A model generated the notes under the pieces. It saw only the letters and a list, made by a program, of their open reading frames with translations. It made no database searches and was not told the DNA's origin. A DNA stretch of 64,000 nt, taken from contig NZ_REFA01000006.1 in NCBI RefSeq assembly GCF_003852705.1, positions 1 to 64,000 of the forward strand. The letters are read 5' to 3'. This DNA comes from Amniculibacterium aquaticum. GTDB taxonomy: Bacteria; Bacteroidota; Bacteroidia; Flavobacteriales; Weeksellaceae. Both the position numbers and the translations under genes were made by a program. Shown piece after piece: positions 1 through 64,000 of this stretch. Every line of letters begins with the position of its first letter. Within the stretch, counting starts at the first letter, position 1.

Positions 1-110
1 ATGTATTTAGGTTGTCCTTCGGTTCTGTTTTCATCCACTGGAACAAATTTTAGGGTATTGTCTTTGCGGCTCATGCGGCCGGGATTGAAGAGATAATAGG
101 ATTTTTTCAT
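1..110 (-). CDS. cas1: Cas1 CRISPR integrase, N-terminal fragment
   Basis: Only the first 36 or so codons are inside the window; the gene runs off the left edge. The start ATG is at 110-108 on the minus strand. The translation begins MKKSYYLFNPGRMSRKDN, the characteristic opening of type I-B Cas1, the metal-dependent integrase that with Cas2 inserts new spacers into the CRISPR array. It is the last gene visible in the cas operon and follows cas4 in the usual order, but the two are separated by a four-helix-bundle gene and two repeat arrays. Its start codon lies 4 nt beyond the end of the left array, so its ribosome-binding region is made of repeat DNA. Cas2 and the array are expected just outside the window. 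Confidence 0.85.
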   Translation of the reverse strand, partial: MKKSYYLFNPGRMSRKDNTLKFVPVDENRTEGQPKY

Positions 111-113
111 CTT

Positions 114-182
114 GTGATCTGTGATTTGGTGATCTGTGATCTGGTGATCTGTGATCTGGTGACTTAGTGATTTAGTGATTGG
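114..182. repeat. Left 7/8-nt tandem repeat array (GTGATCTG type)
   Basis: Nine consecutive units starting with GTGA begin at 114, 121, 129, 136, 144, 151, 159, 167 and 175, so the spacing alternates between 7 and 8 nt. The commonest unit is GTGATCTG; the last three are GTGACTTA, GTGATTTA and GTGATTGG. The array fills the gap between cas1 and the four-helix-bundle gene and supplies the last codons of that gene (Asn-His-stop is read from AATCACTAA). It is in inverted orientation relative to the array at 573-655. It is too short and has no spacers, so it is not a CRISPR array. Confidence 0.85.
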
Positions 183-540
183 CGGGTTTTAGTTTGCTTC
201 TGTAGGAAGACATGACTTTGAGGATTTCTTCTGATTCATTTCTCAATTCAAATAATTTTTCTTCTGCTGTAAAGCCACCATCAATAAGCATTTCTATCCA
301 AAATAAAGTTTCGTCTGCTTCTTCTACAACAATACAGAGTTTTGCATATTTTTCTTTTTCTGATCTTGCCCTACAAACTGCTCTATAATTAGCCGCAACA
401 GAGGTAACCGACCGGATTAATTGTTTTCTAATAATGCTCAAAGCATCACTGTAATTAATTTCGGAGACAATTGTAATAATATCTAAGGCAAGTTTTTTAG
501 TTCTCGCTCGAAATAACTCATTAAATTCTTCTTGTTTCAT
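172..540 (-). CDS. Four helix bundle protein (23S rRNA intervening-sequence / bAvd-like family)
   Basis: A 122-residue, all-helical protein. The central segment with IRSVTSVAANYRA, then ARSEKEKYAKL and EEADETLFWIE, matches the signature of the PF05635 family. That family is encoded in intervening sequences of 23S rRNA genes and also includes the Avd accessory proteins of diversity-generating retroelements. Its members are small, basic and form pentameric helical bundles; their biochemical job outside retroelements is not established. Here there is no rRNA, reverse transcriptase or template/variable repeat nearby. The gene is in the same direction as the cas genes and is therefore probably transcribed with them. 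Its stop codon is formed by the flanking repeat array, which suggests that gene and repeats travel together. Confidence 0.8.
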   Translation of the reverse strand: MKQEEFNELFRARTKKLALDIITIVSEINYSDALSIIRKQLIRSVTSVAANYRAVCRARSEKEKYAKLCIVVEEADETLFWIEMLIDGGFTAEEKLFELRNESEEILKVMSSYRSKLKPANH

Positions 541-572
541 AAGATATCTATTTGATTTTTATATTACATTCC

Positions 573-655
573 ACCCAATCACCCAATCACCCAATCACCC
601 GATCACTCCATCACTCAATCACCCATCACCCATCACCCATCACCAGATCACCCAT
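573..655. repeat. Right 7/8-nt tandem repeat array (CACCCAAT type)
   Basis: Ten TCAC-containing units begin at 579, 587, 595, 603, 611, 619, 626, 633, 640 and 648, giving steps of 8,8,8,8,8,7,7,7 and 8 nt. The first units read CACCCAAT; later ones are CATCACC. On the minus strand this is a GGGTGAT array, inverted relative to the array at 114-182. It starts at the cas4 stop codon (TGA at 657-655) and ends about 30 nt before the start of the four-helix-bundle gene. The last codons of cas4 already resemble the repeat, so its extreme C-terminus may have been rewritten by the array. Confidence 0.85.
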
Positions 656-1182
656 CATTCATTCACATAACAAAATTCGTAATAGCTACAGCTTTTGCAA
701 ATCTTGGCATTGATGACCGGTGGACAGGTTTCGTCTTCTTTTAATTTTTTTATTTCGAGAACGGTATTTTCCAAATATAGAATATCATCTTCAGTAAGTA
801 TCACTTCTTCTTTTTGTCGTAAAATAGGATATTCGATGACGCCTTTTTCAGCTTCAATTCCTTTCAGTTTCATCAGCCATAGATAAAATTTCACCTGCCA
901 GATATGGGCTTGCTCTACTTTGTTGCTTCGTTTGGTTTCGTGGATAATTTTATTTTTCACATCAAAGAAATCAATTTTTCCTACGAGATTCAATCCTTCA
1001 AAATCGACACTCAATTCGATTTGCTCATAGCGTTCCGGTCTTTGTAGATAAGTTTCATCTTCAATTAATTTTCCATCAGCTACCAAGTCGGAGGTTTGCT
1101 CCATATTGATACCGTTGGCAAAGAGCCAAAGTTTTCGCTTACAAATGCGGTAGTAGTTGATATGGGTGCCGGTAATGTTCAT
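655..1182 (-). CDS. cas4: Cas4 RecB-like 5'-3' exonuclease, CRISPR adaptation
   Basis: Cas4 trims prespacers and helps choose PAM-proximal ends during spacer acquisition with Cas1-Cas2. The 175-residue protein has the RecB nuclease residues D71 (in VGKIDFF), E82 and K84 (HETK) and the QxxxY motif Q96-Y100 (QVKFY). The cysteines for the iron-sulphur cluster are C14 near the N-terminus and C162, C165, C171 at the C-terminus. The ATG at 1182-1180 is chosen because MNITGTHINYYRICKRKLW is the normal Cas4 opening; an ATG nine codons upstream lies inside the preceding gene. The start overlaps the stop of the RAYT transposase as ATGA, so translation is probably coupled to that gene. The C-terminus abuts the repeat array at 573-655. 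Confidence 0.9.
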   Translation of the reverse strand: MNITGTHINYYRICKRKLWLFANGINMEQTSDLVADGKLIEDETYLQRPERYEQIELSVDFEGLNLVGKIDFFDVKNKIIHETKRSNKVEQAHIWQVKFYLWLMKLKGIEAEKGVIEYPILRQKEEVILTEDDILYLENTVLEIKKLKEDETCPPVINAKICKSCSYYEFCYVNE

Positions 1183-1793
1183 GGTTTGTGGAATTTGTCT
1201 TCTTTCCAATTTTTAGGATTATTGATGATATAATTTTCTATCCTGATATATTCATCATGATTTCGGATGATATGATCATGAAATTTAGATTGCCAACCGA
1301 AATCCAATTCCGGATAATCGATATGAATTTGTTTGGTGCATGCCGATTTGTAGGAACGAATAATGGTAGAAACCGAACCTGGTTTTGGTGAAATATCAGA
1401 CATGAATTGGTTAGGATTGGTAGATTCTGTGGGGTTGTTGCATTGGTTTGTGGAATCGTTGCATTGGTTTGTGGAATCGTTGTATTGCCCTGTGGAATCG
1501 TTGCATTGCAACGATTTTACAGAATCCACCAATAATATAATTCCATGCACATGATTGGGCATTACTACAAATTCACCCAAACGGACATGTGCAAAATGTT
1601 CGGGAATATCTGCCCAAAAATTATGAGCGATTATCCCATTTTCATTTAATTGCATTTCACCGTCCACAATTTCACCAAAATAATGTTCTCTATTTTTGGT
1701 ACAAATGGTGATGAAATAGGCACCCGGATTTCTGTAATCCCAATTTTTCAATCGGAAGGATTCAATGCGGTATTTATTTTTGAATAGGGTCAT
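1179..1793 (-). CDS. REP-associated tyrosine transposase (RAYT, Y1_Tnp superfamily)
   Basis: A 204-residue HUH single-strand transposase. The HUH histidines are H81 and H83 in MPNHVHGIILL, and the likely nucleophile is Y188 in ENYIINNP, within the typical block that begins WQSKFHDHIIR. RAYTs act on extragenic palindromes rather than moving as classical insertion sequences. The gene lies between cas7 and cas4 in the cas operon, in the same direction, and its TGA overlaps the cas4 ATG. Residues about 95-122 are a low-complexity spacer of seven-residue repeats (CNDSTNQ type) encoded by four 21-bp DNA repeats; this is absent from ordinary RAYTs and sits between the HUH and Tyr motifs. A matching palindrome lies upstream at 1848-1867. 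The frame looks intact, so the enzyme may be active. Confidence 0.85.
   Translation of the reverse strand: MTLFKNKYRIESFRLKNWDYRNPGAYFITICTKNREHYFGEIVDGEMQLNENGIIAHNFWADIPEHFAHVRLGEFVVMPNHVHGIILLVDSVKSLQCNDSTGQYNDSTNQCNDSTNQCNNPTESTNPNQFMSDISPKPGSVSTIIRSYKSACTKQIHIDYPELDFGWQSKFHDHIIRNHDEYIRIENYIINNPKNWKEDKFHKP
1429..1516. repeat. Four 21-bp repeats plus inverted repeat inside the RAYT coding sequence
   Basis: Units begin at 1429, 1450, 1471 and 1492, an exact 21-bp period (seven codons), so the RAYT frame is kept. The core is GTGGAATCGTTGCATTG. The fourth copy is followed by its reverse complement, giving AATCGTTGCA (1496-1505), one spacer base, and TGCAACGATT (1507-1516), a potential hairpin. 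The same AATCGTTGCA word occurs in the REP-like block upstream of the gene at 1808-1889. Confidence 0.85.
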
Positions 1794-1807
1794 GATTAGG
1801 AGGCATG

Positions 1808-1889
1808 TTTATTATTGTGGAATCGTTGCATGCATTTATTATTGTGGAATCGTTGCATGCAACGATTGTACTCATATTGCAACGATTCC
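1808..1889. repeat. REP-like palindromic repeats upstream of the RAYT gene
   Basis: A 27-bp sequence is present twice in tandem without mismatch (1808-1834 and 1835-1861). It contains GTGGAATCGTTGCATGCA. The second copy runs into a perfect 20-bp palindrome, AATCGTTGCATGCAACGATT at 1848-1867. A further inverted half, TGCAACGATTCC, is at 1878-1889. Such palindromes next to a RAYT gene are the expected substrate of the enzyme. The block fills most of the 122-bp gap between cas7 and the RAYT gene and may also affect the transcript by forming hairpins. Confidence 0.85.
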
Positions 1890-1915
1890 TCAATTGAATA
1901 GGTTATAAAAATTGA

Positions 1916-2971
1916 TTACAATTGTTTTTCAAAATCAAATGCCATAATTCTATCATACAATTCCTTTTCTGCCTTTTCTATGGCATCGGCAGTTTCTCCT
2001 TTGGTTTGGATGTAGCCACCTGCCTGTAAGGAAATATAGGTTTTAATGCCATTTAGATTTTCATCAATAATGGGTTGTGCTTTTCCAGAATCTTCCTCCG
2101 ATAATTTTGCTCGAATGCTCCCAGCAATCAGATTGGCATTATCCCCGATAGCGATGGCTAAGGTATCCATCAAGCTAAAAGTTCTGGATTGGTTAGAAGT
2201 AATTTTCCAATTGATAATGGCTTTAGCTAAAGCATCTGCCCATTTCTCTCTTAATTCTTTTGGAGCAACCAAACAAGGACCGAAAACATTCTTAGATTCA
2301 ATCCAACCATTAGCTTTTAATTTTTCTATGATTTCATCCGACATTTCAGGCTCAAATGAATTGAGGCTAACGCAAAATAATCTTCTTAAATCAATGGCAA
2401 TGTCGGATACAAATAACCCGGATGCACGACTTTGATTCGGAATCCATTTTCTGCTCAAGCTTCTATCTTTACCTTCCAAAAAAGCAGTGATTTCTTCTTC
2501 GGATAATTGATTCCCTTTCTCGTCACGAACAATAACCACATTATTTGGACGATCGCTTCGGTCAAAAGAAGCATTATCATTGTCCAGTCCGGCAAGTAGT
2601 GGGTGTAAGCCTCTCATTGCAGAAATAGACAACGGACTTCTTCTTTTTAAAGTTCTGTCTTTCCCTTCTTTTGTAGCTTTCATCCAGCCTCCAAATAGTT
2701 GGTCGGGATAAGTTGGGTCACAGGTTCCATAAACTTCTCCTTCTTTCAATTCCTTTTGTTTTGTTACATCAAAAAGAAAAGTAGTTGGACTTGGAGCCTC
2801 GCCTAAATGTTCTGAAATGCTATCCACAATAGAGCGTTTCACTTGTTGTCCACTTGAAAAAGGAATTCTTCTATTGAATTGTGCGTCATAATAATATTTC
2901 TGTCCATCGGATACGCAGAAAACGGTATGCTCTGCTCTTTTTAATGTTCTGATATAAATTGTATTGGTCAT
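1916..2971 (-). CDS. cas7: Cas7-family backbone subunit of type I-B Cascade
   Basis: Cas7 subunits polymerise along the crRNA and form the backbone of the Cascade surveillance complex. The 351-residue protein has the RRM-like start of the DevR/Cst2/Csp1-type Cas7 proteins (IYIRTLKRAEHTVF), followed by the RIPFSSGQQVKRSI segment typical of Cas7, where a Gly-Gln precedes a basic helix. The gene starts 25 bp after the cas8-like gene ends. The next cas gene, cas4, is separated by the REP block and the RAYT gene. Assignment to Cas7 is firm by motif and size; the exact subfamily (Cst2 versus Csp1/PGING-like) is not settled here. Confidence 0.8.
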   Translation of the reverse strand: MTNTIYIRTLKRAEHTVFCVSDGQKYYYDAQFNRRIPFSSGQQVKRSIVDSISEHLGEAPSPTTFLFDVTKQKELKEGEVYGTCDPTYPDQLFGGWMKATKEGKDRTLKRRSPLSISAMRGLHPLLAGLDNDNASFDRSDRPNNVVIVRDEKGNQLSEEEITAFLEGKDRSLSRKWIPNQSRASGLFVSDIAIDLRRLFCVSLNSFEPEMSDEIIEKLKANGWIESKNVFGPCLVAPKELREKWADALAKAIINWKITSNQSRTFSLMDTLAIAIGDNANLIAGSIRAKLSEEDSGKAQPIIDENLNGIKTYISLQAGGYIQTKGETADAIEKAEKELYDRIMAFDFEKQL

Positions 2972-2996
2972 TTTGAATAATTTTTAAAGTTGATAA

Positions 2997-4313
2997 TTAA
3001 GATTGTTTTTCTGTAAAGGCATAATCGAATTTCAGTAAGGTGTTGAAATAACCAAATTCTTCATTGGTCATCAAGTGCACTTCATCCCGAAGTTTTTTCA
3101 ATGCTTCCAAGTCGGATGGTTCCACGCCTGAAACCATTTCGGTAAGGGAATCAATAAATCCTTTTTTGGATTTACTTCCTAAAAGGTCGTTACTAATGAG
3201 GTTCCTTCTATCTGTCTTTGTAGAGCCTCCTCTATACCGGTGAAGTAGCTGAGCCAGTTCGCTGGTATAGTCTGTGATTTCTTCTTTGTTTTTTGTTATC
3301 ATAGCGATTAACCAAGTTTTATATGATTGATAAATTAAATTGTCTTCTTCTTTTTTGAAGGATAAATTCTTATCCTCTGTCATGTATTTTTTTAAATTCT
3401 CCGGGCGAAGTGCTTGTAGCCCAATACTTCCCAACTCGCAAGCTCTTTTGATATGCATACCAAATAAGGCTTGAAAATCTTTGTTGTTAAATTCCTGTTC
3501 TGAATGAAATAGTTGTTTGAACACATCTTTTAATCTTTTACCTGCTTTAAGGTAAATAGGAATGAAACCAATGGTTTTGTTGGTTTGACCGAAGGAATAG
3601 ATGTAAGTATTCAAGGTTTTATCCGGATAGAAATTTGAAAGACTGAAAAATAAATTTGACCAATTTACCGTATTCACTTCTGCCGCGGTTGTTTCTACTT
3701 TGAAAATCTTCTCCATTTCTAAAGTAGAAAAATCAAAGTTTGGATTATAGTCCTTCCCTAATTTATAGGTCAGCCATTGTCCGTTCCACGAGTTAATTTG
3801 GTTTCCCCTCAGTTTCTGCAAGGTGGGGTCATTTAAATACTTTCGGTAATATTTCCAACCCTCAAAAGTTTCTAATGTGATTTGGGCATCATTTATGAGC
3901 AAGCTGTAACCACCTGCTACACCAATTCCCAAACCCGAACCTATCCATGAATAATAAATATCTTCTTTTTCGGTTTCAATTTCTATATCTGATACTAGGC
4001 CTGAAGTACTGGCATATTCTTTACTCTCAGAAGCCGGATACCCTAAAGCAAAACTGGCATCAGCACTATCATTTTCCACTTTCTCAAAAAGATTTTCGAG
4101 TTTTTCTTTTCTTTCTAAAACCGAAATCGTTTCAACCTTTTGTCCTGTTTTCATTTGCACAAAAGGCGAATTCGTTACCCATTGCATATACTTTGGATGA
4201 TTAAAAAATAATTCAAAATACACCTCCTCAAAGAATTCTTTTGCTGAATAATCTTTGCTATATTTCTTGTTGTAGGCCTTTAAAAATGTTTTTCCTATTA
4301 CTGTCGTTATCAT
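2997..4313 (-). CDS. Putative Cas8-type large subunit of type I-B Cascade
   Basis: A 438-residue protein with no catalytic motif that I can recognise. It is assigned as the large subunit by position: it lies between cas3 and cas7 in an otherwise complete type I-B set that lacks any other Cas8 candidate, and Cas8 proteins are highly divergent. Cas8 normally reads the PAM and helps to open the target DNA. A Gly-rich stretch (WIGSGLGIGVAGGY) lies near residue 128. The ATG overlaps the cas3 stop codon as ATGA, which points to translational coupling. A profile search against the Cas8b1/Cst1 and Csp2 families would settle the name. Confidence 0.6.
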   Translation of the reverse strand: MITTVIGKTFLKAYNKKYSKDYSAKEFFEEVYFELFFNHPKYMQWVTNSPFVQMKTGQKVETISVLERKEKLENLFEKVENDSADASFALGYPASESKEYASTSGLVSDIEIETEKEDIYYSWIGSGLGIGVAGGYSLLINDAQITLETFEGWKYYRKYLNDPTLQKLRGNQINSWNGQWLTYKLGKDYNPNFDFSTLEMEKIFKVETTAAEVNTVNWSNLFFSLSNFYPDKTLNTYIYSFGQTNKTIGFIPIYLKAGKRLKDVFKQLFHSEQEFNNKDFQALFGMHIKRACELGSIGLQALRPENLKKYMTEDKNLSFKKEEDNLIYQSYKTWLIAMITKNKEEITDYTSELAQLLHRYRGGSTKTDRRNLISNDLLGSKSKKGFIDSLTEMVSGVEPSDLEALKKLRDEVHLMTNEEFGYFNTLLKFDYAFTEKQS

Positions 4314-6454
4314 AAGAACCGATTTAAAACATTAAAATTTTCTTCTTTAATTTTTGATTGATCCAATCCCGTTTCAAAATCACAAGCCGCATCCGGAATG
4401 ATAAACGGCTTATTCCCTTTTTGAGATTGATTCATCTTTGCAACTACCCAATAAGCCACCGGAATTTCAAGGAGCAATCGTGTTTCGAAATTGCCATTTT
4501 CATATTCTTCCACATCCGATTCCAAGATGCAACTCACACTATCAATTTCCAGTAGTTCAAATAATATTGCTTTACTACGGTGCATGAGTTTACCCATTGT
4601 AAATTGTCCGTTAGGTTTAAAAACACTATGCTCTTCAATCTTTAAAAATTCGATTTCGGTAAATACCTGGTCAATTTTGTTTTGCAAATCTCTTTCGTGT
4701 AAAGGCTTATTGTCTTCCAGCACTTCAAATGATTTTTGAAGAATAGACAGATTGTAGGGTCTGGCTTCTTTTTCGGTTTCAGGAGGTGCAATCACATACA
4801 CATCCTTTAATTTCCCAATGGTGTTTGTATTTCGCTTTCTGTTAATGCGTCCAAATCGTTGAATCATTGCATCCAAAGGAGCTGTGGCTGTTATCATGAC
4901 ATCGAAACTAATATCCAAACTCACTTCCACAATTTGTGTCGAAACCACGATACAGGCTTCATTACTCGTATTGTACTCATTAGTAGCAACACCATTTTCG
5001 TCTAAGCCTAATAATTGTCTTTCTTTTAAATTCCGGTCGCCTCGCCTAAACTTGCTATGTAACAGCATTGATGTGGTTTCAGGATAGGCCTCTTGAATAA
5101 ACTGAAATACCTCTTGAGATTTTTTAACCGTATTCATCACAATCAATATTTTCTGATTGTTCTGAACGGCATTGTCTATGATTGCTGAAGCCTCTTCAAA
5201 TGAAGATATTTTATGAACGATGTGCCGGTCGAATTGATTCAATTCTTCTTCATTTAATTTAATTTCTAACACATCATCCCCCAAAAGCTGAACTATCTTG
5301 TTGTACAAAATGGTTGGCATGGTTGCTGTTCCAATATGAATCCGACAATCGAGCGTTTTCAAAACTTCAATGAGCTTCAAAATCAAAGCTTGAGAAACTC
5401 CTGAATAAGTATGTACCTCGTCCAAAATCACATCACAGCCTTTGATATCCAAAATCATGGCTTCGAAACCTTTCATTCCTAAGGCAATATTCGCCAATTG
5501 GTGAGGAGTTAATATTTCGATTGCTGAACCTATCAATCCTTGCAATGCTGTTTCTTCCTCCTTTTTTCTCTTTACAATAATAGAAGTGGAGTGGAGCACG
5601 CGAATATCTATATCCGGATTGTCTTTTTCTAAATCGTTGCCTACCCGCTTAAACATTGCATTAATAGAAGCCTGAAAAGGTAAAGTGTAAAAGACTCTTC
5701 CTTTACATCTTCTAAAAAGGTAGTCTGTTTTCCCTGCTCCAGTGCTGGCAACTACGATGGTATGTTTCTTATCTGAAATTGCATTTTTTAGCGATAGAGG
5801 ATAAAGTTCATTCTGCCGATTATAAAAGTTAAGATTAGGTGTTTTGAATATTCTTTGGATTTCCTTTTCGGTTTTGTCAATTAATGAGGAGGCAAAATGG
5901 TCGGCTCCCATTAATAAGCCCCGCCATTCGGAATAGTTATTTTCTTTAACTGCTCTTTCACTATAGTCAATACAATATTCCAAATTCCGGATTGCCTCTT
6001 CCTTTGAAATCGGCTTTACTCCAATTTCCAATTCTTTCAGAATATCTAACGCTTTTGGATACCAATCTTCCCAATTACCTAAATGAAAATCCTGATAGTC
6101 ATAAGCTTCCTCCAAATCTAAAAGACCTTTCTCCCCAATATCGTTTTTTACAGATTTATGATGAGCGACCACCATTTCAATCAAATAATTCCAATGTTCT
6201 TTTGGAAAAACCGAAAGAAAAAATAGAGATGCTATTTCATGACGGAATATTTTTTTACTGTTTGATTTGCCCTTTAATCTTTCCTGAAAATAAGGGTGTG
6301 CTTTTCCAATATCATGAAGGATGGCTCCGTTCCGTGCAATCTTCTCATTCATGCCAAGATAGCTTGCAAAAGCTACAACGACCTCACCCACCTGTTTCAA
6401 GTGAGCAGGCAAAGTTGTCCATTCTGGTCCTGATTTTGCAAATAGCTTTTCCAT
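4310..6454 (-). CDS. cas3: Cas3 HD nuclease-helicase
   Basis: Cas3 is recruited by Cascade and degrades target DNA while unwinding it. The 714-residue protein is a full fusion of an N-terminal HD nuclease and a superfamily 2 helicase. HD residues visible are H18, H47-D48, H72 and H98/H99. Helicase motifs are Walker A STGAGKT (237-243), DEVH (345-348), motif III GTATMP (375-380) and motif VI QRFGRINR (532-539). All key residues are present, so interference activity is plausible. The gene starts 1 nt after cas5 ends and overlaps the next gene by 4 nt, consistent with one tight transcript. Confidence 0.93.
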   Translation of the reverse strand: MEKLFAKSGPEWTTLPAHLKQVGEVVVAFASYLGMNEKIARNGAILHDIGKAHPYFQERLKGKSNSKKIFRHEIASLFFLSVFPKEHWNYLIEMVVAHHKSVKNDIGEKGLLDLEEAYDYQDFHLGNWEDWYPKALDILKELEIGVKPISKEEAIRNLEYCIDYSERAVKENNYSEWRGLLMGADHFASSLIDKTEKEIQRIFKTPNLNFYNRQNELYPLSLKNAISDKKHTIVVASTGAGKTDYLFRRCKGRVFYTLPFQASINAMFKRVGNDLEKDNPDIDIRVLHSTSIIVKRKKEEETALQGLIGSAIEILTPHQLANIALGMKGFEAMILDIKGCDVILDEVHTYSGVSQALILKLIEVLKTLDCRIHIGTATMPTILYNKIVQLLGDDVLEIKLNEEELNQFDRHIVHKISSFEEASAIIDNAVQNNQKILIVMNTVKKSQEVFQFIQEAYPETTSMLLHSKFRRGDRNLKERQLLGLDENGVATNEYNTSNEACIVVSTQIVEVSLDISFDVMITATAPLDAMIQRFGRINRKRNTNTIGKLKDVYVIAPPETEKEARPYNLSILQKSFEVLEDNKPLHERDLQNKIDQVFTEIEFLKIEEHSVFKPNGQFTMGKLMHRSKAILFELLEIDSVSCILESDVEEYENGNFETRLLLEIPVAYWVVAKMNQSQKGNKPFIIPDAACDFETGLDQSKIKEENFNVLNRFL

Positions 6455-6455
6455 T

Positions 6456-7040
6456 TTAATAAGTTTTTACCGGAGTTCCAACAATCTTAATCCAACCAAA
6501 CATAGGCTCATTATTCAGACGGTTATATCCAACTAAAAATGACTGTTCATTCTTTTCAAAAACAAGCTCGTAACCGGAAAAAACTTCGTCTTTATTAAAC
6601 TCTTCAATAGAAGCCTCTTTTATCTCCTCAGGATATAGGATATCTTCATTTCTGCACAAACAGATATGTTGTGTTGCTGCTCTATCGGCATCTTCTTTAT
6701 TGGAAAAAGCAAAGTGCAAAACTGGTTCTAAAAGAATTCCTCTTGTAAGCACAGCTGTCGGTCGCTCAAATAGAAACTGTTTTCCTTTTTTCGTAGAATT
6801 CCACCCTCTGGTTTGAATTACTTCTTGTTGTTGGCTGACTTGGGTATAAGAAAGTCGATGGCCTACAATTTTTTTAATCCCATTTTCATTTAATAATTCA
6901 GGAAATAATTTTTTCTCAATTCCCTCAACTATGGATGGTGTAAGAAATTGTTGTGAGAATGTTTCGCTATCGCGTACGGCTGTCCACGGTTTAATAAACC
7001 CAAACTGTCCGGTATATTTTACGACAAATAAATTTTCCAT
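6456..7040 (-). CDS. cas5: Cas5 subunit of type I-B Cascade
   Basis: Cas5 caps the 5' handle of the crRNA in Cascade. The 194-residue protein opens with a beta strand (LFVVKYTGQFGFIKPW) and then LTPSIVEGIEKKLF, matching the Cas5 pattern in which the conserved helix of the RAMP fold follows 'TPS...G'. It is small for a Cas5 but within range. It sits between cas6 (7 bp upstream) and cas3 (1 bp downstream). It contains no obvious catalytic histidine of the Cas5d type, as expected when a separate Cas6 does crRNA processing. Confidence 0.8.
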   Translation of the reverse strand: MENLFVVKYTGQFGFIKPWTAVRDSETFSQQFLTPSIVEGIEKKLFPELLNENGIKKIVGHRLSYTQVSQQQEVIQTRGWNSTKKGKQFLFERPTAVLTRGILLEPVLHFAFSNKEDADRAATQHICLCRNEDILYPEEIKEASIEEFNKDEVFSGYELVFEKNEQSFLVGYNRLNNEPMFGWIKIVGTPVKTY

Positions 7041-7047
7041 TTTGATG

Positions 7048-7707
7048 TTATTTTAAAGCTCCAAAACCAATACCGGTTGAATTTCCTAAGCCATTGTCCC
7101 ATGCAAAAGCAATCTGTTCTGGTGTGCCATTGATGATGATTGGTACAAATGAGGTTCTATTTTTGATACCTTTATAGGTTACCAATTTTGTTTCTTTGAA
7201 ATTTGTATTAGGATTAATTTTTATAGACAAACCTTCTGAATTTAAATGAGATTTTTCAAGCTTATGTTTCAGATTGTCCGTTAAAATTGTTTCAAAGTTT
7301 TTATCTTCCAAAGTTATATGACGAATTTTGTTTTCTACTTTCATTTTTAATAGAACAGGACTCGCCATCAGAAATTTTTCTGAAATTGAAAAAGCTGGAG
7401 TGTCTTTTATTTGAACATCAAAAACACTGACTCCACTAAACATTTCCGGATCTTTTAAAATATTTTTGACAATTTGCTTTACTAATCCCTCATTTATACT
7501 ACTGATGAAGAAGTAAGCATCTCTCTTCAACTCAATACCACTTTTGTTGGCTACTGTATTTTGAATCCAGGAAAATGAAAATTGACCAGTTTTTCCGTGA
7601 ATTTCATTGTTCGCTCCAATCCATTTATGAATGACTCCTGTTAACAATTCCTGATAATTAAAAGGAATTGGTTTGTTGTTTTTTGTGAGTTTTAAATATA
7701 TTCTCAT
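7048..7707 (-). CDS. cas6: Cas6 crRNA-processing endoribonuclease
   Basis: Cas6 cleaves the pre-crRNA within each repeat. The 219-residue protein shows the RAMP ferredoxin-like N-terminus (MRIYLKLTKNNKPIPFNYQ), a candidate catalytic His at residue 27 (GVIHKWIG), and the glycine-rich C-terminal loop GLGNSTGIGFGALK that marks Cas6. It is the first structural gene of the operon. A -7 box (TAACTTTG on the minus strand, 7737-7730) lies 23 nt upstream of the ATG, so the cas operon probably has its own promoter here rather than depending only on read-through from the WYL gene. Confidence 0.88.
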   Translation of the reverse strand: MRIYLKLTKNNKPIPFNYQELLTGVIHKWIGANNEIHGKTGQFSFSWIQNTVANKSGIELKRDAYFFISSINEGLVKQIVKNILKDPEMFSGVSVFDVQIKDTPAFSISEKFLMASPVLLKMKVENKIRHITLEDKNFETILTDNLKHKLEKSHLNSEGLSIKINPNTNFKETKLVTYKGIKNRTSFVPIIINGTPEQIAFAWDNGLGNSTGIGFGALK

Positions 7708-7729
7708 CTCTTTCTCTTTTTAATTCCTT

Positions 7730-7765
7730 CAAAGTTAATATTCATTACTGACAAAATATGTCAAA
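7730..7765 (-). promoter_or_regulatory. Putative cas operon promoter with an overlapping palindrome
   Basis: On the minus strand TAACTTTG (7737-7730) fits the Bacteroidota -7 consensus TAnnTTTG. Two TTTG words at 7765-7762 and 7755-7752 are candidates for the upstream -33 element. Between them and the -7 box lies the inverted repeat TGACA-AAATA-TGTCA (7749-7763), which also covers the stop codon of the WYL regulator. A palindrome in this place is a natural operator, and the WYL protein is the obvious candidate ligand; this is inference. Confidence 0.5.
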
Positions 7766-8639
7766 AATTTAAAGATTTAAATTTTTCTTTAATAAATGTT
7801 TTGAAAGTCTCTGGGGAAATGATTTTTATTTCATCGGAAAGTCCCATTACAAAGCGGCCAATACCATGGAAATTGGCAATTGAGGTTTTTAAATGATAAA
7901 GATTTTCTCTTTCCGAAATATCTTTCACGGCTAATGGAAATTCTTCACGCAACAAATTATAGGCTTTTAGACTGAGTTGTAGTTCAACGATAGCAACTGG
8001 CTTTTTTGCAGACATTTTAAAGGCGTCAGTAAACGGAATTTTATGTTCGGATTGATGTTGCCAATTTTCATTTAGGATTTCTACCTTTTCAATCCTAGAA
8101 ATTTTAAACTGTTTTACCTGTTGGCTCTTTATTTCGTAACACCAAATGCCTTCATAATCTCCCATAAATTCAAAAGGTTCTACTATTCTGTCTTCTATAT
8201 TACTGCTGTTGGAAGAGCGGTAGCCGAGTAGGTTAACTTTTGTTTTCTTCTGAATAGCTTCGTTTAAATCTTGAATAATTTTTAGTTGTTGTGTATTTTC
8301 TAATTTAGAAATCACATTAAAGTCATATAGAAAATTGAGTTTTTTTAATAATTTCTCCTTTACTGAGGAGCTGCTTTTTTGTGCTTCCAGAATTTGATGA
8401 ATAAGAAAAATCTCTTCTTCCGAAAAGTGGAATAACTTTTTTAAGGTTTTTGTTTCTGGGTGATTAGGTATTAATCGATATCTACCTTGTTTTTTTTCCA
8501 ATGCAAAACCGGCATTTTTTATTTTATTAAAATGGCGATAAACGGTTCGTTCATCGATAGAAAATTTTATGGCTATTTCTGGTACGCTATAATTCCGCGT
8601 TCCATTGAGTAACATCAGTAGTTTTAAAGTTTTTTCCAT
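7761..8639 (-). CDS. WYL-domain transcriptional regulator of the cas operon
   Basis: A 292-residue DNA-binding protein. Residues 1-57 form a DeoR/HTH_11-type winged helix (VPEIAIKFSIDERTVYRHFNKI), and residues about 135-195 form a WYL domain ending in the typical FKISRIEKVEIL. The WYL segment reads GIWCYEI, a variation of the usual W-Y-L triad. WYL proteins are common regulators of CRISPR-Cas and other defence loci and are thought to sense nucleic-acid ligands. The gene lies directly upstream of cas6 with a 53-bp gap and the same direction. It could repress or activate the cas promoter at 7730-7765. Confidence 0.85.
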   Translation of the reverse strand: MEKTLKLLMLLNGTRNYSVPEIAIKFSIDERTVYRHFNKIKNAGFALEKKQGRYRLIPNHPETKTLKKLFHFSEEEIFLIHQILEAQKSSSSVKEKLLKKLNFLYDFNVISKLENTQQLKIIQDLNEAIQKKTKVNLLGYRSSNSSNIEDRIVEPFEFMGDYEGIWCYEIKSQQVKQFKISRIEKVEILNENWQHQSEHKIPFTDAFKMSAKKPVAIVELQLSLKAYNLLREEFPLAVKDISERENLYHLKTSIANFHGIGRFVMGLSDEIKIISPETFKTFIKEKFKSLNF

Positions 8640-8720
8640 GGTTTTTCCTGGTTGATGTTAAAATTTTGACTAAATTAATAACAATTTGAAATTAAAAACC
8701 TTGAATATTAATATTATTTC

Positions 8721-8760
8721 AAAAAAAAATCCTTCAAAGTTTTTAAAACCTTGAAGGATT
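8721..8760 (-). terminator. Rho-independent terminator of the first efflux operon
   Basis: Read on the minus strand, AATCCTTCAA (8760-8751) pairs with TTGAAGGATT (8737-8728) and is followed by a run of T residues. It lies just after the stop codon of the RND gene and separates it from the WYL regulator. Confidence 0.8.
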
Positions 8761-8782
8761 GAATAAAAATTAACAATTAATC

Positions 8783-11700
8783 TTAGTGATTGTGTTTCGG
8801 AGTGAAACCGTCTTCGGACATTTCGAGATGCTCATAATCGGCTTTCATTTCTTTTTCGTAATCTATTTTTTCTTTGTTTTTATTGAATCTGTAGATCAAT
8901 CCATCGAAGATGGAATACACCACCGGTACAATAATAAGGGTTAAGAACAAGGACGAAACCAATCCACCGATAACTACCCAGGCCAATCCGTTGTTCATTT
9001 CGGCACCGGCTCCCTTTGCTAGTGCGATAGGAATCATCCCGAAAACCATGGCAATGGTGGTCATCAAAATAGGACGAAGTCTGGCGTGGTTGGCTTGCAA
9101 TAAGGCTTTGTAGGTGCTTTCTCCGGCAGCTTTTCTCTGGTTGGCAAAGTCCACCAACATAATGGCGTTTTTACAAACCAAACCGATCAACATGATCATC
9201 CCCAAAATGGTAAATACATTGAGTGAATTGTTGGTTAATGCCAAGATGACCAAGACCCCGATGAGTGAAAGTGGAACCGAGAACAAGACCACAAACGGAT
9301 ATACAAAAGAGTCGTAAAGGGCTACCATAACCAAATATACCAAGATAATCGCTGCCATAAGGGCAATTCCTAAAGTACCGAAACCTTCGGACTGGTTTTC
9401 TTGATCACCTGACCAAACATAGCTAACTCCGGCAGGTTTTTTCAGTTTTGAAAATTTAGCCTCCCATTCTTTTGCTACAGTTCCTGTTGGCACACCAACG
9501 GTTTGAGCGTTGATGGTAATGGATGGTGACTTGTCCCTTCTCTCCAAGAAAGAAGGTCCTGAAGTTTCTGTAATGGTTGCGAATTGTTCCAATTTAATTT
9601 GCTCGCCTTTATCGTTGTTGAAGATGATGCTCTTCACATCGTTCACGCTGGATCTTCCCATTTGGTTCAGGCGGATGTTGATGTCGTATTCGTAATCTCC
9701 GGCACGGTATTTACCATCGGTGTTTCCGGAGAAAGCCGTTTGCATGGTCATCCCAACGGTTTGAAGGTTCAGTCCCAAAGAAGCCATTTTATCTCTATCG
9801 ATGGATACATTGATCTCTGGGTTTCCGCCTTCTGAGGACAGTCGAATTTCGTTGGCTCCTTTTACCGTTTTCAACTGTTCCATAGCTTGAGCAGCAAATT
9901 CGTTGATGCTTTTCAAGTCGGGTCCGGTAACGACCAAAGAAAGAGGTGCACTTTCGGCTCCCATCAAGCCTACAGGTACGGTTTTAATTTTTGCTCCAAC
10001 CAAATGTTGAGAAAGTTCTTTTTTAATCTGCGAAGCATAGACATACGAGTTTTCTGCTCTCATGGATTTGTCCACCAAGATCACATCAATTTCAGATTTG
10101 TAAGCAGTCGCATTGGTAGCACCCATTCCGTCGGATTCCTGACCCACTGTGGTAATCATTTTTACAACTTCTGGTTTTTTTGCCAGATAGGCTTCGGCTT
10201 TTCTTGTCATTTGATTGGTTACTTCTACAGAAGCATCCTTAGGCATTTCTATCTGAACCAAGAACTCACCTTTATCAATTTTGGCGAAAAACTCACCTCC
10301 GATAAATTTGGTTAAACCAAATGAAAGGAAGAATAACACCGCAACACCAACTACGGTGGCTATTTTTGTCCATTTCGATTTCAAACACCATTCTAACATT
10401 CCAGAAATCCAATGGGTAAATTTGTCCAATTGTTTTTCGAAACCAAGGATGAATCGTTCACCGGCATTTTTCCCGGTAAGATGCGTCAGTTTACCAAATC
10501 GTGATGACAACCACGGAACAATGGTAAATGAAGCGAGCAACGAAAGTAAAGTTGCAATAACAACGGTAACACAGAACTGTGAGATGATGTTAGACACCAA
10601 ACCTGTACTCATAGCGATGGGTAAGAATACCACCACAATAACCAAAGTAATGGCGGTTACGGTAAAGCCAATTTCTGCAGCACCGTCGTAGGAAGCACGG
10701 ATACGGCTTTTGCCCATTTCCATGTGTCTGTAGATGTTTTCCAATACCACAATGGCATCATCTACCAAGATCCCTACCACTAGGGAAAGTCCTAGCAAAC
10801 TCATCAAGTTGAGGGTGTATCCCATCAGCGACATTCCAATGAAAGTTGCAACAAGGGAAGCTGGGATGGAGACCATTACGATGAATGCATTTCGGATGGA
10901 ATGCAAGAACAACAACATAACAGCAGCTACCAAGAATACAGCGATGAACAAATCGTGCGTCACATTGTCTGCAGCGTGAAGGGTAAAGGTAGAAGTGTCG
11001 TTAACTACCGTTAGTTTTACATTTTGTTTGGCATAGTCTTGCTCCAGTTGTTTCATGGTTTTCTGGATCAGCTCACTTACTTCCACGGCATTGGCATCGG
11101 ATTGTTTGATGACTTGGAAAATGATGGCCGGTTTCATATCAATCCTTGCGACTTTATCCACATCTTTTTGTGCATCTTCCACAAAAGCCACATCACTCAG
11201 TCTTACCTGAACGCCGTTTTTGTTGCTGATAACAAGATTGTTAAGTTCGTCCAAAGTTTTGTATTTCCCGGACAGACGGATGATGGTAGAAGTTTCTCTA
11301 TTTTTAACACTTCCGGTAGGGAAATCCAAGTTGGAGGAAAGAATGGTTTGTTGCACCTGGCCCACAGAAAGTCCGTAGCCTTCCAATTTATTTTTATCCA
11401 GATTTACTTTGATCTGTCTTTCTTGTCCACCAATAAGGTTAACTTGCGCTACGCCTTTCACACGAGAAAGTACGGGTTGTATTTTTTTATCCAACAAGTC
11501 ATAAAACTCCACGGCATTCATGTTAGAAGTTGCTCCGGCGGTAATAATCGGCATATCGCTGAGGGAGAATTTCTGTAATGACGGGGTTTTTACATCGTCT
11601 GGAAAATCAGCCAAGATGGCGTTGATCTTCCTTTGTGCATCGTTGAGGGCATAGTCTGTATCGGCTCCTGCATTCAGGGTTACCATGACCACAGAGAGGG

Positions 11701-11959
11701 ACTCGTAGGATTTGGATTCTACTTTTTTTACATTTTCAAGAGATGACACGGCATCTTCAATTTTCTTGGTAACCGAAGTTTCTACTTCCGAAGGCGATGC
11801 TCCTGGATATACGGTAGAAATGGTCACAACATTGATCTCAAATTTTGGGATCAACTCATACCCCATGGAGGAGTATCCCAAGATACCACCCAAGGTAAGT
11901 ATCGTAAAGAGTACGATAATCAGGGTAGGTCGTTTTATGGATATTTCTGCTAATTTCAT
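8783..11959 (-). CDS. RND efflux permease, HAE1/AcrB family
   Basis: The inner-membrane proton-driven pump of a tripartite efflux system; it captures substrates in the periplasm and passes them to the outer-membrane channel. At 1058 residues it has the usual AcrB length and twelve-helix layout with two large periplasmic loops. The N-terminus (IKRPTLIIVLFTILTLGG) is the first helix. The proton-relay pair D400-D401 is intact in GILVDDAIVVLENI, and the partner lysine is in GLVCKNAIMLVDFA. It is the last gene of tetR-tolC-adaptor-RND. A 130-bp gap to the adaptor gene holds two short repeat arrays. Substrates cannot be deduced; organic compounds are more likely than metals. Confidence 0.92.
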   Translation of the reverse strand: MKLAEISIKRPTLIIVLFTILTLGGILGYSSMGYELIPKFEINVVTISTVYPGASPSEVETSVTKKIEDAVSSLENVKKVESKSYESLSVVMVTLNAGADTDYALNDAQRKINAILADFPDDVKTPSLQKFSLSDMPIITAGATSNMNAVEFYDLLDKKIQPVLSRVKGVAQVNLIGGQERQIKVNLDKNKLEGYGLSVGQVQQTILSSNLDFPTGSVKNRETSTIIRLSGKYKTLDELNNLVISNKNGVQVRLSDVAFVEDAQKDVDKVARIDMKPAIIFQVIKQSDANAVEVSELIQKTMKQLEQDYAKQNVKLTVVNDTSTFTLHAADNVTHDLFIAVFLVAAVMLLFLHSIRNAFIVMVSIPASLVATFIGMSLMGYTLNLMSLLGLSLVVGILVDDAIVVLENIYRHMEMGKSRIRASYDGAAEIGFTVTAITLVIVVVFLPIAMSTGLVSNIISQFCVTVVIATLLSLLASFTIVPWLSSRFGKLTHLTGKNAGERFILGFEKQLDKFTHWISGMLEWCLKSKWTKIATVVGVAVLFFLSFGLTKFIGGEFFAKIDKGEFLVQIEMPKDASVEVTNQMTRKAEAYLAKKPEVVKMITTVGQESDGMGATNATAYKSEIDVILVDKSMRAENSYVYASQIKKELSQHLVGAKIKTVPVGLMGAESAPLSLVVTGPDLKSINEFAAQAMEQLKTVKGANEIRLSSEGGNPEINVSIDRDKMASLGLNLQTVGMTMQTAFSGNTDGKYRAGDYEYDINIRLNQMGRSSVNDVKSIIFNNDKGEQIKLEQFATITETSGPSFLERRDKSPSITINAQTVGVPTGTVAKEWEAKFSKLKKPAGVSYVWSGDQENQSEGFGTLGIALMAAIILVYLVMVALYDSFVYPFVVLFSVPLSLIGVLVILALTNNSLNVFTILGMIMLIGLVCKNAIMLVDFANQRKAAGESTYKALLQANHARLRPILMTTIAMVFGMIPIALAKGAGAEMNNGLAWVVIGGLVSSLFLTLIIVPVVYSIFDGLIYRFNKNKEKIDYEKEMKADYEHLEMSEDGFTPKHNH

Positions 11960-11969
11960 TTTTTAGTTC

Positions 11970-12061
11970 TTGGTTGTCGGTTGATGGTTGTTGGTAGTTG
12001 GTTGATGGTTGTCGGTATTAAAGAAACAATCATCACCTCATCACATCTTCACTTCATTACC
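11970..12061. repeat. Paired 7-nt and 8-nt repeat arrays without a gene between them
   Basis: The left array has GGTTGAT/GGTTGTC-type units at 11972, 11979, 11986, 11993, 12000, 12007 and 12014, an exact 7-nt period. After about 17 nt, the right array has TCAC-type units at 12033, 12041, 12049 and 12057, an 8-nt period. The left is G-rich and the right C-rich on the plus strand, the same inverted layout as around the four-helix-bundle gene at 114-655. It fills the gap between the adaptor and RND genes of the efflux operon. No reading frame or terminator is seen in it. Confidence 0.7.
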
Positions 12062-12089
12062 TTTTTACTTCCATCAAGTGTCCGTAATT

Positions 12090-13166
12090 TTATTTGATTA
12101 CTGTTACTTTTGTACCGTTGGATAGGTTTATCTGACCGCTGGTTACTACTTTGTCGCCTTTTGCAATTCCGCTGATGATTTCTATTTTGTCACCAAAGAT
12201 TTTTCCACTCACTACGCTTACCAATTTTACGGTATTGTCCGGTTGAACGACAAAAACTTTGTTGTTGCTGACTCCATCTACAAAAGCATCTTTCGGAAGA
12301 ACCATCATGGCGTGTTGCGTGCCCGATTCTTTGGCAGAAAAAATGGCCGAACCGTACATCCCGGCTCTAAGCTCGTTGTTTGGATTATTGGAAACGGTGA
12401 TTTCTACAGGGAAATTTAATGTGGCATCGGCCAAAGGAGCGATGAAGCTTACTTTACCAGAAAATTCTTTGTCCGGATAAACGCTAACTTTAATTTTGAT
12501 GTCGTCACCGATTCTTAGGTTGGCCACTTCGGCTTCGTTTACATTCACTTGAAGTTTAAGTTTTGAAGTATTGACGATTTCGAAAAGTGGAGTTCCTGGA
12601 GAGACCACGGCACCCGGTTCTACGGTTTTTTTGTTGATGTATCCGGAGACCAAAGTCCTTACATTGGAGTCTCCAACGCGGATGTTGCTTTGTTCTACTG
12701 CGTTTTTAGCATTTTTTAGTTGCAATCTGGATTGGTCCAACTGTTGCTTGGTAACACCGCCTGTTTTGTATGCATTTTCGAATCTTTGGTTATCGACAAT
12801 TGCATTTTGATACGCCGCATTGGCTGTGGAACGATCTACTTCTAAGGCGTCTTTTTTCACGGTGGCTAAGGTCTGTCCGGCTCTTACAAAATCGCCTTCT
12901 TTTACCAAAACGCGAGTAACTTTCCCGGACATTTCAGATGCCAACTGCATTTGTTGCAATGGAGCAAAAGTACCGTTGGATGCGTAATCTGAAGAAACAT
13001 GCTGAAAATCTGCGGTAACGATGTTTACCGGAACATCGGCATTGGAGCTGGCGATAATTGCGGTTTGTCTTTCGGTTTCTTTTTGGTTTTTGTTGATGAT
13101 GTACGCTCCTCCGCCAACGACACCGGCAGCGATAAGGAGGTAAAGAAATGTTTTTGCTATTTTCAT
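12090..13166 (-). CDS. Efflux RND periplasmic adaptor subunit (HlyD/MFP family)
   Basis: The membrane-fusion protein links the RND pump to the outer-membrane channel. The 358-residue protein has an N-terminal membrane anchor (residues 5-22, TFLYLLIAAGVVGGGAYI), then the lipoyl half-domain (MSGKVTRVLVKEGDFVRAGQTLATV), a short helical hairpin near residues 120-150, the second lipoyl half (RTLVSGYINKKTVEPGAVVSPG) and C-terminal beta-barrel and membrane-proximal domains. It has no lipobox Cys, so it is anchored by the N-terminal helix. It is third in the tetR-tolC-adaptor-RND operon. Confidence 0.9.
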   Translation of the reverse strand: MKIAKTFLYLLIAAGVVGGGAYIINKNQKETERQTAIIASSNADVPVNIVTADFQHVSSDYASNGTFAPLQQMQLASEMSGKVTRVLVKEGDFVRAGQTLATVKKDALEVDRSTANAAYQNAIVDNQRFENAYKTGGVTKQQLDQSRLQLKNAKNAVEQSNIRVGDSNVRTLVSGYINKKTVEPGAVVSPGTPLFEIVNTSKLKLQVNVNEAEVANLRIGDDIKIKVSVYPDKEFSGKVSFIAPLADATLNFPVEITVSNNPNNELRAGMYGSAIFSAKESGTQHAMMVLPKDAFVDGVSNNKVFVVQPDNTVKLVSVVSGKIFGDKIEIISGIAKGDKVVTSGQINLSNGTKVTVIK

Positions 13167-13242
13167 TGTTTAATTATTTAAAATTCATTGTCATTAGAAA
13201 ATAATCTAATGTTTGGATGTTGTTGACTACGAGTGGTTATGG

Positions 13243-13339
13243 GTGCAGCCCGACTTGAGCGGAGCTCTTTTTATTTTTTTTCTGAGCGTAGCGAAGGAAA
13301 AAAATAAAAAAGCGGGAGCGGAAGGCGGAAAAGCTGCCC
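13243..13339. repeat. Imperfect long palindromic intergenic element
   Basis: A roughly 97-bp block between the tolC-type and adaptor genes. GAGCTCTTTTTATTTTTTTT near its left and AAAAAAATAAAAAAGCGGGAGC near its right form the arms of an imperfect inverted repeat, with GCAGCC at one end and GCTGCC at the other. The central GAGCGTAGCGAAGG is unlike the AT-rich surroundings. From memory, similar blocks recur between genes in flavobacterial genomes. It could fold in RNA and lower expression of the downstream adaptor and pump genes; no function is proven. Confidence 0.65.
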
Positions 13340-13348
13340 AAAAAAATA

Positions 13349-14689
13349 TTATTTTCTAAGATTTTCTAATTCGCCTTTGGCTTTGTACAGCTGTATTTCG
13401 GCAATTTTGAAATCCAACACGGCGGTACTGTAGTTGTTTTTGGCTTGTACAAGAGCATTTTCGGCTTCCAGAAGGTCGGTTAGAGGAGCCAATCCGTATT
13501 GGTAGTTGTTCTGTGTGTTTTTCAGAACCGTTTCTGCCAGTTGTACATTGGCTTCTTGACTTTTAATGGCTTCCCAGTTGTTTTCCATTTGAGTTTTCGC
13601 ATTTTGATACTGAAGGTCCAGTCCCAATTTGGTTTCTTTGATGTCTTGTTCTAAAGATTTTAGTTCTAATTTTGCCTGATCTACCTTAGATTTTATTTGG
13701 AAACCGTTGAAAATAGGGATGTTAAGCTGAAGGCCTACACTGGCGTAGTCGGTCCAATAGACTCCTTGGCTTTTGCCCGGACCAATGGGGAACTTGTCAC
13801 CAATGCCCTGCCAAGTGTAGTTGCCCACCAAGTTGAGGGTTGGATAATAGGCGGCTTCTGTCGCTTTGATGTTGTAGCCCAACAAGGTTTTTTGCTTGTC
13901 CAAAACTTGCAGTTCTGTTCTGTTTTCGGTATTTACGGTTGCAGCAAGAAGGGGTGCATCTACTGTCATATCGGCATCTACCAAATTAATAGGAGTTTCT
14001 ATAGGCATTCCCATGTAGAATTTCAAGGCATTTTCGGACAAGTTAACCGCGTTTTTCAGTTGTATTTTTCCGGTTTCCAAATTGGTAAGGTTAACATTGG
14101 TTCTGTCCAGATCCACTTTTTTTGCCAAACCGTTGTCGTACAAACTTTTTATGATGTTTCTTACCTTTTGCATACTTTCAAAACTGCTTTCTATGGTTTT
14201 GAGTTTTTCTTTTTGGGTAAAAACCTGATAGTACGCTGTGGAAACATTTTCGATAAGCGTTTCGTCGGTAAGTTGTTTGTTGGCTTGGTAAAATTCTTTG
14301 GTGGTTTTTGCTGCTTTTAGCCCAATAAAAACCTGTTGGTTAAAAAGTGCTTGTTGAAGTTGTACCCCAATCTGTGCGCCCCATTTTCTTCCAAAAGGCA
14401 CCATGATAACTTCGCCGGGTTGACCGAACATATCGCCGGGCAAGGCCGATTTTTGTAATATAGGATTGTAGTTGATACCGCCTCCGGCATTAAGTTTGGG
14501 CAAAGCACCTGCTTTGGATTCAGCAATAAGATAATCGGCATTGGTGATTTGCAAATTGGCTTTTTGTGCTGCCGCTTTGTTTTCTAAAGCGTAGTCGATA
14601 GCCTGTTTTAGGCTGACGGATTGCTGTGCTTGTGCAGAAAAAGCACCTGCAAAAATTGCTACAGCAACGATTGATTTTAATAATTTCAT
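13349..14689 (-). CDS. TolC-family outer-membrane efflux protein
   Basis: The outer-membrane exit duct of the tripartite pump. The 446-residue protein has a signal peptide (MKLLKSIVAVAIFAGAFSAQA, cleavage after AQA) and the two OEP repeats, each of long helices with alternating Ala/Leu/Gln. The first repeat begins SVSLKQAIDYALENKAAAQKAN, and the second ends YQYGLAPLTDLLEAENALVQAKNNY, the usual TolC signature. It follows tetR directly and precedes the adaptor gene, an order common in Bacteroidota efflux operons. Confidence 0.9.
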   Translation of the reverse strand: MKLLKSIVAVAIFAGAFSAQAQQSVSLKQAIDYALENKAAAQKANLQITNADYLIAESKAGALPKLNAGGGINYNPILQKSALPGDMFGQPGEVIMVPFGRKWGAQIGVQLQQALFNQQVFIGLKAAKTTKEFYQANKQLTDETLIENVSTAYYQVFTQKEKLKTIESSFESMQKVRNIIKSLYDNGLAKKVDLDRTNVNLTNLETGKIQLKNAVNLSENALKFYMGMPIETPINLVDADMTVDAPLLAATVNTENRTELQVLDKQKTLLGYNIKATEAAYYPTLNLVGNYTWQGIGDKFPIGPGKSQGVYWTDYASVGLQLNIPIFNGFQIKSKVDQAKLELKSLEQDIKETKLGLDLQYQNAKTQMENNWEAIKSQEANVQLAETVLKNTQNNYQYGLAPLTDLLEAENALVQAKNNYSTAVLDFKIAEIQLYKAKGELENLRK

Positions 14690-14748
14690 ATAGGCGTTAT
14701 GAATTTGTTTTAATTTTTGGGTTTACGATCTGGGGTTGTTCTTCGGTT

Positions 14749-15345
14749 TTATATAAAAATAGTATCGAGAATAACTTGCTTTCTTTCTTGGATAATTTGG
14801 TTGAACTCTTGATTGGTTAGATTAAGAGAGTCCATTAGCAAAGGCCTCATGCAACTGGGGAACGAAACCAGCGATGCTACATTAATCATGAATTGAATGG
14901 TGGAAATGGGTTTGATCCTTCCTTCTTCAATTTCAATTTTCAGTTCTTTGTCCAAGGCTGGATGCACCAAGTCAATATCGTTTTTATTTCTACCTTTTTT
15001 GCATTTGTTGTAGAGTTGAGTAACGATGTACACCTCTAAAAAAGGATACTTGATTGCTGAAGCCAGCTCGTCTTCTAACCACATTTCCAGTTTTTTCCGA
15101 AAAGATAAATCCATGAGAAGGATGGCATTGTGTTTATCATTATGCTCTTTGGTCGCTTCTTCAAAGACGATTTCGAAAAGATTTTCTACCGATCTAAAGT
15201 AGTAGTTAATAGAAGTCCTGTTAACCCCTGCAGCATCGGCAATCTCTTGGGTGGTAGCCTTGAAGCGGCCTTCGCCAAAGAAAAGTTGTATTGCAGCTTT
15301 CTTTATAAGTCCTTCAGTATCAATTTTATGTTCTTCTTTTGACAT
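14749..15345 (-). CDS. TetR/AcrR-family repressor of the efflux operon
   Basis: A 198-residue regulator with the TetR N-terminal helix-turn-helix at about residues 10-55 (FKATTQEIADAAGVNRTSINYYFRSVENLFEIVF). The C-terminal ligand domain is not specific enough to name an inducer. It is the first gene of the operon that encodes the TolC, adaptor and RND proteins, so it very likely represses its own operon and is released by a pump substrate. Two copies of GACA-N4-TGTC bracket its promoter; one of them contains its own start codon. Confidence 0.9.
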   Translation of the reverse strand: MSKEEHKIDTEGLIKKAAIQLFFGEGRFKATTQEIADAAGVNRTSINYYFRSVENLFEIVFEEATKEHNDKHNAILLMDLSFRKKLEMWLEDELASAIKYPFLEVYIVTQLYNKCKKGRNKNDIDLVHPALDKELKIEIEEGRIKPISTIQFMINVASLVSFPSCMRPLLMDSLNLTNQEFNQIIQERKQVILDTIFI

Positions 15346-15404
15346 TTTTGTCTAACTTTTTCGTCTGCAAATTTAGTTCAACTTTTTTGTTTGACAAAAT
15401 TGTC
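15341..15404 (-). promoter_or_regulatory. tetR promoter flanked by two GACA-N4-TGTC operator candidates
   Basis: GACATTTTTGTC at 15341-15352 covers the tetR start codon (15345-15343), and GACAAAATTGTC at 15393-15404 lies 52 bp upstream. Between them, TAAATTTG on the minus strand (15375-15368) fits the -7 box. Two identical half-site pairs on either side of the promoter is the expected layout for autorepression by a TetR dimer pair. The assignment is inferred from position and symmetry. Confidence 0.65.
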
Positions 15405-15428
15405 GAATGTTTTTTTTTCTGAATTCAT

Positions 15429-15463
15429 TAAAAAAAAATCCTCAAGCTAAAATGCGAGAGGAT
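15429..15463 (-). terminator. Terminator of the esterase gene
   Basis: Read on the minus strand, ATCCTC (15463-15458) pairs with GAGGAT (15443-15438) and is followed by eight or more T residues. It lies 14 nt after the esterase stop codon. Confidence 0.65.
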
Positions 15464-15476
15464 GGACTAACAAAAT

Positions 15477-16415
15477 TTATTTTTGGTAATGCTTGTTGAT
15501 GAAAGCTAAAGAAGCTGCGATCAAATCATTCACCTTATCTCTAGGAGTTGTGGTAAAACCGTGATTGCCTTTTTCTACAGTGATGAATTGGTTTTCGACT
15601 TTTTCAGCATCTAATTTATTCTTCAGATTTTTAGATTGACGGTAAGGTACAATGTGATCTTTGTTTCCTTGCTGAATAAGAATGGGTGTTTTGGTGTTCT
15701 TGTTGATGTAATTTATAGGCGAATATTTTGCTAAAACTTCTTTAACCTTTGACTTATTTGTTTCGATATTTGTTAGCGTCATATCAGAAATCAGTTTGTT
15801 TCTCAAGTGGTACAACTTGGGTTTGAAGGTTTTAAACGCAAATCTTATCAAGCCACCAGCGTCCGTTTTGAAAAGTTGGTTAAGGTCTGTTGGTCCGAAA
15901 AGGTCTATGACATAATTAAAGTGGATGTTTTTGTTCTGAATGGTAGAATAAGCCAGCATTAATGCCAAATGAGAGCCTGCAGATTCGCCCATAATTCCAA
16001 TATTATTAAGGTCTAGGTTGTATTTTGAAGCATTCGCATTTAACCAATTCAATGCGGTGTATGCATCGTCCAATTGCTCATTTAGGCTGACTTTAGAATT
16101 CAGAAGTCTGTAGTTGATGCTGATCATGGCATAGCCGGATTTCTGCAAACTGTCTCTCAGGCTTCGCATGTAATATTGTTTTTCAAAATTTTTATCGCCT
16201 TCTACCCAAGCTCCACCGTGAATGTGGAAAACCAAAGGAGTTTTGTCAAACTTTTTAACTTTTGGCAGAAACAAATCCAATTGAATAGAATCTCTTTCTG
16301 GTGAAATTTGGAAGGTGATGTTGCGCAGATCTGAGGTCTGATTTTCTTGTGCTTGAAAAGAAAAAAAATAAAATTGAAGAAATAAAGTAAGTAAAAGTCG
16401 TATGCCTATTTTCAT
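15477..16415 (-). CDS. Secreted alpha/beta hydrolase (BD-FAE/carboxylesterase-like)
   Basis: An exported esterase or lipase-like enzyme of 312 residues. A signal peptide ends near residue 23 (FYFFSFQAQ). The oxyanion HGG is at 66-68 (HIHGGAWVEG), the nucleophile S145 in GESAG, the acid D253 in GNKDHIVP, and the histidine H285 in KGNHGF. This order and the HGG motif place it with hormone-sensitive-lipase-like or feruloyl-esterase-like hydrolases. The substrate is unknown. It is transcribed alone, away from the polysaccharide genes at 16739-18373, and has its own terminator at 15429-15463. Confidence 0.85.
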   Translation of the reverse strand: MKIGIRLLLTLFLQFYFFSFQAQENQTSDLRNITFQISPERDSIQLDLFLPKVKKFDKTPLVFHIHGGAWVEGDKNFEKQYYMRSLRDSLQKSGYAMISINYRLLNSKVSLNEQLDDAYTALNWLNANASKYNLDLNNIGIMGESAGSHLALMLAYSTIQNKNIHFNYVIDLFGPTDLNQLFKTDAGGLIRFAFKTFKPKLYHLRNKLISDMTLTNIETNKSKVKEVLAKYSPINYINKNTKTPILIQQGNKDHIVPYRQSKNLKNKLDAEKVENQFITVEKGNHGFTTTPRDKVNDLIAASLAFINKHYQK

Positions 16416-16498
16416 ACATCATGAATTTAATTTTTGTCAATTCAAAATTAATAAAAATCACGAAAGAAATTTTGTAAACGAAATAAAATCAATAGTAC

Positions 16499-16695
16499 TT
16501 AGAGCCTGTTTAAATTTTATATCTAGAATTTTTGTATCGATATTTAGATGGGTTTTGGATTTTAAAATTGAAGTTTTAGCGGGCTAAAACAAAAATTTAA
16601 AATGCAAAATACGCTAAATAGAATACAAAAAGGCAGATAAGAAAGATTGGAAATAGCCAAATTATTATTTCTGTAAAATTTTAAATAGGCTCTAA
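16499..16695. mobile_element. MITE-like element with terminal inverted repeats
   Basis: The left end TTAGAGCCTGTTTAAATTTT (16499-16518) and the right end AAAATTTTAAATAGGCTCTAA (16675-16695) are inverted copies with one substitution and one extra base. The roughly 197-bp unit holds no convincing gene and accounts for most of the 323-bp gap between the esterase and sugar-transferase genes. It looks like a non-autonomous or decayed insertion sequence. A 19-nt exact copy of the left end recurs at 20279-20297, and a diverged copy at 30500-30524. Confidence 0.65.
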
Positions 16696-16707
16696 ATGAT
16701 AAAACAA

Positions 16708-16715
16708 TATATTTG
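16708..16715 (+). promoter_or_regulatory. -7 promoter box of the sugar transferase gene
   Basis: TATATTTG fits TAnnTTTG and lies 23 nt before the ATG at 16739. It is directly downstream of the MITE-like element, so that element may supply the upstream promoter region. Confidence 0.5.
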
Positions 16716-16738
16716 CATAATCTCAACGATACAAATGA

Positions 16739-17308
16739 ATGAACACCTACGATTGGAAAAAAAATAGTTTTGATAAAATTTTCAGTTTTCTACTGATTGT
16801 TTTTTTATTTCCCATCATGTTGCTTTCTTTTATAGCGGCATCCATAGATACATCTTCCTTTGGAATTTTTTTCCAGAAAAGAATTGGACAAGGTGGCTTA
16901 CCCTTTGTGATTTTTAAACTGAAAACCATGCATCCTCAGACAAAAAATATATCCAAAACGGGTGCATTTCTAAGGAAATCTAAACTGGATGAACTGCCAC
17001 AACTGTACAATATTTTTTTAGGAGAAATGAGTTTCGTAGGGCCGAGACCCGATGTATCGGGTTATTACGATGTTTTGACGGGTGAGGATAGAAAGGTATT
17101 GGCTCTTAAACCTGGACTTACATCAGAAGCAAGCCTGAAATACAGTAATGAAGAGTATTTGCTATCCCAGCAAGAAAATCCTCTGCAATACAACGATGAG
17201 GTGATATTTCCAGATAAAATCAAGATGAACCTCAACTATTTAGACCATCAATCCTTTGCTTTGGATATGAAAATTATTTTAAAAACCATTTTCAAGGTTT
17301 TTTCTTAG
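16739..17308 (+). CDS. Short bacterial sugar transferase (undecaprenyl-phosphate glycosyl-1-phosphate transferase)
   Basis: This family transfers a sugar-1-phosphate to the lipid carrier undecaprenyl phosphate and so starts capsule, O-antigen or exopolysaccharide repeat units. The 189-residue protein is the minimal form: one membrane or re-entrant helix (residues 13-34), the KLKTM segment, and the hallmark RKSKLDELPQLYNIFLGEMS followed by FVGPRPD. It lacks the four extra N-terminal helices of WbaP-type enzymes. The two genes after it (TagD-like and rfbC) are also for activated-sugar chemistry, but no glycosyltransferases or flippase are in the neighbourhood. Confidence 0.88.
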   Translation: MNTYDWKKNSFDKIFSFLLIVFLFPIMLLSFIAASIDTSSFGIFFQKRIGQGGLPFVIFKLKTMHPQTKNISKTGAFLRKSKLDELPQLYNIFLGEMSFVGPRPDVSGYYDVLTGEDRKVLALKPGLTSEASLKYSNEEYLLSQQENPLQYNDEVIFPDKIKMNLNYLDHQSFALDMKIILKTIFKVFS

Positions 17309-17329
17309 AGTCAATATCCTTAATTTTTA

Positions 17330-17337
17330 TATTTTTG
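17330..17337 (+). promoter_or_regulatory. -7 promoter box before the TagD-like gene
   Basis: TATTTTTG fits TAnnTTTG and is 26 nt before the ATG at 17364. It suggests that the TagD-like and rfbC genes can be transcribed independently of the sugar transferase. Confidence 0.4.
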
Positions 17338-17363
17338 TTGAACACATAAAAAAACTATAATTC

Positions 17364-17807
17364 ATGAAAACTCAGAAAATAGGAATTACCTTTTCGGCAT
17401 TCGATCTTTTGCATGCGGGACACATTAAAATGTTAGAGGAAGCAAAAACCGTTTGCGACTACCTTATCGTAGGACTTCAATTGGATCCAACATTGGACAG
17501 ACCCAATAAAAATAAACCCACACAATCCATTGTCGAAAGATACATCCAACTAAAAGCATGTAGAAGTGTGGACGAAATTATCCCGTACAACACCGAGGCC
17601 GATCTTATGGACATTCTAAAATCTTTTGTAATCGATGTTAGAATCATTGGTGACGATTATCGTGATGTCAACTTTACCGGTAAAGAATATTGCGAAGAAA
17701 AGGGGATAGAAATCTATTTCAACAAAAGAGACCACCGTTTCTCCACTTCCGATTTAAAAAGAGCCGTATTCGAATCCGAATTGAAGAAATTAGAATCCAA
17801 CAAATAG
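17364..17807 (+). CDS. Cytidylyltransferase-like protein (TagD/glycerol-3-phosphate cytidylyltransferase type)
   Basis: A 147-residue single-domain nucleotidyltransferase. The nucleotide-binding HxGH motif is H17-H20 (LLHAGH), and the second signature is RFSTSDLK near the C-terminus. TagD-like enzymes make CDP-glycerol or a related CDP-alcohol for envelope polymers. In Gram-negatives the substrate is often not known, so glycerol-3-phosphate is only the family default. The gene is 20 bp from rfbC and likely co-transcribed with it. Confidence 0.82.
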   Translation: MKTQKIGITFSAFDLLHAGHIKMLEEAKTVCDYLIVGLQLDPTLDRPNKNKPTQSIVERYIQLKACRSVDEIIPYNTEADLMDILKSFVIDVRIIGDDYRDVNFTGKEYCEEKGIEIYFNKRDHRFSTSDLKRAVFESELKKLESNK

Positions 17808-17827
17808 AAATAGACTAAAACCAATCG

Positions 17828-18373
17828 ATGAAACTTGTACCAACCCCACTGAAAGACTGTTATATAATAGAACCTACCATTTTTGAAGATGAAAGAGGCT
17901 ATTTTTATGAAAAATTCAACGAAAAAAAATTTGAAGAACTCAGTGGATTGACCGGGAATTTCGTGCAAGATAATGTTTCAAAATCCAGTTACGGTGTTCT
18001 TAGAGGCATACATTTGCAAAAAGGAGATCATGCACAAGCCAAATTGGTGTCTTGCTTGGAGGGCAAAGTTTGGGATGTTGCCGTAGATCTAAGACCCGAC
18101 TCTCCAACCTACAAACAATGGTTCGGAATAGAATTAACCGGCGAAAATAAAAAGCAATTGTACATTCCCAGAGGTTTTGGGCACGGTTTTTCGGTTTTGT
18201 CAGAAACGGCCGTATTCGCTTATAAATGTGATAATTATTACAACAAGGATTCGGAAGGTGGCGTGCGTTGGGATGACCCAATTTTACAGATTGATTGGAA
18301 ATTGTTTGAAGACCAAATTCAACTTTCGGACAAAGATCAAATACAGCCTTTTTTAGAAGAAGGAAATTATTAA
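17828..18373 (+). CDS. rfbC: dTDP-4-dehydrorhamnose 3,5-epimerase
   Basis: RfbC/RmlC epimerises dTDP-4-keto-6-deoxyglucose on the way to dTDP-L-rhamnose or related deoxysugars for surface polysaccharide. The 181-residue cupin has the expected segments: DERGYFYEKF, the catalytic His region SSYGVLRGIHLQ (Arg-Gly-x-His), GKVWDVAVDLRPDSPTY, and YIPRGFGHGFSVLSE with the second metal-like or catalytic His. Length is normal. The rmlA, rmlB and rmlD genes are not in this window and must be elsewhere if the pathway is complete. Confidence 0.92.
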   Translation: MKLVPTPLKDCYIIEPTIFEDERGYFYEKFNEKKFEELSGLTGNFVQDNVSKSSYGVLRGIHLQKGDHAQAKLVSCLEGKVWDVAVDLRPDSPTYKQWFGIELTGENKKQLYIPRGFGHGFSVLSETAVFAYKCDNYYNKDSEGGVRWDDPILQIDWKLFEDQIQLSDKDQIQPFLEEGNY

Positions 18374-18385
18374 AATCAAATTCAG

Positions 18386-18413
18386 GAACTGAGAAATTCT
18401 CAGTTCTTTTTTT
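18386..18413 (+). terminator. Rho-independent terminator after rfbC
   Basis: GAACTGAG (18386-18393) pairs with CTCAGTTC (18399-18406) around a 5-nt loop, followed by seven T residues. It closes the short polysaccharide operon. Confidence 0.88.
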
Positions 18414-18418
18414 ATTTG

Positions 18419-18426
18419 TAAATTTG
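18419..18426 (+). promoter_or_regulatory. -7 promoter box of rimO
   Basis: TAAATTTG fits TAnnTTTG and is 31 nt before the rimO ATG, just after the rfbC terminator. Confidence 0.5.
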
Positions 18427-18457
18427 CACCCGTTTTACCAAACCTATTTGATCTATT

Positions 18458-19762
18458 ATGAGAACGAAATCCACAGGAAAAAAGAAAATCAACCTTGTAA
18501 CATTGGGATGCTCCAAAAATGTTGTTGACTCCGAAGTTATTATGGGGCAACTGAAAGCCAGTGGCAAAGATGTTGTACACGAAGGGAAGGGCGATATTGT
18601 AGTCATCAATACCTGTGGTTTTATCGACAATGCCAAAGAAGAAAGTGTGAACACCATTTTGGAATACGTAGATCTTAAAAAAGAAGGTAAAGTAGAAAAA
18701 GTTTTTGTAACCGGTTGTCTTTCTGCTCGATACAAGCCGGATTTGGAGCAGGAAATTCCCGATGTGGATCAGTATTTTATGGGGCCAAGAGAATTGCCCA
18801 TTCTTCTAAAACAATTGGGTGCCGATTACAAACACGAATTGGTGGGCGAAAGACTGACCACAACACCAAAACATTATGCCTATCTAAAGGTTTCCGAAGG
18901 TTGCGACCGTCCATGTACTTTTTGTGCCATCCCATTGATGCGTGGTGGACATATTTCTACACCCATAGAAAATTTAGTAACCGAAGCCAAAAAATTAGCC
19001 GCCAATGGCGTGAAAGAACTCATCCTGATTGCACAAGACCTCACCTATTACGGTTTGGATATTTATAAAAAAAGAGCTTTGGGCGATTTGTTGAAGGAAT
19101 TGGTAAAAGTAGAAGGTATAGAATGGATTCGTTTGCACTATGCCTTTCCAACAGGGTTTCCGGAAGATGTTTTGGAAATCATTAAGACCGAACCCAAAGT
19201 GTGCAATTATTTGGACATTCCGCTTCAACACATCAACGATGATATTTTGAAGAGAATGAAAAGAGGAACTTCCCACGGCAAAACCGACAGTTTGTTGAAA
19301 CAATTCCGTGAAAAAGTTCCAAATATGGCCATCAGAACTACGCTGATTGTTGGTTTCCCGGGCGAAACTGAAGAACAATTTGAAGAACTAAAAAATTGGG
19401 TTCGCGAGCAAAGATTCGACCGTTTGGGATGTTTTACCTATTCGCACGAAGAAAATACCGGAGCTTTCCAATACGAAGACGATGTACCTGAAGAAGTGAA
19501 AGAAAGAAGGGTGGAAGAAATTATGGAAATTCAACAGCAGATTTCTTACGAAATCAACCAAGAAAAAGTGGGTAAAACCTTCAAATGTCTTTTTGACAGA
19601 AAAGAAGGTAATTATTTTGTTGGTAGAACCGAATTCGACTCTCCCGATGTGGACAATACCGTTTTGGTCCCTGCCGAAAACACTTACATCTCTATGGGAG
19701 ACTTTGTGAATGTGAAGATTAACTCCGCCGAAGACTTCGATCTGTACGGAGAAATCGTTTAG
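18458..19762 (+). CDS. rimO: Ribosomal protein S12 methylthiotransferase
   Basis: RimO is a radical-SAM enzyme that adds a methylthio group to a conserved aspartate of ribosomal protein S12. The 434-residue protein has the N-terminal UPF0004 domain with its cluster cysteines (TLGCSKN, NTCGF, VTGCLSARY). The radical-SAM motif CDRPCTFC is at C149, C153 and C156, and a TRAM domain lies at the C-terminus (about 375-434). VDSEVIMGQL near the N-terminus and LMRGGHIST after the cluster favour RimO over MiaB. The gene is monocistronic, with its own promoter and terminator. Confidence 0.94.
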   Translation: MRTKSTGKKKINLVTLGCSKNVVDSEVIMGQLKASGKDVVHEGKGDIVVINTCGFIDNAKEESVNTILEYVDLKKEGKVEKVFVTGCLSARYKPDLEQEIPDVDQYFMGPRELPILLKQLGADYKHELVGERLTTTPKHYAYLKVSEGCDRPCTFCAIPLMRGGHISTPIENLVTEAKKLAANGVKELILIAQDLTYYGLDIYKKRALGDLLKELVKVEGIEWIRLHYAFPTGFPEDVLEIIKTEPKVCNYLDIPLQHINDDILKRMKRGTSHGKTDSLLKQFREKVPNMAIRTTLIVGFPGETEEQFEELKNWVREQRFDRLGCFTYSHEENTGAFQYEDDVPEEVKERRVEEIMEIQQQISYEINQEKVGKTFKCLFDRKEGNYFVGRTEFDSPDVDNTVLVPAENTYISMGDFVNVKINSAEDFDLYGEIV

Positions 19763-19789
19763 AAAAACACGAATAATTGAACCATATTG

Positions 19790-19820
19790 GCAATTCTCTT
19801 TGTTGAGAATTGCTTTTTTT
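19790..19820 (+). terminator. Rho-independent terminator after rimO
   Basis: GCAATTCTC (19790-19798) and GAGAATTGC (19805-19813) form a 9-bp stem with a 6-nt loop, followed by seven T residues. Confidence 0.9.
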
Positions 19821-19877
19821 ATGCTTTTTTAAGAAATATTAACAAAAACCAATGCGGTTTTATCGTGTTAAAATTCT

Positions 19878-19885
19878 TAATTTTG
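19878..19885 (+). promoter_or_regulatory. -7 promoter box before the small membrane protein gene
   Basis: TAATTTTG fits TAnnTTTG and lies 11 nt before the ATG at 19897. It may drive both the small gene and the efflux operon behind it. Confidence 0.5.
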
Positions 19886-19896
19886 CCAGCTGAAAA

Positions 19897-20265
19897 ATGA
19901 AACTGACTAACCTACATATCAACAATAATAAAGGACTGATCTTGCGATTGCTTCTTGTTTTTTTGATGATGTTGGCCTATCTCAGTTCTTCCACTTCTAC
20001 CCAGAAATTGGACAGGATTGTTGCTACAGTCTCACATTCCGACTATGTTTCCATTGATCTTTCACCGATAGAAGAACAGAACGACAATGCTCTACTTTCT
20101 TCAGGTAGAACCCTAAAAGTGGTGAAGAAGATCGTGTTTTCGGATAAACTTTTCGTTATTCTTGCTTCTTTGGTAGAGATTTTTCCACAGATCTTTTTCG
20201 ATGCTTTCAATGTCAGCATCCAAGCAGGGATTTTTTCTCACCTCTATCTCTTTCATTTGTTTTAG
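19897..20265 (+). CDS. Unrecognised small membrane protein
   Basis: A 122-residue protein that I do not recognise. An N-terminal hydrophobic segment (about residues 14-30, LILRLLLVFLMMLAYLS) is followed by a polar Ser/Thr-rich stretch and a second hydrophobic, Phe-rich half (about 82-122, ending HLYLFHLF). It starts just after a good -7 box, which supports a real gene. It lies 142 bp upstream of the second efflux operon in the same direction. It may be a leader or small accessory protein of that operon, but this is only a positional guess. Confidence 0.55.
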   Translation: MKLTNLHINNNKGLILRLLLVFLMMLAYLSSSTSTQKLDRIVATVSHSDYVSIDLSPIEEQNDNALLSSGRTLKVVKKIVFSDKLFVILASLVEIFPQIFFDAFNVSIQAGIFSHLYLFHLF

Positions 20266-20278
20266 AGTATTTTTTTCG

Positions 20279-20297
20279 ATAAAATTTAAACAGGCTC
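20279..20297. repeat. Lone copy of the MITE terminal repeat
   Basis: ATAAAATTTAAACAGGCTC is the exact reverse complement of the left end of the 16499-16695 element (16502-16520). No partner end was found within a few hundred bases. It lies between the small membrane protein gene and the second efflux operon; the rest of this 142-bp gap shows nothing else. Confidence 0.65.
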
Positions 20298-20407
20298 AAA
20301 ACCTAGATTCCTTTTTTCTTGGGTCTGTCGTAGGTATTTTTGATGTTAGGCGAATGCTTTTCATCCACCTCTAATCATTTTTTTGTAACTCGATAAACCA
20401 TTAAATA

Positions 20408-21493
20408 ATGCGTCAAATTAATTGGATCGTAGCATCAAGTGCAATGCTATTATCAATCTATTCTTGTAATAAGAAATCTGCTGAAAAAACGGAAGACATC
20501 AAATCGGTACCGGTAATTACGGTGCAAAAGAAAGATACTTTGGTCAGCAGCGAATATGTAGCTGAAGTTCAAGCTAAAAAAAATATTGAAATACATGCCA
20601 GAATTGCCGGTTTGTTGCAAAATGTTGCCGTACATGAAGGTCAGTTCGTAGAACAAGGTCAGTTACTGTTCAAAATTAACGATTCCGAATTGCAAATCGA
20701 TTTGTTGAAAGCCAATGCCGGAACTAAGCAAGCCGAAGCCGATGTGAGCATTGCAAAAGTAGAAGTAAACCAAGCCGAAAGCCTGTATGCAAAGAAATTT
20801 ATTGCTAAAAACGAATTGGAAATGGCCAAGGCTAAATTGTCCGCTGCAAGAGCAAAACAAGCTTATGCCGATGCCGAAAGAAAAGCCGTACTTCAAAAAA
20901 TTAGCTTTACCAATGTTAGAGCTCCTTTTTCCGGGGTGATGAATAATATTCCGCTAAAAGAAGGAAGTTTGGTAGAAAGCGGAACTCTTTTAACCACCTT
21001 GTCTCAGCTCAATGAAGTGTATGCCTATTTCTCGATTCCAGAAGATATGTATTTTGAAATGCTGAAAGATGGAGAGTTGGATCCAACAACCCAAATCGAA
21101 TTGATCCTTCCAAACGGACAGAAATACGATTTCCATGGAGTTATGAACAATGCCGAAGGCGAAATCGACCGATCTACAGGATCCATTCGTTACAAAGTTG
21201 CTTTCCCAAACCCGGATCGCTACATCAAGCACGGGACTTCGGGTAAGTTAATCATTTCAGAACATCAACCCAATGCCATTGTTATCCCTCAAAAAGCAAC
21301 CTTCTCCATTCAAGATAAAGTCTATGTTTTCGTAGTAAATAAAAATAATGTGGTGAAAATGACCCATGTAAATGTGGCTGAAACTCTTAAAAATTCGTAT
21401 TTGATTGATGGTGGACTAAATCCTGGAGATCGAATTGTTTTGGAAGGTACACAGTCCTTGAGAGACGGACAAAAAGTTAATATTCAAAAATAA
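20408..21493 (+). CDS. Efflux RND periplasmic adaptor lipoprotein (AcrA family)
   Basis: The adaptor subunit of the second tripartite pump. The 361-residue protein begins with a lipoprotein signal: lipobox LSIYSC puts the acylated Cys at residue 20, so it is anchored by lipid in the inner membrane, unlike the adaptor at 12090-13166. Domains follow the AcrA order: first lipoyl half (RIAGLLQNVAVHEGQFVEQGQLLF), a long alpha hairpin (about 90-155, rich in Ala/Lys/Glu), second lipoyl half (VRAPFSGVMNNIPLKEGSLVESG), then beta-barrel and membrane-proximal domains. It is first in an adaptor-RND-OMF operon with a 26-bp gap to the pump gene. Confidence 0.93.
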   Translation: MRQINWIVASSAMLLSIYSCNKKSAEKTEDIKSVPVITVQKKDTLVSSEYVAEVQAKKNIEIHARIAGLLQNVAVHEGQFVEQGQLLFKINDSELQIDLLKANAGTKQAEADVSIAKVEVNQAESLYAKKFIAKNELEMAKAKLSAARAKQAYADAERKAVLQKISFTNVRAPFSGVMNNIPLKEGSLVESGTLLTTLSQLNEVYAYFSIPEDMYFEMLKDGELDPTTQIELILPNGQKYDFHGVMNNAEGEIDRSTGSIRYKVAFPNPDRYIKHGTSGKLIISEHQPNAIVIPQKATFSIQDKVYVFVVNKNNVVKMTHVNVAETLKNSYLIDGGLNPGDRIVLEGTQSLRDGQKVNIQK

Positions 21494-21519
21494 AATTCCC
21501 CAATTATAAATAATTTATC

Positions 21520-24500
21520 ATGGTTGAAATGTTTATTCGGCGAAAAGTTCTTTCGCTAGTTATATCAATTATCATCGTGTTGTTGGGAGTTTTTGCTTTG
21601 CTAAAATTGCCCATCACACAATTCCCAGATATCGTACCACCCTCTGTTACGGTAACTGCAAAATATACCGGTGCAAATGCCGAAGTATCGGCCAATGCTG
21701 TAGCTCTACCTTTAGAAAGAGCCATCAATGGAGTGCCAGGAATGACTTATATGTCCACCGTAACTTCCAACGATGGACTTACCATGATCCAGGTTTTCTT
21801 TGAAGTGGGCATCGATCCGGATGTTGCCGCAGTAAATGTTCAGAACAGGGTAACCACCATTTTGGACGAATTGCCGGAAGAGGTAATCCGTGCCGGAGTA
21901 ACTACAGAAAAAGAGGTGAACTCCATGTTGATGTACCTGAACATTACCAGTAAAGACGATAGCCAAGACGAGCAGTTTATCTACAACTTTACCGACATCA
22001 ACATCTTGCAAGAACTGAAAAGAATTGATGGTGTAGGTCGTGCTGAAATTATGGGACAAAAAGAATACTCCATGAGGGTATGGTTGGATCCACAAAAAAT
22101 GACCGCTTACAAAGTTTCTGCCGACGATGTCATCAAAGCTTTACAAAAACAAAACATTGCCGCTGCCCCAGGAAAAGTAGGGGAGGCTTCAGGAAAAACC
22201 AACAGCCACTTGCAGTATGTTATCAAATATACCGGGAAATTCTTCCAACCCGAACAATATGAGGAAATCCCAATAAAAGCCGATGCTGAAGGAACCATAC
22301 TAAAGTTGAGAGATCTTGCAAAGGTAGAATTTGGTGCCATGAACTACGGAATGGTTTCTAAAACCGACGGAAGACCCTCTGCATCCATCATGATGAAACA
22401 AAGACCGGGATCCAACGCATCTGAAGTAATTAAAAATGTAAAAGCCAAAATGGCTGAGCTTAAGGAAACCTCCTTCCCACCGGGTATGGAGTACAACTTG
22501 GCTTATGATGTTTCCCGATTTTTGGATGCTTCCATGTCAGCGGTGATCAAAACATTAATAGAAGCTTTTATCCTTGTGGGGATTGTGGTATTCTTGTTCT
22601 TGCAAGATTGGCGATCGACACTAATTCCGGTGTTGGCAGTTCCTGTGGCTTTGGTAGGGACATTTGCCTTCATGCAAACTTTAGATTTCTCCATCAACTT
22701 GCTTACGCTTTTCGCCTTGGTATTGGCCATTGGTATTGTTGTCGATAATGCAATTGTAGTGGTAGAAGCTGTCCATGTAAAAATGGAAGAAGGTATGCAA
22801 CCTTTAGAAGCAACCATTTGTGCCACCAAAGAAATTGCCGGTGCTGTAGTAGCCATTACCATTGTGATGTCGGCAGTATTTATACCGGTTGCGTTTTTGA
22901 GCGGTCCGGTTGGGGTTTTCTACCGTCAGTTTTCACTGACTTTGGCCATCAGTATTGTGATTTCCGGGGTCAATGCATTAACGCTTACTCCTGCTTTGTG
23001 TGCCATTATCCTGAAACCTCACAGTCACGATAAAAAGAAAGGTTTGATGGACCGGTTTTTTGCATCCTTCAACCGAGGTTTCGATAAAATGACTGATGGA
23101 TACACCAATATGCTTTCCAAATTTGCTACTAAAACGACAGTAACATTTGGGGTACTCTTGCTTTTTGTAGCTTTGTTAATGGCGACTTCCAGATTTTTAC
23201 CAACAGGATTTATCCCAATGGAAGACCAAGGTATGGCTTATGTGAGTGTTACCACACCTCAAGGGGCAACGGTAGAGAGAACGGAAAAAGTTTTGGATCA
23301 AGTAGAAGCCGTTGCCAAAAAAATTAATGGGGTCGAAAATGTAACCACTCTGGCAGGATACAGTATTGTTACCGAAATTGCAGGTGCCTCATACGGTATG
23401 GCGATGATCAACCTTAAAGACTGGAGTGAAAGATCCGTTTCTGTAGAAGATTTTATTGCCGAACTCAAAGAGAAAACCAAAAATATTGCCGATGCCGAGA
23501 TTGAAGTCTTTGCACCACCAACCGTTCCCGGATTTGGAAATACCAGCGGATTCGAACTTCGTTTGTTGGACAAAACAGGAGGTTCTTTGGAGCATACAGA
23601 TAAAGTCGTGAAGGATTTTGTGAAAAAACTAAACGACTCTCCAGAATTGCAGAACAGTTTTACCAGTTTTGATGCCACCTTCCCGCAATACATGATCTCA
23701 ATAGATTATGATATGGCTGCTAAAAAAGGTGTTTCTGTGGACAATGCCATGTCTACCTTGCAAACCCTTTTAGGATCGTATTATGCCACCAACTTTATCC
23801 GATTCAGTCAGATGTATAAAGTGATGGTGCAAGCCAGCCCCGAACACAGAGATACTCCAGAAAGTATATTGAATCTTTATGTAAAAAGCGAATCGGGCGA
23901 GATGGTTCCATTTTCCACATTTATTAAAATTGAAAAAGTGTACGGACCAGAAGTTTTGACCCGTTACAATATGTATTCGTCAGCGATGATTAATGGTGAG
24001 CCGGCACAAGGATACAGTTCGGGTGATGCCATTGCTGCGGTAGAAAAAATTGCGGAAGAAGAATTACCAAGAGGATTTTCCGTGGAATGGTCCGGGATGA
24101 CCCGTGAAGAAATCCTTTCAGGTAACCAAACCATCTACATCTTTGCCGTTTGTTTGCTTTTCGTTTATTTATTATTGGCGGCACAATACGAAAGTTTCTT
24201 GTTGCCTCTGCCGGTACTTCTTTCTTTGCCAATGGGGATTTTCGGATCCTATATTGCCTTATTGGCAGTCGGGTTGGACAATAACATCTATGCGCAGGTT
24301 GCACTGGTCATGTTGATTGGATTGTTGGCAAAAAATGCCATTCTCATTGTAGAATTTGCCATACAAAGAAACAAAGAAGGTTACGACATTATTCCTGCAG
24401 CCATCGAAGGTGCTAGACAAAGACTTAGACCAATTTTGATGACTTCTTTTGCATTCATCGCCGGGTTGATTCCTTTGGTTGTTGCATCTGGAGCCGGAGC

Positions 24501-24645
24501 AACCGGTAACCGATCCATCGGAACCGCTGCTGCTGGAGGAATGCTCATAGGGACTGTTTTCGGATTGGTCGTAATCCCAGGATTGTATATTTTCTTTGCA
24601 AAACTTGAACAAAAAAAAGTAAAAAAAGATGAACAAATTTCATAA
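21520..24645 (+). CDS. RND efflux permease (AcrB/MexF-like HAE1)
   Basis: The proton-driven inner-membrane pump of the second tripartite system. The 1041-residue protein has the standard start (MFIRRKVLSLVISIIIVLLG), two periplasmic loops and twelve predicted helices. The proton-relay helix reads GIVVDNAIVVVEAVH: D409 is present, but the residue aligned to the second aspartate of AcrB is N410 (codon AAT at 22747-22749). The relay lysine is kept in LLAKNAILIVEFA. The gene overlaps the following OMF gene by 17 bp. The Asp-to-Asn change may be a family trait or may alter proton coupling. Confidence 0.93.
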   Translation: MVEMFIRRKVLSLVISIIIVLLGVFALLKLPITQFPDIVPPSVTVTAKYTGANAEVSANAVALPLERAINGVPGMTYMSTVTSNDGLTMIQVFFEVGIDPDVAAVNVQNRVTTILDELPEEVIRAGVTTEKEVNSMLMYLNITSKDDSQDEQFIYNFTDINILQELKRIDGVGRAEIMGQKEYSMRVWLDPQKMTAYKVSADDVIKALQKQNIAAAPGKVGEASGKTNSHLQYVIKYTGKFFQPEQYEEIPIKADAEGTILKLRDLAKVEFGAMNYGMVSKTDGRPSASIMMKQRPGSNASEVIKNVKAKMAELKETSFPPGMEYNLAYDVSRFLDASMSAVIKTLIEAFILVGIVVFLFLQDWRSTLIPVLAVPVALVGTFAFMQTLDFSINLLTLFALVLAIGIVVDNAIVVVEAVHVKMEEGMQPLEATICATKEIAGAVVAITIVMSAVFIPVAFLSGPVGVFYRQFSLTLAISIVISGVNALTLTPALCAIILKPHSHDKKKGLMDRFFASFNRGFDKMTDGYTNMLSKFATKTTVTFGVLLLFVALLMATSRFLPTGFIPMEDQGMAYVSVTTPQGATVERTEKVLDQVEAVAKKINGVENVTTLAGYSIVTEIAGASYGMAMINLKDWSERSVSVEDFIAELKEKTKNIADAEIEVFAPPTVPGFGNTSGFELRLLDKTGGSLEHTDKVVKDFVKKLNDSPELQNSFTSFDATFPQYMISIDYDMAAKKGVSVDNAMSTLQTLLGSYYATNFIRFSQMYKVMVQASPEHRDTPESILNLYVKSESGEMVPFSTFIKIEKVYGPEVLTRYNMYSSAMINGEPAQGYSSGDAIAAVEKIAEEELPRGFSVEWSGMTREEILSGNQTIYIFAVCLLFVYLLLAAQYESFLLPLPVLLSLPMGIFGSYIALLAVGLDNNIYAQVALVMLIGLLAKNAILIVEFAIQRNKEGYDIIPAAIEGARQRLRPILMTSFAFIAGLIPLVVASGAGATGNRSIGTAAAGGMLIGTVFGLVVIPGLYIFFAKLEQKKVKKDEQIS

Positions 24646-26062
24646 ATATAGCCTTGTCGGAGTTGCCTTTTTAGCCTTGGCTTCTTGTGCCGTTCCTAAG
24701 GTAAACGATATTAAAAAACCAATGGAAATTCCCGTTGAGAACGCCAATCAACCAACTCCACAAACGGAAAGTATTTCCTTGAAAGAGTTTTTTGCCGATC
24801 CTGAACTTCAAATTTTATTTGATGAAGTGGTGGCCGCAAACCCCGATTTCCAAATTGCACAACAACGATTGGAAATTGCCAACAGCTTTCTTCAACGATC
24901 CAAAATGGCCTTGTTGCCCAGTTTGGAAGTAGGTGCTGTTGCAAGCATGGATCATTATGGTAAATATACGACGGAAAGCATTGGAAATAGAGAAACCAAC
25001 GCCACACCCGGTTTGGATAGATCGGAGCAAATTAATGAAAACCTGAACCCCAATTATTGGTTGGGAGCTCGATCTTCATGGGAAATTGATGCTTGGGGAA
25101 AATTGAAAAGTCAAAAATTGGCCGCTCAAAAAAGATATTTGGCCTCAGAGGAAGGAATTCGTTTGATTCAGGTAGAATTGTTTACCAATGTTGCTCAACT
25201 CTATTATCAGTTGATCATGTTGGATAAAAAATTAGAAATCTACCAGAAAAACTTAAAGCTTCAACAAAAAGCCTACGAAATTGTAAAAGCGCAAAGAGAA
25301 GTTGGGAAAGTTACCGAATTGGCAGTTCAGCAGTTTAAAGCCCAAAACAACAACATCTTGGCCGAGTTGGAGTATATAAAAGCCGAAATTGTTTCTAATG
25401 AAAAAGCCATTGCAACGCTTACAGGCAAATACGGAACTGTAGTCCAAAGATCTTCCACTCTTTTGCCAACGCAGATTTCTATTTTAAACCAAGACATGGA
25501 CATCAATAAAATCATCCATTCCAGACCGGATGTCGCTGCAAATTACTTGGTTTTGGAAGCGAGTCATGCAGATGCCAAAGCGGCTAGAGCTGCTTTTTAT
25601 CCAAAAATTGATCTAAATGCATCGTTGGGTTTGAATTCATTTAACGCAGGGAAATTATTCAGTCCAAGTTCTTTGGCGGGTCAATTGTTGGGCGGTTTTA
25701 TGGTACCTATTTTTAATAAAGGTCAGTTAAAACACGATTTTAATGTTGCAAGTAAGGAGCAAGAGATTGCTTTTTTAACCTATCAAAAAAGCATTACAAC
25801 GGCTTTCAATGAATTGCAATCCGTACTGAAACAAATGAGGATTTTTGAAAAAGTTCTTACACTGAAATCCGAAGAAGTTCAGTCGTTGGATAAGGGGATT
25901 GTCATTTCCAACGATTTGTACATCACCGGTTATGCCAATTATTTGGAACTGATCAACTCTCAGAAATCAAAACTTCAAGCGGAATTGGATATGCTTCAAT
26001 TCCAACATCAAAATACACAGAATAATATTTTATTATTCAAAGCTTTGGGAGGTAAATTGTAA
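24629..26062 (+). CDS. Outer-membrane efflux lipoprotein (NodT/OprM-type TolC family)
   Basis: The outer-membrane channel of the second efflux system. The 477-residue protein carries a lipobox (LALASC, Cys at residue 20) and two OEP domains. The first begins near LKEFFADPELQILFDEVVAANPDFQIAQ, and the WEIDAWGK segment is typical of the OprM/NodT group. The second repeat includes RPDVAANYLVLEASHADAKAARAAFYPKIDL. It overlaps the pump gene by 17 bp and is followed by a strong terminator, so the operon ends here. No regulator is encoded next to this operon. Confidence 0.92.
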   Translation: MNKFHKYSLVGVAFLALASCAVPKVNDIKKPMEIPVENANQPTPQTESISLKEFFADPELQILFDEVVAANPDFQIAQQRLEIANSFLQRSKMALLPSLEVGAVASMDHYGKYTTESIGNRETNATPGLDRSEQINENLNPNYWLGARSSWEIDAWGKLKSQKLAAQKRYLASEEGIRLIQVELFTNVAQLYYQLIMLDKKLEIYQKNLKLQQKAYEIVKAQREVGKVTELAVQQFKAQNNNILAELEYIKAEIVSNEKAIATLTGKYGTVVQRSSTLLPTQISILNQDMDINKIIHSRPDVAANYLVLEASHADAKAARAAFYPKIDLNASLGLNSFNAGKLFSPSSLAGQLLGGFMVPIFNKGQLKHDFNVASKEQEIAFLTYQKSITTAFNELQSVLKQMRIFEKVLTLKSEEVQSLDKGIVISNDLYITGYANYLELINSQKSKLQAELDMLQFQHQNTQNNILLFKALGGKL

Positions 26063-26085
26063 TTGGTATGCAATTATTTTCATCG

Positions 26086-26117
26086 GGGATTCACCATTTT
26101 GTGAATCCCTTTTTTTT
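26086..26117 (+). terminator. Rho-independent terminator of the second efflux operon
   Basis: GGGATTCAC (26086-26094) and GTGAATCCC (26101-26109) form a perfect 9-bp stem with a 6-nt loop, followed by eight T residues. Confidence 0.92.
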
Positions 26118-26202
26118 ACTTGAGAATCTTTAATATTATTGATTTCAACACCCGTTTTTAGACTAAATATTTATATTTTTACCACTTAATTTTTAAAATT
26201 TT

Positions 26203-27072
26203 ATGGCTTCAGGAATTTTTGCAATTTTAGATGATATTGCAGCTTTGATGGACGATGTCGCATCGGCAAGTAAGATAGCAACAGGAAAAACCGCAGGTAT
26301 CTTGGGCGACGATCTTGCTGTAAATGCAGAAAAAGCAACAGGTTTTGTTTCCTCCAGAGAACTGCCTGTTTTGTGGGCCATCACCAAAGGTTCTTTTCTT
26401 AACAAAGTGATCATTGTTCCCATCGCTCTTTTACTCAATGCTTTTTTACCCAAAGCCATTGTCATCATCCTTATTTTGGGTGGTGTTTACTTGGCTTACG
26501 AAGGCGTAGAAAAAATTGTGGAATATTTTTTCCATAAAAAACACGACGATCATGACAACCTGAAGGAAGTTTTGAAAGACGACAATGCCGATGAAAATTC
26601 TGAAAAAATAAAAATAAAATCGGCCATTACAACGGACTTTATTCTGTCTATTGAAATTGTTATCATCGCTTTGGGGAGCGTCTTGGGACAAGCTCTACCC
26701 ATACAGATTATGACGGTTTCTGTCGTTTCTGTATTGGCTACCGTTGGGGTTTACGGAATTGTTGCCCTTATCGTTCGTATGGACGATGCAGGTTATAGCC
26801 TGATGAGAAAATCCAATGAAAAAGGATTACTAAACCAAGTTGGGAAACTATTGGTCCATGCACTTCCGGTGGTTATCAAAATCCTAGGTGTGGTGGGTAC
26901 TGTTGCCTTGTTGTTGGTCTCTGGCGGTATTTTTGTTCATAATATCGATGCCTTGCATCATCTTTTTCCGCAAGTTCCTTCGATTGTGACGGAGTTTGTT
27001 GCAGGAAGTATTGTTGGTTTAGTAGCCGTCATTTTGATGTCTGGATTAAAACGAATTAAAAAAGCATTTTAA
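26203..27072 (+). CDS. DUF808 family inner-membrane protein (YedI-like)
   Basis: A 289-residue integral membrane protein of unknown function, recognised by its start MASGIFAILDDIAALMDDVA and the segments KTAGILGDDLAVNAEKATGF and REL. About six hydrophobic segments are visible (near 68-90, 145-185, 225-245, 265-285). Between the first and second groups is a charged, His/Asp-rich loop (about 110-140). YedI homologues are widespread but have no established activity. The gene is 12 bp upstream of recG in the same frame, so the two are probably co-transcribed, although no functional link is known. Confidence 0.85.
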   Translation: MASGIFAILDDIAALMDDVASASKIATGKTAGILGDDLAVNAEKATGFVSSRELPVLWAITKGSFLNKVIIVPIALLLNAFLPKAIVIILILGGVYLAYEGVEKIVEYFFHKKHDDHDNLKEVLKDDNADENSEKIKIKSAITTDFILSIEIVIIALGSVLGQALPIQIMTVSVVSVLATVGVYGIVALIVRMDDAGYSLMRKSNEKGLLNQVGKLLVHALPVVIKILGVVGTVALLLVSGGIFVHNIDALHHLFPQVPSIVTEFVAGSIVGLVAVILMSGLKRIKKAF

Positions 27073-27084
27073 GAGTATTTTAAA

Positions 27085-29172
27085 TTGGATCTAAACACCT
27101 CCTTAGAGTTTGTAAAAGGAATTGGCACAGAAAGGGCCAAACTTATGGCATCGGTTCTGGAACTAAGAACCGTGGTGGATTTGTTGAATTTTTACCCGCT
27201 CCGATATTTGGACAAATCCAAAGTACACACCGTGAGATCCATCTCGCAATCGGATCAATTAGAAATCCAACTGAAAGGGAAAATCAAAGATCTGAAAGAA
27301 TTCGGGAACGGAAGAGCCAAACGATTGGTAGCAAAATTCACCGACGGTACAGGAACCATGGATTTGGTCTGGTTTCAGTATTCAAGATGGATGCTCGATC
27401 AAATTCCACAAAATACAGAAGTCTATATCTACGGTCGAGTTCAGGAGTTTAACGGTTTTTTTTCCATGCCGCATCCGGAAATTGAAAAGGAAGATGACGC
27501 TAAGCAAGAACGCTACCTGAAACCCATCTATCCCAGTTCGGAAAAATTAACAAAAAGAGGACTCAACCAAAAATTTTTTCAAAATTTATTGAAATTTATT
27601 TGTTCAGAAATTCCTCAGTTGATTGCTGAAAATCTTAATCCAGAAATCATTTCGGGACTCAAGTTGATGTCCCGACAAGCGGCCTTGCTCAATATTCATT
27701 TTCCAAAAGACCTAACCCATTTTCAACAAGCTGAAAGAAGAATAAAATTTGAAGAAGCCTTTTATTTTCAGCTGAGTTTTGGATTGAAAAAACAAAATCA
27801 CAAAAGCCAAGCGGTTGGCAATCCAATGCCTATTGTTGGGGATTATTTTAATACTTTTTATCAACACAATTTACCTTTCGAACTGACCAATGCTCAGAAA
27901 AAAGTGGTCAAAGAAATCCGAACCGACCTGAAAAAACCCATACAGATGAACCGGCTTCTGCAAGGCGATGTGGGTTCTGGTAAAACCATGGTTGCTCTTT
28001 TGTCCATGCTTTTGGCTTTGGACAACGGTTTCCAATCGTGCATGATGGCACCCACAGAAATTTTGGCAACTCAGCATTTTCAAGGCATTCAGGAATTGTT
28101 AGAAAATACCGGAATAAAAGTGCGATTGCTGACCGGTTCTACTAAAAAATCGGAAAGAAAAATCATTCATGAAGAATTGCTTTCTGGCGAATTGCCCATT
28201 TTGGTAGGCACACATGCCGTTTTGGAAAAAGTGGTGGAATTTCGAAATTTAGGATTGGCGATTATTGATGAACAACATCGTTTTGGGGTTGCACAAAGAG
28301 CCAAATTGTGGGCGAAAAATAAAATTCCGCCACATGTTTTGGTAATGACAGCAACGCCCATACCCAGGACTTTGGCAATGAGTTTCTACAGCGATTTGGA
28401 TGTCTCTGTAATCGACGAAATGCCGGTGGGTAGAAAGCCTATCATTACAGCACATCGAAGAGAAAAAGACAGGGCATCGGTGTATCAATTTGCTAAAGAA
28501 GAAATAGCAAAAGGAAGGCAGGTTTATTTTGTATATCCCTTAATCGAAGAATCCGAATCGTTGGATTATAAAAATTTAATGGAAGGATTTGAGCAAATTG
28601 CTCATGATTTTCAAGGGTTGAACATCACCATTCTTCATGGAAAACTAAAGCCCGAAGAAAAGGAAAATAACATGCAGTATTTTGCTTCTGGAAAAGCTCA
28701 AATAATGGTGGCCACCACCGTGATAGAGGTCGGAGTTAATGTTCCTAATGCTTCTGTCATGGTTATTGAAAGTTCGGAGAGATTTGGACTTTCGCAACTT
28801 CACCAACTTCGTGGAAGGGTAGGCCGAGGTGCCGAACAAAGCTACTGCATCCTGATGACCGGAGATAAAATGAGTAAAGAAGGGAGGTTGAGGATAAAAA
28901 CCATGTGCCAAACCAATGACGGATTCAAAATTTCTGAAGTCGATATGCAACTTCGTGGTCCCGGTGATATTTTGGGTACGCAACAAAGCGGTGTAATTGA
29001 TTTTAAAAAATTGGATTTGGTGAAGGATGGAAACATCATCAAAACTTCAAAAGATATGGTGGAAGATATTTTGACAAAAGATCCTTTATTGCTGTTTCCC
29101 AATCATCAGATCTTAAAAAATTATTATCTGCAACAGTATAGAAACAGACATCAGTGGAGTAAGATTTCCTAA
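27085..29172 (+). CDS. recG: ATP-dependent DNA helicase RecG
   Basis: RecG remodels stalled replication forks and Holliday junctions. The 695-residue protein has the N-terminal wedge/OB domain (about 60-150), then the helicase: Walker A GDVGSGKT near 294-301, DEQH at 395-398, and ATTVIEVGVN and QLRGRVGRG in the second RecA domain. It starts with TTG: the frame upstream closes at the DUF808 stop codon (27070-27072), no ATG occurs before the conserved LEFVKGIGTERAKLM segment, and the TTG is four codons after that stop. The C-terminus ends with the usual LNH-like NHQILKNYYLQQY. Confidence 0.94.
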   Translation: MDLNTSLEFVKGIGTERAKLMASVLELRTVVDLLNFYPLRYLDKSKVHTVRSISQSDQLEIQLKGKIKDLKEFGNGRAKRLVAKFTDGTGTMDLVWFQYSRWMLDQIPQNTEVYIYGRVQEFNGFFSMPHPEIEKEDDAKQERYLKPIYPSSEKLTKRGLNQKFFQNLLKFICSEIPQLIAENLNPEIISGLKLMSRQAALLNIHFPKDLTHFQQAERRIKFEEAFYFQLSFGLKKQNHKSQAVGNPMPIVGDYFNTFYQHNLPFELTNAQKKVVKEIRTDLKKPIQMNRLLQGDVGSGKTMVALLSMLLALDNGFQSCMMAPTEILATQHFQGIQELLENTGIKVRLLTGSTKKSERKIIHEELLSGELPILVGTHAVLEKVVEFRNLGLAIIDEQHRFGVAQRAKLWAKNKIPPHVLVMTATPIPRTLAMSFYSDLDVSVIDEMPVGRKPIITAHRREKDRASVYQFAKEEIAKGRQVYFVYPLIEESESLDYKNLMEGFEQIAHDFQGLNITILHGKLKPEEKENNMQYFASGKAQIMVATTVIEVGVNVPNASVMVIESSERFGLSQLHQLRGRVGRGAEQSYCILMTGDKMSKEGRLRIKTMCQTNDGFKISEVDMQLRGPGDILGTQQSGVIDFKKLDLVKDGNIIKTSKDMVEDILTKDPLLLFPNHQILKNYYLQQYRNRHQWSKIS

Positions 29173-29195
29173 AGTTTTTTTCGAACTAAAAGAAA

Positions 29196-29222
29196 AAGCC
29201 GTCCCCAAAAGAGACGGCTTTA
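29196..29222. terminator. Hairpin terminator between convergent recG and barrel genes
   Basis: AAAGCCGTC (29196-29204) pairs with GACGGCTT (29214-29221). Read on the minus strand it is followed by T-rich sequence and serves the outer-membrane barrel gene. It may also stop recG transcription. Confidence 0.8.
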
Positions 29223-29250
29223 TAATTTACAAATTGATTCTTCAAATAGA

Positions 29251-29835
29251 CTATTTGAAAGTATATCCCAAACCTAGTTGGAAAACATTGTTTCTAACAG
29301 CATCACCAGAATTGTTTTTTGCAATATCGGTAATACCTGCCGTATATCTTGCATTCATGTACAAGTTAGGAGTAAAGTTGTAAGCGGCCCCTAATCCAAT
29401 TCCGAAATCGAAAGTATTGACAATGTCTTTCATGTCTTGAGATGCAGAAATACCGTTATATTTTGCTTTTGCTTTTGCAGAAGTCAAGAAACCAAATTGT
29501 GGACCGGCCTCAACTTTAAAATCTTCTGCCAATTCATACTGAAACATAATTGGAACATTGATGTATCCTAAGTTAAAGTGAACTTCAGCAGAGCTTGGCA
29601 AACCAAAACTTCCATTTTTTAATTCAGCACCTTGTGCGCTATAGATAACTTCTGGTTGAATGCTTAATTTTGCTGTCAATGGAGCGTTCAAAGTTAACCC
29701 AGCGTAATATCCAAATTGACTTTTAGTATCGTCTTCGGTTAAAGAAGATAAGTTACCTCCTGCTTTTACTCCGATTTTTTGTGCCATAGCCATAGTTCCG
29801 AAAACCATTGCTAATCCTAAAATTACTTTTTTCAT
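29251..29835 (-). CDS. Outer-membrane beta-barrel protein (PorT-like OMP_b-brl family)
   Basis: A 194-residue small porin-like protein. A signal peptide ends after MAMA (residues 14-17), and the mature part alternates short hydrophobic strands with Gly/Asn turns, ending FQLGLGYTFK with the C-terminal Phe-x pattern of barrel proteins. IGVKAGGNLSSLTEDD at the mature N-terminus and YSAQGAEL are typical of the Bacteroidota 'porin family/PorT' group. It probably forms an eight-stranded barrel. It is monocistronic. Confidence 0.83.
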   Translation of the reverse strand: MKKVILGLAMVFGTMAMAQKIGVKAGGNLSSLTEDDTKSQFGYYAGLTLNAPLTAKLSIQPEVIYSAQGAELKNGSFGLPSSAEVHFNLGYINVPIMFQYELAEDFKVEAGPQFGFLTSAKAKAKYNGISASQDMKDIVNTFDFGIGLGAAYNFTPNLYMNARYTAGITDIAKNNSGDAVRNNVFQLGLGYTFK

Positions 29836-29915
29836 GTTGTATTAAATGTTTAATTTCTTTATAGTTTTAGATATTTGTCAAAAGGTATGCCAAAATAATA
29901 TTTTCATGTATTTTT

Positions 29916-30422
29916 TTATCGAGTACCGTTGTGGTATTCCATTAAGTAATCGTCCATAACATAACCTTCGCCGATGTCAAAAATGCCCTCGGAATAAACG
30001 GAAAAGCCTAATTTTTGGTAAAATTCTTTTGCGCGGTTGTACTTGTTCACATTTAAAATAATTCTGTGATTTCCATAATCCATAGATTTCTTTTTTAAAA
30101 AATCGATGCATTGTTTTCCGTAACCTTTTCCTTGGGTTTCTGGTAATAAATAAAGTCTGTGAAGTTTTGTGCAACCTTGTTCGTAATCAAATTCAAACCC
30201 GATGAATCCTAAGTTTTCATGATTTTCTTGGATCAAATAATAAAAATAATGGGGTTGATCTTGGATGTGAGAAAGAAGCTCACCCTCAGAATACATGGTC
30301 GATAGCATGTATTCGATTTGTGAGGTCGAAAGAATGTTGTTGTACGCCGATTTCCAAGATTTGTCGGCTAAATCCTGAAGGGTTTTAATGTCTTTTTTAT
30401 CGGCTAAAATAAATTGTATCAT
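29916..30422 (-). CDS. GNAT family N-acetyltransferase
   Basis: A 168-residue acetyltransferase. The acetyl-CoA-binding motif A is LYLLPETQGKGYGKQCIDFL (Q/RxxGxG/A as QGKGYG), and motif B contains ILNVNKYNRAKEFYQKLGF, a standard GNAT C-terminus. The start at 30422 (MIQFILADKKDIKTL) is preferred to an ATG eight codons upstream because GNAT domains begin with this strand. The substrate is unknown; it could be a small molecule, a peptide or a protein N-terminus. Confidence 0.85.
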   Translation of the reverse strand: MIQFILADKKDIKTLQDLADKSWKSAYNNILSTSQIEYMLSTMYSEGELLSHIQDQPHYFYYLIQENHENLGFIGFEFDYEQGCTKLHRLYLLPETQGKGYGKQCIDFLKKKSMDYGNHRIILNVNKYNRAKEFYQKLGFSVYSEGIFDIGEGYVMDDYLMEYHNGTR

Positions 30423-30499
30423 CGTGCGAAAATATAAAAAAAACATCCACCAATTTTTGATGGATGCTGATTTGTATTATTTTTTGAAATTAAGATCCC

Positions 30500-30524
30500 G
30501 TATAAAATTTAAACAAACCCTAAA
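30500..30524. repeat. Diverged copy of the MITE terminal repeat at the dapA stop
   Basis: GTATAAAATTTAAACAAACCCTAA shares a 15-nt identical core (TATAAAATTTAAACA) and the CTAA end with the reverse complement of the 16499-16518 repeat. It includes the dapA stop codon (30522-30520). It may be a relic of an insertion at the end of dapA. Confidence 0.4.
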
Positions 30525-31392
30525 TTCCGGACATTTCGGATTTAATTTTGTCTTTCAACTCCGGACTTGCCGCCACCAAAGGCAATCTCAAATAATTTTT
30601 AATGATGCCCATTTCTGCCAATACGGTTTTGATGCCGCAAGGGTTTCCTTCAGCAAAAATCAGTCGGGTAATTTCAACCAATTTATTGTGGATGGCATAC
30701 GCCTCGTCCACTTTTCTGTCAAATGCCAACTGCACCATGGTCGAAAATTCTTTAGGATACGCTTGTGCAATTACAGAAATTACGCCGGCACCACCTGCCA
30801 AAGTTACAGGTAGGGTATATTCGTCATCACCAGAAACCAATTGGAAATTTTCAGGTTTGTTTCTTAGGATGTCGAAATATTGTAAAATATTGGGTGCCGC
30901 TTCTTTGATCATGAACAAGTTTGGAAATTCATGAGCCAATCTCAAAGTGGTTTTAGCATCGATATTCTGACCGGTTCTGGACGGAACATTGTAGATGATG
31001 ATCTGCTTCCCGGTACTTGCCAAAACTTTGTAATGTTGATAAAGACCTTCTTGGTTGGGCTTGTTATAATAAGGAGAAACCGAAAGAATGGCTTGGAAAT
31101 CACTAAGATCTGTAGATTCTATCTGTTTTTTTACTTCCATGGTGTTGTTACCACCGATGCCCAATACCAATGGCAACCTGCCGGCATTGGCTTTTACGAT
31201 ATGGTCGATGACTTGCTTTTTCTCTTCAGTAGAAAGTGTTGCCGCCTCTGCTGTGGTTCCTAAAACGACCAAAAACTGAGTCCCGTTTTCGATGTTGAAG
31301 TTAACCAGTTTGGTTAATGATTCGAAATCGATGCTTAAATCTTCATTGAAAGGGGTTACCAAAGCAACTCCAACGCCTTTTAATATACTCAT
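30520..31392 (-). CDS. dapA: 4-hydroxy-tetrahydrodipicolinate synthase
   Basis: DapA condenses pyruvate with aspartate semialdehyde, the first committed step to diaminopimelate and lysine. The 290-residue TIM-barrel protein has the pyruvate-binding GTTAEAATLS (45-54), the catalytic Y134 in IIYNVPSRTG and the Schiff-base K163 in FMIKEAAPN. The ATG at 31392 (MSILKGVGVALVTPF) is chosen over one eight codons upstream because a -7 box lies at 31421-31414 and the family starts here. It is transcribed alone. The same organism degrades lysine through the genes at 60254-63194. Confidence 0.94.
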   Translation of the reverse strand: MSILKGVGVALVTPFNEDLSIDFESLTKLVNFNIENGTQFLVVLGTTAEAATLSTEEKKQVIDHIVKANAGRLPLVLGIGGNNTMEVKKQIESTDLSDFQAILSVSPYYNKPNQEGLYQHYKVLASTGKQIIIYNVPSRTGQNIDAKTTLRLAHEFPNLFMIKEAAPNILQYFDILRNKPENFQLVSGDDEYTLPVTLAGGAGVISVIAQAYPKEFSTMVQLAFDRKVDEAYAIHNKLVEITRLIFAEGNPCGIKTVLAEMGIIKNYLRLPLVAASPELKDKIKSEMSGI

Positions 31393-31413
31393 GGATGATT
31401 TTTTTTTGAATTT

Positions 31414-31421
31414 CAAAGATA
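31414..31421 (-). promoter_or_regulatory. -7 promoter box of dapA
   Basis: TATCTTTG on the minus strand fits TAnnTTTG and lies 21 nt before the ATG at 31392. It overlaps an alternative ATG at 31416, which excludes that start. Confidence 0.5.
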
Positions 31422-31574
31422 TGAATTTATCATAAAAATAAATACCAAATAAAAGTGATTGGCATAAAAATATTCAAAATAAAGTTGTTTTTCAATTGAA
31501 AAAACAGTCTTGGGATTAAGAGCAATAAACCATAAAAAAGAGATAAAATAAACATAGACTTCATGATTAAAATT

Positions 31575-31582
31575 TATATTTG
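31575..31582 (+). promoter_or_regulatory. -7 promoter box of the split nucleotidase operon
   Basis: TATATTTG fits TAnnTTTG and is 19 nt before the ATG at 31602. The earlier in-frame ATG at 31563 lies upstream of this box and is therefore unlikely to be used. Confidence 0.55.
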
Positions 31583-31601
31583 CATTATAATAGATTTTTT
31601 T

Positions 31602-32354
31602 ATGCGAAAAAATACAGCCATACTTTTGTTCGCCTCTTTGGCAATGGTTTCTTGTCGGACTTCTGCGCCTTTGAAAGTATCAGAAGTAAAATACGAGAAA
31701 AATGCTCCGGTAACTTCAAAAATTAATGAAGATAAAGCCATAAATGCTGTTATTGCTCCGTACAAATCCAAACTAGAAGGAGTGATGAATACCAAAATTT
31801 CTCACACAGCAAAGGAACTTAACAAAACAGGAGACAATTCGCCCTTGGGGAATTTATTGGCAGATTATACCCTAGAAGGTGCTGAATCTTGGGGTTTGAA
31901 AAATGGAATCTCAAAGATAGATGCTGCTGTGGTCAATATCGGTGGCATCCGAAATATCATTCCGGCAGGAGATATCATCACCAAACAAATTTATGAAGTG
32001 ATGCCTTTTGAGAATGAATTGGTTATTGTAAAACTGAAAGGGAGCGACCTACAAGGTTTGTACGACTATTATGCAAAAACCGAAAAAAACAATCCGGTTT
32101 CTAAGATTCAGATAGAAACGCTCAACCATCAATTGGTGAAGCAACTTATCGATGGCAAAGCAATAGATCCTCATAAAATATACACCATAGCCACTTCGGA
32201 TTATTTGGCTTTAGGTGGGGACAACATGTCGTTTTTCTCAAAAGGTGAAATGATTTCTACGGGGCTGAAACTGAGGGAAGTTTATTTGGGAAAATTTAAA
32301 AACAATCCTGAGATTGTAGCACCCACCGACATCCGATTGGTATTCAAAAAATAA
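31602..32354 (+). CDS. 5'-nucleotidase C-terminal domain lipoprotein (separate substrate-binding domain)
   Basis: A 250-residue lipoprotein (lipobox LAMVSC, Cys about residue 18) made only of the 5_nucleotid_C domain. Marker segments are DNSPLGNLLADYTLEG, VNIGGIRNIIPAGDI, YEVMPFENELVIVKLKG and YTIATSDYLALGGDNM, which bind the nucleoside in UshA-type enzymes. The catalytic metallophosphatase domain is absent here and is encoded by the next gene, 11 bp downstream. Together the two would make up a UshA-like periplasmic 5'-nucleotidase, with the domains in reversed order and on two chains. Confidence 0.88.
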   Translation: MRKNTAILLFASLAMVSCRTSAPLKVSEVKYEKNAPVTSKINEDKAINAVIAPYKSKLEGVMNTKISHTAKELNKTGDNSPLGNLLADYTLEGAESWGLKNGISKIDAAVVNIGGIRNIIPAGDIITKQIYEVMPFENELVIVKLKGSDLQGLYDYYAKTEKNNPVSKIQIETLNHQLVKQLIDGKAIDPHKIYTIATSDYLALGGDNMSFFSKGEMISTGLKLREVYLGKFKNNPEIVAPTDIRLVFKK

Positions 32355-32365
32355 AAGCCATAAAC

Positions 32366-33316
32366 ATGAATAGAAAAGACTTTTTAAAAATAGTAGGCGG
32401 AAGTACATTGGCAGCAACTTTGGTACCTCAAGGTTTAATGGCAGAATCCTTTGTTGGAAACCGATTGTTAGCCCCAAAGAAATTAACCATTCTGCATACC
32501 AACGATCAACACAGCAGGATAGAACCTTTTGACGAGTCCTATACCCGAAATCCCAACCAAGGTGGTTTTGCAAGAAGGGCAACGCTGATCCAACAAATTC
32601 GAGAGCAAGAAAACAATGTTTTGCTTTTGGATTGCGGAGATATTTTCCAAGGAACACCGTACTTTAATTTTTTCGGTGGTGAGTTGGAGTTCAAACTGAT
32701 GTCGATGATGAAGTACGATGCCGCAACCATGGGGAACCACGATTTCGACAACGGTTTAGAAGGTTTTGATAAAGCACTTCCCAATGCCAAATTTCCTTTT
32801 ATCTGCTCCAATTACGACTTCAAAAACACCCTTTTGGATGGCAAAACCGAGCCGTATAAGATTTTTAATAAAAACGGAATAAAAGTAGGAGTTTTTGGCG
32901 TAGGCATTGAACTGGAAGGCTTGGTAGGAAAGAAAAGCTATGGCGAAACGGTGTACCATCACCCTGTAGATGTCGCACAGCACTATGCCGATATGTTAAG
33001 AAACGATAAAAAGTGCGATGTGGTTATCTGTTTGTCCCACATCGGTTACGACTATCGTGATAATCCGCAAAAAATATCGGATAAAATCTTGGCTCAAAAA
33101 ACGGACAACATCGATCTGATCTTAGGAGGACATACCCATACTTTCCTGAAGGAACCCCAATCCATGATCAATAAAAATGGGAAAACGGTACTGGTTAATC
33201 AGGTCGGATGGGCAGGATTGATGCTCGGAAGATTGGATTTTTACTTTGATACACAAAAAAATATTCAGAAAATTTCTTGGAATAATTTAGAAATTAACGA
33301 CCAAATTTTAGCATAA
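32366..33316 (+). CDS. Metallophosphatase domain protein (catalytic half of a UshA-like 5'-nucleotidase)
   Basis: A 316-residue exported phosphoesterase. Metal-binding motifs are LHTNDQHS (D and H), DCGDIFQGTPYF, ATMGNHDFDNG (Asn-His-Asp), LSHIGYDYRDN and GGHTHTF. The N-terminus NRKDFLKIVGGSTLAATLV resembles a Tat signal with Arg-Lys in place of Arg-Arg. It ends where the C-terminal nucleoside-binding domain would start in UshA; that domain is the preceding gene. The pair is followed 6 bp later by porZ, so all three may share a transcript. Confidence 0.9.
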   Translation: MNRKDFLKIVGGSTLAATLVPQGLMAESFVGNRLLAPKKLTILHTNDQHSRIEPFDESYTRNPNQGGFARRATLIQQIREQENNVLLLDCGDIFQGTPYFNFFGGELEFKLMSMMKYDAATMGNHDFDNGLEGFDKALPNAKFPFICSNYDFKNTLLDGKTEPYKIFNKNGIKVGVFGVGIELEGLVGKKSYGETVYHHPVDVAQHYADMLRNDKKCDVVICLSHIGYDYRDNPQKISDKILAQKTDNIDLILGGHTHTFLKEPQSMINKNGKTVLVNQVGWAGLMLGRLDFYFDTQKNIQKISWNNLEINDQILA

Positions 33317-33322
33317 TTCATC

Positions 33323-35560
33323 ATGAGAAAGTCGTATTTACTTCTTGCGTTGGCCTTAGGAATTCAGCAGTTTTCGGCACAAACCATATCTTCAAAAAAA
33401 TGGAACGATTTGTTTTCATACAACAATATTTTGTCCATCAAAGAAGACAAAGGAACCCTGATTGCCGCAACAGAAAATGGAATTTTTTATTACAATACTT
33501 CATCTGGAGAAATTCGTAAATTGTCAAAAGCCAACGGTTTGCACGAAGTGAAAATTACGGCATTCGATTATAACCCGACCACACAAATCGGGTTGGTAGG
33601 GTATGCCAACGGCTCTATGGATGTTATTGGTCCTGATGGAATTTCTTACATTGTCGATATCCCAATTGCAACGGGTTTTACGGGTAATAAGAGAATTAAC
33701 CACATCAATATTTCTGGAAATCTTGCAGTGATTTCGGTTAATTATGGTGTGTCCATTTTCAAATTGGATAAAAAAGAATTTGCACAGTCTGCTTTTTTTG
33801 TAAACAACGGCATTTTTGAAGCCGCTAGAGAAGCCTCCATAAAAGACGACAAAGTCTATGTGGCAACAGCAACAGGACTGAAGTACCACGATATTAATGT
33901 TACTTTTCCGGTGTACAATACCTGGACAACTTTGTTAAATGGAGATTTTACACAAGCCGATTCCGAAAATTATGCTGTGGTATCTACTCCCAACACGGTT
34001 TATTTTGAATCTGGAGGCGTGTTCTCGCCCATCGCGCAAAATTTTGTGGAAATAAAAGATGTGGTAGCAACCGATCAAAATATTGTGGTAACCGACAAGC
34101 AACGCGTCTATGTATTCAGCAATACCGGACAGTACCAAAGCACTCCTGATTTTGGTGAAGATTGCAATACGGCTTCTTTTGTTGGTAATAAAATCTTTGG
34201 CGGAACGCCCAACTCTGGAGTAAAAGACGAGTCGAAAATGCAGTACAAACCAGACGGTCCATATAAAAATACATCGTATAAAATGTCCTTGTTGGGCAAT
34301 CAGATTTGGGTTGCATCTGGTGGTTTGTCTTCCTACGCTGGTGCTATTGAAAGAAATTTAGGCTATTATCATTTTGATGGAAACCAATGGAATTATCCAC
34401 AATATTTTGTCAATAATCCAAAGAAATTCAATGTTTTGGATGTCGTTGCCAATCCTCAAAATCCAACAGAAGTATATTTCACCAACTACATTTTTGCAGC
34501 CGGTGACAAAGGAATTTATAAGATGGAAGGCAATGTATTTAAGAAGCAATACAAAGGCGACGACTCCAATCAATATTACAATCGACCGGTAGGTATTGCC
34601 TTTGACGAAGACAATAAAATGTTTGTATCGGTAACCACCATAGAAAATTCTCCTGCAACAACCGGATATTATTATTACAACGCTGCAGCAGATGATTTTA
34701 CTTTGGTTCCGTTAATAAAATCGGGCGGTGTGCTGAAACCTTTGGTCAAAGACGGTTACCTTTTTATGCCTTGCCCTTATTTTGGCGACGGCGGTTTGAT
34801 TATTAACAAATATGGAAATAATCCGAGCATGGCAGGTCCCAATACCATCATTAAAACTGAAAATAATCTACCGGTAAACGGTACGGTTTCTGCCGCTTTG
34901 GACAACGATGAAGATTTGTGGATCGGAACTCGTGAAGGGTTAAGGATACTTTCTAACCCAACTTCGGCCATTTCGGATACCGGAATACAAACTCAACCGG
35001 TGGTCATCATGCAAAACGGAATTCCTGAAGAATCGTTCAGGAACAATACCATACTTCAAATTGCTGTAGATTCAGGAAATCACAAGTGGGTTTCTGTGGA
35101 TGGAGGTGGTGTGTATTACCTGAGTGCCAATGGGGAGCAAACCTTGAAGCATTTTACCAAAGAAAATTCGCCGCTACCAACCAATTCGGTTACCGATATT
35201 CAAATCGATCATAAGACCGGCAAAGTCTATTTTGTTAGTTTGGACGGAATTGTGGTTTACCAAAGTGATGCGATCGATGTCAATTCCAATTTTGGAAATG
35301 TTTTGGTCTATCCAAATCCAGTGGTTTATGCCCAATATAAAGGAAATGTGACCTTCAGAGGATTGGCGATGAAAACCAACATCCGGATTGCGGATGTTGC
35401 AGGAAATCTGGTGCATCAAGGGATTGCTAGAGGCGGTTTTTATGAGTGGAATCTCAGTAACCAAAGAGGGAATAGGGTAGCTTCAGGAGTCTATTTTGTA
35501 CTCATGACCAACGAAGACGGCACCGACAAAGCAACCGCTAAGATTGCGGTAGTTAACTAG
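33323..35560 (+). CDS. porZ: PorZ-like type IX secretion system protein
   Basis: PorZ is a surface part of the T9SS attachment complex that in Porphyromonas delivers anionic LPS to the sortase. The 745-residue protein has a signal peptide (to about residue 19, FSAQ), two long beta-propeller regions of the two-component-regulator-propeller type (NGIFYYNTSSGEIRKLSKANGL, LWIGTREGLRIL, KWVSVDGGGVYYLS), and a T9SS C-terminal domain (about 655-745: VYPNPV, WNLSNQRGNRVASGVYFVLM, ending KIAVVN). Position directly upstream of recO is, from memory, the usual place of porZ in Flavobacteriia. It has normal length for the family. Confidence 0.85.
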   Translation: MRKSYLLLALALGIQQFSAQTISSKKWNDLFSYNNILSIKEDKGTLIAATENGIFYYNTSSGEIRKLSKANGLHEVKITAFDYNPTTQIGLVGYANGSMDVIGPDGISYIVDIPIATGFTGNKRINHINISGNLAVISVNYGVSIFKLDKKEFAQSAFFVNNGIFEAAREASIKDDKVYVATATGLKYHDINVTFPVYNTWTTLLNGDFTQADSENYAVVSTPNTVYFESGGVFSPIAQNFVEIKDVVATDQNIVVTDKQRVYVFSNTGQYQSTPDFGEDCNTASFVGNKIFGGTPNSGVKDESKMQYKPDGPYKNTSYKMSLLGNQIWVASGGLSSYAGAIERNLGYYHFDGNQWNYPQYFVNNPKKFNVLDVVANPQNPTEVYFTNYIFAAGDKGIYKMEGNVFKKQYKGDDSNQYYNRPVGIAFDEDNKMFVSVTTIENSPATTGYYYYNAAADDFTLVPLIKSGGVLKPLVKDGYLFMPCPYFGDGGLIINKYGNNPSMAGPNTIIKTENNLPVNGTVSAALDNDEDLWIGTREGLRILSNPTSAISDTGIQTQPVVIMQNGIPEESFRNNTILQIAVDSGNHKWVSVDGGGVYYLSANGEQTLKHFTKENSPLPTNSVTDIQIDHKTGKVYFVSLDGIVVYQSDAIDVNSNFGNVLVYPNPVVYAQYKGNVTFRGLAMKTNIRIADVAGNLVHQGIARGGFYEWNLSNQRGNRVASGVYFVLMTNEDGTDKATAKIAVVN

Positions 35561-35564
35561 AACG

Positions 35565-36254
35565 ATGACCACACAAACGGGTTTTTTATTGTCGTATGTA
35601 AAATACGGCGACTACGATGCGGTGTTGAACTGTTTTACAAAAGAAAAAGGCTATCAAAGTTTTTTTATTAAAGGAATTTTCTCATCAAAAAACAAAAAGA
35701 GATCGTATCTAAGACCTCTCAACGAGTTGTGTTTTACCTTTGCTAAGCTCAACAAATCCGGGAAAATGGATTTGGTAAGTCAAATGGATTTGGTAGAAAA
35801 TCCAGACTTTTATCAAAATGTAAAATGCAATACCATCGTTTTTTTTATTGCTGAATTTCTCAATAGAAACCTGAAAAACGAAGCCGCTTCTGAGGTTTTG
35901 TATCAGGAAATTCTATGTTTTTTAAATGCTTTAGAACACGAAAATTATTGCAGCCACCATCTTTTTATGTTTCAGTTTCTTCGATTCTTAGGATTTGTTC
36001 CACTTTTGGATGAAGGACTGTTTCTAGATCCCGAAAAAGGAAGTTTTGTATCGCAATCCACTCATCATCTTTTTGATGAAGGAGTTTCTGCCGTTTGGAA
36101 AGAATTAATTTCCACAGAAGATCCCTATGGCTTTGTCATTCCATCACGGTTTAGAAGAGCTTTTTTAGAGAGCTTGTTGGTGTATTTCCAAATTCATGTC
36201 AGCGAATTTCGTGAGCCACAGTCGCTAGAAATTGTTCAGCAACTTTTTGAATAA
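35565..36254 (+). CDS. recO: DNA repair protein RecO
   Basis: RecO loads RecA onto SSB-covered single-stranded DNA and anneals strands. The 229-residue protein has the N-terminal OB fold (GFLLSYVKYGDYDAVLNCFTKEKGYQSFFIKGI) with the typical basic turn SSKNKKRSYLRPLNEL, and the helical C-terminal domain. No zinc-finger cysteines of the CxxC type are seen, as usual for Bacteroidota RecO. It starts 4 bp after the porZ stop and is convergent with the unknown gene at 36266-36652. Confidence 0.9.
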   Translation: MTTQTGFLLSYVKYGDYDAVLNCFTKEKGYQSFFIKGIFSSKNKKRSYLRPLNELCFTFAKLNKSGKMDLVSQMDLVENPDFYQNVKCNTIVFFIAEFLNRNLKNEAASEVLYQEILCFLNALEHENYCSHHLFMFQFLRFLGFVPLLDEGLFLDPEKGSFVSQSTHHLFDEGVSAVWKELISTEDPYGFVIPSRFRRAFLESLLVYFQIHVSEFREPQSLEIVQQLFE

Positions 36255-36265
36255 GGTGTGCGAAA

Positions 36266-36652
36266 TTAAATTTTCACTCGATAGATATCCGTTGCGTTTC
36301 TTTTGATGTTCGGGACAAAAAATCCGCCTTCTTCCGGAATAACCTCTTTGAGGTCGAAACGGCTACAATCCTTTGGTAACCCTGTAAATACCAGGGTGAA
36401 CCAATAGTCTTTCATGGGATGAACTTCTGTCCAATTTGGGAAAATAGAAATGTTTTCTGCATGTACCAATTGACATTCGTGGCCGCTTTCTTTATCGATA
36501 AGCACAGTTGTAGGCCAAATTCTAATCATATTTCCCCAAAATGGACTTGCCGGAAACATACAGTGGACAATCACTTGTCTTTCCTCAATCACTTTAGGAT
36601 CTATAGATCCCTGTATTTCTTTTGCAATAGACGGTTGGTCAATGTTTTCCAT
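36266..36652 (-). CDS. Conserved-looking protein of unknown function
   Basis: A 128-residue soluble protein that I cannot assign. It is acidic at the N-terminus (MENIDQPSIAKEIQGSIDP), then has a compact beta-rich body with many aromatic residues: WGNMIRIWPTTVLIDKESGHECQLVHAENIS, then FPNWTEVHPMKDYWFTLVFTGLP. There is no signal peptide or membrane segment. The ATG at 36652 is preferred to one 14 codons upstream because the upstream stretch is not hydrophobic or conserved-looking. The gene is convergent with recO (11-bp gap) and divergent from pyrG. Confidence 0.7.
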   Translation of the reverse strand: MENIDQPSIAKEIQGSIDPKVIEERQVIVHCMFPASPFWGNMIRIWPTTVLIDKESGHECQLVHAENISIFPNWTEVHPMKDYWFTLVFTGLPKDCSRFDLKEVIPEEGGFFVPNIKRNATDIYRVKI

Positions 36653-36794
36653 AATAATATCCAAATTCTTTTTGGATGTAAATTGATCTTGCAAACTTAT
36701 AAAATTTTAACCTAAATTCTTTGATTATTTGAGACTTAGTGGTACGAGATCAGAAGTGGAGAGGAATAAATTTGCGACATATTTTAAAATCCCC

Positions 36795-38423
<1,629 letters not shown>

Positions 38424-38444
38424 TATAAGCTTGAAAAATTATAG

Positions 38445-38479
38445 AATCCATCTCATTTTTTTTGAGGTGGATTTTTTTT
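38445..38479 (+). terminator. Rho-independent terminator of pyrG
   Basis: AATCCATCTC and GAGGTGGATT form a 10-bp stem (one G-T pair) with a T-rich loop, followed by a run of T residues. Confidence 0.85.
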
Positions 38480-38490
38480 ATTCAAAACAA

Positions 38491-38520
38491 TAAAAAATCC
38501 AAGGAGATTTTTCCTTGGAT
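38491..38520 (-). terminator. Rho-independent terminator of purK-purE
   Basis: On the minus strand ATCCAAGGA (38520-38512) pairs with TCCTTGGAT (38505-38497) and is followed by T residues. It sits 25 nt after the purE stop and faces the pyrG terminator. Confidence 0.85.
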
Positions 38521-38544
38521 GCTATTTTGATGACGGTTGTTGTA

Positions 38545-39060
38545 TTATTTTACATCATAAAAATTAGGATGTTGAGGCTTGATGTCCTCTATGGTTCCTA
38601 AAACTTTATCCGTAAGCGATTGTTGGTATTGAGCCAGTTTTTCTGAAACCGATGCATCGGCAACACCTAAGATTTTTGCAGACAAAATCCCTGCATTGGT
38701 AGCGCCGTTCAGTGCAACTGTAGCAACCGGAATTCCCGAAGGCATTTGCAAAATGGACAAAACAGAATCCCATCCATCAATAGAATTGGAGGATAAAATG
38801 GGAACACCAATCACAGGCAAAGTGGTACAACTTGCGACCATTCCAGGTAAATGAGCGGCACCTCCTGCTCCGGCAATAATAACTTCTATCCCTCTTTCCT
38901 TAGCGGTTTTGGCATAGTCTATCATGCGCTCCGGAGTTCTGTGGGCAGAGACTACCGTAAGTTCGTACGGAATTTCTAAATTTTTTAGGAAATCAGTAGC
39001 TTGTTGCATGATGGGCAAATCGCTCTGGCTTCCCATGATTATTCCTACTCGTGGTTTCAT
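38545..39060 (-). CDS. purE: 5-(carboxyamino)imidazole ribonucleotide mutase
   Basis: Class I PurE moves the carboxyl group of N5-CAIR to give CAIR in purine synthesis. The 171-residue protein shows the family motifs [27 protein letters not shown], and [25 protein letters not shown]. It lies 28 bp downstream of purK, with which it works as a pair; together they replace the single-step class II enzyme of animals. Length is normal. Confidence 0.95.
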
Positions 39061-39088
39061 ATTTTATTCGATTTTATTCTTTAAATTT

Positions 39089-40198
39089 TTATTCGGCAAT
39101 TACTTTTACCATTCTTTTAATTTTCACCAATTCGTCCATCAACTCCTCCCTAGTATTGGCCAAAACATTGATGTGGCCCATTTTTCTGCCGGGTTTGGTG
39201 TCCAGTTTTCCATAAAGATGCACAAAGGCTTTTGGCATTTTCAGCACTTCGTCTAGACCTTGATAGACAACTTTTCCACTGTGTCCCTCTTCGCCTACCA
39301 AATTCAACATTCCAGAAAAAGAATGGATGTCGGTAGATGCCAAAGGTAGATTTTTTAGTGTTCTGTAAAATTGTTCGAATTGCGAATTGAGATTTCCTTC
39401 TTGCGTTTGGTGTCCAGAATTGTGCAATCTTGGAGCGGTTTCGTTTACCCAAACTTTACCTTCTTTGTCCAACAACAATTCTATGGCAAAAATTCCTGGA
39501 GATTTTGCAGCATCTATAAATTGCTGAGCAATGGTCTGAATTTGATCGTGTACCGAATCGGAAATTTGAGCCGGACAAATGTTGAAATCCAATAAATTAA
39601 GGACGGGATCGGCAACCATTTCAGTAACCGGAAATACTTTTACCTCTCCATTTTCATTTTGTGAAACGATGATGGACAACTCCTTTTCAATATCTACCAA
39701 AGCTTCCAATACCGATGGTACATCCCACATTTTGGCCAAATCTTCTTCGGTACGAATAATCTGAACGCCTTTTCCATCGTATCCTCCCGTGTTCATTTTT
39801 TGTACGAAAGGCAATGGGAAATTGACTTCGGATTTGTTGTGGATGATTTGGAAATCAGGACTTGGTATGCCTTTGTTTTGATAAAATTGTTTTTGTAAAA
39901 TTTTCTGCTGAATGATGCTGATGATTTTAGGATTCGGAATTACTTTTACCCCTTCGGATTCCAAATCAAACAATGCATCGGTATTGATGTGTTCAATCTC
40001 AATAGAAACCACCTCTTTGTCTTTTCCGAATTGGTACACGGCATCATAATCGTTGAAATCTCCCTGTGTAAATCGAGAAATATGTGCGCAAGAACAATCT
40101 TTGGAAGGATCTAAGACATAAATTTCGTCATCGTATTTCAATGCACTTTGTATAAACATTCTGCCCAATTGGCCACCTCCTAAAATTCCGATTTTCAT
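39089..40198 (-). CDS. purK: 5-(carboxyamino)imidazole ribonucleotide synthase
   Basis: PurK carboxylates AIR with ATP and bicarbonate to N5-CAIR, the substrate of PurE. The 369-residue ATP-grasp protein has the N-terminal Rossmann-like GILGGGQLGRMF, the ATP-binding segment (KMNTGGYDGKGVQII) and the C-terminal metal-binding part with WVNETAPRLHNSGHQTQEG. It is first in a two-gene purK-purE operon. Confidence 0.95.
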   Translation of the reverse strand: MKIGILGGGQLGRMFIQSALKYDDEIYVLDPSKDCSCAHISRFTQGDFNDYDAVYQFGKDKEVVSIEIEHINTDALFDLESEGVKVIPNPKIISIIQQKILQKQFYQNKGIPSPDFQIIHNKSEVNFPLPFVQKMNTGGYDGKGVQIIRTEEDLAKMWDVPSVLEALVDIEKELSIIVSQNENGEVKVFPVTEMVADPVLNLLDFNICPAQISDSVHDQIQTIAQQFIDAAKSPGIFAIELLLDKEGKVWVNETAPRLHNSGHQTQEGNLNSQFEQFYRTLKNLPLASTDIHSFSGMLNLVGEEGHSGKVVYQGLDEVLKMPKAFVHLYGKLDTKPGRKMGHINVLANTREELMDELVKIKRMVKVIAE

Positions 40199-40418
40199 TT
40201 TTTACTTGTATTAAAAGTCTATTTTTATTGATAAATTTTCTGAATTAATCTCAGATTTTTTTGCGTTGCAAAATTACATGAAAAATATAAGACTTCCATG
40301 TTTTGAACTTATTTAAATGGATACAAACAGGTTTTTAAAACACTTTTCTATATTTTTGTGGATTACAATTCTTAAATCAAAAATTAATAAATAGATGAAA
40401 TGTAACTGTGAAATTTTT

Positions 40419-41123
40419 ATGTTTTCAAAGTTAAAAATAGGTTTCGCAACAACAATCATCATGTTGATGAACAGCTGTGTCGCGTTGCAAAAAACGGCAA
40501 AGCAAGAGTTGTCGGATGGGTATTATTATAAAAAATCTGAAAATGGGAGAAAGTTTGTTTATGTTGATGTTAATCAAGAAGATATCAATATTTATGAAGA
40601 TCCAAACCTAAAGTTAGATACACTTCATGTTCCTAAAGTGTACAATTCATTAACCAATCGTGCCAACACTTCTTCTTTTTCTTTGGTTCAAAACAGTTTT
40701 GATGTAGATTTTTTGACCTTTCCGCTTAAATATCGCTTCTCAAATAAAAATGTACCGGCTCAGCTCAATGCCAATTTGAATGGGGCATTGTATCTGGGGT
40801 ATCGAACAGATGTGTATAGGATTTCTTATCCCAAAAGTCCATTGCAGTTTTCAGAAAGAACCTCCAATCATTTTGGATATTCCGTTGGATTTTTTTCTGG
40901 ATTAGGAAATACTTTTGTTTCGCCAACAACAACCAAAGAACAATTGTCGCAAGAATACGATGGTATTGTTTGGTCTAAAGGAATTGCAGGGATTGTTGCC
41001 GTAAATAATTTTTCAATTGGTTTGGCTTTGGGTTTTGATGAATTGATGGATCGTAACAAAAACATTTGGATCTACAACAACAAGCCTTGGCTTGGTTTGG
41101 TTTTTGGACTGAACTTAAACTGA
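40419..41123 (+). CDS. Putative outer-membrane-associated lipoprotein of unknown function
   Basis: A 234-residue lipoprotein: hydrophobic start then lipobox LMNSC with the Cys near residue 20. The body is rich in Asn, Tyr and Ser, and its second half alternates in the manner of beta-barrel strands (LNANLNGALYLGYRTDVYRIS, then FGYSVGFFSGLG and WLGLVFGLNLN at the C-terminus). The end in LGLVFGLNLN suggests a barrel-like protein. I do not recognise a family. The ATG at 40419 is chosen because the signal begins there; an upstream ATG at 40395 would put a charged Cys-rich peptide before it. Confidence 0.65.
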   Translation: MFSKLKIGFATTIIMLMNSCVALQKTAKQELSDGYYYKKSENGRKFVYVDVNQEDINIYEDPNLKLDTLHVPKVYNSLTNRANTSSFSLVQNSFDVDFLTFPLKYRFSNKNVPAQLNANLNGALYLGYRTDVYRISYPKSPLQFSERTSNHFGYSVGFFSGLGNTFVSPTTTKEQLSQEYDGIVWSKGIAGIVAVNNFSIGLALGFDELMDRNKNIWIYNNKPWLGLVFGLNLN

Positions 41124-41152
41124 TTGTTGCACCATCAAATTGGTCACATCAA

Positions 41153-41192
41153 TAAAAAAAAACTTCTGCTAAATTTTAACAGAAGTTTTTTG
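41153..41192. terminator. Bidirectional terminator between the lipoprotein and ferritin genes
   Basis: AAAAACTTCTG and CAGAAGTTTTT pair around an 11-nt AT-rich loop. A run of A residues on the left and T residues on the right make it usable from both directions; the two flanking genes are convergent. Confidence 0.82.
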
Positions 41193-41195
41193 TTT

Positions 41196-41714
41196 TTATT
41201 TTACTTTCGCATTCGGATCCGGTACGAAAACCCTTTGTGCCAACTCTTGGTCGAATAGATACAATGCCGAAGGATTGTCTTGTACCATTTTTATTTTACT
41301 AACCATTTGAGATGCGTTGGCTTCTTCTTCAACTTGTTCGTTTACAAACCATTGTAGGAAAGATACCGTAGCGTAATCGCTCTCTTCATTGGCCAATTTC
41401 ATAATATTGAAGATGCTTTTGGTTACCAACTTTTCGTGCTCCAAAGCTCTTTCAAAAATTTCTATAGCATTTTTGAACTCGTGAGGCGGTTGTTCTACAG
41501 ATTGTAGAATGATGTCGCCACCAACATCGTTCAGATAATCAAACATTTTATCGGCATGCATCATTTCTTCTTTGTGTTGTACACGGAAGTAATTGGCAAT
41601 ACCGTCCAAGTCGTTTTTGTAAAACCATGCCGACATGGACAGGTAATAATATGCTGCAAAATGTTCTTTTGCTATTTGCTCGTTAATCGCTTGTGCTATT
41701 CTTTCGCTAATCAT
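41196..41714 (-). CDS. ftnA: Non-haem ferritin
   Basis: Ferritin oxidises and stores iron in a 24-subunit cage. The 172-residue protein has the four-helix ferroxidase ligands of bacterial ferritins: Glu in INEQIAKEHFAAYYY, EEMMHADKMFDYL, and the third-helix Glu segment QWFVNEQVEEEANASQ. The ATG at 41714 is preferred to 41732 because a -7 box covers 41730-41737, which would place the upstream ATG inside the promoter. It is divergent from the Fur-family gene at 41813, so shared iron regulation is possible. Confidence 0.92.
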   Translation of the reverse strand: MISERIAQAINEQIAKEHFAAYYYLSMSAWFYKNDLDGIANYFRVQHKEEMMHADKMFDYLNDVGGDIILQSVEQPPHEFKNAIEIFERALEHEKLVTKSIFNIMKLANEESDYATVSFLQWFVNEQVEEEANASQMVSKIKMVQDNPSALYLFDQELAQRVFVPDPNAKVK

Positions 41715-41729
41715 TTCTAAATCTTTTTT

Positions 41730-41737
41730 CAAAATTA
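41730..41737 (-). promoter_or_regulatory. -7 promoter box of the ferritin gene
   Basis: TAATTTTG on the minus strand fits TAnnTTTG and lies 15 nt before the ferritin ATG at 41714. Confidence 0.5.
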
Positions 41738-41790
41738 CAAATTATCTCTTGGTTTCCCAAACGGAATGCTTTTGAAAGTCATGATTTTTT

Positions 41791-41798
41791 TATATTTG
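41791..41798 (+). promoter_or_regulatory. -7 promoter box of the Fur-family gene
   Basis: TATATTTG fits TAnnTTTG and is 14 nt before the ATG at 41813. It shares the 98-bp divergent region with the ferritin promoter. Confidence 0.55.
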
Positions 41799-41812
41799 AA
41801 TAAAATTTAAGG

Positions 41813-42238
41813 ATGTCTTTTTTAGAAAATTCAACCCATATTCTTCAAAAAAAAAATATTGGAATTACCGCCGTCAGGATTTTGGTTTTACAAGAGTTTT
41901 TGAAAACCAAACAATCCCTTTCGTTATCCGATTTGGAGGACAAACTGGATCCTTCTGATAGAAGTACTTTGTACAGAACTCTCAAAACTTTCGAGAGAAA
42001 AGGCATCATCCACGGCGTACAAGAAAACAACACCACTCAATATTTATTGTGTCAGGATGATTGTTCGGAAAATCGCCACCACGACACACATTTGCATTTT
42101 TATTGTTTGGTTTGTAAGAAAACCACATGCCTCAACGAGATTTCTTTTCCGAACATTCATTTACCAAAAGACTATTTACTGAAAGAATTGAAGCTGGTGG
42201 CACAAGGCATTTGTCCAGACTGTCAAACTTTGCCATAG
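41813..42238 (+). CDS. Fur-family metal-responsive regulator
   Basis: A 141-residue regulator with a winged-helix N-terminus (ITAVRILVLQEFLKTKQSLSLSDLEDKLDPSDRSTLYRTLKTFERKGI) and a C-terminal dimerisation domain with the metal-site segment HHDTHLHFYCLVCKKTTCL and a second CPDC pair. The two CxxC motifs form the structural zinc site of Fur and Zur proteins. Which metal it senses is not clear. It is 43 bp upstream of a zinc/cadmium-type exporter and divergent from ferritin, so it may link metal export and iron storage. Confidence 0.88.
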   Translation: MSFLENSTHILQKKNIGITAVRILVLQEFLKTKQSLSLSDLEDKLDPSDRSTLYRTLKTFERKGIIHGVQENNTTQYLLCQDDCSENRHHDTHLHFYCLVCKKTTCLNEISFPNIHLPKDYLLKELKLVAQGICPDCQTLP

Positions 42239-42281
42239 GGTTGCACGAAAAGACTTGTTAATTTTGTCTAAAATATTTACA

Positions 42282-44240
42282 ATGTCCAAATCCTGTTGTA
42301 CCCCTGATAGCCACCAACATACGCATTCTGAAAATCACGATCAGCACAACCACAGCCATGGAAATCATGAAGGTGGAAATTTTAACTTGTTTTTTCCGGC
42401 TCTTATTTCTGCATCAATCTTAGGGTTGGCTCTCGTTATGGATCACTTCATCAAGCCGGATTGGTTGGTTGGAGGGTATCGCTTTGTGATTTATTTTATC
42501 GCCTATCTTCCTGTGGGTTTTCCTGTTTTGAAGGAAGCATTTATTTCTATCCAAAAGGGCGATGTTTTTTCTGAATTTTTCCTGATGTCCCTGGCTACTA
42601 TAGGTGCTTTTTCAATTGGCGAATTTCCGGAAGGGGTCGCCGTGATGCTGTTTTACTCCGTTGGAGAAGCTTTTCAGGATATGGCGGTTACCAAAGCCCA
42701 GTCCAATATAAAATCGTTGTTGGACCAAAGACCGGATGTGGTAACGATAAAAGAAGGGCACCAAACTAAAACTATTCCGGCTGCGGAAGCTGTTTTGGGT
42801 CACATCATTCAGCTAAAACCTGGAGAAAAATTGGCGTTGGACGGAGAACTTCTTTCAGAAAAAGGGACTTTTAATACGGCAGCTCTAACCGGCGAAAGTA
42901 AACCCGACACCAAACTGAAAGGCGAAACGGTCTTGGCAGGGATGATCAATATGAATTCCGTTACCGAAGTGGTGGTCACTACAAAATTTCAGGATTCTAA
43001 ACTGTCAAAAATTTTGGACTTGGTACAAAATGCCAGTTCACAAAAAGCTCCAACGGAACTGTTCATCAGGAAATTTGCAAAAATTTATACCCCAATTGTT
43101 GTGGCTTTGGCTTTGGCAATTGTCGTTGTACCGTATTTTTTTGTTGATGAGTATCTGTTTAAAGATTGGCTCTACCGAGCTCTGATTTTCTTGGTTATTT
43201 CTTGTCCGTGTGCCCTGGTTATTTCCATACCGCTTGGGTATTTTGGTGGTATAGGAGCGGGAAGCAGGCACGGTATTTTGTTCAAGGGAAGTAATTATTT
43301 GGACAGCATTGCAGAAATAAACCATGTGGTGATGGACAAAACAGGAACCATGACCGAAGGTGTTTTTAAAGTGAAGGATGTTGTTATTGATGAAAAATTT
43401 GATAGGGAAAAAATCCTGAACGATCTCAATTTTATCGAAAGTAAATCCACACACCCCATCGCAACAGCCATTCATGAATTTGTTGGTGAAGTTGTACCCA
43501 ACCCTAATTTTAACGCAATTGAGGAGATTTCCGGTCATGGATTGGTGGGGACAATAGATGCCAAGATTTTTATGGCCGGTAATTTTAAATTGTTGGATAG
43601 ATACCACATTCAGTATCCTGAAAATTTAACACAAATTGCAGAAACCACCATTGTTATGGCTTTGGATGGTGACTTTGTTGGCTACATCACCATTGCCGAT
43701 AAAATAAAATCCGAAGCGGCGCAAACCATTGGACAGCTCAATCATCTTGGGGTGAAAACGACCATGCTCAGCGGAGATAAAGAAGAAGTGGTGAAATCTG
43801 TTGCTGAAAATTTAACGATTCTTAATTATTTTGGAAATCTACTCCCAGAAGATAAAGTCGAAAAAGTGAAATCTATTTTGGCGAAAAAAGAAAGCGTTGC
43901 TTTTGTAGGTGATGGGGTCAACGATGCACCGGTAATCGCCATTTCCGATGTTGGAATTGCAATGGGCGGCTTGGGAAGTGATGCAGCTATAGAAACGGCC
44001 GATGTGGTGATACAAGACGACAATCCTATAAAAATTCCATTGGCAATAAGAATAGGTAAAGAAACCAAAAAAATTGTAAAACAGAACATCGCTCTTGCCT
44101 TTGGGGTAAAAGCCGTAGTGCTTGTCTTAGGAGCAGGAGGGATTGCTACCATGTGGGAAGCCGTTTTTGCCGATGTTGGCGTGGCTTTATTGGCCATTCT
44201 GAATGCCGTAAGGATACAAAGGATGAGGTTTAACAATTAA
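42282..44240 (+). CDS. P1B-type heavy-metal-exporting ATPase (Zn/Cd/Pb type)
   Basis: An inner-membrane pump that exports soft divalent metals. The 652-residue protein has the transmembrane metal site CPC (308-310), phosphatase TGES (203-206), phosphorylation site DKTGT (D352) and the hinge GDGVNDAP. The usual N-terminal HMA ferredoxin-like domain is missing. In its place is a short tail of about 30 residues with an adjacent Cys pair and many His (SCCTPDSHQHTHSENHDQHN), which may bind metal. The ATG at 42282 is preferred to one nine codons upstream because the tail starts MSKSCC. It is probably co-transcribed with the Fur-family gene. Confidence 0.9.
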   Translation: MSKSCCTPDSHQHTHSENHDQHNHSHGNHEGGNFNLFFPALISASILGLALVMDHFIKPDWLVGGYRFVIYFIAYLPVGFPVLKEAFISIQKGDVFSEFFLMSLATIGAFSIGEFPEGVAVMLFYSVGEAFQDMAVTKAQSNIKSLLDQRPDVVTIKEGHQTKTIPAAEAVLGHIIQLKPGEKLALDGELLSEKGTFNTAALTGESKPDTKLKGETVLAGMINMNSVTEVVVTTKFQDSKLSKILDLVQNASSQKAPTELFIRKFAKIYTPIVVALALAIVVVPYFFVDEYLFKDWLYRALIFLVISCPCALVISIPLGYFGGIGAGSRHGILFKGSNYLDSIAEINHVVMDKTGTMTEGVFKVKDVVIDEKFDREKILNDLNFIESKSTHPIATAIHEFVGEVVPNPNFNAIEEISGHGLVGTIDAKIFMAGNFKLLDRYHIQYPENLTQIAETTIVMALDGDFVGYITIADKIKSEAAQTIGQLNHLGVKTTMLSGDKEEVVKSVAENLTILNYFGNLLPEDKVEKVKSILAKKESVAFVGDGVNDAPVIAISDVGIAMGGLGSDAAIETADVVIQDDNPIKIPLAIRIGKETKKIVKQNIALAFGVKAVVLVLGAGGIATMWEAVFADVGVALLAILNAVRIQRMRFNN

Positions 44241-44377
44241 AAATCAACCGATATTTTGAAATATAAAATATTGAGTATTTTGAGTTTAAATTAATTTTAT
44301 TGCGTTTGACTTGAAAATTTAAAATTCCAAAATCGTTCTAAATTAAATTATGTATTTTTAGCCCAAATTTAAAATTC

Positions 44378-46522
44378 ATGGTAAAAAATACGATTCTAAT
44401 AGCTGCGTTGTTCCTGGGGACGGCTTTTTCCTATGCCCAACAATACGGCGGAATGTGGATTCCAACGGAAATCAATGAAAAGGAAATGAAAGATTTGGGA
44501 ATGAAAATTTCTGCAAAACAAATCTTCGACACTCAAAAACCGAGTATTAAAGATGCTGTGGTGCAATTCAACGGTGGTTGTACTGCCGAAATTATTTCAC
44601 CAAAAGGTCTTCTTTTAACCAATCACCACTGCGGTTATGGACAGATTCAAGCGCATTCTACCGTTGAAAAAGATTATCTGAGCCAAGGTTTCTGGGCGAA
44701 AAACATGGGCGAAGAACTCCCAAATCCTGGAGTTACCGTAGATTTTATTGTGGATATCAAAGAAGTTACCGCACAAGTTTTGGCAGGGACTCAAGGTTTA
44801 TCAGATGCCGAAGCCAAAGACCTTATCAAAAAGAATTTGGAAGCCACTCAAAAAGCGATTGCAACAGAGTCGTATCAAAAAGTCATCATCAAACCGATGT
44901 ATTATGGCAATAAATATTATGCCTATGTCATCGAAACTTTCAAGGACATCCGTTTGGTTGGTGCACCGCCTCAAAGCATTGGTAAATTTGGTTCGGATAC
45001 CGACAACTGGGTTTGGCCGAGACATACCGGAGATTTCTCTATGTTTAGAATTTATGCCGATAAAAATAACAAACCCGCAGAGTACAGCAAAGACAATATT
45101 CCGTTCACACCAAAATATTATTTGCCGGTTTCCATCAAGGATAAAAAAGAAAACGATTTCACTTTTGTCTATGGATTTCCAGGTCGTACCACGGAATATT
45201 TACCGTCCATCGCGATTGATAAAATCATGACCGAGACCGACCCTGCAAGGATTGCCGTAAGAGAAGTTGCCCTAAAAACTTTGGACGAAAAAATGCGTAC
45301 CGATGCAGCTACTCGTATCAAATATGCTTCAAAATACGCTTCTGTAGCCAACTATTGGAAAAAATGGATTGGCGAAGTCGAAGGTTTGAAAAAATCCAAC
45401 GCTGTGGAAAAGAAAAGAGCCTACGAAAGCCAATTGTCTTTGAAGAACCCAGAAATCAAAAAGACACTTTCGGAAATGTACCGTTTGTACAACGAGCAAG
45501 CTCCGTATGCACTGAACAATGCGTACTACGGCGAATTGGTTAGGAATGCCGAAACGCTAAGCCTTGCCAACCGTTTTCTAAATTATATGAACGCTGCCGA
45601 ACAAGGCAAGTTGGATGACAAATCCATCAATGCTTTCAAAGCGCAACTTTCTAACTTCTACAAAGATTATAGCGGTGAGTTGGATGCCCAAGTTACAGCA
45701 AAATTATTGGCGTTGTACGCACAGAAAACGCCTAAAAACTTTTTGCCAGAAGGCTATAAAGAAGGTTTTGGAGATGAAACTAAAAACTTGAAAGTGATTG
45801 AAGAATGGTCCAAGAATTCTTTCATTACCGGAAGAGCAGGCTTGAATAATGCGAATGTAACGACCAACATCAACAAAGTTTTTGAAAATAAAAATTTACT
45901 GATGGAAACTTTGGCAAAAGATCCTTTTATGTTGTTGATGGCCGAACTGAGAAAGGCCTATGTGAGCAATGCCGACACCAAATTCAATGCTTTGCAACAA
46001 GAGATCGATGTGCTTCAGAAAAAATACATGGCACAATTGATGGAAACCGACAAGGACAGAAAGTTCTTCCCGGATGCCAACTCCACACTTAGGGTAACTT
46101 ACGGTCAGGTAAAAGGCTCAGAACCTCGCGACGCCGTTCGTTATAACTACCAAACCCATGTAGCAGGAATTATGGAAAAATACATTCCTGGAGATTATGA
46201 GTTTGATGTTCCTAAAAAGTTGATCGACCTTTACAATGCCAAAGATTATGGCATTTATAAAGATAAAACGGGCGATGTTCCGGTAGGTTTTACCGCAACC
46301 AACCATACAACGGGTGGCAATTCCGGAAGTCCGGCTTTGGATGCTTACGGAAATTTAATTGGTCTTAACTTCGACAGACAATGGGAAGGCACCATGAGCG
46401 ACATCAACTACGACCCGAAATTGTGCAGAAACATCATGGTCGATACCAAATACATTTTGTTCATCATTGATAAATTTGCCAACTCCAAATGGTTGATCGA
46501 TGAAATGAAAATCGTGAAATAA
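44378..46522 (+). CDS. dpp11: S46 family dipeptidyl peptidase, DPP11-like (Asp/Glu specific)
   Basis: An exported serine exopeptidase that removes N-terminal dipeptides from oligopeptides in the periplasm. The 714-residue protein has a signal peptide (cleavage after SYA), catalytic His in TNHHCGY (H84), a likely catalytic Asp in RHTGDFS (D219) and the serine S649 in GGNSGSPAL. Eighteen residues after this serine is R667 (GLNFDRQWEG). In Porphyromonas DPP11 an arginine at this spacing selects Asp/Glu at P1, whereas DPP7 has glycine there. This favours DPP11. Four POT transporters follow, which would import the dipeptides. Confidence 0.88.
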   Translation: MVKNTILIAALFLGTAFSYAQQYGGMWIPTEINEKEMKDLGMKISAKQIFDTQKPSIKDAVVQFNGGCTAEIISPKGLLLTNHHCGYGQIQAHSTVEKDYLSQGFWAKNMGEELPNPGVTVDFIVDIKEVTAQVLAGTQGLSDAEAKDLIKKNLEATQKAIATESYQKVIIKPMYYGNKYYAYVIETFKDIRLVGAPPQSIGKFGSDTDNWVWPRHTGDFSMFRIYADKNNKPAEYSKDNIPFTPKYYLPVSIKDKKENDFTFVYGFPGRTTEYLPSIAIDKIMTETDPARIAVREVALKTLDEKMRTDAATRIKYASKYASVANYWKKWIGEVEGLKKSNAVEKKRAYESQLSLKNPEIKKTLSEMYRLYNEQAPYALNNAYYGELVRNAETLSLANRFLNYMNAAEQGKLDDKSINAFKAQLSNFYKDYSGELDAQVTAKLLALYAQKTPKNFLPEGYKEGFGDETKNLKVIEEWSKNSFITGRAGLNNANVTTNINKVFENKNLLMETLAKDPFMLLMAELRKAYVSNADTKFNALQQEIDVLQKKYMAQLMETDKDRKFFPDANSTLRVTYGQVKGSEPRDAVRYNYQTHVAGIMEKYIPGDYEFDVPKKLIDLYNAKDYGIYKDKTGDVPVGFTATNHTTGGNSGSPALDAYGNLIGLNFDRQWEGTMSDINYDPKLCRNIMVDTKYILFIIDKFANSKWLIDEMKIVK

Positions 46523-46540
46523 TAATTTGACTTAATCGAA

Positions 46541-46568
46541 AAGCCGTCCGAAATGGATGGCTTTTTTT
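46541..46568 (+). terminator. Rho-independent terminator after the S46 peptidase
   Basis: AAGCCGTCC (46541-46549) pairs with GGATGGCTT (46555-46563) with one G-T pair, followed by a T run. Confidence 0.85.
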
Positions 46569-46631
46569 GTTGGATGAAGATTAAAAATCGTCAATGCACT
46601 TAAAAATATTGTGATATTTGACATTAAATAG

Positions 46632-46639
46632 TATTTTTG
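46632..46639 (+). promoter_or_regulatory. -7 promoter box of the first POT gene
   Basis: TATTTTTG fits TAnnTTTG and lies 71 nt before the ATG at 46711. The leader is longer than usual in this window; no riboswitch-like fold was recognised in it. Confidence 0.4.
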
Positions 46640-46710
46640 GCCAATTGCATAAAAAATCGAATGAAATTTTATCGATTGCTAACGAATTTTAAAATAATAA
46701 ATTAAAACAT

Positions 46711-48366
46711 ATGAAATCTAAACATCCTAAAGGCTTGCCTTATCTTTTTCTTACAGAAATGTGGGAACGATTCGGGTATTATCTAATGTTGGGGATATTT
46801 GTCCTTTACATGATCGACCCAAAAGATACAGGAGGCTTGGCCATTCCGGACAAAAGTGCCGATGATATTTTCGGAACTTTCATTGCGCTAACCTACCTCA
46901 CCCCGTTTTTGGGAGGTTTTTTGGCCGATAGAATTTTGGGTTATGTAAAAGCCATCTACATCGGTGGAGCATTAATGGGAGCCGGATACATCGGCCTTGG
47001 CGTGTTTCAAGAACAAACCATGTTTTTTGTTTCCATGGCACTCATCATCATCGGAAATGGATTTTTCAAACCGAGTATTTCCACACTTTTAGGGAATTTG
47101 TATTCGGAAGAACCGTACAAAGACAACAAGGATTCCGGATACAATATTTTCTATATGGGAATTAATATTGGTGCTTTTGTGTGCAATATTATTGCTGCCT
47201 TTATGCGTAACAAATTTGGCTGGGGCGAAGCCTTTATCACAGCAGGTGTTGGGATGTATGTGGGACTCATTGTCTTTTCTTTCGGGTTGAAGCATGTACA
47301 ACAAGCCAATGTCCTTAAGCCAAAACAAGAGGGCGATGTCGGTATTGCGGGCATCCTATCCAAAGTATTTTTACCGGCAATATTGGTCGGTGCTTTGGGA
47401 TGGATTATTCCGGGAAATATTTTCGGAAGCGACTCCACCGATGCCTTTATTTTTGCCTGTCTTCCGGTTGTGGTTTTTTATGTTTCTCTTTATGTTAAAG
47501 CCAATCAGGAAGATAAAAAACCTATTGGCGCTTTATTGGCCATTTTTGCTGTGGGCATCATGTTCTGGGCGGTTTTCAAACAAAACGGAACGGCATTGAC
47601 ACGATGGGCCAATTATTACACCGACCGATCTGCACCAAAAGCTTTGGAGAAACCTTTGGAAAGCATTTTTTTGGTTGAAACCAAAGAATATAAGGACGAT
47701 AAGGTTACGGTTTATGATGATCAATTCCGAGCTCAGAAAAATGATCAAGGTGAAAGTGAAAAAACGATGGGCAAAGATGTTTATTTTAAAAACATTGGTT
47801 CTGAGCAGAAAGCCGAATTGGAAGGTCAACCCGATCCTAAAGTTTATCTGTACAATACAGAACTCTTCCAATCCATCAATCCATTTTGGGTAATTGCTCT
47901 TACCCCGGTTGTTGTAGGATTTTTCATGATGATGAGACGGAAAGGGAAGGAGCCTTCTACTGCAAGTAAAATTATTTTGGGAATTCTGATTTCCGCATTT
48001 TCCTGCCTAGTTATGGTCGCTGCTGTATATGCGGGTGACAATGGCGCTACAAAAGTGTCGGCATGGTGGTTGGTGGGTACCTATGGTGTGATTACCATTG
48101 GCGAACTTTGCCTCTCTCCGATGGGATTGTCTTTGGTCTCCAAGCTTTCGCCACCAAGGATTACTGCACTGATGATGGGAGGGAATTTCTTAGCCATTTC
48201 CATCGGGAACAAATTGTCCGGCATCCTGGCCAGTATGTGGTACGATTATGAAGACAAAGCCAATTTCTTTTGGGTCAATTTTGGTTTACTCCTGTTGGCC
48301 TTTGTCATCGGATTGTCTATTCTTAAAAATCTGAATAAAATAATGAAAGAAAAAGGAGTGAGTTAA
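46711..48366 (+). CDS. Proton-dependent oligopeptide transporter (POT/PTR2 family), paralogue 1
   Basis: An inner-membrane symporter that takes up di- and tripeptides with protons. The 551-residue protein has the proton-coupling ExxER motif in helix 1 (E16, E19, R20 in TEMWERFGYY) and the GNGFFKPSISTLLGNLY family signature. Compared with paralogues 2 and 3 it has an extra polar, charged stretch of about 90 residues (near 300-388) between transmembrane segments. The segment that follows contains VGTYGVITIGELCLSPMGLS, the second POT signature. It is the first of four related genes placed after the dipeptidyl peptidase. Confidence 0.92.
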   Translation: MKSKHPKGLPYLFLTEMWERFGYYLMLGIFVLYMIDPKDTGGLAIPDKSADDIFGTFIALTYLTPFLGGFLADRILGYVKAIYIGGALMGAGYIGLGVFQEQTMFFVSMALIIIGNGFFKPSISTLLGNLYSEEPYKDNKDSGYNIFYMGINIGAFVCNIIAAFMRNKFGWGEAFITAGVGMYVGLIVFSFGLKHVQQANVLKPKQEGDVGIAGILSKVFLPAILVGALGWIIPGNIFGSDSTDAFIFACLPVVVFYVSLYVKANQEDKKPIGALLAIFAVGIMFWAVFKQNGTALTRWANYYTDRSAPKALEKPLESIFLVETKEYKDDKVTVYDDQFRAQKNDQGESEKTMGKDVYFKNIGSEQKAELEGQPDPKVYLYNTELFQSINPFWVIALTPVVVGFFMMMRRKGKEPSTASKIILGILISAFSCLVMVAAVYAGDNGATKVSAWWLVGTYGVITIGELCLSPMGLSLVSKLSPPRITALMMGGNFLAISIGNKLSGILASMWYDYEDKANFFWVNFGLLLLAFVIGLSILKNLNKIMKEKGVS

Positions 48367-48415
48367 TCACTTCTTTTTTTTTATGATAATTATTAGGTCG
48401 TTTCGGAAAATAAAC

Positions 48416-48423
48416 TATATTTG
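48416..48423 (+). promoter_or_regulatory. -7 promoter box of the second POT gene
   Basis: TATATTTG fits TAnnTTTG and is 35 nt before the ATG at 48459. A weak hairpin with a T run (AGTGA-GTTAA-TCACT at the end of paralogue 1) just upstream suggests separate transcription. Confidence 0.5.
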
Positions 48424-48458
48424 CGAGTCTTAACAAAAATTTAACAATCAAATTCAAT

Positions 48459-49847
48459 ATGGATACAGTACAACAAAAAGGACATCCAAAAGGACTATAC
48501 CTTTTGTTCTTCACCGAAATGTGGGAGCGTTTTTCTTATTACGGAATGAGAGCCATCCTGATCCTCTACCTTACAAAAAAATTAATGGAAGGTGGACTGG
48601 GAATGGACGAAAGTAAAGCAATGTTGCTTTATGGATATTTTACCGGCTTGGTATATTTTACTCCGCTAATCGGTGGTTGGCTTGCTGATAAATTTTTGGG
48701 AAAAAGACTTTCCATTACCATCGGTGGTATTACCATGATGATCGGACAGTTCGTTTTGTTTGGGATGAATAACATGACTGGACTTTATATAGGATTGTTG
48801 CTGCTCATTATTGGTAACGGTTTCTTCAAACCCAATATTTCTACCCTTGTTGGTGGACTTTACAAAGACGGTGATAGCAGGAGAGACTCTGCATTTTCCA
48901 TTTTCTACATGGGGATCAACTTAGGTGCTCTAATCGCTCCTTTCGTAATTGGGTATTTTACCGATAATTTATTTAAAACCACCAATGCCGATGGGACTGT
49001 GGCTTTCGGATACCGTTATGGTTTCTTGGCTGCAGGTGTAGGGATGTTGTTGGGGCAAATTATCTTCAACACTTTTGCACAAAAATATTTAGGTGATTTG
49101 GGTAAAAAACCTGTAGGCATCGCACATGATGAAGAAGCTGAAGCCAACAAATCTGTAAACCCGGATACCGGTGAGGTCTTAACTCAAGCTCAAGAAAAAC
49201 AAAGAATTTCAGTAATTTTCATTTTATTCTTGTTCGCGGTATTCTTCTGGGCCGGGTTCGAACAGGCTGGATCTTCATTGTCACTTTACACGGACAAATT
49301 CATCAACAGAAATGTTTTTGGATTCGAGATTCCAACTTCATGGTTCCAATCGGTGAACCCAATTTTTATTGTGACTTTAGCTCCTTTGTTCGCCATGTTC
49401 TGGAGTTCTAAATTGGGTAGCAAACTTTCAACTCCAGTAAAAATGGGTGTTGGAATGGTTATTTTGGGTATAGGTTTCTGGTTTATGCTAGGAGCAGTTG
49501 CCGAAAGAAATGCAAACGGAAATATTGATGATATTGCCAACAAAGCCGGAATTATGTGGTTGATAATGACTTACCTGTTGCATACCATCGGGGAACTTTG
49601 TCTTTCACCTGTTGGTCTTTCGGTAGTAACCAAACTTTCTCCACCGAAATTGGCTTCAATCCTAATGGCCGTTTGGATGCTTTCTTCTTCTGTGGCCAAC
49701 TTCATCGGAGGTTTTGTAGCTTCAGTTGTAGAAACCATGGGAGCAGGACAAGTATTTACTTACATTTCAGGATTTGTAATTGTGTGCGGTTTACTTCTAA
49801 TCTTGCTTAATAAATTTATTTCTAAAATGATGCATGGAGTTCGATAA
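48459..49847 (+). CDS. Proton-dependent oligopeptide transporter (POT/PTR2 family), paralogue 2
   Basis: The most canonical of the four transporters at 462 residues. Helix 1 has the full ExxERFxYY motif (E20, E23, R24, F25, Y27, Y28). The central signature GNGFFKPNISTLVGGLY and FYMGINLGALIAPF follow, and the second-half signature is LLHTIGELCLSPVGLSVVTKLSP. No large insertion is present. It has its own promoter and terminator, so its expression can be set independently of its neighbours. Confidence 0.93.
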   Translation: MDTVQQKGHPKGLYLLFFTEMWERFSYYGMRAILILYLTKKLMEGGLGMDESKAMLLYGYFTGLVYFTPLIGGWLADKFLGKRLSITIGGITMMIGQFVLFGMNNMTGLYIGLLLLIIGNGFFKPNISTLVGGLYKDGDSRRDSAFSIFYMGINLGALIAPFVIGYFTDNLFKTTNADGTVAFGYRYGFLAAGVGMLLGQIIFNTFAQKYLGDLGKKPVGIAHDEEAEANKSVNPDTGEVLTQAQEKQRISVIFILFLFAVFFWAGFEQAGSSLSLYTDKFINRNVFGFEIPTSWFQSVNPIFIVTLAPLFAMFWSSKLGSKLSTPVKMGVGMVILGIGFWFMLGAVAERNANGNIDDIANKAGIMWLIMTYLLHTIGELCLSPVGLSVVTKLSPPKLASILMAVWMLSSSVANFIGGFVASVVETMGAGQVFTYISGFVIVCGLLLILLNKFISKMMHGVR

Positions 49848-49870
49848 TTCCAAATCAAAATAATAAATGA

Positions 49871-49899
49871 AAACCTCTGCATTGTCGGAGGTTTTTTTT
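49871..49899 (+). terminator. Rho-independent terminator after the second POT gene
   Basis: AACCTC (49872-49877) pairs with GAGGTT (49888-49893) with an imperfect inner stem, followed by eight T residues. Confidence 0.8.
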
Positions 49900-49955
49900 A
49901 TTTTCGTATGCTGTTTGGTAAATAAAGCAGTGAATTAATTAAACAAAATAAGAGT

Positions 49956-51467
49956 ATGGCAACAACCTTGGACGAAATTCAAAATTTTAAAGGGAAATAT
50001 CCAAAGCAAATTTGGTCGCTTTTCTTTTCAGAAATGTGGGAAAGATTCTGTTTCTACGGGATGCGTGGGATGTTGGTTTTCTTTATGATTTCTCAGCTTA
50101 ACTTTCACGAAAAAGAGGCCAATTTACAGTACGGAGCGACCCAAGCGTTTGTGTACGCCTTTACCTTCATCGGTGGGCTATTTGCCGATAAAATTTTAGG
50201 CTTTAGAAAATCTCTTTTTTGGGGTGGCTTGTTGATGATTGTGGGTTCTTTGATTTTGGCTACGGATCCGCACCGGTTTTTTTTCTTGGGAATTGCTTTT
50301 ACGGTTGTGGGTACAGGATTTTTCAAGCCCAATATTTCTTCCATGGTGGGACAGTTGTACAAACCCAACGATTCCCGTGCTGATGCCGGTTTTTCATTGT
50401 TTTACGCAGGAATCAATTTGGGGGCTTTGCTCGGCGGTTATATCTGTATCGCCATTGGAAAAGGGCAATTGTTCAGCGATTTAATTTCTGAATCGTCCCG
50501 TTGGAATGTTGCATTCGGTTTAGCCGCAATCGTAATGGTAATCTCGTTGATTAATTTTGTTTTCACCCAAAAATCCCTCGGAACGATAGGGCTTCAACCC
50601 GGACATCCTCTTTCGGAAGACCAGTCCAAAACCATTTCAAAATGGAAAGAATACGGAGTTTATGCCCTTTCTTTAATCTTTGTACCCATCATACAAATTA
50701 TGGTGGCAAAGACCGAGTTTACAGATTATTTTATGTACACGATTGGTCCATTAACCTTAATTTATCTATTTTATGAGATGACCAAAGTAAGTTCTGCCGA
50801 AAGGAAAAAACTTTTTGCTGCGCTTATTTTCATTTTGTTTTCCATTTTATTTTGGGGAATTTACGAGCAAAGTGGAGGTTCTCTCAGTATTTTTGCCGCA
50901 AAAAACCTCAACAACGACCTTTTAGGATTGGATCCCAACGGAGTTAACAATTCCGGAGGTGCTTTTTTCATTATTTTCCTTGCTCCTCTTATCGGTTTGC
51001 TGTGGATTTGGCTCAACAAAAGAAAATTCGAACCCAATACCATCATCAAGTTTGGGCTAGGATTTATCTTTTTAGGATTGGGGTATTACACTTTGTTTGC
51101 AACAAAATTCTTTGCCAATGCAGCGGGCATTACATCACTCAATTTTTTTACTTTGGCTTTGTTGATCATTACTTTGGGCGAACTTTGCCTTTCACCCATC
51201 GGGTTGTCCATCATGACCAAACTTTCCACAAAAAATCTTCAAGGCATGATGATGGGAATGTGGTTTTTGGCATCGGCTTACGGACAGTATGTAGCGGGAA
51301 TCATCGGTGCCAATATGGCTACCGCCAAGGAAGGAGCTTCCAATTTGGATGTCCTTATCACTTATGCCGAAGGCTACAAGCAGCTGGCAATATATGCCGT
51401 TGTTGCTGGGGTTGTGTTAATTGTCATCTCTCCGATGATAAAAAAATTAATGCAAGAAGTAAAGTAG
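49956..51467 (+). CDS. Proton-dependent oligopeptide transporter (POT/PTR2 family), paralogue 3
   Basis: A 503-residue POT protein. Helix 1 has E26, E29, R30 and then FCFYG, so the first tyrosine of ExxERFxYY is replaced by phenylalanine. The other family signatures are present (GTGFFKPNISSMVGQLY, FYAGINLGALLGGY, ITLGELCLSPIGLSIMTKLS). It lies 109 bp after paralogue 2. No clear hairpin terminator was found between it and paralogue 4, so the last two genes may be transcribed together. Confidence 0.92.
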   Translation: MATTLDEIQNFKGKYPKQIWSLFFSEMWERFCFYGMRGMLVFFMISQLNFHEKEANLQYGATQAFVYAFTFIGGLFADKILGFRKSLFWGGLLMIVGSLILATDPHRFFFLGIAFTVVGTGFFKPNISSMVGQLYKPNDSRADAGFSLFYAGINLGALLGGYICIAIGKGQLFSDLISESSRWNVAFGLAAIVMVISLINFVFTQKSLGTIGLQPGHPLSEDQSKTISKWKEYGVYALSLIFVPIIQIMVAKTEFTDYFMYTIGPLTLIYLFYEMTKVSSAERKKLFAALIFILFSILFWGIYEQSGGSLSIFAAKNLNNDLLGLDPNGVNNSGGAFFIIFLAPLIGLLWIWLNKRKFEPNTIIKFGLGFIFLGLGYYTLFATKFFANAAGITSLNFFTLALLIITLGELCLSPIGLSIMTKLSTKNLQGMMMGMWFLASAYGQYVAGIIGANMATAKEGASNLDVLITYAEGYKQLAIYAVVAGVVLIVISPMIKKLMQEVK

Positions 51468-51555
51468 TGTTGTGTAGCAAGTAAAAAGTAGAAAGTATTT
51501 TTGGATCAAGATTAATAGAATATTTAGAATTTGAATTAAAATTAAAATAAAAAAT

Positions 51556-53202
51556 ATGTCAGAAAATAATAAATCATTTTTACAAACCGTTAAAACCCTG
51601 AACAAAACATTCTGGACAGCCAGTTTTATGGAACTTATGGAACGCTGGGCATGGTACGGGATTTATACATTGTTCGGTTTGTATCTCGTAGGTTCTACCG
51701 ATACCGGTGGTTTGGGCTTCAACCATATTCAAAAGGGAAGCATCATGGGGAATATTGTCGCCATTTTGTATCTATTGCCTTTGTTTTTTGGTGAAATTGC
51801 CGATCGTATCGGTTATAAAAAATCTCTGATTGTAGCCTATGTCATCATGATATTGGGATATTATTTTTTGGGAGAAGCCAAGACTTTTTCTAGTGTTTAT
51901 GTTTTATTTTTATTGGTAGCTGTAGGTGCTGCACTCTTCAAGCCTGTGGCATCGGCAATTGTAGCTAGATCTACGGACGAAACCACCGGTACCATTGGTT
52001 TTGGCGTTTTTTATATGATGGTGAACATTGGTGGGTTTATAGGTCCGTCCATGTCATCGGTGCTGAGAACAACTTACGGATGGAAAATTATTTTTATACA
52101 AGCAGCTGCAGTCATTACCATTAATCTTTTGGTGGTTTTATTCTTTTTCAAAGAGCCTAAAGTAGAAAAACCCAAAGAGTCTTTGGGCGTTGCTCTAAAA
52201 AAATCCATTGTTAATATTTTTGAAGCATTAAAAGATACCCGATTGAGTATTTTGTTGTTGCTGATGATTGGTTTTTGGACCATGTTCAATCAATTGTTCA
52301 ACACGCTGCCAAATTTTATTGAAGATTGGGTAGATTCTAGAACCATCAGTACTTGGCTCAATGAAAATCTTCCTTTTTTAGGGAGTGGACTTACCCAAGA
52401 TGGTTTGGTAAAGCCGGAATGGTTTACCAACATTGACTCGTTGATGATTATTTTCTTTCAAATTTTCATTTCCTTTTATGTGACTAAAATGCGACATATT
52501 TCTGCCGTAATTCGTGGTGCTGTTATTGCAACCATCGGTGTTGGACTTACTTTTTATACCCACTCCGTTTGGTTCACCATCATAGGAACCATGATTTTTG
52601 CAATTGGTGAAATGATGTCCAGCCCTACGGTTTCGTCCTTCATCGCCCTGATTACTCCAAAAGGAAAAGAAGGCCTCTACCAAGGGACTTATTTCTTACC
52701 GGTTGCTGCCAGTTATGCCGTTACCAGTTTTATTTCTGGAGACCTCTACCAATCGTGGTCGGATAAATTGAGCCTTTTGCAAAGAGAAATGGGCAAAAGA
52801 AATCTGGAAATGCCGGCAGTGGTAAGCCGAGAACAATTTATCGAAAACGGTTCTAAAGCTCTTGATATGCCCATTACCGATTTTGAAAATAAATTCAACC
52901 TGAAATCAGAAACCGTAGATTGGAATGGAGTAGGGAAGTCTTTCAACCAATTGGCCCAACAAAAAAATGTGGATGTTAGCCAAATTCATCTCCCTTTTTC
53001 TAAAAATGAATATTATGCTTTGGCCGAACAAAAATTGGGGATGAACCATTGGGAAATGACCAATATGTTGTGGGAAAACTATCAGCCCAATAAAATTTGG
53101 ATGGTTATTGTCGGGATAGGAATGTTTTCCATCATCAGCCTTTCTTTGTACGACAGACTCATCATTCGACCGAGAGAAAGACGATTGCAACAAGATAATT
53201 AG
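51556..53202 (+). CDS. Divergent POT-like transporter, paralogue 4
   Basis: A 548-residue transporter related to the three before it but clearly diverged. Helix 1 keeps E26, E29 and R30 but reads ELMERWAWYG, with Trp at positions normally Phe and Tyr. The central GAALFKPVASAIVARS is a weak version of the POT signature. Residues about 396-512 are a polar segment of about 115 residues, predicted soluble, inserted before the last membrane helix (KIWMVIVGIGMFSIISL). It may carry peptides of other size or different solutes. MFS membership is firm; peptide specificity is less so. Confidence 0.85.
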   Translation: MSENNKSFLQTVKTLNKTFWTASFMELMERWAWYGIYTLFGLYLVGSTDTGGLGFNHIQKGSIMGNIVAILYLLPLFFGEIADRIGYKKSLIVAYVIMILGYYFLGEAKTFSSVYVLFLLVAVGAALFKPVASAIVARSTDETTGTIGFGVFYMMVNIGGFIGPSMSSVLRTTYGWKIIFIQAAAVITINLLVVLFFFKEPKVEKPKESLGVALKKSIVNIFEALKDTRLSILLLLMIGFWTMFNQLFNTLPNFIEDWVDSRTISTWLNENLPFLGSGLTQDGLVKPEWFTNIDSLMIIFFQIFISFYVTKMRHISAVIRGAVIATIGVGLTFYTHSVWFTIIGTMIFAIGEMMSSPTVSSFIALITPKGKEGLYQGTYFLPVAASYAVTSFISGDLYQSWSDKLSLLQREMGKRNLEMPAVVSREQFIENGSKALDMPITDFENKFNLKSETVDWNGVGKSFNQLAQQKNVDVSQIHLPFSKNEYYALAEQKLGMNHWEMTNMLWENYQPNKIWMVIVGIGMFSIISLSLYDRLIIRPRERRLQQDN

Positions 53203-53264
53203 AATTTCTTGGTACTGATTTTGATAAGCACAGGGGAGTACTTCAACTTATAATTTTTTATTGT

Positions 53265-53798
53265 ATGAAAAAAATACTTTTTCTACCGATTTTTTTATTC
53301 TCTTTTTTGGCTTTTTCGCAAGTTAAATGGATGAATATGAACGAAGCTTTGAAACTTCAAAAAGAAAATAACAAGAAAATACTGATCGATTTTTATGCTA
53401 CTTGGTGCGGTCCCTGCAAGATTATGGATAAAAAAACATACAACCACCCTGTGATCTCCAAGTACATCAACGAAAATTATTTACCGGTAAAATTTGATAC
53501 CGAAGGCAAAGAAAATATCGAGTATCTGGGACAGTCCTTTGGAAATCCCAATGCCCAATTGCAAAATTCGAGAAACAAAGTGCACGAATTTGCAGAATAT
53601 ATGAATGTAGTTTCGGTTCCGGCTTTGGTTTTTTTAGATGAAAAAGCCCAACCCATAACGATTCTGAATGGATTGCTCACCGCAAAAGATTTGGAACCCT
53701 ATTTGGAAATGTTTAATAAAGACGATTATAAAAAAATAAAATCCAAAGAACAGTGGGAGAATTATCAGAAAAAATTCAAATCGAAACTGAAGGACTAA
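53265..53798 (+). CDS. Secreted thioredoxin-family protein
   Basis: A 177-residue exported thioredoxin-fold protein with a signal peptide (residues 1-18, ending AFS) and the active-site motif C48-G-P-C51 in FYATWCGPCKIMDKKTY. The next segment (SKYINENYLPVKFDTEGKE) resembles the DUF255/thioredoxin_7 group, in which Cys-x-x-Cys proteins act as disulphide reductases in the periplasm. The C-terminus is Lys-rich. It ends in a clear terminator that overlaps the leader of the next gene. Confidence 0.87.
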   Translation: MKKILFLPIFLFSFLAFSQVKWMNMNEALKLQKENNKKILIDFYATWCGPCKIMDKKTYNHPVISKYINENYLPVKFDTEGKENIEYLGQSFGNPNAQLQNSRNKVHEFAEYMNVVSVPALVFLDEKAQPITILNGLLTAKDLEPYLEMFNKDDYKKIKSKEQWENYQKKFKSKLKD

Positions 53799-53821
53799 AT
53801 TAAATTTTTTAAGATTATATT

Positions 53822-53851
53822 TGGAGTTGTAAAGTGCAACTCCATTTTTTT
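53822..53851 (+). terminator. Rho-independent terminator after the thioredoxin gene
   Basis: TGGAGTTG (53822-53829) and CAACTCCA (53837-53844) form a perfect 8-bp stem with a 7-nt loop, followed by seven T residues. It ends 1 nt before the ATG of the glycosyltransferase gene, which rules out the GTG at 53834 as a start. Confidence 0.9.
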
Positions 53852-55069
53852 ATGTTACTAAATCGTCTGGATTATAAAACCTTTTTAAGAATCAACTTTC
53901 TTATTTTGGTTTTGAAAATTGTTTTCACATTGTTTTTTCAGAATAATTTTTCTGGATATGAAGATTGGAGCATCGCAAGAAACTTGGTGAACTTTGGTGA
54001 GTATTCAGAGATTAGAACCGTGGGACCTTCTGCAATGAAATTGCCCATTTATCCGTTGTTTTTGAGTTTTTTTCAGTATTTATTTGGTAGTTATGCTGCT
54101 AAATTAGCGGTTGTTGTACAACACATGCTGTTTTTTTTAGTCCCCATTGGGATTGTGAAGATTTTAGAAATTTACAAACTTTCAAAGATCGGACTTATAG
54201 CTGGTTTTTTATTTCTATTTTCACCTGCCTATTTGTATTATTCAACCGTTTTAGAGGCTACAACCCTCTTTATATTTCTATGTGTTTTTTGGTTTTGGAC
54301 TTGGAGCGGGTTTTATATTAATCATTTCTCAAAAACTGGACATTTTGTTTTTTTTGGTTCGCTAACGGCCTTACTTTTTCTAACTCAAGTTGTTGTGGTA
54401 CCCATTGCATTGGTTCTCATTCTCTATTTAATTTTTAAAAGTAAATTTAATTTTAAGCAAGCTTTTGTCTTCGGAATTACACTTTTTTTCTGTTATTCGC
54501 CTTGGATTATAAGAAATTATGTTACTATGCATCAGTTTATACCGAGTAAAAATCCGTATTATCAGAATATTTTTGTTGGTTTTACAGAATCGAATGCAGT
54601 TATTTCTGAGCTGAAAATTTTTTCTTTAAAGAAAGAAGAGCAATTGTTTAAATATCGAGCTCAGGTCAGCGAAAAAAGAATGGAAGAAATTTACAAACAA
54701 GAGTTGGAGAAAAATGTTCCTACAGAATTATACCTGAAAAAAGCCTTTCAAAACACTGCCCTTTTGTGGTATGTTCCGCCGAGATATTTTTATGATAAGG
54801 ATGTTAAAATAATAGTATTCAGAAAGATGTATGTTTTATTTCTCAATGCAATCTCATTGTTGTCAATGTTGATTATTTTTAAAAATAACAAAAAACTATT
54901 TGCATTTTTTACTCTTATTTTTATAGGTTTTACCATTCCTTATACGATTGGACATGCCAGTAACATTAGGTTTAAGCTGGATTTCGAATGGATACAATTA
55001 ATTTTAATAGCTTTTTTCATAAACCATTTAATGTCCATTTATCACAAAAGGAAACCGAATAAGTTTTAA
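53852..55069 (+). CDS. Membrane glycosyltransferase-like protein (GT39/ArnT-like fold)
   Basis: A 405-residue polytopic membrane protein. The first periplasmic loop after helix 1 contains FSGYEDWSIARNLVNFGEYS, the D/E-rich loop placed where GT-C enzymes have their catalytic acid, followed by KLPIYPLFLSFFQYLFG. About nine to ten helices follow. Such enzymes move sugars from polyprenyl-phosphate carriers to proteins or lipids on the outer face of the membrane. The acceptor is unknown. ATG 53852 is used because the GTG 18 bp upstream lies in the terminator hairpin of the previous gene. It is AT-rich and looks monocistronic. Confidence 0.75.
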   Translation: MLLNRLDYKTFLRINFLILVLKIVFTLFFQNNFSGYEDWSIARNLVNFGEYSEIRTVGPSAMKLPIYPLFLSFFQYLFGSYAAKLAVVVQHMLFFLVPIGIVKILEIYKLSKIGLIAGFLFLFSPAYLYYSTVLEATTLFIFLCVFWFWTWSGFYINHFSKTGHFVFFGSLTALLFLTQVVVVPIALVLILYLIFKSKFNFKQAFVFGITLFFCYSPWIIRNYVTMHQFIPSKNPYYQNIFVGFTESNAVISELKIFSLKKEEQLFKYRAQVSEKRMEEIYKQELEKNVPTELYLKKAFQNTALLWYVPPRYFYDKDVKIIVFRKMYVLFLNAISLLSMLIIFKNNKKLFAFFTLIFIGFTIPYTIGHASNIRFKLDFEWIQLILIAFFINHLMSIYHKRKPNKF

Positions 55070-55109
55070 CAAATTCGTGATTTCCTTTTTAAATTGTATT
55101 TTAGCCAAG

Positions 55110-55117
55110 TAAATTTG
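55110..55117 (+). promoter_or_regulatory. -7 promoter box directly before the subtilase gene
   Basis: TAAATTTG fits TAnnTTTG and ends 4 nt before the ATG at 55122, which predicts a leaderless or near-leaderless transcript. Confidence 0.45.
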
Positions 55118-55121
55118 AAAT

Positions 55122-56696
55122 ATGAAAAAAATAATCTTAACTGCCGGGCTTTTGTCTATGGGACTTTTTGCTCAAGCTCAACAAAAAAACAATGTCGACT
55201 CTACCTTTCTAAAAAATTGGATGCACAGCGATCTGGAAGAAACCGGAGTGTACGGCGTGAATACCCTAAAAGCTAAAAAATTCTTAGAAGAAAAGAAAAG
55301 AAAAGCCAATCCTTTGGTGGTAGGTGTTTTGGATAGTGGTGTAGAATACTTTCACGAGGATCTGAAAAACAACATGTGGATCAATCCAAAAGAGAAAAAA
55401 GGGAACAATAAGGACGACGACAAAAACGGTTTTGTTGATGACCTGCACGGATGGAATTTCCTAACCGATAAAAATGGTAAAAACTACGCTCCGGACAGTT
55501 ATGAACTGACCAGACAATACAAAAAATTGAATGATTTCTTTTCTGCAAACACCTCAGCTTCTGACCCTGCAAAGTACAAGGAATATCTGAAATTGAAGAA
55601 AGATTACTATACAACCATCTATAAATATGAGTTGAATACAGAACTTTCCAAAACCAGAATCAATTATATGACTCCAAGATTAGAGGCCTTGGATAAAGCT
55701 TTTGGAAATCAAACTTTAACAAAATCTTTGGTTGATAATTTTACTTCGGACAATGCAATGGCTTTGGAAGGTTTATTTATTTTTAAAGAAATGAAACCTG
55801 CCGATTGGGAAAATAAAAAAATAACCGATGTTACCGAAGCATACAAAAAGAAAATGAATGCCGCTTTGGATAATGCCCAAACCAGCTTGAAGTATGCGTA
55901 TAACCTGAATTATAACCCTCAAGATGGTATCGGTAAAATCTACGGAAACAACGATGTGAAAGGTCTTTCTGACGATCACGGAACCCATGTCGCTGGGATT
56001 ATTGCTGCTGAATGGGGCAACAACAAAGGCATGATGGGAACCGGAGGCGGAAACAACATCAAAATTATGGGAGTAAGAGTGGTTCCGGATGGTGACGAAA
56101 GAGATACCGATATTGCCAACGGAATTCGTTATGCCGTGGACAATGGTGCTAAAATCCTAAACATGTCTTTCGGAAAATCGTACGATGACAATCATAAAAT
56201 TGTTGTTGATGCCTTCAAATATGCCGAATCTAAAAATGTTTTGATTGTAAAAGCAGCTGGAAACGATAATATGGATGTCGATGTCAATGTCAAGTATCCT
56301 TTAACTTTAATCAACGACAAACAGTACAGCCCTACCACGATTACTGTGGGTGCTAACACTCGTTTTAGCGATAATCTGAGAGCAAGATTTTCCAATTGGG
56401 GTAAAAAATCGGTAGATGTTTTTGGTCCTGGAACCGAAATTTATGCAACTTTCCCAGACGGAAAATATAAATTTTTGCAAGGAACTTCCATGGCTTCTCC
56501 AGCAGTTGCAGGTGTTGCAGCACTGGTTTGGTCTCACTATCCAAAGCTGAAAGCATCCGACATAAAAACCATCTTGATGGAATCGGTGAACAAGAACGAA
56601 CAACTGAAAGACATTTCTGTTTCTGGCGGTGTGGTCGATGCCTACAAAGCCGTACAAAAAGCTGAAGATCTTTACAAACAAAGAAAATTAAAGTAA
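55122..56696 (+). CDS. S8 family secreted subtilisin-like peptidase
   Basis: A 524-residue exported serine protease with a signal peptide (cleavage after AQA). The catalytic triad is D71 (VLDSGV), H286 (DDHGTHVAG) and S456 (GTSMASP), with the oxyanion Asn at 381 (AAGND). Between the Asp and His motifs, residues about 105-280 form a long Lys/Leu-rich and predicted helical insertion, roughly 170 residues, unlike minimal subtilases where this gap is about 30-50. There is no T9SS C-terminal domain. It ends at a bidirectional terminator. Confidence 0.9.
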   Translation: MKKIILTAGLLSMGLFAQAQQKNNVDSTFLKNWMHSDLEETGVYGVNTLKAKKFLEEKKRKANPLVVGVLDSGVEYFHEDLKNNMWINPKEKKGNNKDDDKNGFVDDLHGWNFLTDKNGKNYAPDSYELTRQYKKLNDFFSANTSASDPAKYKEYLKLKKDYYTTIYKYELNTELSKTRINYMTPRLEALDKAFGNQTLTKSLVDNFTSDNAMALEGLFIFKEMKPADWENKKITDVTEAYKKKMNAALDNAQTSLKYAYNLNYNPQDGIGKIYGNNDVKGLSDDHGTHVAGIIAAEWGNNKGMMGTGGGNNIKIMGVRVVPDGDERDTDIANGIRYAVDNGAKILNMSFGKSYDDNHKIVVDAFKYAESKNVLIVKAAGNDNMDVDVNVKYPLTLINDKQYSPTTITVGANTRFSDNLRARFSNWGKKSVDVFGPGTEIYATFPDGKYKFLQGTSMASPAVAGVAALVWSHYPKLKASDIKTILMESVNKNEQLKDISVSGGVVDAYKAVQKAEDLYKQRKLK

Positions 56697-56720
56697 TCAA
56701 TTTTAATATATGTAAATAAA

Positions 56721-56753
56721 AAATCCGCCTTTCTGAAGAAGATAGGCGGATTT
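56721..56753. terminator. Bidirectional terminator between the subtilase and glucosaminidase genes
   Basis: AAATCCGCCT (56721-56730) and AGGCGGATTT (56744-56753) form a perfect 10-bp stem, with A-rich sequence on the left and T-rich on the right. Confidence 0.9.
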
Positions 56754-56775
56754 TGTTTTATAATTGAAAGCTGAA

Positions 56776-57813
56776 TTAGCTTCTAGGTCTGCGATCTTGT
56801 AAATAAAGAACATCACCGGATTTAGGCTCTTCGCCAATACTCATTCTGTTTTTAGAATACAGTTTGTCCAATCGAATGCCGAATTTTTGTGCTATGGTAT
56901 GCATGTTTTCGCCATTTTCCACAGTATAAGTAGCAATTCGGGCTTCTGTATTTTTAGGTTCTAGGAAAACGATAGAATTTTTAGCCACTTCTTGAAGGGT
57001 CGTTTCATTCCATTTCATGATTTTCCCTTCAGGGATGCCGTACTTGCTGGCAATAAATCGGATGGTGGTATTTTCGGGCACAATAACATACTTCAATCCT
57101 CCGTTGGGATGGTTCTTGATGAGCATATCGTTCAGTGCTTCTACCTTAGATTTTATTTCTACAAATTGCGGTTTTTCATTAACTGCTGCCAAAGAGCTTG
57201 GAATATTTCTAGAGGTTTTTTCCTTTTTGTTGTCCAGCTGTGCCATAAAAGACGAGTCGTCTTTTAATCCAGGATATAACCTAAGAACGGTGTACAATAC
57301 CTCTTTGGAAGTGGTGTTGTCAAATTCGTAAAGTTTGTATTTTTCAATTTTATTTAATAGAATGTATGCGTATTTTGGGTTGGTTGCATAACCCGCTTTT
57401 TTCAGTCCAAAAGCCCAAGCTCTATAATCTTTAGGATCCAATTGGAAAAGTGGGGCATAGTGTTTTCTTTCGACCAAAAACTTCGAATGATCTTCATACG
57501 ACTCTCTGGGATTGTCATACACTCGGAAGCATTCGTTAGGGGCATCGTCGGTGTGTTTCATGGATTTCCCTGTCCAGGTTTCCTTGCATTTGATGCCGAA
57601 ATGGTTATTGCCTTCTTGCGCCAATCTGCTTTGTCCGCCACCGGTTTCCAATAGACCTTGAGCCAAGGTGATGGAGGCCGGGATGTGGTATTTTTCCATT
57701 TCTTCTACCGCATAGGTAGCAAATTTTTGTATGTATTGTTCTTCAGTTTTCCAAGTCTGTGCTTGGTTTTTAGAAAGTATAAAAAAGCTTGTTATTGCTA
57801 AAAGTTTTTTCAT
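56776..57813 (-). CDS. LysM-containing glucosaminidase (GH73-like peptidoglycan hydrolase)
   Basis: An exported cell-wall hydrolase of 345 residues. A signal peptide (to about residue 19) is followed by a glucosaminidase domain (about 25-170) with the catalytic Glu at 56 (AQGLLETGGGQSRLAQEGNNHFGIK) and the family segment YATNPKYAYILLNKIE. Two LysM domains follow near 235-285 (PENTTIRFIASKYGIPEGKI) and 295-345 (VENGENMHTIAQKFGIRLDKL). It probably cuts the glycan strand during growth or division. Its ATG overlaps the stop of the PLP gene as ATGA, so the two are translationally coupled. Confidence 0.92.
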   Translation of the reverse strand: MKKLLAITSFFILSKNQAQTWKTEEQYIQKFATYAVEEMEKYHIPASITLAQGLLETGGGQSRLAQEGNNHFGIKCKETWTGKSMKHTDDAPNECFRVYDNPRESYEDHSKFLVERKHYAPLFQLDPKDYRAWAFGLKKAGYATNPKYAYILLNKIEKYKLYEFDNTTSKEVLYTVLRLYPGLKDDSSFMAQLDNKKEKTSRNIPSSLAAVNEKPQFVEIKSKVEALNDMLIKNHPNGGLKYVIVPENTTIRFIASKYGIPEGKIMKWNETTLQEVAKNSIVFLEPKNTEARIATYTVENGENMHTIAQKFGIRLDKLYSKNRMSIGEEPKSGDVLYLQDRRPRS

Positions 57814-58721
57814 ATTTTACAATTTATGGTTAATCTATTTTGTTTAATAAGCATTTCATTAGCTCCAGAAATTCCTTGGAGACCTCCGGTATGAAAGGCC
57901 AATATTTTTGAATCTTTCGGGAAATAGTTCTGATCGATCAGTTCAAAAATTTTTTTCATCATTTTTCCAGTATAGACAGGATCCAACGGGATGTTGTATT
58001 TTTCTTGAAAATCATTGATAAAACGGATTAATTCATCATTTATTATTCCGTATCGTCCGTCGTGTGCATCCATCAGTACGAAATTTTCTTTTCCTGAAAG
58101 TTGGATAATTCTGTCGCATAAAGTAGGATCGTCTACCGCTTTGAAGCCAATGCTTTTCTGGTGTTCTTCACTGTATTTTACAATGCCAGAAAGCGTTCCG
58201 CCGGTTCCAACTGCGGTGCAAAGGTAATCAAAATATTTTGTTTCGTTATTTAGCATGTGTTGTATCCCGTTTACAGCCAATGAGTTGGTGCCGCCTTCAG
58301 GGACAATGAGAGCTTCGGGATATTCATTAGAAATGTCTTTTGAGAGAATTTCTTTATCTCGGTATTGGGTTCTGGTCACAAATCGAAAGTCCATTCCTTT
58401 TGTGTGAGCCAAACTCAATGTGGGGTTTTCTTGCCATTTGTCCACCAATTCTTCTCCACGAATAATTCCTAAAGAAGGAATATTGAGGTCGTTTGCAAGG
58501 GCTGCTGTAGCCGCAATATGATTGGAGAATGCACCACCAAAAGTAATAAGTTGTGGTTTTTTAGGATTTTGACTAAGATAGTTTTTGATGTTATAGAAAA
58601 GCTTCCAATATTTATTACCGGAAATCTCGGGGTGTATAAGATCTTCCCTTTTTATGAAGAGTTGTATGTTTTTGTTTACAAGAATTTCTGTAATAGGGAT
58701 TATGGTACTTGGAATTTCCAT
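57810..58721 (-). CDS. PLP-dependent ACC deaminase / D-cysteine desulfhydrase family protein
   Basis: A 303-residue fold-type II PLP enzyme. The Schiff-base lysine is in SGNKYWKLFYNI, the PLP-phosphate loop in AVGTGGTLSGI, and AFSNHIAATAAL resembles the phosphate-adjacent helix. Family members deaminate 1-aminocyclopropane-1-carboxylate or desulfhydrate D-cysteine; sequence alone does not separate them, and the D-cysteine activity is more usual in Gram-negatives that do not live with plants. The gene is followed by the glucosaminidase gene with a 4-nt overlap. Its -7 box is only 5 nt from the ATG. Confidence 0.85.
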   Translation of the reverse strand: MEIPSTIIPITEILVNKNIQLFIKREDLIHPEISGNKYWKLFYNIKNYLSQNPKKPQLITFGGAFSNHIAATAALANDLNIPSLGIIRGEELVDKWQENPTLSLAHTKGMDFRFVTRTQYRDKEILSKDISNEYPEALIVPEGGTNSLAVNGIQHMLNNETKYFDYLCTAVGTGGTLSGIVKYSEEHQKSIGFKAVDDPTLCDRIIQLSGKENFVLMDAHDGRYGIINDELIRFINDFQEKYNIPLDPVYTGKMMKKIFELIDQNYFPKDSKILAFHTGGLQGISGANEMLIKQNRLTINCKI

Positions 58722-58726
58722 GTAAA

Positions 58727-58734
58727 CAAAGTTA
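58727..58734 (-). promoter_or_regulatory. -7 promoter box directly before the PLP gene
   Basis: TAACTTTG on the minus strand fits TAnnTTTG and ends 5 nt before the ATG at 58721. Transcription would start at or next to the start codon. Confidence 0.5.
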
Positions 58735-58794
58735 ATGATTTTTTATTTTGAACCTCAAGGTTTTTAACTTTTTTTAGAGTGTTTAACACAGAAG

Positions 58795-59124
58795 TTAATT
58801 AAAATATCGTAAAAAACTCCAAAATTTTCTTTTTTTTAGATAATCCAAATCGTCTTCGTTGTCATAAGCTTCCCTTTCAAACGAAATTTTTTTATAGGCT
58901 CCGTAACGGGACTTTAGTTTGTATAACCAATAATAATATTCGATGATGTACCACAAATAAAAGAAAACAATCAGCAATTCTAATTGTTGTTTTAGATGTA
59001 TTTTTTCGTGATTGACCAAAGTTTTATCCTCTTGAAATTCTGGATTTTTCAAAATAATAAAAGGGAAGAGAGCAATACCATTAATTTTTGTATTTTTGAG
59101 AAGCTTTTGGCACACAATTATCAT
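58795..59124 (-). CDS. Small membrane protein with HExxH motif (possible zinc metallopeptidase)
   Basis: A 109-residue protein. HEKIH at residues 39-43 (LVNHEKIHLKQQ) is an exact HExxH. A membrane helix follows (about 49-68, ELLIVFFYLWYIIEYYYWLY), and FEREAYDNE (82-90) could supply the third zinc ligand E85 in the manner of M56/M48 gluzincins. I do not know a named family; from memory similar short proteins occur in other Flavobacteriia. ATG 59124 is used because a -7 box lies just before it; an upstream ATG 40 codons earlier would run through the divergent promoter region. Confidence 0.65.
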   Translation of the reverse strand: MIIVCQKLLKNTKINGIALFPFIILKNPEFQEDKTLVNHEKIHLKQQLELLIVFFYLWYIIEYYYWLYKLKSRYGAYKKISFEREAYDNEDDLDYLKKRKFWSFLRYFN

Positions 59125-59128
59125 AAAA

Positions 59129-59136
59129 CAAAAGTA
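59129..59136 (-). promoter_or_regulatory. -7 promoter box directly before the HExxH gene
   Basis: TACTTTTG on the minus strand fits TAnnTTTG and ends 4 nt before the ATG at 59124. Confidence 0.45.
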
Positions 59137-59163
59137 AGAAAGTATTTGATTAGTATTTAACTC

Positions 59164-59340
59164 ATGGCAAAAATTGATATCAAAGAAGGTGAGGACTTTT
59201 ATTATAACGAACAAGGATATAAGGTCTTTACAGAGAAATACCACCTAAAAAGAGGATATTGTTGCAAAAATGGATGCAAACATTGTCCTTATGGATACGA
59301 TAAAAAAACAGATTCCTTTAAAAAAGATTTAAAAAAATAG
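59164..59340 (+). CDS. DUF5522 small cysteine-rich protein
   Basis: A 58-residue reading frame starting ATGGCAAAAATTGAT. It contains the sequence GYCCKNGCKHCPYGY, with cysteines at 33, 34, 38 and 41. From memory this matches a small Bacteroidota domain (DUF5522) of unknown function, and the Cys cluster suggests bound zinc or an iron-sulphur site. It is divergent from the HExxH gene (39 bp apart) and ends 4 bp before the DUF4136 lipoprotein gene, so those two are probably one transcript. Confidence 0.8.
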   Translation: MAKIDIKEGEDFYYNEQGYKVFTEKYHLKRGYCCKNGCKHCPYGYDKKTDSFKKDLKK

Positions 59341-59344
59341 AATT

Positions 59345-59875
59345 ATGAAAAAATATGCAATTGCAATCTTGGCTTCATTAACATTGGGACTGACCTCGTG
59401 TACGCCTTTTAATGTGAAAACCGATTATGCAGAAACCGTAAATTTTGTTCAGTACAAATCCTATAAATTAAGAATCAACGATTTGCAACTGAATGACATC
59501 GACAAAGATAGAGTGTTGAACGAAGTTTCCAAACAACTGCAAGCCAAAGGTTTGGTAGTAGCGGATCACCCGGATTTGATAGTTAATGTCAAAGCCAACC
59601 ACAAAAAAGTTAAAGATATTAATGTGGATAGACCGTATGGCATGTACGGTTGGGGCGGACCTTTTGGTTGGGGCATTGGCATGAGCCGTACTTGGACAAG
59701 CAATTACAACGAAGGTGCTTTAATCATCGATTTGATCGATGCACAGTCTCAGAAACTGGTTTGGCAAGGTGTAGGAAGCGGTATTTCGGTAGATTCACCA
59801 AAATCGAAACAACGACAGATTCCGGAAATAGTTTCAGAAATCATGAAAAATTATCCTCCACAAAAATCGAAATAA
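59345..59875 (+). CDS. DUF4136 lipoprotein
   Basis: A 176-residue lipoprotein with lipobox GLTSC (Cys at residue 19). The body follows the DUF4136 pattern: a Phe/Tyr-rich strand after the lipid anchor (VQYKSYKLRIND), HPDLIVNVKA in the middle, a Gly/Trp-rich loop (YGWGGPFGWGIGM), the conserved EGALIIDLIDAQSQKLVWQGVG and a C-terminal VSEIMKNYPP. The function is unknown; DUF4136 proteins are periplasmic or outer-membrane-linked. It is co-directional with the DUF5522 gene and ends in a perfect terminator. Confidence 0.88.
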   Translation: MKKYAIAILASLTLGLTSCTPFNVKTDYAETVNFVQYKSYKLRINDLQLNDIDKDRVLNEVSKQLQAKGLVVADHPDLIVNVKANHKKVKDINVDRPYGMYGWGGPFGWGIGMSRTWTSNYNEGALIIDLIDAQSQKLVWQGVGSGISVDSPKSKQRQIPEIVSEIMKNYPPQKSK

Positions 59876-59891
59876 ATCGTATAAATCTCAA

Positions 59892-59929
59892 AAAGCCGTT
59901 TGAAACTCCACTTTCAAACGGCTTTTTTT
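59892..59929 (+). terminator. Rho-independent terminator after the DUF4136 gene
   Basis: AAAGCCGTTTGAAA (59892-59905) and TTTCAAACGGCTTT (59912-59925) form a perfect 14-bp stem with a 6-nt loop, followed by a T run. Confidence 0.95.
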
Positions 59930-59955
59930 ATGATTTTTTGATTTATCACTGGCTC

Positions 59956-60108
59956 TTAGATGTTAACACAACCTTTAATGCTTTCGGCTCCGTAATAAAA
60001 GATGACCAACCAAACCAAACCTTTAATGGTGAAGAAAGCCAATCCTGCCCATCCCACTCTTTTAAACCATTTTTTCAACTTCGAATGGTCTTCTTGATTA
60101 TGATTCAT
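59956..60108 (-). CDS. Small single-span membrane protein
   Basis: A 50-residue reading frame with ATG at 60108 and TAA at 59956. The N-terminus is polar and basic (MNHNQEDHSKLKKWFKRVGW), then one hydrophobic span (AGLAFFTIKGLVWLVIFYYG, about residues 21-40) and a short tail ending KGCVNI. The positive-inside layout predicts a cytoplasmic N-terminus. It is in the gap between the DUF4136 and dehydrogenase genes and facing them. The family is unknown; the composition is that of a genuine small protein, but no ribosome-binding site was judged decisive. Confidence 0.55.
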   Translation of the reverse strand: MNHNQEDHSKLKKWFKRVGWAGLAFFTIKGLVWLVIFYYGAESIKGCVNI

Positions 60109-60253
60109 GAATGTAAACTTTTTTTGAAAATTCAAATTTAATGATTTTCTTTTGAAATAGGGGTATCGTTAAAACTTTCTTAAATCATCAAATGGTTTTT
60201 TGCTATTTTCCGAATAATACATATCTTTAACGACCTTATGAATTAACAGCATT

Positions 60254-61804
60254 ATGACAAATACAACTCAAGATTTCGGAATAGAAATCGCCTTGAAAAA
60301 TTTAGGAATTGGTAAAGAAAACCTCGGAGTTTCTTCCGGCAAAGGATATTTCGCAAATGGCGAATGGATAGAATCCTATTCTCCTACGGACGGAAGCCTC
60401 ATTGCAACCATTAAGTCCGGCTCGGTAGAAGATTATAGACAAGTTATAGAAAAAGCAAAAGCCGCTTTCAAGGAATTTAGAACCATACCTGCTCCCAAAA
60501 GAGGAGAATTGCTAAGACAATTTGGACAAAAACTTAGAGCATACAAAGACGATTTGGGGAAATTGGTTTCCTACGAAATGGGCAAATCCCTACAAGAAGG
60601 TTATGGCGAGGTACAAGAAATGATAGACATTTGTGATTTTGCCGTTGGACTTTCCAGACAATTGCACGGATATACCATGCATTCCGAAAGACCGGGACAC
60701 AGAATGTACGAGCAATATCATCCCTTAGGAATTGTAGGAGTGATCTCAGCCTTTAATTTCCCTGTTGCCGTTTGGTCTTGGAATACCGCTTTGGCTTGGA
60801 TCTGTGGAAATGTTACCGTTTGGAAACCATCCGAAAAAGTGGGACTTTGCGCCATCGCTTGTCAAAATATCATCAACGAAGTTCTTGCGGAAAACAACAT
60901 GCCCGAAGGAATTTCGTCCATGATTGTTGGCGATCATCAAATCGGTGAAGTTTTGGTCGAAGACAAAAACATCCCTTTGGTTTCTTTTACCGGATCGACC
61001 AAAGTAGGTCGAATGGTCTCTTCGAAAGTGGCAGAAAGATTCGGGAAATCCATTTTGGAATTGGGAGGTAACAATGCCATCATCATCACCGAAAATGCAG
61101 ATTTGGACATGTCCATCATAGGTGCCGTTTTTGGTGCTGTAGGTACTGCAGGCCAACGATGCACCACCACCAGAAGACTTATCATTCACGAATCGGTGTA
61201 CGATGAGGTGAAAAACCGTTTGGTTAAAGCCTATTCTCAAATTAAAATTGGCAATCCACTGGATCAAAACAATCATGTTGGCCCTCTGATTGATCAATTG
61301 GCGGTGAATCAATATTTAGAATCCATTGAGAATTGCAAAGTCGAAGGTGGAGAATTTGTGGTCGAAGGCGGTGTTCTTACCGGTGACCAGTATCAATCCG
61401 GTTGCTATGTAAAACCGTGTATTGCCGAGGTTGAAAACCATTATAAAGTTGTTCAACACGAAACTTTTGCTCCTATTTTGTATTTAATCAAATATAAAAC
61501 TTTGGATGAAGCCATTGAACTTCAAAATGCAGTACCTCAAGGATTGAGCTCAGCAATTATGACCAATAATCTTCGCGAAGCCGAAATGTTCCTTTCCCAT
61601 TCCGGATCCGACTGTGGTATAGCTAATGTAAACATCGGAACTTCTGGTGCCGAAATCGGAGGTGCTTTTGGCGGCGAAAAAGAAACCGGCGGTGGTCGAG
61701 AGTCCGGATCTGATGTTTGGAAATATTACATGAGAAGACAGACCAATACCATAAATTATACAACGCAACTTCCTTTGGCACAAGGGATCAAGTTTGACTT
61801 GTAA
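60254..61804 (+). CDS. amaB: Alpha-aminoadipic semialdehyde / piperideine-6-carboxylate dehydrogenase
   Basis: An aldehyde dehydrogenase that oxidises alpha-aminoadipate semialdehyde (in equilibrium with piperideine-6-carboxylate) to alpha-aminoadipate. The 516-residue protein has the catalytic C303 in [13 protein letters not shown], the general base E269 in LELGGNN and the NAD-binding FTGSTKVGR. The GQRCTT context and the C-terminal [17 protein letters not shown] are those of the ALDH7/antiquitin group. The lysine aminotransferase 55 bp downstream makes the substrate, which supports the assignment. Confidence 0.92.
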
Positions 61805-61859
61805 AACCATTAACCACCAAATAATTTCAAAATAACTAACATCAACAAAAAATAATAAT

Positions 61860-63194
61860 ATGAATAACGCAATAGCTGAACAACCCTTAGCAACCAATAA
61901 AGTCAAACAGATACTTTCCAAACACATCCTGGCCGACGGCTTTGATTTTGTAATGGATTTTGAAAAATCTCACGGATCATGGATTTACGATAAAATAAGC
62001 AATACCGAATATTTGGATATGTTTTCCATGTTTGCATCGGCATCCATAGGCTACAACCATCCGTATTTGCTGACAAAAACGGAATGGTTGGGCAAAATGG
62101 CGATCAACAAACCGACTTTGGCCGATGTCTATTCCGATGAGTATGCCCAATTTATGGAGGTTTTCGAGAGGGTAGCCATCCCAAAAGAATTGCAGTACGC
62201 ATTCTTTATTTCCGGAGGAACTTTGGCGGTAGAAAATGCGATGAAGGCCTGTTTCGATTGGAAAACCAGAAAGAATTTTGAAAAAGGACTGAAACAAGAA
62301 GGCGAAATTTGCATCCATTTCAAACAAGCTTTCCACGGGAGAAGCGGTTATACTTTGAGTTTGACCAATACTTCAGATCCTAGAAAGTACCAGTATTTTC
62401 CAAAGTTTGACTGGCCAAGAATCATAAATCCGAAACTGCATTTTCCAATTACCGAAGAAAATTTGGAAGAAACCATGAAGCAAGAACGATTGGCATTATT
62501 GCACATCGAAGAAGCCATAGTTACCCATCCGGACAAGGTGGCGTGCATCATTATTGAGCCGATACAAGCCGAAGGTGGGGACAACCATTTCCGTGATGAG
62601 TTTTTTGTTGAACTCAGAAAAATCTGTGACGATAACGAAGTGCTTCTTATTTTTGATGAAGTGCAAACCGGTATCGGTATGACCGGTAAAATGTGGGGTT
62701 TCCAACATTTTTCAGTAGTTCCGGATGTTATTTCTTTTGGTAAGAAAACACAAGTTTGTGGTATTTTGGCCAATAAAGAAAAATTTGATGAAGTCGAGCA
62801 CCATGTTTTTGTTGAAAGTTCCAGAATCAATTCTACATTTGGAGGAGATTTTATCGATTTTTGTAGATTTCAGTTGATATTGGAAGTGATTGAAAAAGAA
62901 AATTTGGTTGAAAATTCTAAAGTTTTGGGCGATTATCTTTTAGAGAAATTAAAAGGACTTTGTGCCAAATATCCAAGTGTACTTTCTGCTGCAAGAGGCC
63001 GAGGATTGATGTGTGCTGTGGATTTGCCGGACGGCGATTTAAGGGATAAACTAAGAGATTTATTGTACCAAGATCATTTGATTATACTCAGTTGTGGTGA
63101 CCAATCCATCCGTTTCCGTCCGCATCTGAATGTGACAAAAGAAGAGTTGGATCTGGCTTTAGAAAAGATGGATGCCGCTATTAAAAAGTTGTAA
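61860..63194 (+). CDS. lat: L-lysine 6-transaminase
   Basis: LAT moves the epsilon-amino group of lysine to 2-oxoglutarate, giving alpha-aminoadipate semialdehyde and glutamate. The 444-residue fold-type I PLP enzyme has HFKQAFHGRSGYT, the aspartate in LLIFDEVQTGIG and the Schiff-base lysine at K295 or K296 in SFGKKTQVCG, a sequence typical of LAT. With the preceding dehydrogenase it forms the lysine-to-aminoadipate pathway known from Flavobacterium lutescens. A terminator follows. Confidence 0.94.
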   Translation: MNNAIAEQPLATNKVKQILSKHILADGFDFVMDFEKSHGSWIYDKISNTEYLDMFSMFASASIGYNHPYLLTKTEWLGKMAINKPTLADVYSDEYAQFMEVFERVAIPKELQYAFFISGGTLAVENAMKACFDWKTRKNFEKGLKQEGEICIHFKQAFHGRSGYTLSLTNTSDPRKYQYFPKFDWPRIINPKLHFPITEENLEETMKQERLALLHIEEAIVTHPDKVACIIIEPIQAEGGDNHFRDEFFVELRKICDDNEVLLIFDEVQTGIGMTGKMWGFQHFSVVPDVISFGKKTQVCGILANKEKFDEVEHHVFVESSRINSTFGGDFIDFCRFQLILEVIEKENLVENSKVLGDYLLEKLKGLCAKYPSVLSAARGRGLMCAVDLPDGDLRDKLRDLLYQDHLIILSCGDQSIRFRPHLNVTKEELDLALEKMDAAIKKL

Positions 63195-63215
63195 GAAGAA
63201 TTATTATCTAATTTA

Positions 63216-63251
63216 AAACGCGAAGGATTTTTTCCCTCGCGTTTATTTTTT
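63216..63251 (+). terminator. Rho-independent terminator after lat
   Basis: AAACGCGA (63216-63223) and TCGCGTTT (63237-63244) form an 8-bp stem, extended by GG/CC pairs, and a T-rich tail follows. Confidence 0.85.
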
Positions 63252-63297
63252 CCCGATTTCTAAAATTTATGAAGATGGAAACTAAAGTTTTTATTGA

Positions 63298-63305
63298 TAT
63301 CTTTG
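63298..63305 (+). promoter_or_regulatory. -7 promoter box of the AraC-family gene
   Basis: TATCTTTG fits TAnnTTTG and lies 66 nt before the GTG start at 63372. Confidence 0.45.
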
Positions 63306-63371
63306 CGCTTATTTAAAATTAATCTAAATAAAAATAGTGTTTTTTTAAATAAAGAATAACATTAAAAAGCA

Positions 63372-64000
63372 GTGCATAAATTGGAAATCATCACTCAGAA
63401 AATAACCTATCACTTTGAAGTTTTATATTCTGAAAAGTCAAAATGTACGGTATCCGTTGTAGATGGCATGGTAAGTTTGTGTTACCATTTGTCTTCTGAT
63501 GATTGTTTTTACAAATTGGACGACAGAGGATATTTGTTTCATTTTTTAATTCATAAATCGTATTTTGAAAAGTACGATGACTTTGTATTGAATGAAGTTT
63601 CTTTATCCAGCATTTGCATTCTTACCCAGACCCGACTTTATGAGCTGACCCAATGCAATTTAGAGGGCTCCGAAAGAAAAGTGTATATAGAAAGTTTAAT
63701 TTTATTTCTTATCGTTCAACTCAATAAAAAACAATCGGACAATTGTAATACTTGCAATGTACTAAGAAAAAGGCTGAAAGAAGATCGTATAGAAACGGCA
63801 AAAAACTATATTTTAAAAAACATTTCGGATTCTTTAACCATTTCCACAATAGCTTCTGCAGTGGGTACCAACGATTGCTATCTGAAAGAAGGTTTCAAAG
63901 CCTATACCGGAAAAACCATTTTTGAATTCATCCAAGAACATCGAATGCTTTTGGCTCAATGTCTGTTGCAAAATTCTCAGAAAAGCATTCAAGAAATTGC
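63372..64000 (+). CDS. AraC-family transcriptional regulator, C-terminally truncated by the window
   Basis: The first 209 codons are in the window and the frame continues past the right edge. The N-terminal part (about 1-130) is not a recognised ligand domain. The first AraC helix-turn-helix begins near residue 145: RIETAKNYILKNISDSLTISTIASAVGTNDCYLKEGFKAYTGKTIFEFIQEHRM, and the second is starting at SQKSIQEIA. The start is GTG: an in-frame TAA lies at 63363-63365 and no ATG occurs for about 30 codons. Two CxxC-like Cys (DNCNTCN) lie before the DNA-binding domain. It is next to the lysine-degradation genes and may control them. Confidence 0.8.
   Translation, partial: MHKLEIITQKITYHFEVLYSEKSKCTVSVVDGMVSLCYHLSSDDCFYKLDDRGYLFHFLIHKSYFEKYDDFVLNEVSLSSICILTQTRLYELTQCNLEGSERKVYIESLILFLIVQLNKKQSDNCNTCNVLRKRLKEDRIETAKNYILKNISDSLTISTIASAVGTNDCYLKEGFKAYTGKTIFEFIQEHRMLLAQCLLQNSQKSIQEI

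What the first reader, a model, noticed from the sequence alone, without database searches (positions are those of the whole stretch)
111..657. Four-helix-bundle gene bracketed by inverted 7/8-nt repeat arrays inside the cas operon
The sequence shows two arrays, GTGATCTG-type at 114-182 and CACCCAAT-type at 573-655, inverted relative to each other, with one PF05635-like gene between them. The right array touches the cas4 stop codon, and the left array forms the gene's own stop codon and ends 4 nt before cas1. The clean insertion between two intact cas genes and the shared 7/8 period suggest a compact mobile unit whose mobilising enzyme is not encoded in it. PF05635 proteins are known from rRNA intervening sequences and diversity-generating retroelements, neither of which is present here. 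I know of no described element with this layout.
Basis: partly seen in the sequence, partly recalled or inferred. Interest (0 to 1): 0.8.

Follow-up and report, generated by a model that had tools for sequence, protein, structure and literature searches.

The report
Helix-bundle gene bracketed by inverted heptamer arrays
A small helix-bundle gene, found in many bacterial phyla, sits between host genes inside operons and carries matching inverted 7/8-letter repeat arrays on both sides that change with the gene's own lineage, which points to an undescribed compact mobile unit and a possible source of long-unexplained heptamer repeats in bacteria.

Summary
A 122-aa PF05635/TIGR02436 gene lies between cas4 and cas1, bracketed by inverted GTGATNNG-type 7/8-nt arrays (shuffle p<0.002). 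In related genomes this junction is empty in five (gap -4 to 2 nt), holds a different helix-bundle unit with another repeat in one, and a RAYT-like gene in two. Relatives in many phyla have the same bracket: 74 loci score 17.4 with their own inverted partner against 9.1 across loci. The period is 7 or 8 in 100 of 104 loci and arm polarity is fixed. In the own genome only helix-bundle and Y1-transposase genes have such flanks. At shared junctions the repeat unit follows the protein lineage, not the site (r=0.78), so gene and arrays travel together. Gene-less and decayed versions exist; cyanobacterial plasmid copies carry heptamer arrays. Best reading: a compact intercistronic element with array termini, related to 23S rRNA IVS elements; the protein probably binds the arrays, the strand-transfer enzyme is unknown. 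Co-inheritance of gene and arrays is well supported; mobility is inferred from comparison; binding and transposition are not shown. Selection on a sense-RNA stem and dependence on a resident RAYT or RT are not supported.

The parts
172..540 (-). 122-aa four-helix-bundle gene (PF05635 / TIGR02436)
   Evidence: predicted fold pLDDT 94.9, closest solved folds 2rld, 2gsc, then DGR Avd 4dwl
572..655 (.). 5' arm (upstream of the gene on its sense strand): 7/8-nt array, ATCACCCA on the + strand = TGGGTGAT sense; begins at the cas4 stop codon
112..182 (.). 3' arm: inverted 7/8-nt array, GTGATCTG on the + strand = CAGATCAC sense; contains the gene's stop codon and ends about 4 nt before the cas1 ATG
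541..571 (-). A-rich leader between the 5' arm and the start codon; unrelated in sequence to the leader of the 93% identical second copy on contig C42
655..1182 (-). host gene upstream: cas4 (target junction, left gene)
1..110 (-). host gene downstream: 5' end of cas1 (target junction, right gene; contig starts inside it)

Best explanation
This is a compact element of about 550 bp: one four-helix-bundle (4HB) gene whose two ends are inverted arrays of a 7/8-nt unit. It inserts at stop|start junctions between host genes, mostly in the sense orientation of an operon. Shown: the gene and both arrays form one unit, the array unit is specific to the protein lineage, the same junctions are occupied, empty or reoccupied by other lineages, and gene-less and decayed remnants exist. 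Inferred: the arrays act as the element's terminal recognition sites; the 4HB protein, whose solved relatives form pentamers, binds its own array unit, perhaps one subunit per 7/8-nt unit, and holds the two ends (or the hairpin they form) together; strand transfer is done by an enzyme in trans that is not identified; arrays drift in copy number and in the variable positions by slippage, while the shared core is kept by the binding protein.
For: Own inverted flanks against other loci's flanks: 17.1 vs 8.7 in Flavobacteriales (36 loci), 17.4 vs 9.1 across phyla (74 loci). Best period 7 or 8 in 100 of 104 loci; 5' arm G>C in 97 of 104. Among 651 ORFs of the own genome, the eight best inverted-flank scores are four 4HB and four Y1-transposase genes. 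cas4|cas1: five empty, two with different 4HB units, two with RAYT-like genes. At the same junction in different genomes, array similarity is 0.12 for proteins under 30% identical and 0.75 above 70% (r 0.78, 99 pairs). At non-homologous junctions the unit still tracks the protein (Mantel r 0.35, p 0.001; weaker but significant with permutation only inside genomes, r 0.086, p 0.009). The GTGAT unit is shared with 4HB relatives in Cyclobacterium and Aureispira but not with this genome's own paralogues. A second copy, 93% identical in nucleotides, sits before cas2. At coaD|TRIC: 4HB unit, gene-less array hairpins, a deletion derivative and a decayed gene. Plasmid copies in cyanobacteria and Chloroflexota.
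Against: No movement was observed and no target-site duplication was identified. No enzyme for strand transfer is known. Some sites are inherited vertically across a whole genus, so transposition must be rare. Free-standing arrays without the gene are common, so the arrays might have a life of their own. Binding of the protein to the array is untested, and pentamer stoichiometry is taken from relatives. Not every copy has readable arms: 11 of 82 loci score below 12.5.
Confidence: 0.6

Rival explanations
1. RNA-level, IVS-like element: the two arms pair in the transcript, the stem is cut by RNase III as in 23S rRNA intervening sequences, and the protein acts on the RNA; spread is by reverse transcription or recombination.
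For: Same protein family as 23S rRNA IVS proteins; the sense RNA closes into a long stem (z -5.8); 57 of 57 scorable copies in Flavobacteriales are in sense with both neighbours; the fold resembles DGR Avd.
Against: Sense-strand G-U mispairs in the stems are fewer than A-C mispairs (57 vs 82), the opposite of what selection on a sense RNA stem predicts. No RVT_1 reverse transcriptase in this genome. Outside Flavobacteriales 24 of 69 copies are not in sense with both neighbours.
Confidence: 0.2
2. Non-autonomous element moved in trans by a resident Y1/HUH transposase (RAYT or IS200-like).
For: RAYT/Y1 genes use the same junctions (cas4|cas1 in L075 and L077, fadB|fadA in this genome). One Y1 gene is itself bracketed by GTTGTTG arrays (L094).
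Against: RAYT ends are GC-rich palindromic REPs, unlike the non-palindromic 7/8-nt arrays. Relatives such as G036 (five 4HB copies), G003, G004, G007 and G038 have 4HB genes and no detected Y1_Tnp.
Confidence: 0.12
3. The arrays are host intergenic repeats and the 4HB gene simply tends to settle in them, or is a functional accessory gene of the operons (for example of CRISPR adaptation or DISARM).
For: Free-standing arrays occur in the genome; 4HB genes sit in cas, DISARM and DUF1156-Swt1 operons (PMC3936711).
Against: Empty junctions have no arrays. The unit follows the protein lineage at the same junction. Many insertion sites are housekeeping operons (fadB|fadA, carA|carB, groES|groEL, coaD|TRIC). 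Only two of ten cas4|cas1 junctions carry it.
Confidence: 0.08

Closest known systems
23S rRNA intervening sequences (IVS) with PF05635 ORF (Ralph and McClelland 1993, cited in PMC3936711)
   Same: One PF05635 gene between inverted repeats that can close a long stem, inserted in transcribed DNA
   Different: Here the target is the gap between protein genes, not rRNA; the ends are tandem 7/8-nt arrays whose unit is specific to the element lineage
Cyanobacterial heptamer repeats (STRR) and TAACTGA repeats of Beggiatoaceae (MacGregor 2015, PMC4679880)
   Same: Intergenic tandem arrays of 7-nt units, patchy across Cyanobacteria and Bacteroidetes, mechanism of spread not evident
   Different: Described as direct arrays; the source read does not mention a four-helix-bundle gene
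REP-associated tyrosine transposases (RAYT) with REP sequences
   Same: Single gene in intercistronic gaps, bracketed by inverted repeats, with gene-less copies elsewhere; even the same junctions
   Different: RAYT encodes an HUH enzyme and has palindromic GC-rich REPs; here there is no enzyme and the arrays are not palindromic
Foldback (FB-type) transposons and MITEs (own knowledge)
   Same: Long inverted ends built of short tandem subrepeats; gene-less derivatives
   Different: Those are eukaryotic or tied to a known transposase, with a subrepeat fixed within a family; here the unit diverges with each protein lineage
DGR accessory protein Avd
   Same: Same four-helix-bundle fold (4dwl, 8ub7)
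   Different: No reverse transcriptase in the genome, low sequence identity (about 10%)

Membership tests
PF05635 / TIGR02436 four-helix-bundle proteins | HMM score over the curated cut-off and S23/IVP fold | tested here: met
   47.8 bits vs 33.8; 77.6 vs 24; TM 0.75-0.81 to 2rld
23S rRNA IVS | inserted inside a 23S rRNA gene | tested here: not met
   Lies between cas4 and cas1; no rRNA family hit in 1-2200
23S rRNA IVS | ends form an inverted-repeat stem | tested here: met
23S rRNA IVS | excised from RNA by RNase III | not testable with these tools
   Needs RNA work
Diversity-generating retroelement | reverse transcriptase in the system | tested here: not met
   No PF00078 match in the genome, 99.8% complete
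Diversity-generating retroelement | template/variable repeat pair | not tested
   Not searched, since no RT was found
IS200/IS605 or RAYT element | Y1/HUH transposase encoded in the unit | tested here: not met
   The only gene between the arrays is PF05635
IS200/IS605 or RAYT element | palindromic hairpin ends (REP) | tested here: not met
   Arrays are C-poor on one side and G-poor on the other, complementary to each other
Foldback transposon / MITE | inverted ends made of tandem subrepeats | tested here: met
Foldback transposon / MITE | target-site duplication | tested here: inconclusive
   Empty sites come from species whose Cas4 is about 50-75% identical; junctions too diverged to read a duplication
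CRISPR-Cas accessory gene | conserved presence at the cas4|cas1 junction | tested here: not met
   Present in 2 of 10, absent in 8 of 10; no PADLOC model
Cyanobacterial STRR-type heptamers | tandem intergenic heptamers | tested here: met
   Met by plasmid 4HB copies in Planktothrix, Dolichospermum, Nostoc; derivation of STRRs in general from 4HB units not tested

The most novel reading that the evidence does not exclude
A previously unrecognised, pan-bacterial class of minimal mobile element: a non-enzymatic four-helix-bundle protein together with lineage-specific inverted 7/8-nt arrays that serve as its ends. Its gene-less and decayed copies are a major source of the heptamer/octamer repeats long known in cyanobacteria, Bacteroidota and others.
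Probability: 0.4. Interest if true: 0.9.

Novelty: new variant of a known kind. Interest (0 to 1): 0.8.

Why it matters
Four-helix-bundle (PF05635/TIGR02436) genes are annotated in very many genomes with no function, and short heptamer arrays have been known for decades without an origin. Tying the two together gives both a testable explanation: the arrays are the ends of a unit whose protein probably reads them. The rapidly diverging but co-inherited unit would make this family a natural set of protein/repeat recognition pairs, and the repeated capture of the same gaps in CRISPR, DISARM and core operons shows how operons tolerate insertions.

Tried and rejected
Sense-RNA stem selection tested through G-U versus A-C mispairs: not supported. 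DGR partnership: no RT found. Phage origin: no hit in 50,697 phage records. RAYT REPs as the source of the arrays: different sequence class. The array unit copied from the host gene's 3' end: suggested by eye at some sites, but dropped because at one junction different protein lineages carry different units. XisH/XisI/Uma2 genes at the DUF1156|Swt1 junction of Tolypothrix show no arrays. A first multi-copy comparison had too strict an ORF filter and was rerun. Literature searches found no description of the bracket, but only open-access PMC papers are held.

Full report
1. What is in the window. The 122-aa gene at 172-540 (-) scores over the cut-off for PF05635 and TIGR02436. It lies in the gap between cas4 (655-1182) and cas1 (starts at 110) of a type I-B-like cas operon. 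Its 5' side is an 8/7-nt array (572-655) beginning at the cas4 stop; its 3' side is the inverted array (112-182), which supplies the gene's stop codon and ends about 4 nt before cas1. The inverted match between the two sides (19.0) exceeds all 500 dinucleotide shuffles (maximum 15.5). As RNA, the arms close a stem of roughly 60 bp over the gene (z -5.8).

2. It is general. This genome has eight PF05635 places. Each, by eye, is bracketed by inverted short arrays, but of a different unit: GTTGATG, GGCTTAG, AAAAGTGAAAAGCT, GTGAAGTT, TTTTGAA, GTGATNNG. For 36 loci in Flavobacteriales the upstream flank matches the reverse complement of its own downstream flank (mean 17.1) far better than that of other loci (8.7) and better than in direct orientation (10.7). 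The same holds for 74 relatives from Bacteroidota, Acidobacteriota, Nitrospirota, Chloroflexota, Bipolaricaulota, Verrucomicrobia and others (17.4 vs 9.1). In 100 of 104 loci the best period is 7 or 8; the 5' arm has more G than C in 97 of 104 and the 3' arm the reverse in 96. As control, 651 ORFs of the own genome have mean 9.6; the eight highest are four 4HB genes and four Y1-transposase genes. A scan of 829 kb for inverted pairs 400-1100 nt apart gave 12 places, ten of which bracket a 4HB or a Y1 gene.

3. Occupied, empty, reoccupied. In ten genomes of the family with a related Cas4, the cas4|cas1 gap is -4 to 2 nt in five, holds this unit in one, a 4HB unit only 38% identical with GGTGAGA arrays in another (L071), a RAYT-like gene in two, and an ATPase-like gene in one. 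A second copy, 93% identical in nucleotides, lies directly before cas2 and a CRISPR array on contig C42. At coaD|TRIC in one large genus there are 4HB units with GTAATGAG arrays, gene-less hairpins with GATAATTG arrays, a gene-less GTAATGAG deletion form and a decayed gene. Copies lie in sense with both neighbours in all 57 scorable loci of Flavobacteriales and in 45 of 69 elsewhere, with 5 against both.

4. The unit goes with the protein. For pairs of loci at the same junction in different genomes, array similarity rises from 0.12 (proteins under 30% identical) to 0.75 (over 70%), r 0.78, n 99. For example fadA|acyl-CoA dehydrogenase holds one lineage with TTTTGAA arrays and another with GAATAAAGA arrays. 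At unrelated junctions the relation is weaker but present (Mantel r 0.35, p 0.001; with permutation only inside genomes, r 0.086, p 0.009), carried by pairs over 50% identical. This genome's GTGAT unit recurs with the protein's relatives in Cyclobacterium and Aureispira and not with its paralogues. Within one site in one genus the two arms of the same genome match better than arms of different genomes (p 0.001). So arrays and gene form one unit whose arrays evolve fast.

5. Mechanism. Shown: unit, polarity, site use, loss and decay. Inferred: movement, because of multiple sites, close copies at different sites and empty sites; array recognition by the 4HB protein, because unit and protein lineage go together and because solved relatives are oligomers with, in Avd, a role in a ribonucleoprotein (PMC10053308). 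Not known: the strand-transfer enzyme. Selection on a sense RNA stem is not supported: G-U mispairs 57, A-C mispairs 82. A resident Y1 transposase is not required: several relatives with 4HB copies lack one. There is no reverse transcriptase here.

6. What is known. Zhang, Doak and Ye (PMC3936711) reported 18 PF05635 genes in cas loci, often with cas4. 23S rRNA intervening sequences are the nearest described element. Heptamer repeats are described in cyanobacteria and Beggiatoaceae without an evident mechanism of spread (PMC4679880; TTGTCAG repeats in Nostoc, PMC2408588). Copies on plasmids of Planktothrix, Dolichospermum, Nostoc and Chlorohelix are bracketed by such arrays. I found no paper that joins gene and arrays; only open-access papers could be searched.

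7. Verdict.

Noticed in passing
window 1179-1793 (-), repeats at 1437-1508 and 1808-1861: A REP-associated tyrosine transposase-like gene lies in the same cas operon, overlapping cas4 by ATGA; its ORF carries in-frame copies of its own GTTGCATTG repeat. Relatives in L075 and L077 sit in the cas4|cas1 gap, also with repeats inside or just after the ORF.
   Followed up: partly
G000:C42:5080-5578 (L096): Second, 93% identical 4HB copy bracketed by GTGAT arrays directly before cas2 and a CRISPR array, probably the other side of cas1 in the same broken locus.
   Followed up: yes
L151-L175 (coaD|TRIC gap in genus g20): Gene-less array hairpins with a conserved core of about 40 nt (ATGG..GAAAATTTGCTTA..GAAATCATT) whose nature is unknown.
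   Followed up: partly
L094 8080-8960: An IS200/RAYT-like gene with REPs is bracketed outside by GTTGTTG arrays of the 4HB type, inside the metH region.
   Followed up: partly
window 11966-12076: Mixed 7/8-nt arrays between two RND efflux genes without a 4HB gene; similar gene-less arrays at G000 C3:25290, C3:103613 and C14:32366.
   Followed up: partly
L258-L265: 4HB units in defence operons on plasmids: drmD|4HB|methyltransferase (DISARM) and DUF1156|4HB|Swt1-HEPN in two phyla; in Tolypothrix (L266) the latter gap holds XisH, XisI and Uma2 genes without arrays.
   Followed up: partly
L267 2650-2850: Solo CTCCCGA heptamer array beside a DISARM methyltransferase in Oscillatoria, with no 4HB gene.
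   Followed up: no
L073, cas4|cas1 gap of 1340 nt: A 398-aa ATPase-like gene occupies the cas4|cas1 gap in G035.
   Followed up: no
56 array pairs, all loci: Mispairs are skewed: A in the 5' arm against G-type in the 3' arm (61) exceeds the reverse (37), perhaps from A-rich leaders.
   Followed up: no

Follow-up and report, generated by a model that had tools for sequence, protein, structure and literature searches.

In Amniculibacterium aquaticum, a RAYT (TnpA-REP) gene separates cas7 from cas4 in a type I-B CRISPR-Cas operon, and its stop codon is built into the start codon of cas4. Across Bacteroidota, related genes recur beside cas4 in other type I-B loci and, on a larger scale, within restriction-modification (R-M) operons. 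With moderate confidence, we propose that RAYT-REP units repeatedly lodge as guests in accessory slots of defence operons, where they are kept when translation of the next gene is preserved. The analysis started from the first 64 kb of contig NZ_REFA01000006.1; this whole stretch of 64,000 nucleotides is called the window, and loci used for comparison carry L numbers.

The RAYT gene and its junction with cas4

PADLOC assigned the cas operon of the window to type I-B. Its genes are all on the minus strand, in the order cas6b (7048..7707), cas5b (6456..7040), cas3 (4310..6454), cas8b (2997..4313), cas7b (1916..2971), cas4b (655..1182; 175 aa) and the start of cas1 (1..110). The contig ends inside cas1, so that cas2 and the CRISPR array are outside the visible sequence. 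An HTH-WYL regulator gene (7761..8639, minus strand; HTH_11 above the cut-off, WYL just below it) is found upstream of the operon. The RAYT gene (1179..1793, minus strand) is an ORF of 204 aa recognized by its HUH and Tyr motifs, a profile match and its predicted fold. A sequence-only reading of this DNA had placed it between cas7 and cas4, in the cas direction and with ATGA coupling to cas4. This was confirmed, with cas7b upstream and cas4b downstream. The RAYT stop TGA and the cas4 start ATG share a 4-nt overlap, ATGA (1179..1182, minus strand), and the reverse strand at the junction reads ...CAC AAA CCA TGA / ATG AAC ATT.... The overlap makes it plausible that Cas4 synthesis depends on translation of the RAYT, as had been suggested. 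A second guest, a gene for an S23 four-helix-bundle protein (172..540, minus strand), is located between cas4 and cas1. It is bordered by minisatellites at 109-178 and 572-654, whose units are the 15-nt ATCTGGTGATCTGTG and the 8-nt CACCCAAT. S23-like genes are also present downstream of cas4 in L036, L040 and L077, and between hsdR and hsdS in L232.

The window RAYT contains the HUH motif NHVH at residues 80-83, with H81 (codon 1553-1551, minus strand) and H83 (codon 1547-1545, minus strand). It also contains a WQ motif (W167 Q168) and YIINNP at residues 188-193, in which Tyr188 (codon 1232-1230, minus strand) is the catalytic tyrosine by motif. The match to Pfam Y1_Tnp (23.6 bits) is barely over the cut-off of 23. 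NCBIfam NF047646 (REP_Tyr_transpos) gave 50 bits, below its cut-off of 80; this model seems to be tuned to other RAYTs, since related subclasses score alike. The AlphaFold model (mean pLDDT 84.7) retrieved 2xm3, 4er8 and 2f4f in Foldseek with E values of about 1e-6 to 1e-5. The predicted protein thus has the HUH Y1 fold and resembles IS200/IS605 TnpA (ISDra2/IS608) and the RAYT-REP complex structure 4er8.

TnpA-REP proteins of subclass 2.4 occur in Bacteroidetes at low copy, carry NH[IFV]H, WQ and YIxNNP with the catalytic tyrosine, and have as their unique feature a REP insertion within the gene (Quentin et al. 2018, PMC6006769). The window gene has all three motifs, is a single copy by genome search and contains a REP-like palindrome (1496..1516) within its ORF. 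A second one with a GT[AG]G foot, GTGG beside 1848-1867, is less than 1 kb away. Because of its motifs, low copy number and in-gene REP, the gene is, as judged by these features, an intact TnpA-REP of RAYT subclass 2.4, accompanied by REP palindromes of its own. Restriction and CRISPR are not mentioned in the paper on subclass 2.4; lodging in defence operons and fusion to a start codon are added here. The E. coli-type RAYT/REPtron (4er8) shares the HUH-Tyr fold and nearby REP-like palindromes with a GT[AG]G foot, but the window genome has no REP population, and there the gene is part of an operon and ends on the start codon of the gene that follows. IS200/IS605 elements (IS608, ISDra2) have the same transposase fold, whereas the window gene has RAYT-type motifs, is single copy and gives no sign of a multi-copy IS. 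Defined ends of an IS200/IS605 element were looked for around it and none was found, and no insertion boundary with target duplication was definable there.

The sequence-only reading had noted that the gene adds no untranslated ends of its own. This needs correcting, as a leader of 122 nt between cas7 and the RAYT contains REP-like palindromes (1848-1867 and extra arms). The leader palindrome AATCGTTGCATGCAACGATT (1848..1867, no strand assigned), which has the GTGG foot, belongs to a 27-nt direct repeat (1808-1861) made of its duplicated arms. The palindrome inside the ORF, likewise given no strand, adjoins a 21-nt tandem repeat (1437-1508) encoding NDSTNQC-like units. GGAATCGTTGCA is found here six times, where 0.37 occurrences would be expected in the window, and GTGGAATCGTTGCATGCAACGATT is a candidate single-stranded DNA for binding or nicking by the RAYT. 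The 18-mer core of the palindrome occurred once in a search of the genome and nowhere else in it, and no REP population maintained by the RAYT was found in this genome.

Empty sites and recurrence beside cas4

We compared 80 loci with a related cas7, ranked by similarity. In most of those with a resolved cas4, this gene is close after cas7. The nearest cas7 relatives (L013, L015 and L034) have no RAYT, and in the guest-free loci L015, L029, L016 and L018 the gap between cas7 and cas4 is 40-60 bp, in several cases with a small hairpin. The cas4 start ATGAAC is found in the RAYT-free relatives L013, L015 and L029, and cas4 starts beginning with ATGA are common (19 of 61). ATGA thus pre-exists at the start of cas4, so the RAYT stop is supplied by cas4 and the fusion requires only an in-frame arrival. 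Since the nearest relatives are empty and the stop is cas4's own ATGA, the arrival of the window RAYT is, on this comparison, younger than the cas operon. Of the two origins offered earlier, a recent insertion at a start codon agrees with these results, as a later insertion at this locus. One close cas7 relative (77%; L003:2557-4041) is followed by a frame that by eye resembles a Cas10-type protein of type III, with no cas4 there.

The cas7-cas4 gap, which parts the effector from the adaptation module, is a general guest slot, with inserts of more than 300 bp in 25 of 60 loci. Frame inspection indicated Rpn-like nucleases, AAA ATPases, PIN toxins, AbiE-like, RhuM, Uma2, S23 and Schlafen-like proteins among the guests; Pfam confirmed one of the scanned gap guests only, a UPF0158 protein in L046.

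RAYTs recur in this region. Of 62 loci that could be compared, 10, the window included, have cas4 flanked by an HUH/RAYT gene of one or other of two diverged types, which answers the earlier question whether related type I-B loci carry a RAYT upstream of cas4. Genes of the window clade are at the cas7-cas4 junction in Flectobacillus (L028), with the same ATGA, and at the cas4-cas1 junction in Epilithonimonas bovis (L014). The second, diverged RAYT-like type has NHFH and YIHNNP. It is found at cas7-cas4 in L045, L050 (ATGA again), L058 and L062, after cas7 in L073, where the contig stops short of cas4, at cas4-cas1 in L031, and after cas4 in L057, where the contig ends. The ATGA fusion is therefore common to three loci, the window, L028 and L050. 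Among the related loci other than the window, 9 of 11 HUH matches fall within the cas7-cas1 interval, which makes up about 10% of the sequence. On the cas7 tree, a RAYT at cas4 needs 9 changes, of which at least 7 are forced by well-supported branches. A single RAYT-cas4 unit inherited from an ancestor was rejected, because the nearest cas7 relatives are empty and the tree needs this number of changes. The presence of an HUH gene is also not conserved as expected for a component of the type I-B adaptation module, as most relatives are without it. The sequence-only reading had named two things that together would speak against it, close relatives without the RAYT at the same junction, with clean insertion boundaries, and no recurrence of the association. 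Empty relatives were found, but the association does recur.

RAYTs in restriction-modification operons

RAYT genes were sampled in 131 loci (order and phylum) and in a further class sample of 32, ranked by similarity to the query. Genes were simple ORF calls, many genomes were MAGs, and the R-M exemplars were drawn from RAYT loci. In this material, 23 of 131 RAYTs in the first sample and 9 of 32 in the second are in R-M or cas operons, or 32 of 163 subclass-2.4-like genes; the operons are type I R-M almost throughout. The HsdR, HsdM, HsdS and ResIII partners were confirmed by Pfam in the first sample, the labels in the second were obtained by BLAST to those, and some defence partners were also confirmed by PADLOC. 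The RAYT separates hsdS from hsdM or hsdR in L230, L232, L234 and L262, and Mod from Res in the type III system of L227. In L226 it is flanked by cas3 and cas6b, in another type I-B operon of a different kind. At one R-M locus, RAYT-free relatives (hsdR with 87% DNA identity) carry other genes before hsdR. Searches of open-licence papers brought up no description of a RAYT within an R-M or cas operon. A follow-up of the RAYT gave no match in viral contigs and one match in plasmids, away from defence genes. Three consecutive RAYT-like frames were seen in one type I R-M operon (L236:8376-9934).

This lodging differs from that of other mobile genes. Among the best-scoring loci of each control, many from the same genomes, none of 30 S23 genes and none of 30 DDE IS genes were in R-M or cas operons (p=2e-5 for RAYTs against these controls), and general mobile-gene noise in defence islands was rejected on these zero counts. 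There are about 2 hsdR genes per genome (155 in 80), so random adjacency of a RAYT and hsdR is expected well below 1%. A stop-start overlap with the downstream gene (-30 to 0) was observed in 13 of 27 defence pairs, compared to 4 of 69 other co-oriented pairs (p=6e-6).

The 24 genes labelled as defence-linked require 18 changes of this label on the RAYT tree, which indicates many separate captures. One supported set of five RAYTs is entirely in defence operons; it comprises the cas-linked genes of the window, L014, L028 and L128/L226 together with the type III gene of L122/L227. The sequence-only reading had also asked for conservation of the HUH and Tyr residues and for dN/dS. Among the relatives these residues are near-invariant, inside and outside defence operons alike, and dN/dS is 0.12-0.36 in all pairs measured, R-M-linked pairs included; these pairs are all of relatives of the window gene. 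The other origin considered earlier was a longer-term association with spacer acquisition. The recurrence beside cas4 supports the association but not its restriction to acquisition, because R-M operons of types I and III show the same lodging on a larger scale. A link specific to spacer acquisition was weakened by these guests, and the link of RAYTs, as the operon contents indicate, is to defence operons generally.

Guests or working parts of defence

We suggest the following course of events. A RAYT-REP unit would enter the cas7-cas4 gap, a slot open to many guests, by transposition or recombination. The RAYT ORF has no separate stop and reads on into the ATGA at the cas4 start, and ribosomes that finish the RAYT may then re-initiate on cas4, so that the adaptation genes stay expressed. 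Arrivals that are co-oriented and start-fused would persist and others be lost, as the excess of overlaps at defence genes suggests. The catalytic residues are kept and the family is under purifying selection, as seen in relatives, and the RAYT would travel and be expressed together with the defence operon. The R-M operons, those of type I as well as type III, likewise show repeated, independent lodging. That hsd and cas operons should be favoured over others is not explained by the proposal of a guest itself, and would be better accounted for by a benefit to defence.

Such a benefit would follow if the RAYT were a working part of defence, whose HUH endonuclease, expected to bind hairpins and cut single-stranded DNA, might process single-stranded DNA ends for Cas4-Cas1-Cas2 or serve as a guarded backup effector like PrrC. 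We consider this rather unlikely. It would fit the finding that CRISPR and R-M operons captured RAYTs repeatedly and independently, the position of the RAYT next to cas4 rather than other cas genes, the co-orientation and start fusion, and the supported clade of five genes all in defence operons. The near-invariant catalytic residues and the purifying selection in R-M-linked pairs are in agreement with it as well, but RAYTs with no link to a defence operon show both to the same degree. Some genes lodged within R-M systems are known to guard them (PMC12707154, PMC3874165). PrrC in EcoprrI, like the RAYT, is an extra gene acting on nucleic acid within a type I R-M operon (PMC3874165, PMC12707154); PrrC is a demonstrated anticodon nuclease guarded by the R-M complex, whereas a counterpart role of the RAYT would be a hypothesis by analogy. 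Most related operons, including the nearest relatives, are without a RAYT, and the gap also admits unrelated guests. Furthermore, L114 and L115 have hsdR homology after the RAYT with no long hsdR frame left, and their RAYT is intact. The guest RAYT seems here to outlive its host gene, which argues against a working part. It is doubtful that RAYTs are a recurrent accessory component of immunity in Bacteroidota, an HUH endonuclease recruited many times into CRISPR operons beside cas4 and into R-M operons that would assist adaptation, or provide a guarded backup, by acting on single-stranded ends or hairpins.

We know of no explanation for the benefit of RAYTs to their hosts. In the literature they figure as domesticated transposases that have been retained over millions of years (PMC8049555). 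If they do serve immunity, the long-unexplained host benefit of these domesticated genes would be supplied. Start-codon-precise lodging in defence operons offers either a hypothesis for this benefit or an example of a transposase lineage persisting as a passenger of immunity operons. "Transposase" genes in cas and hsd operons are not to be written off as random debris.

Lodging as recurrent guests is the reading that we prefer to two others. One chance insertion without wider meaning, with a coincidental fusion eased by the frequent ATGA starts of cas4, is improbable. The empty relatives, the proportion of ATGA starts and the single copy without a REP population are compatible with it, but the 9 further cas4-side loci and the many R-M operons, with controls at zero, disfavour it. 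It is very unlikely that the REP hairpins matter and not the protein, the leader palindromes tuning downstream transcription or translation with the RAYT as their carrier: an mRNA effect of REP hairpins has been proposed (PMC3733652), and hairpins are present in the window leader, as a long REP array upstream of the RAYT in L028, as palindromes at L014 and L226, and in the same gap of guest-free relatives, but no palindrome of the window kind was found at the HUH-gene loci L050 and L031, and in several R-M cases there is not much leader before the RAYT.

In L226, REP-like repeats (SLQCNDATGQCNDTT) encode an N-terminal extension of Cas6b (L226:7720-8480). These repeats run on from repeats inside the upstream RAYT gene, and palindromes have thus been made into protein.
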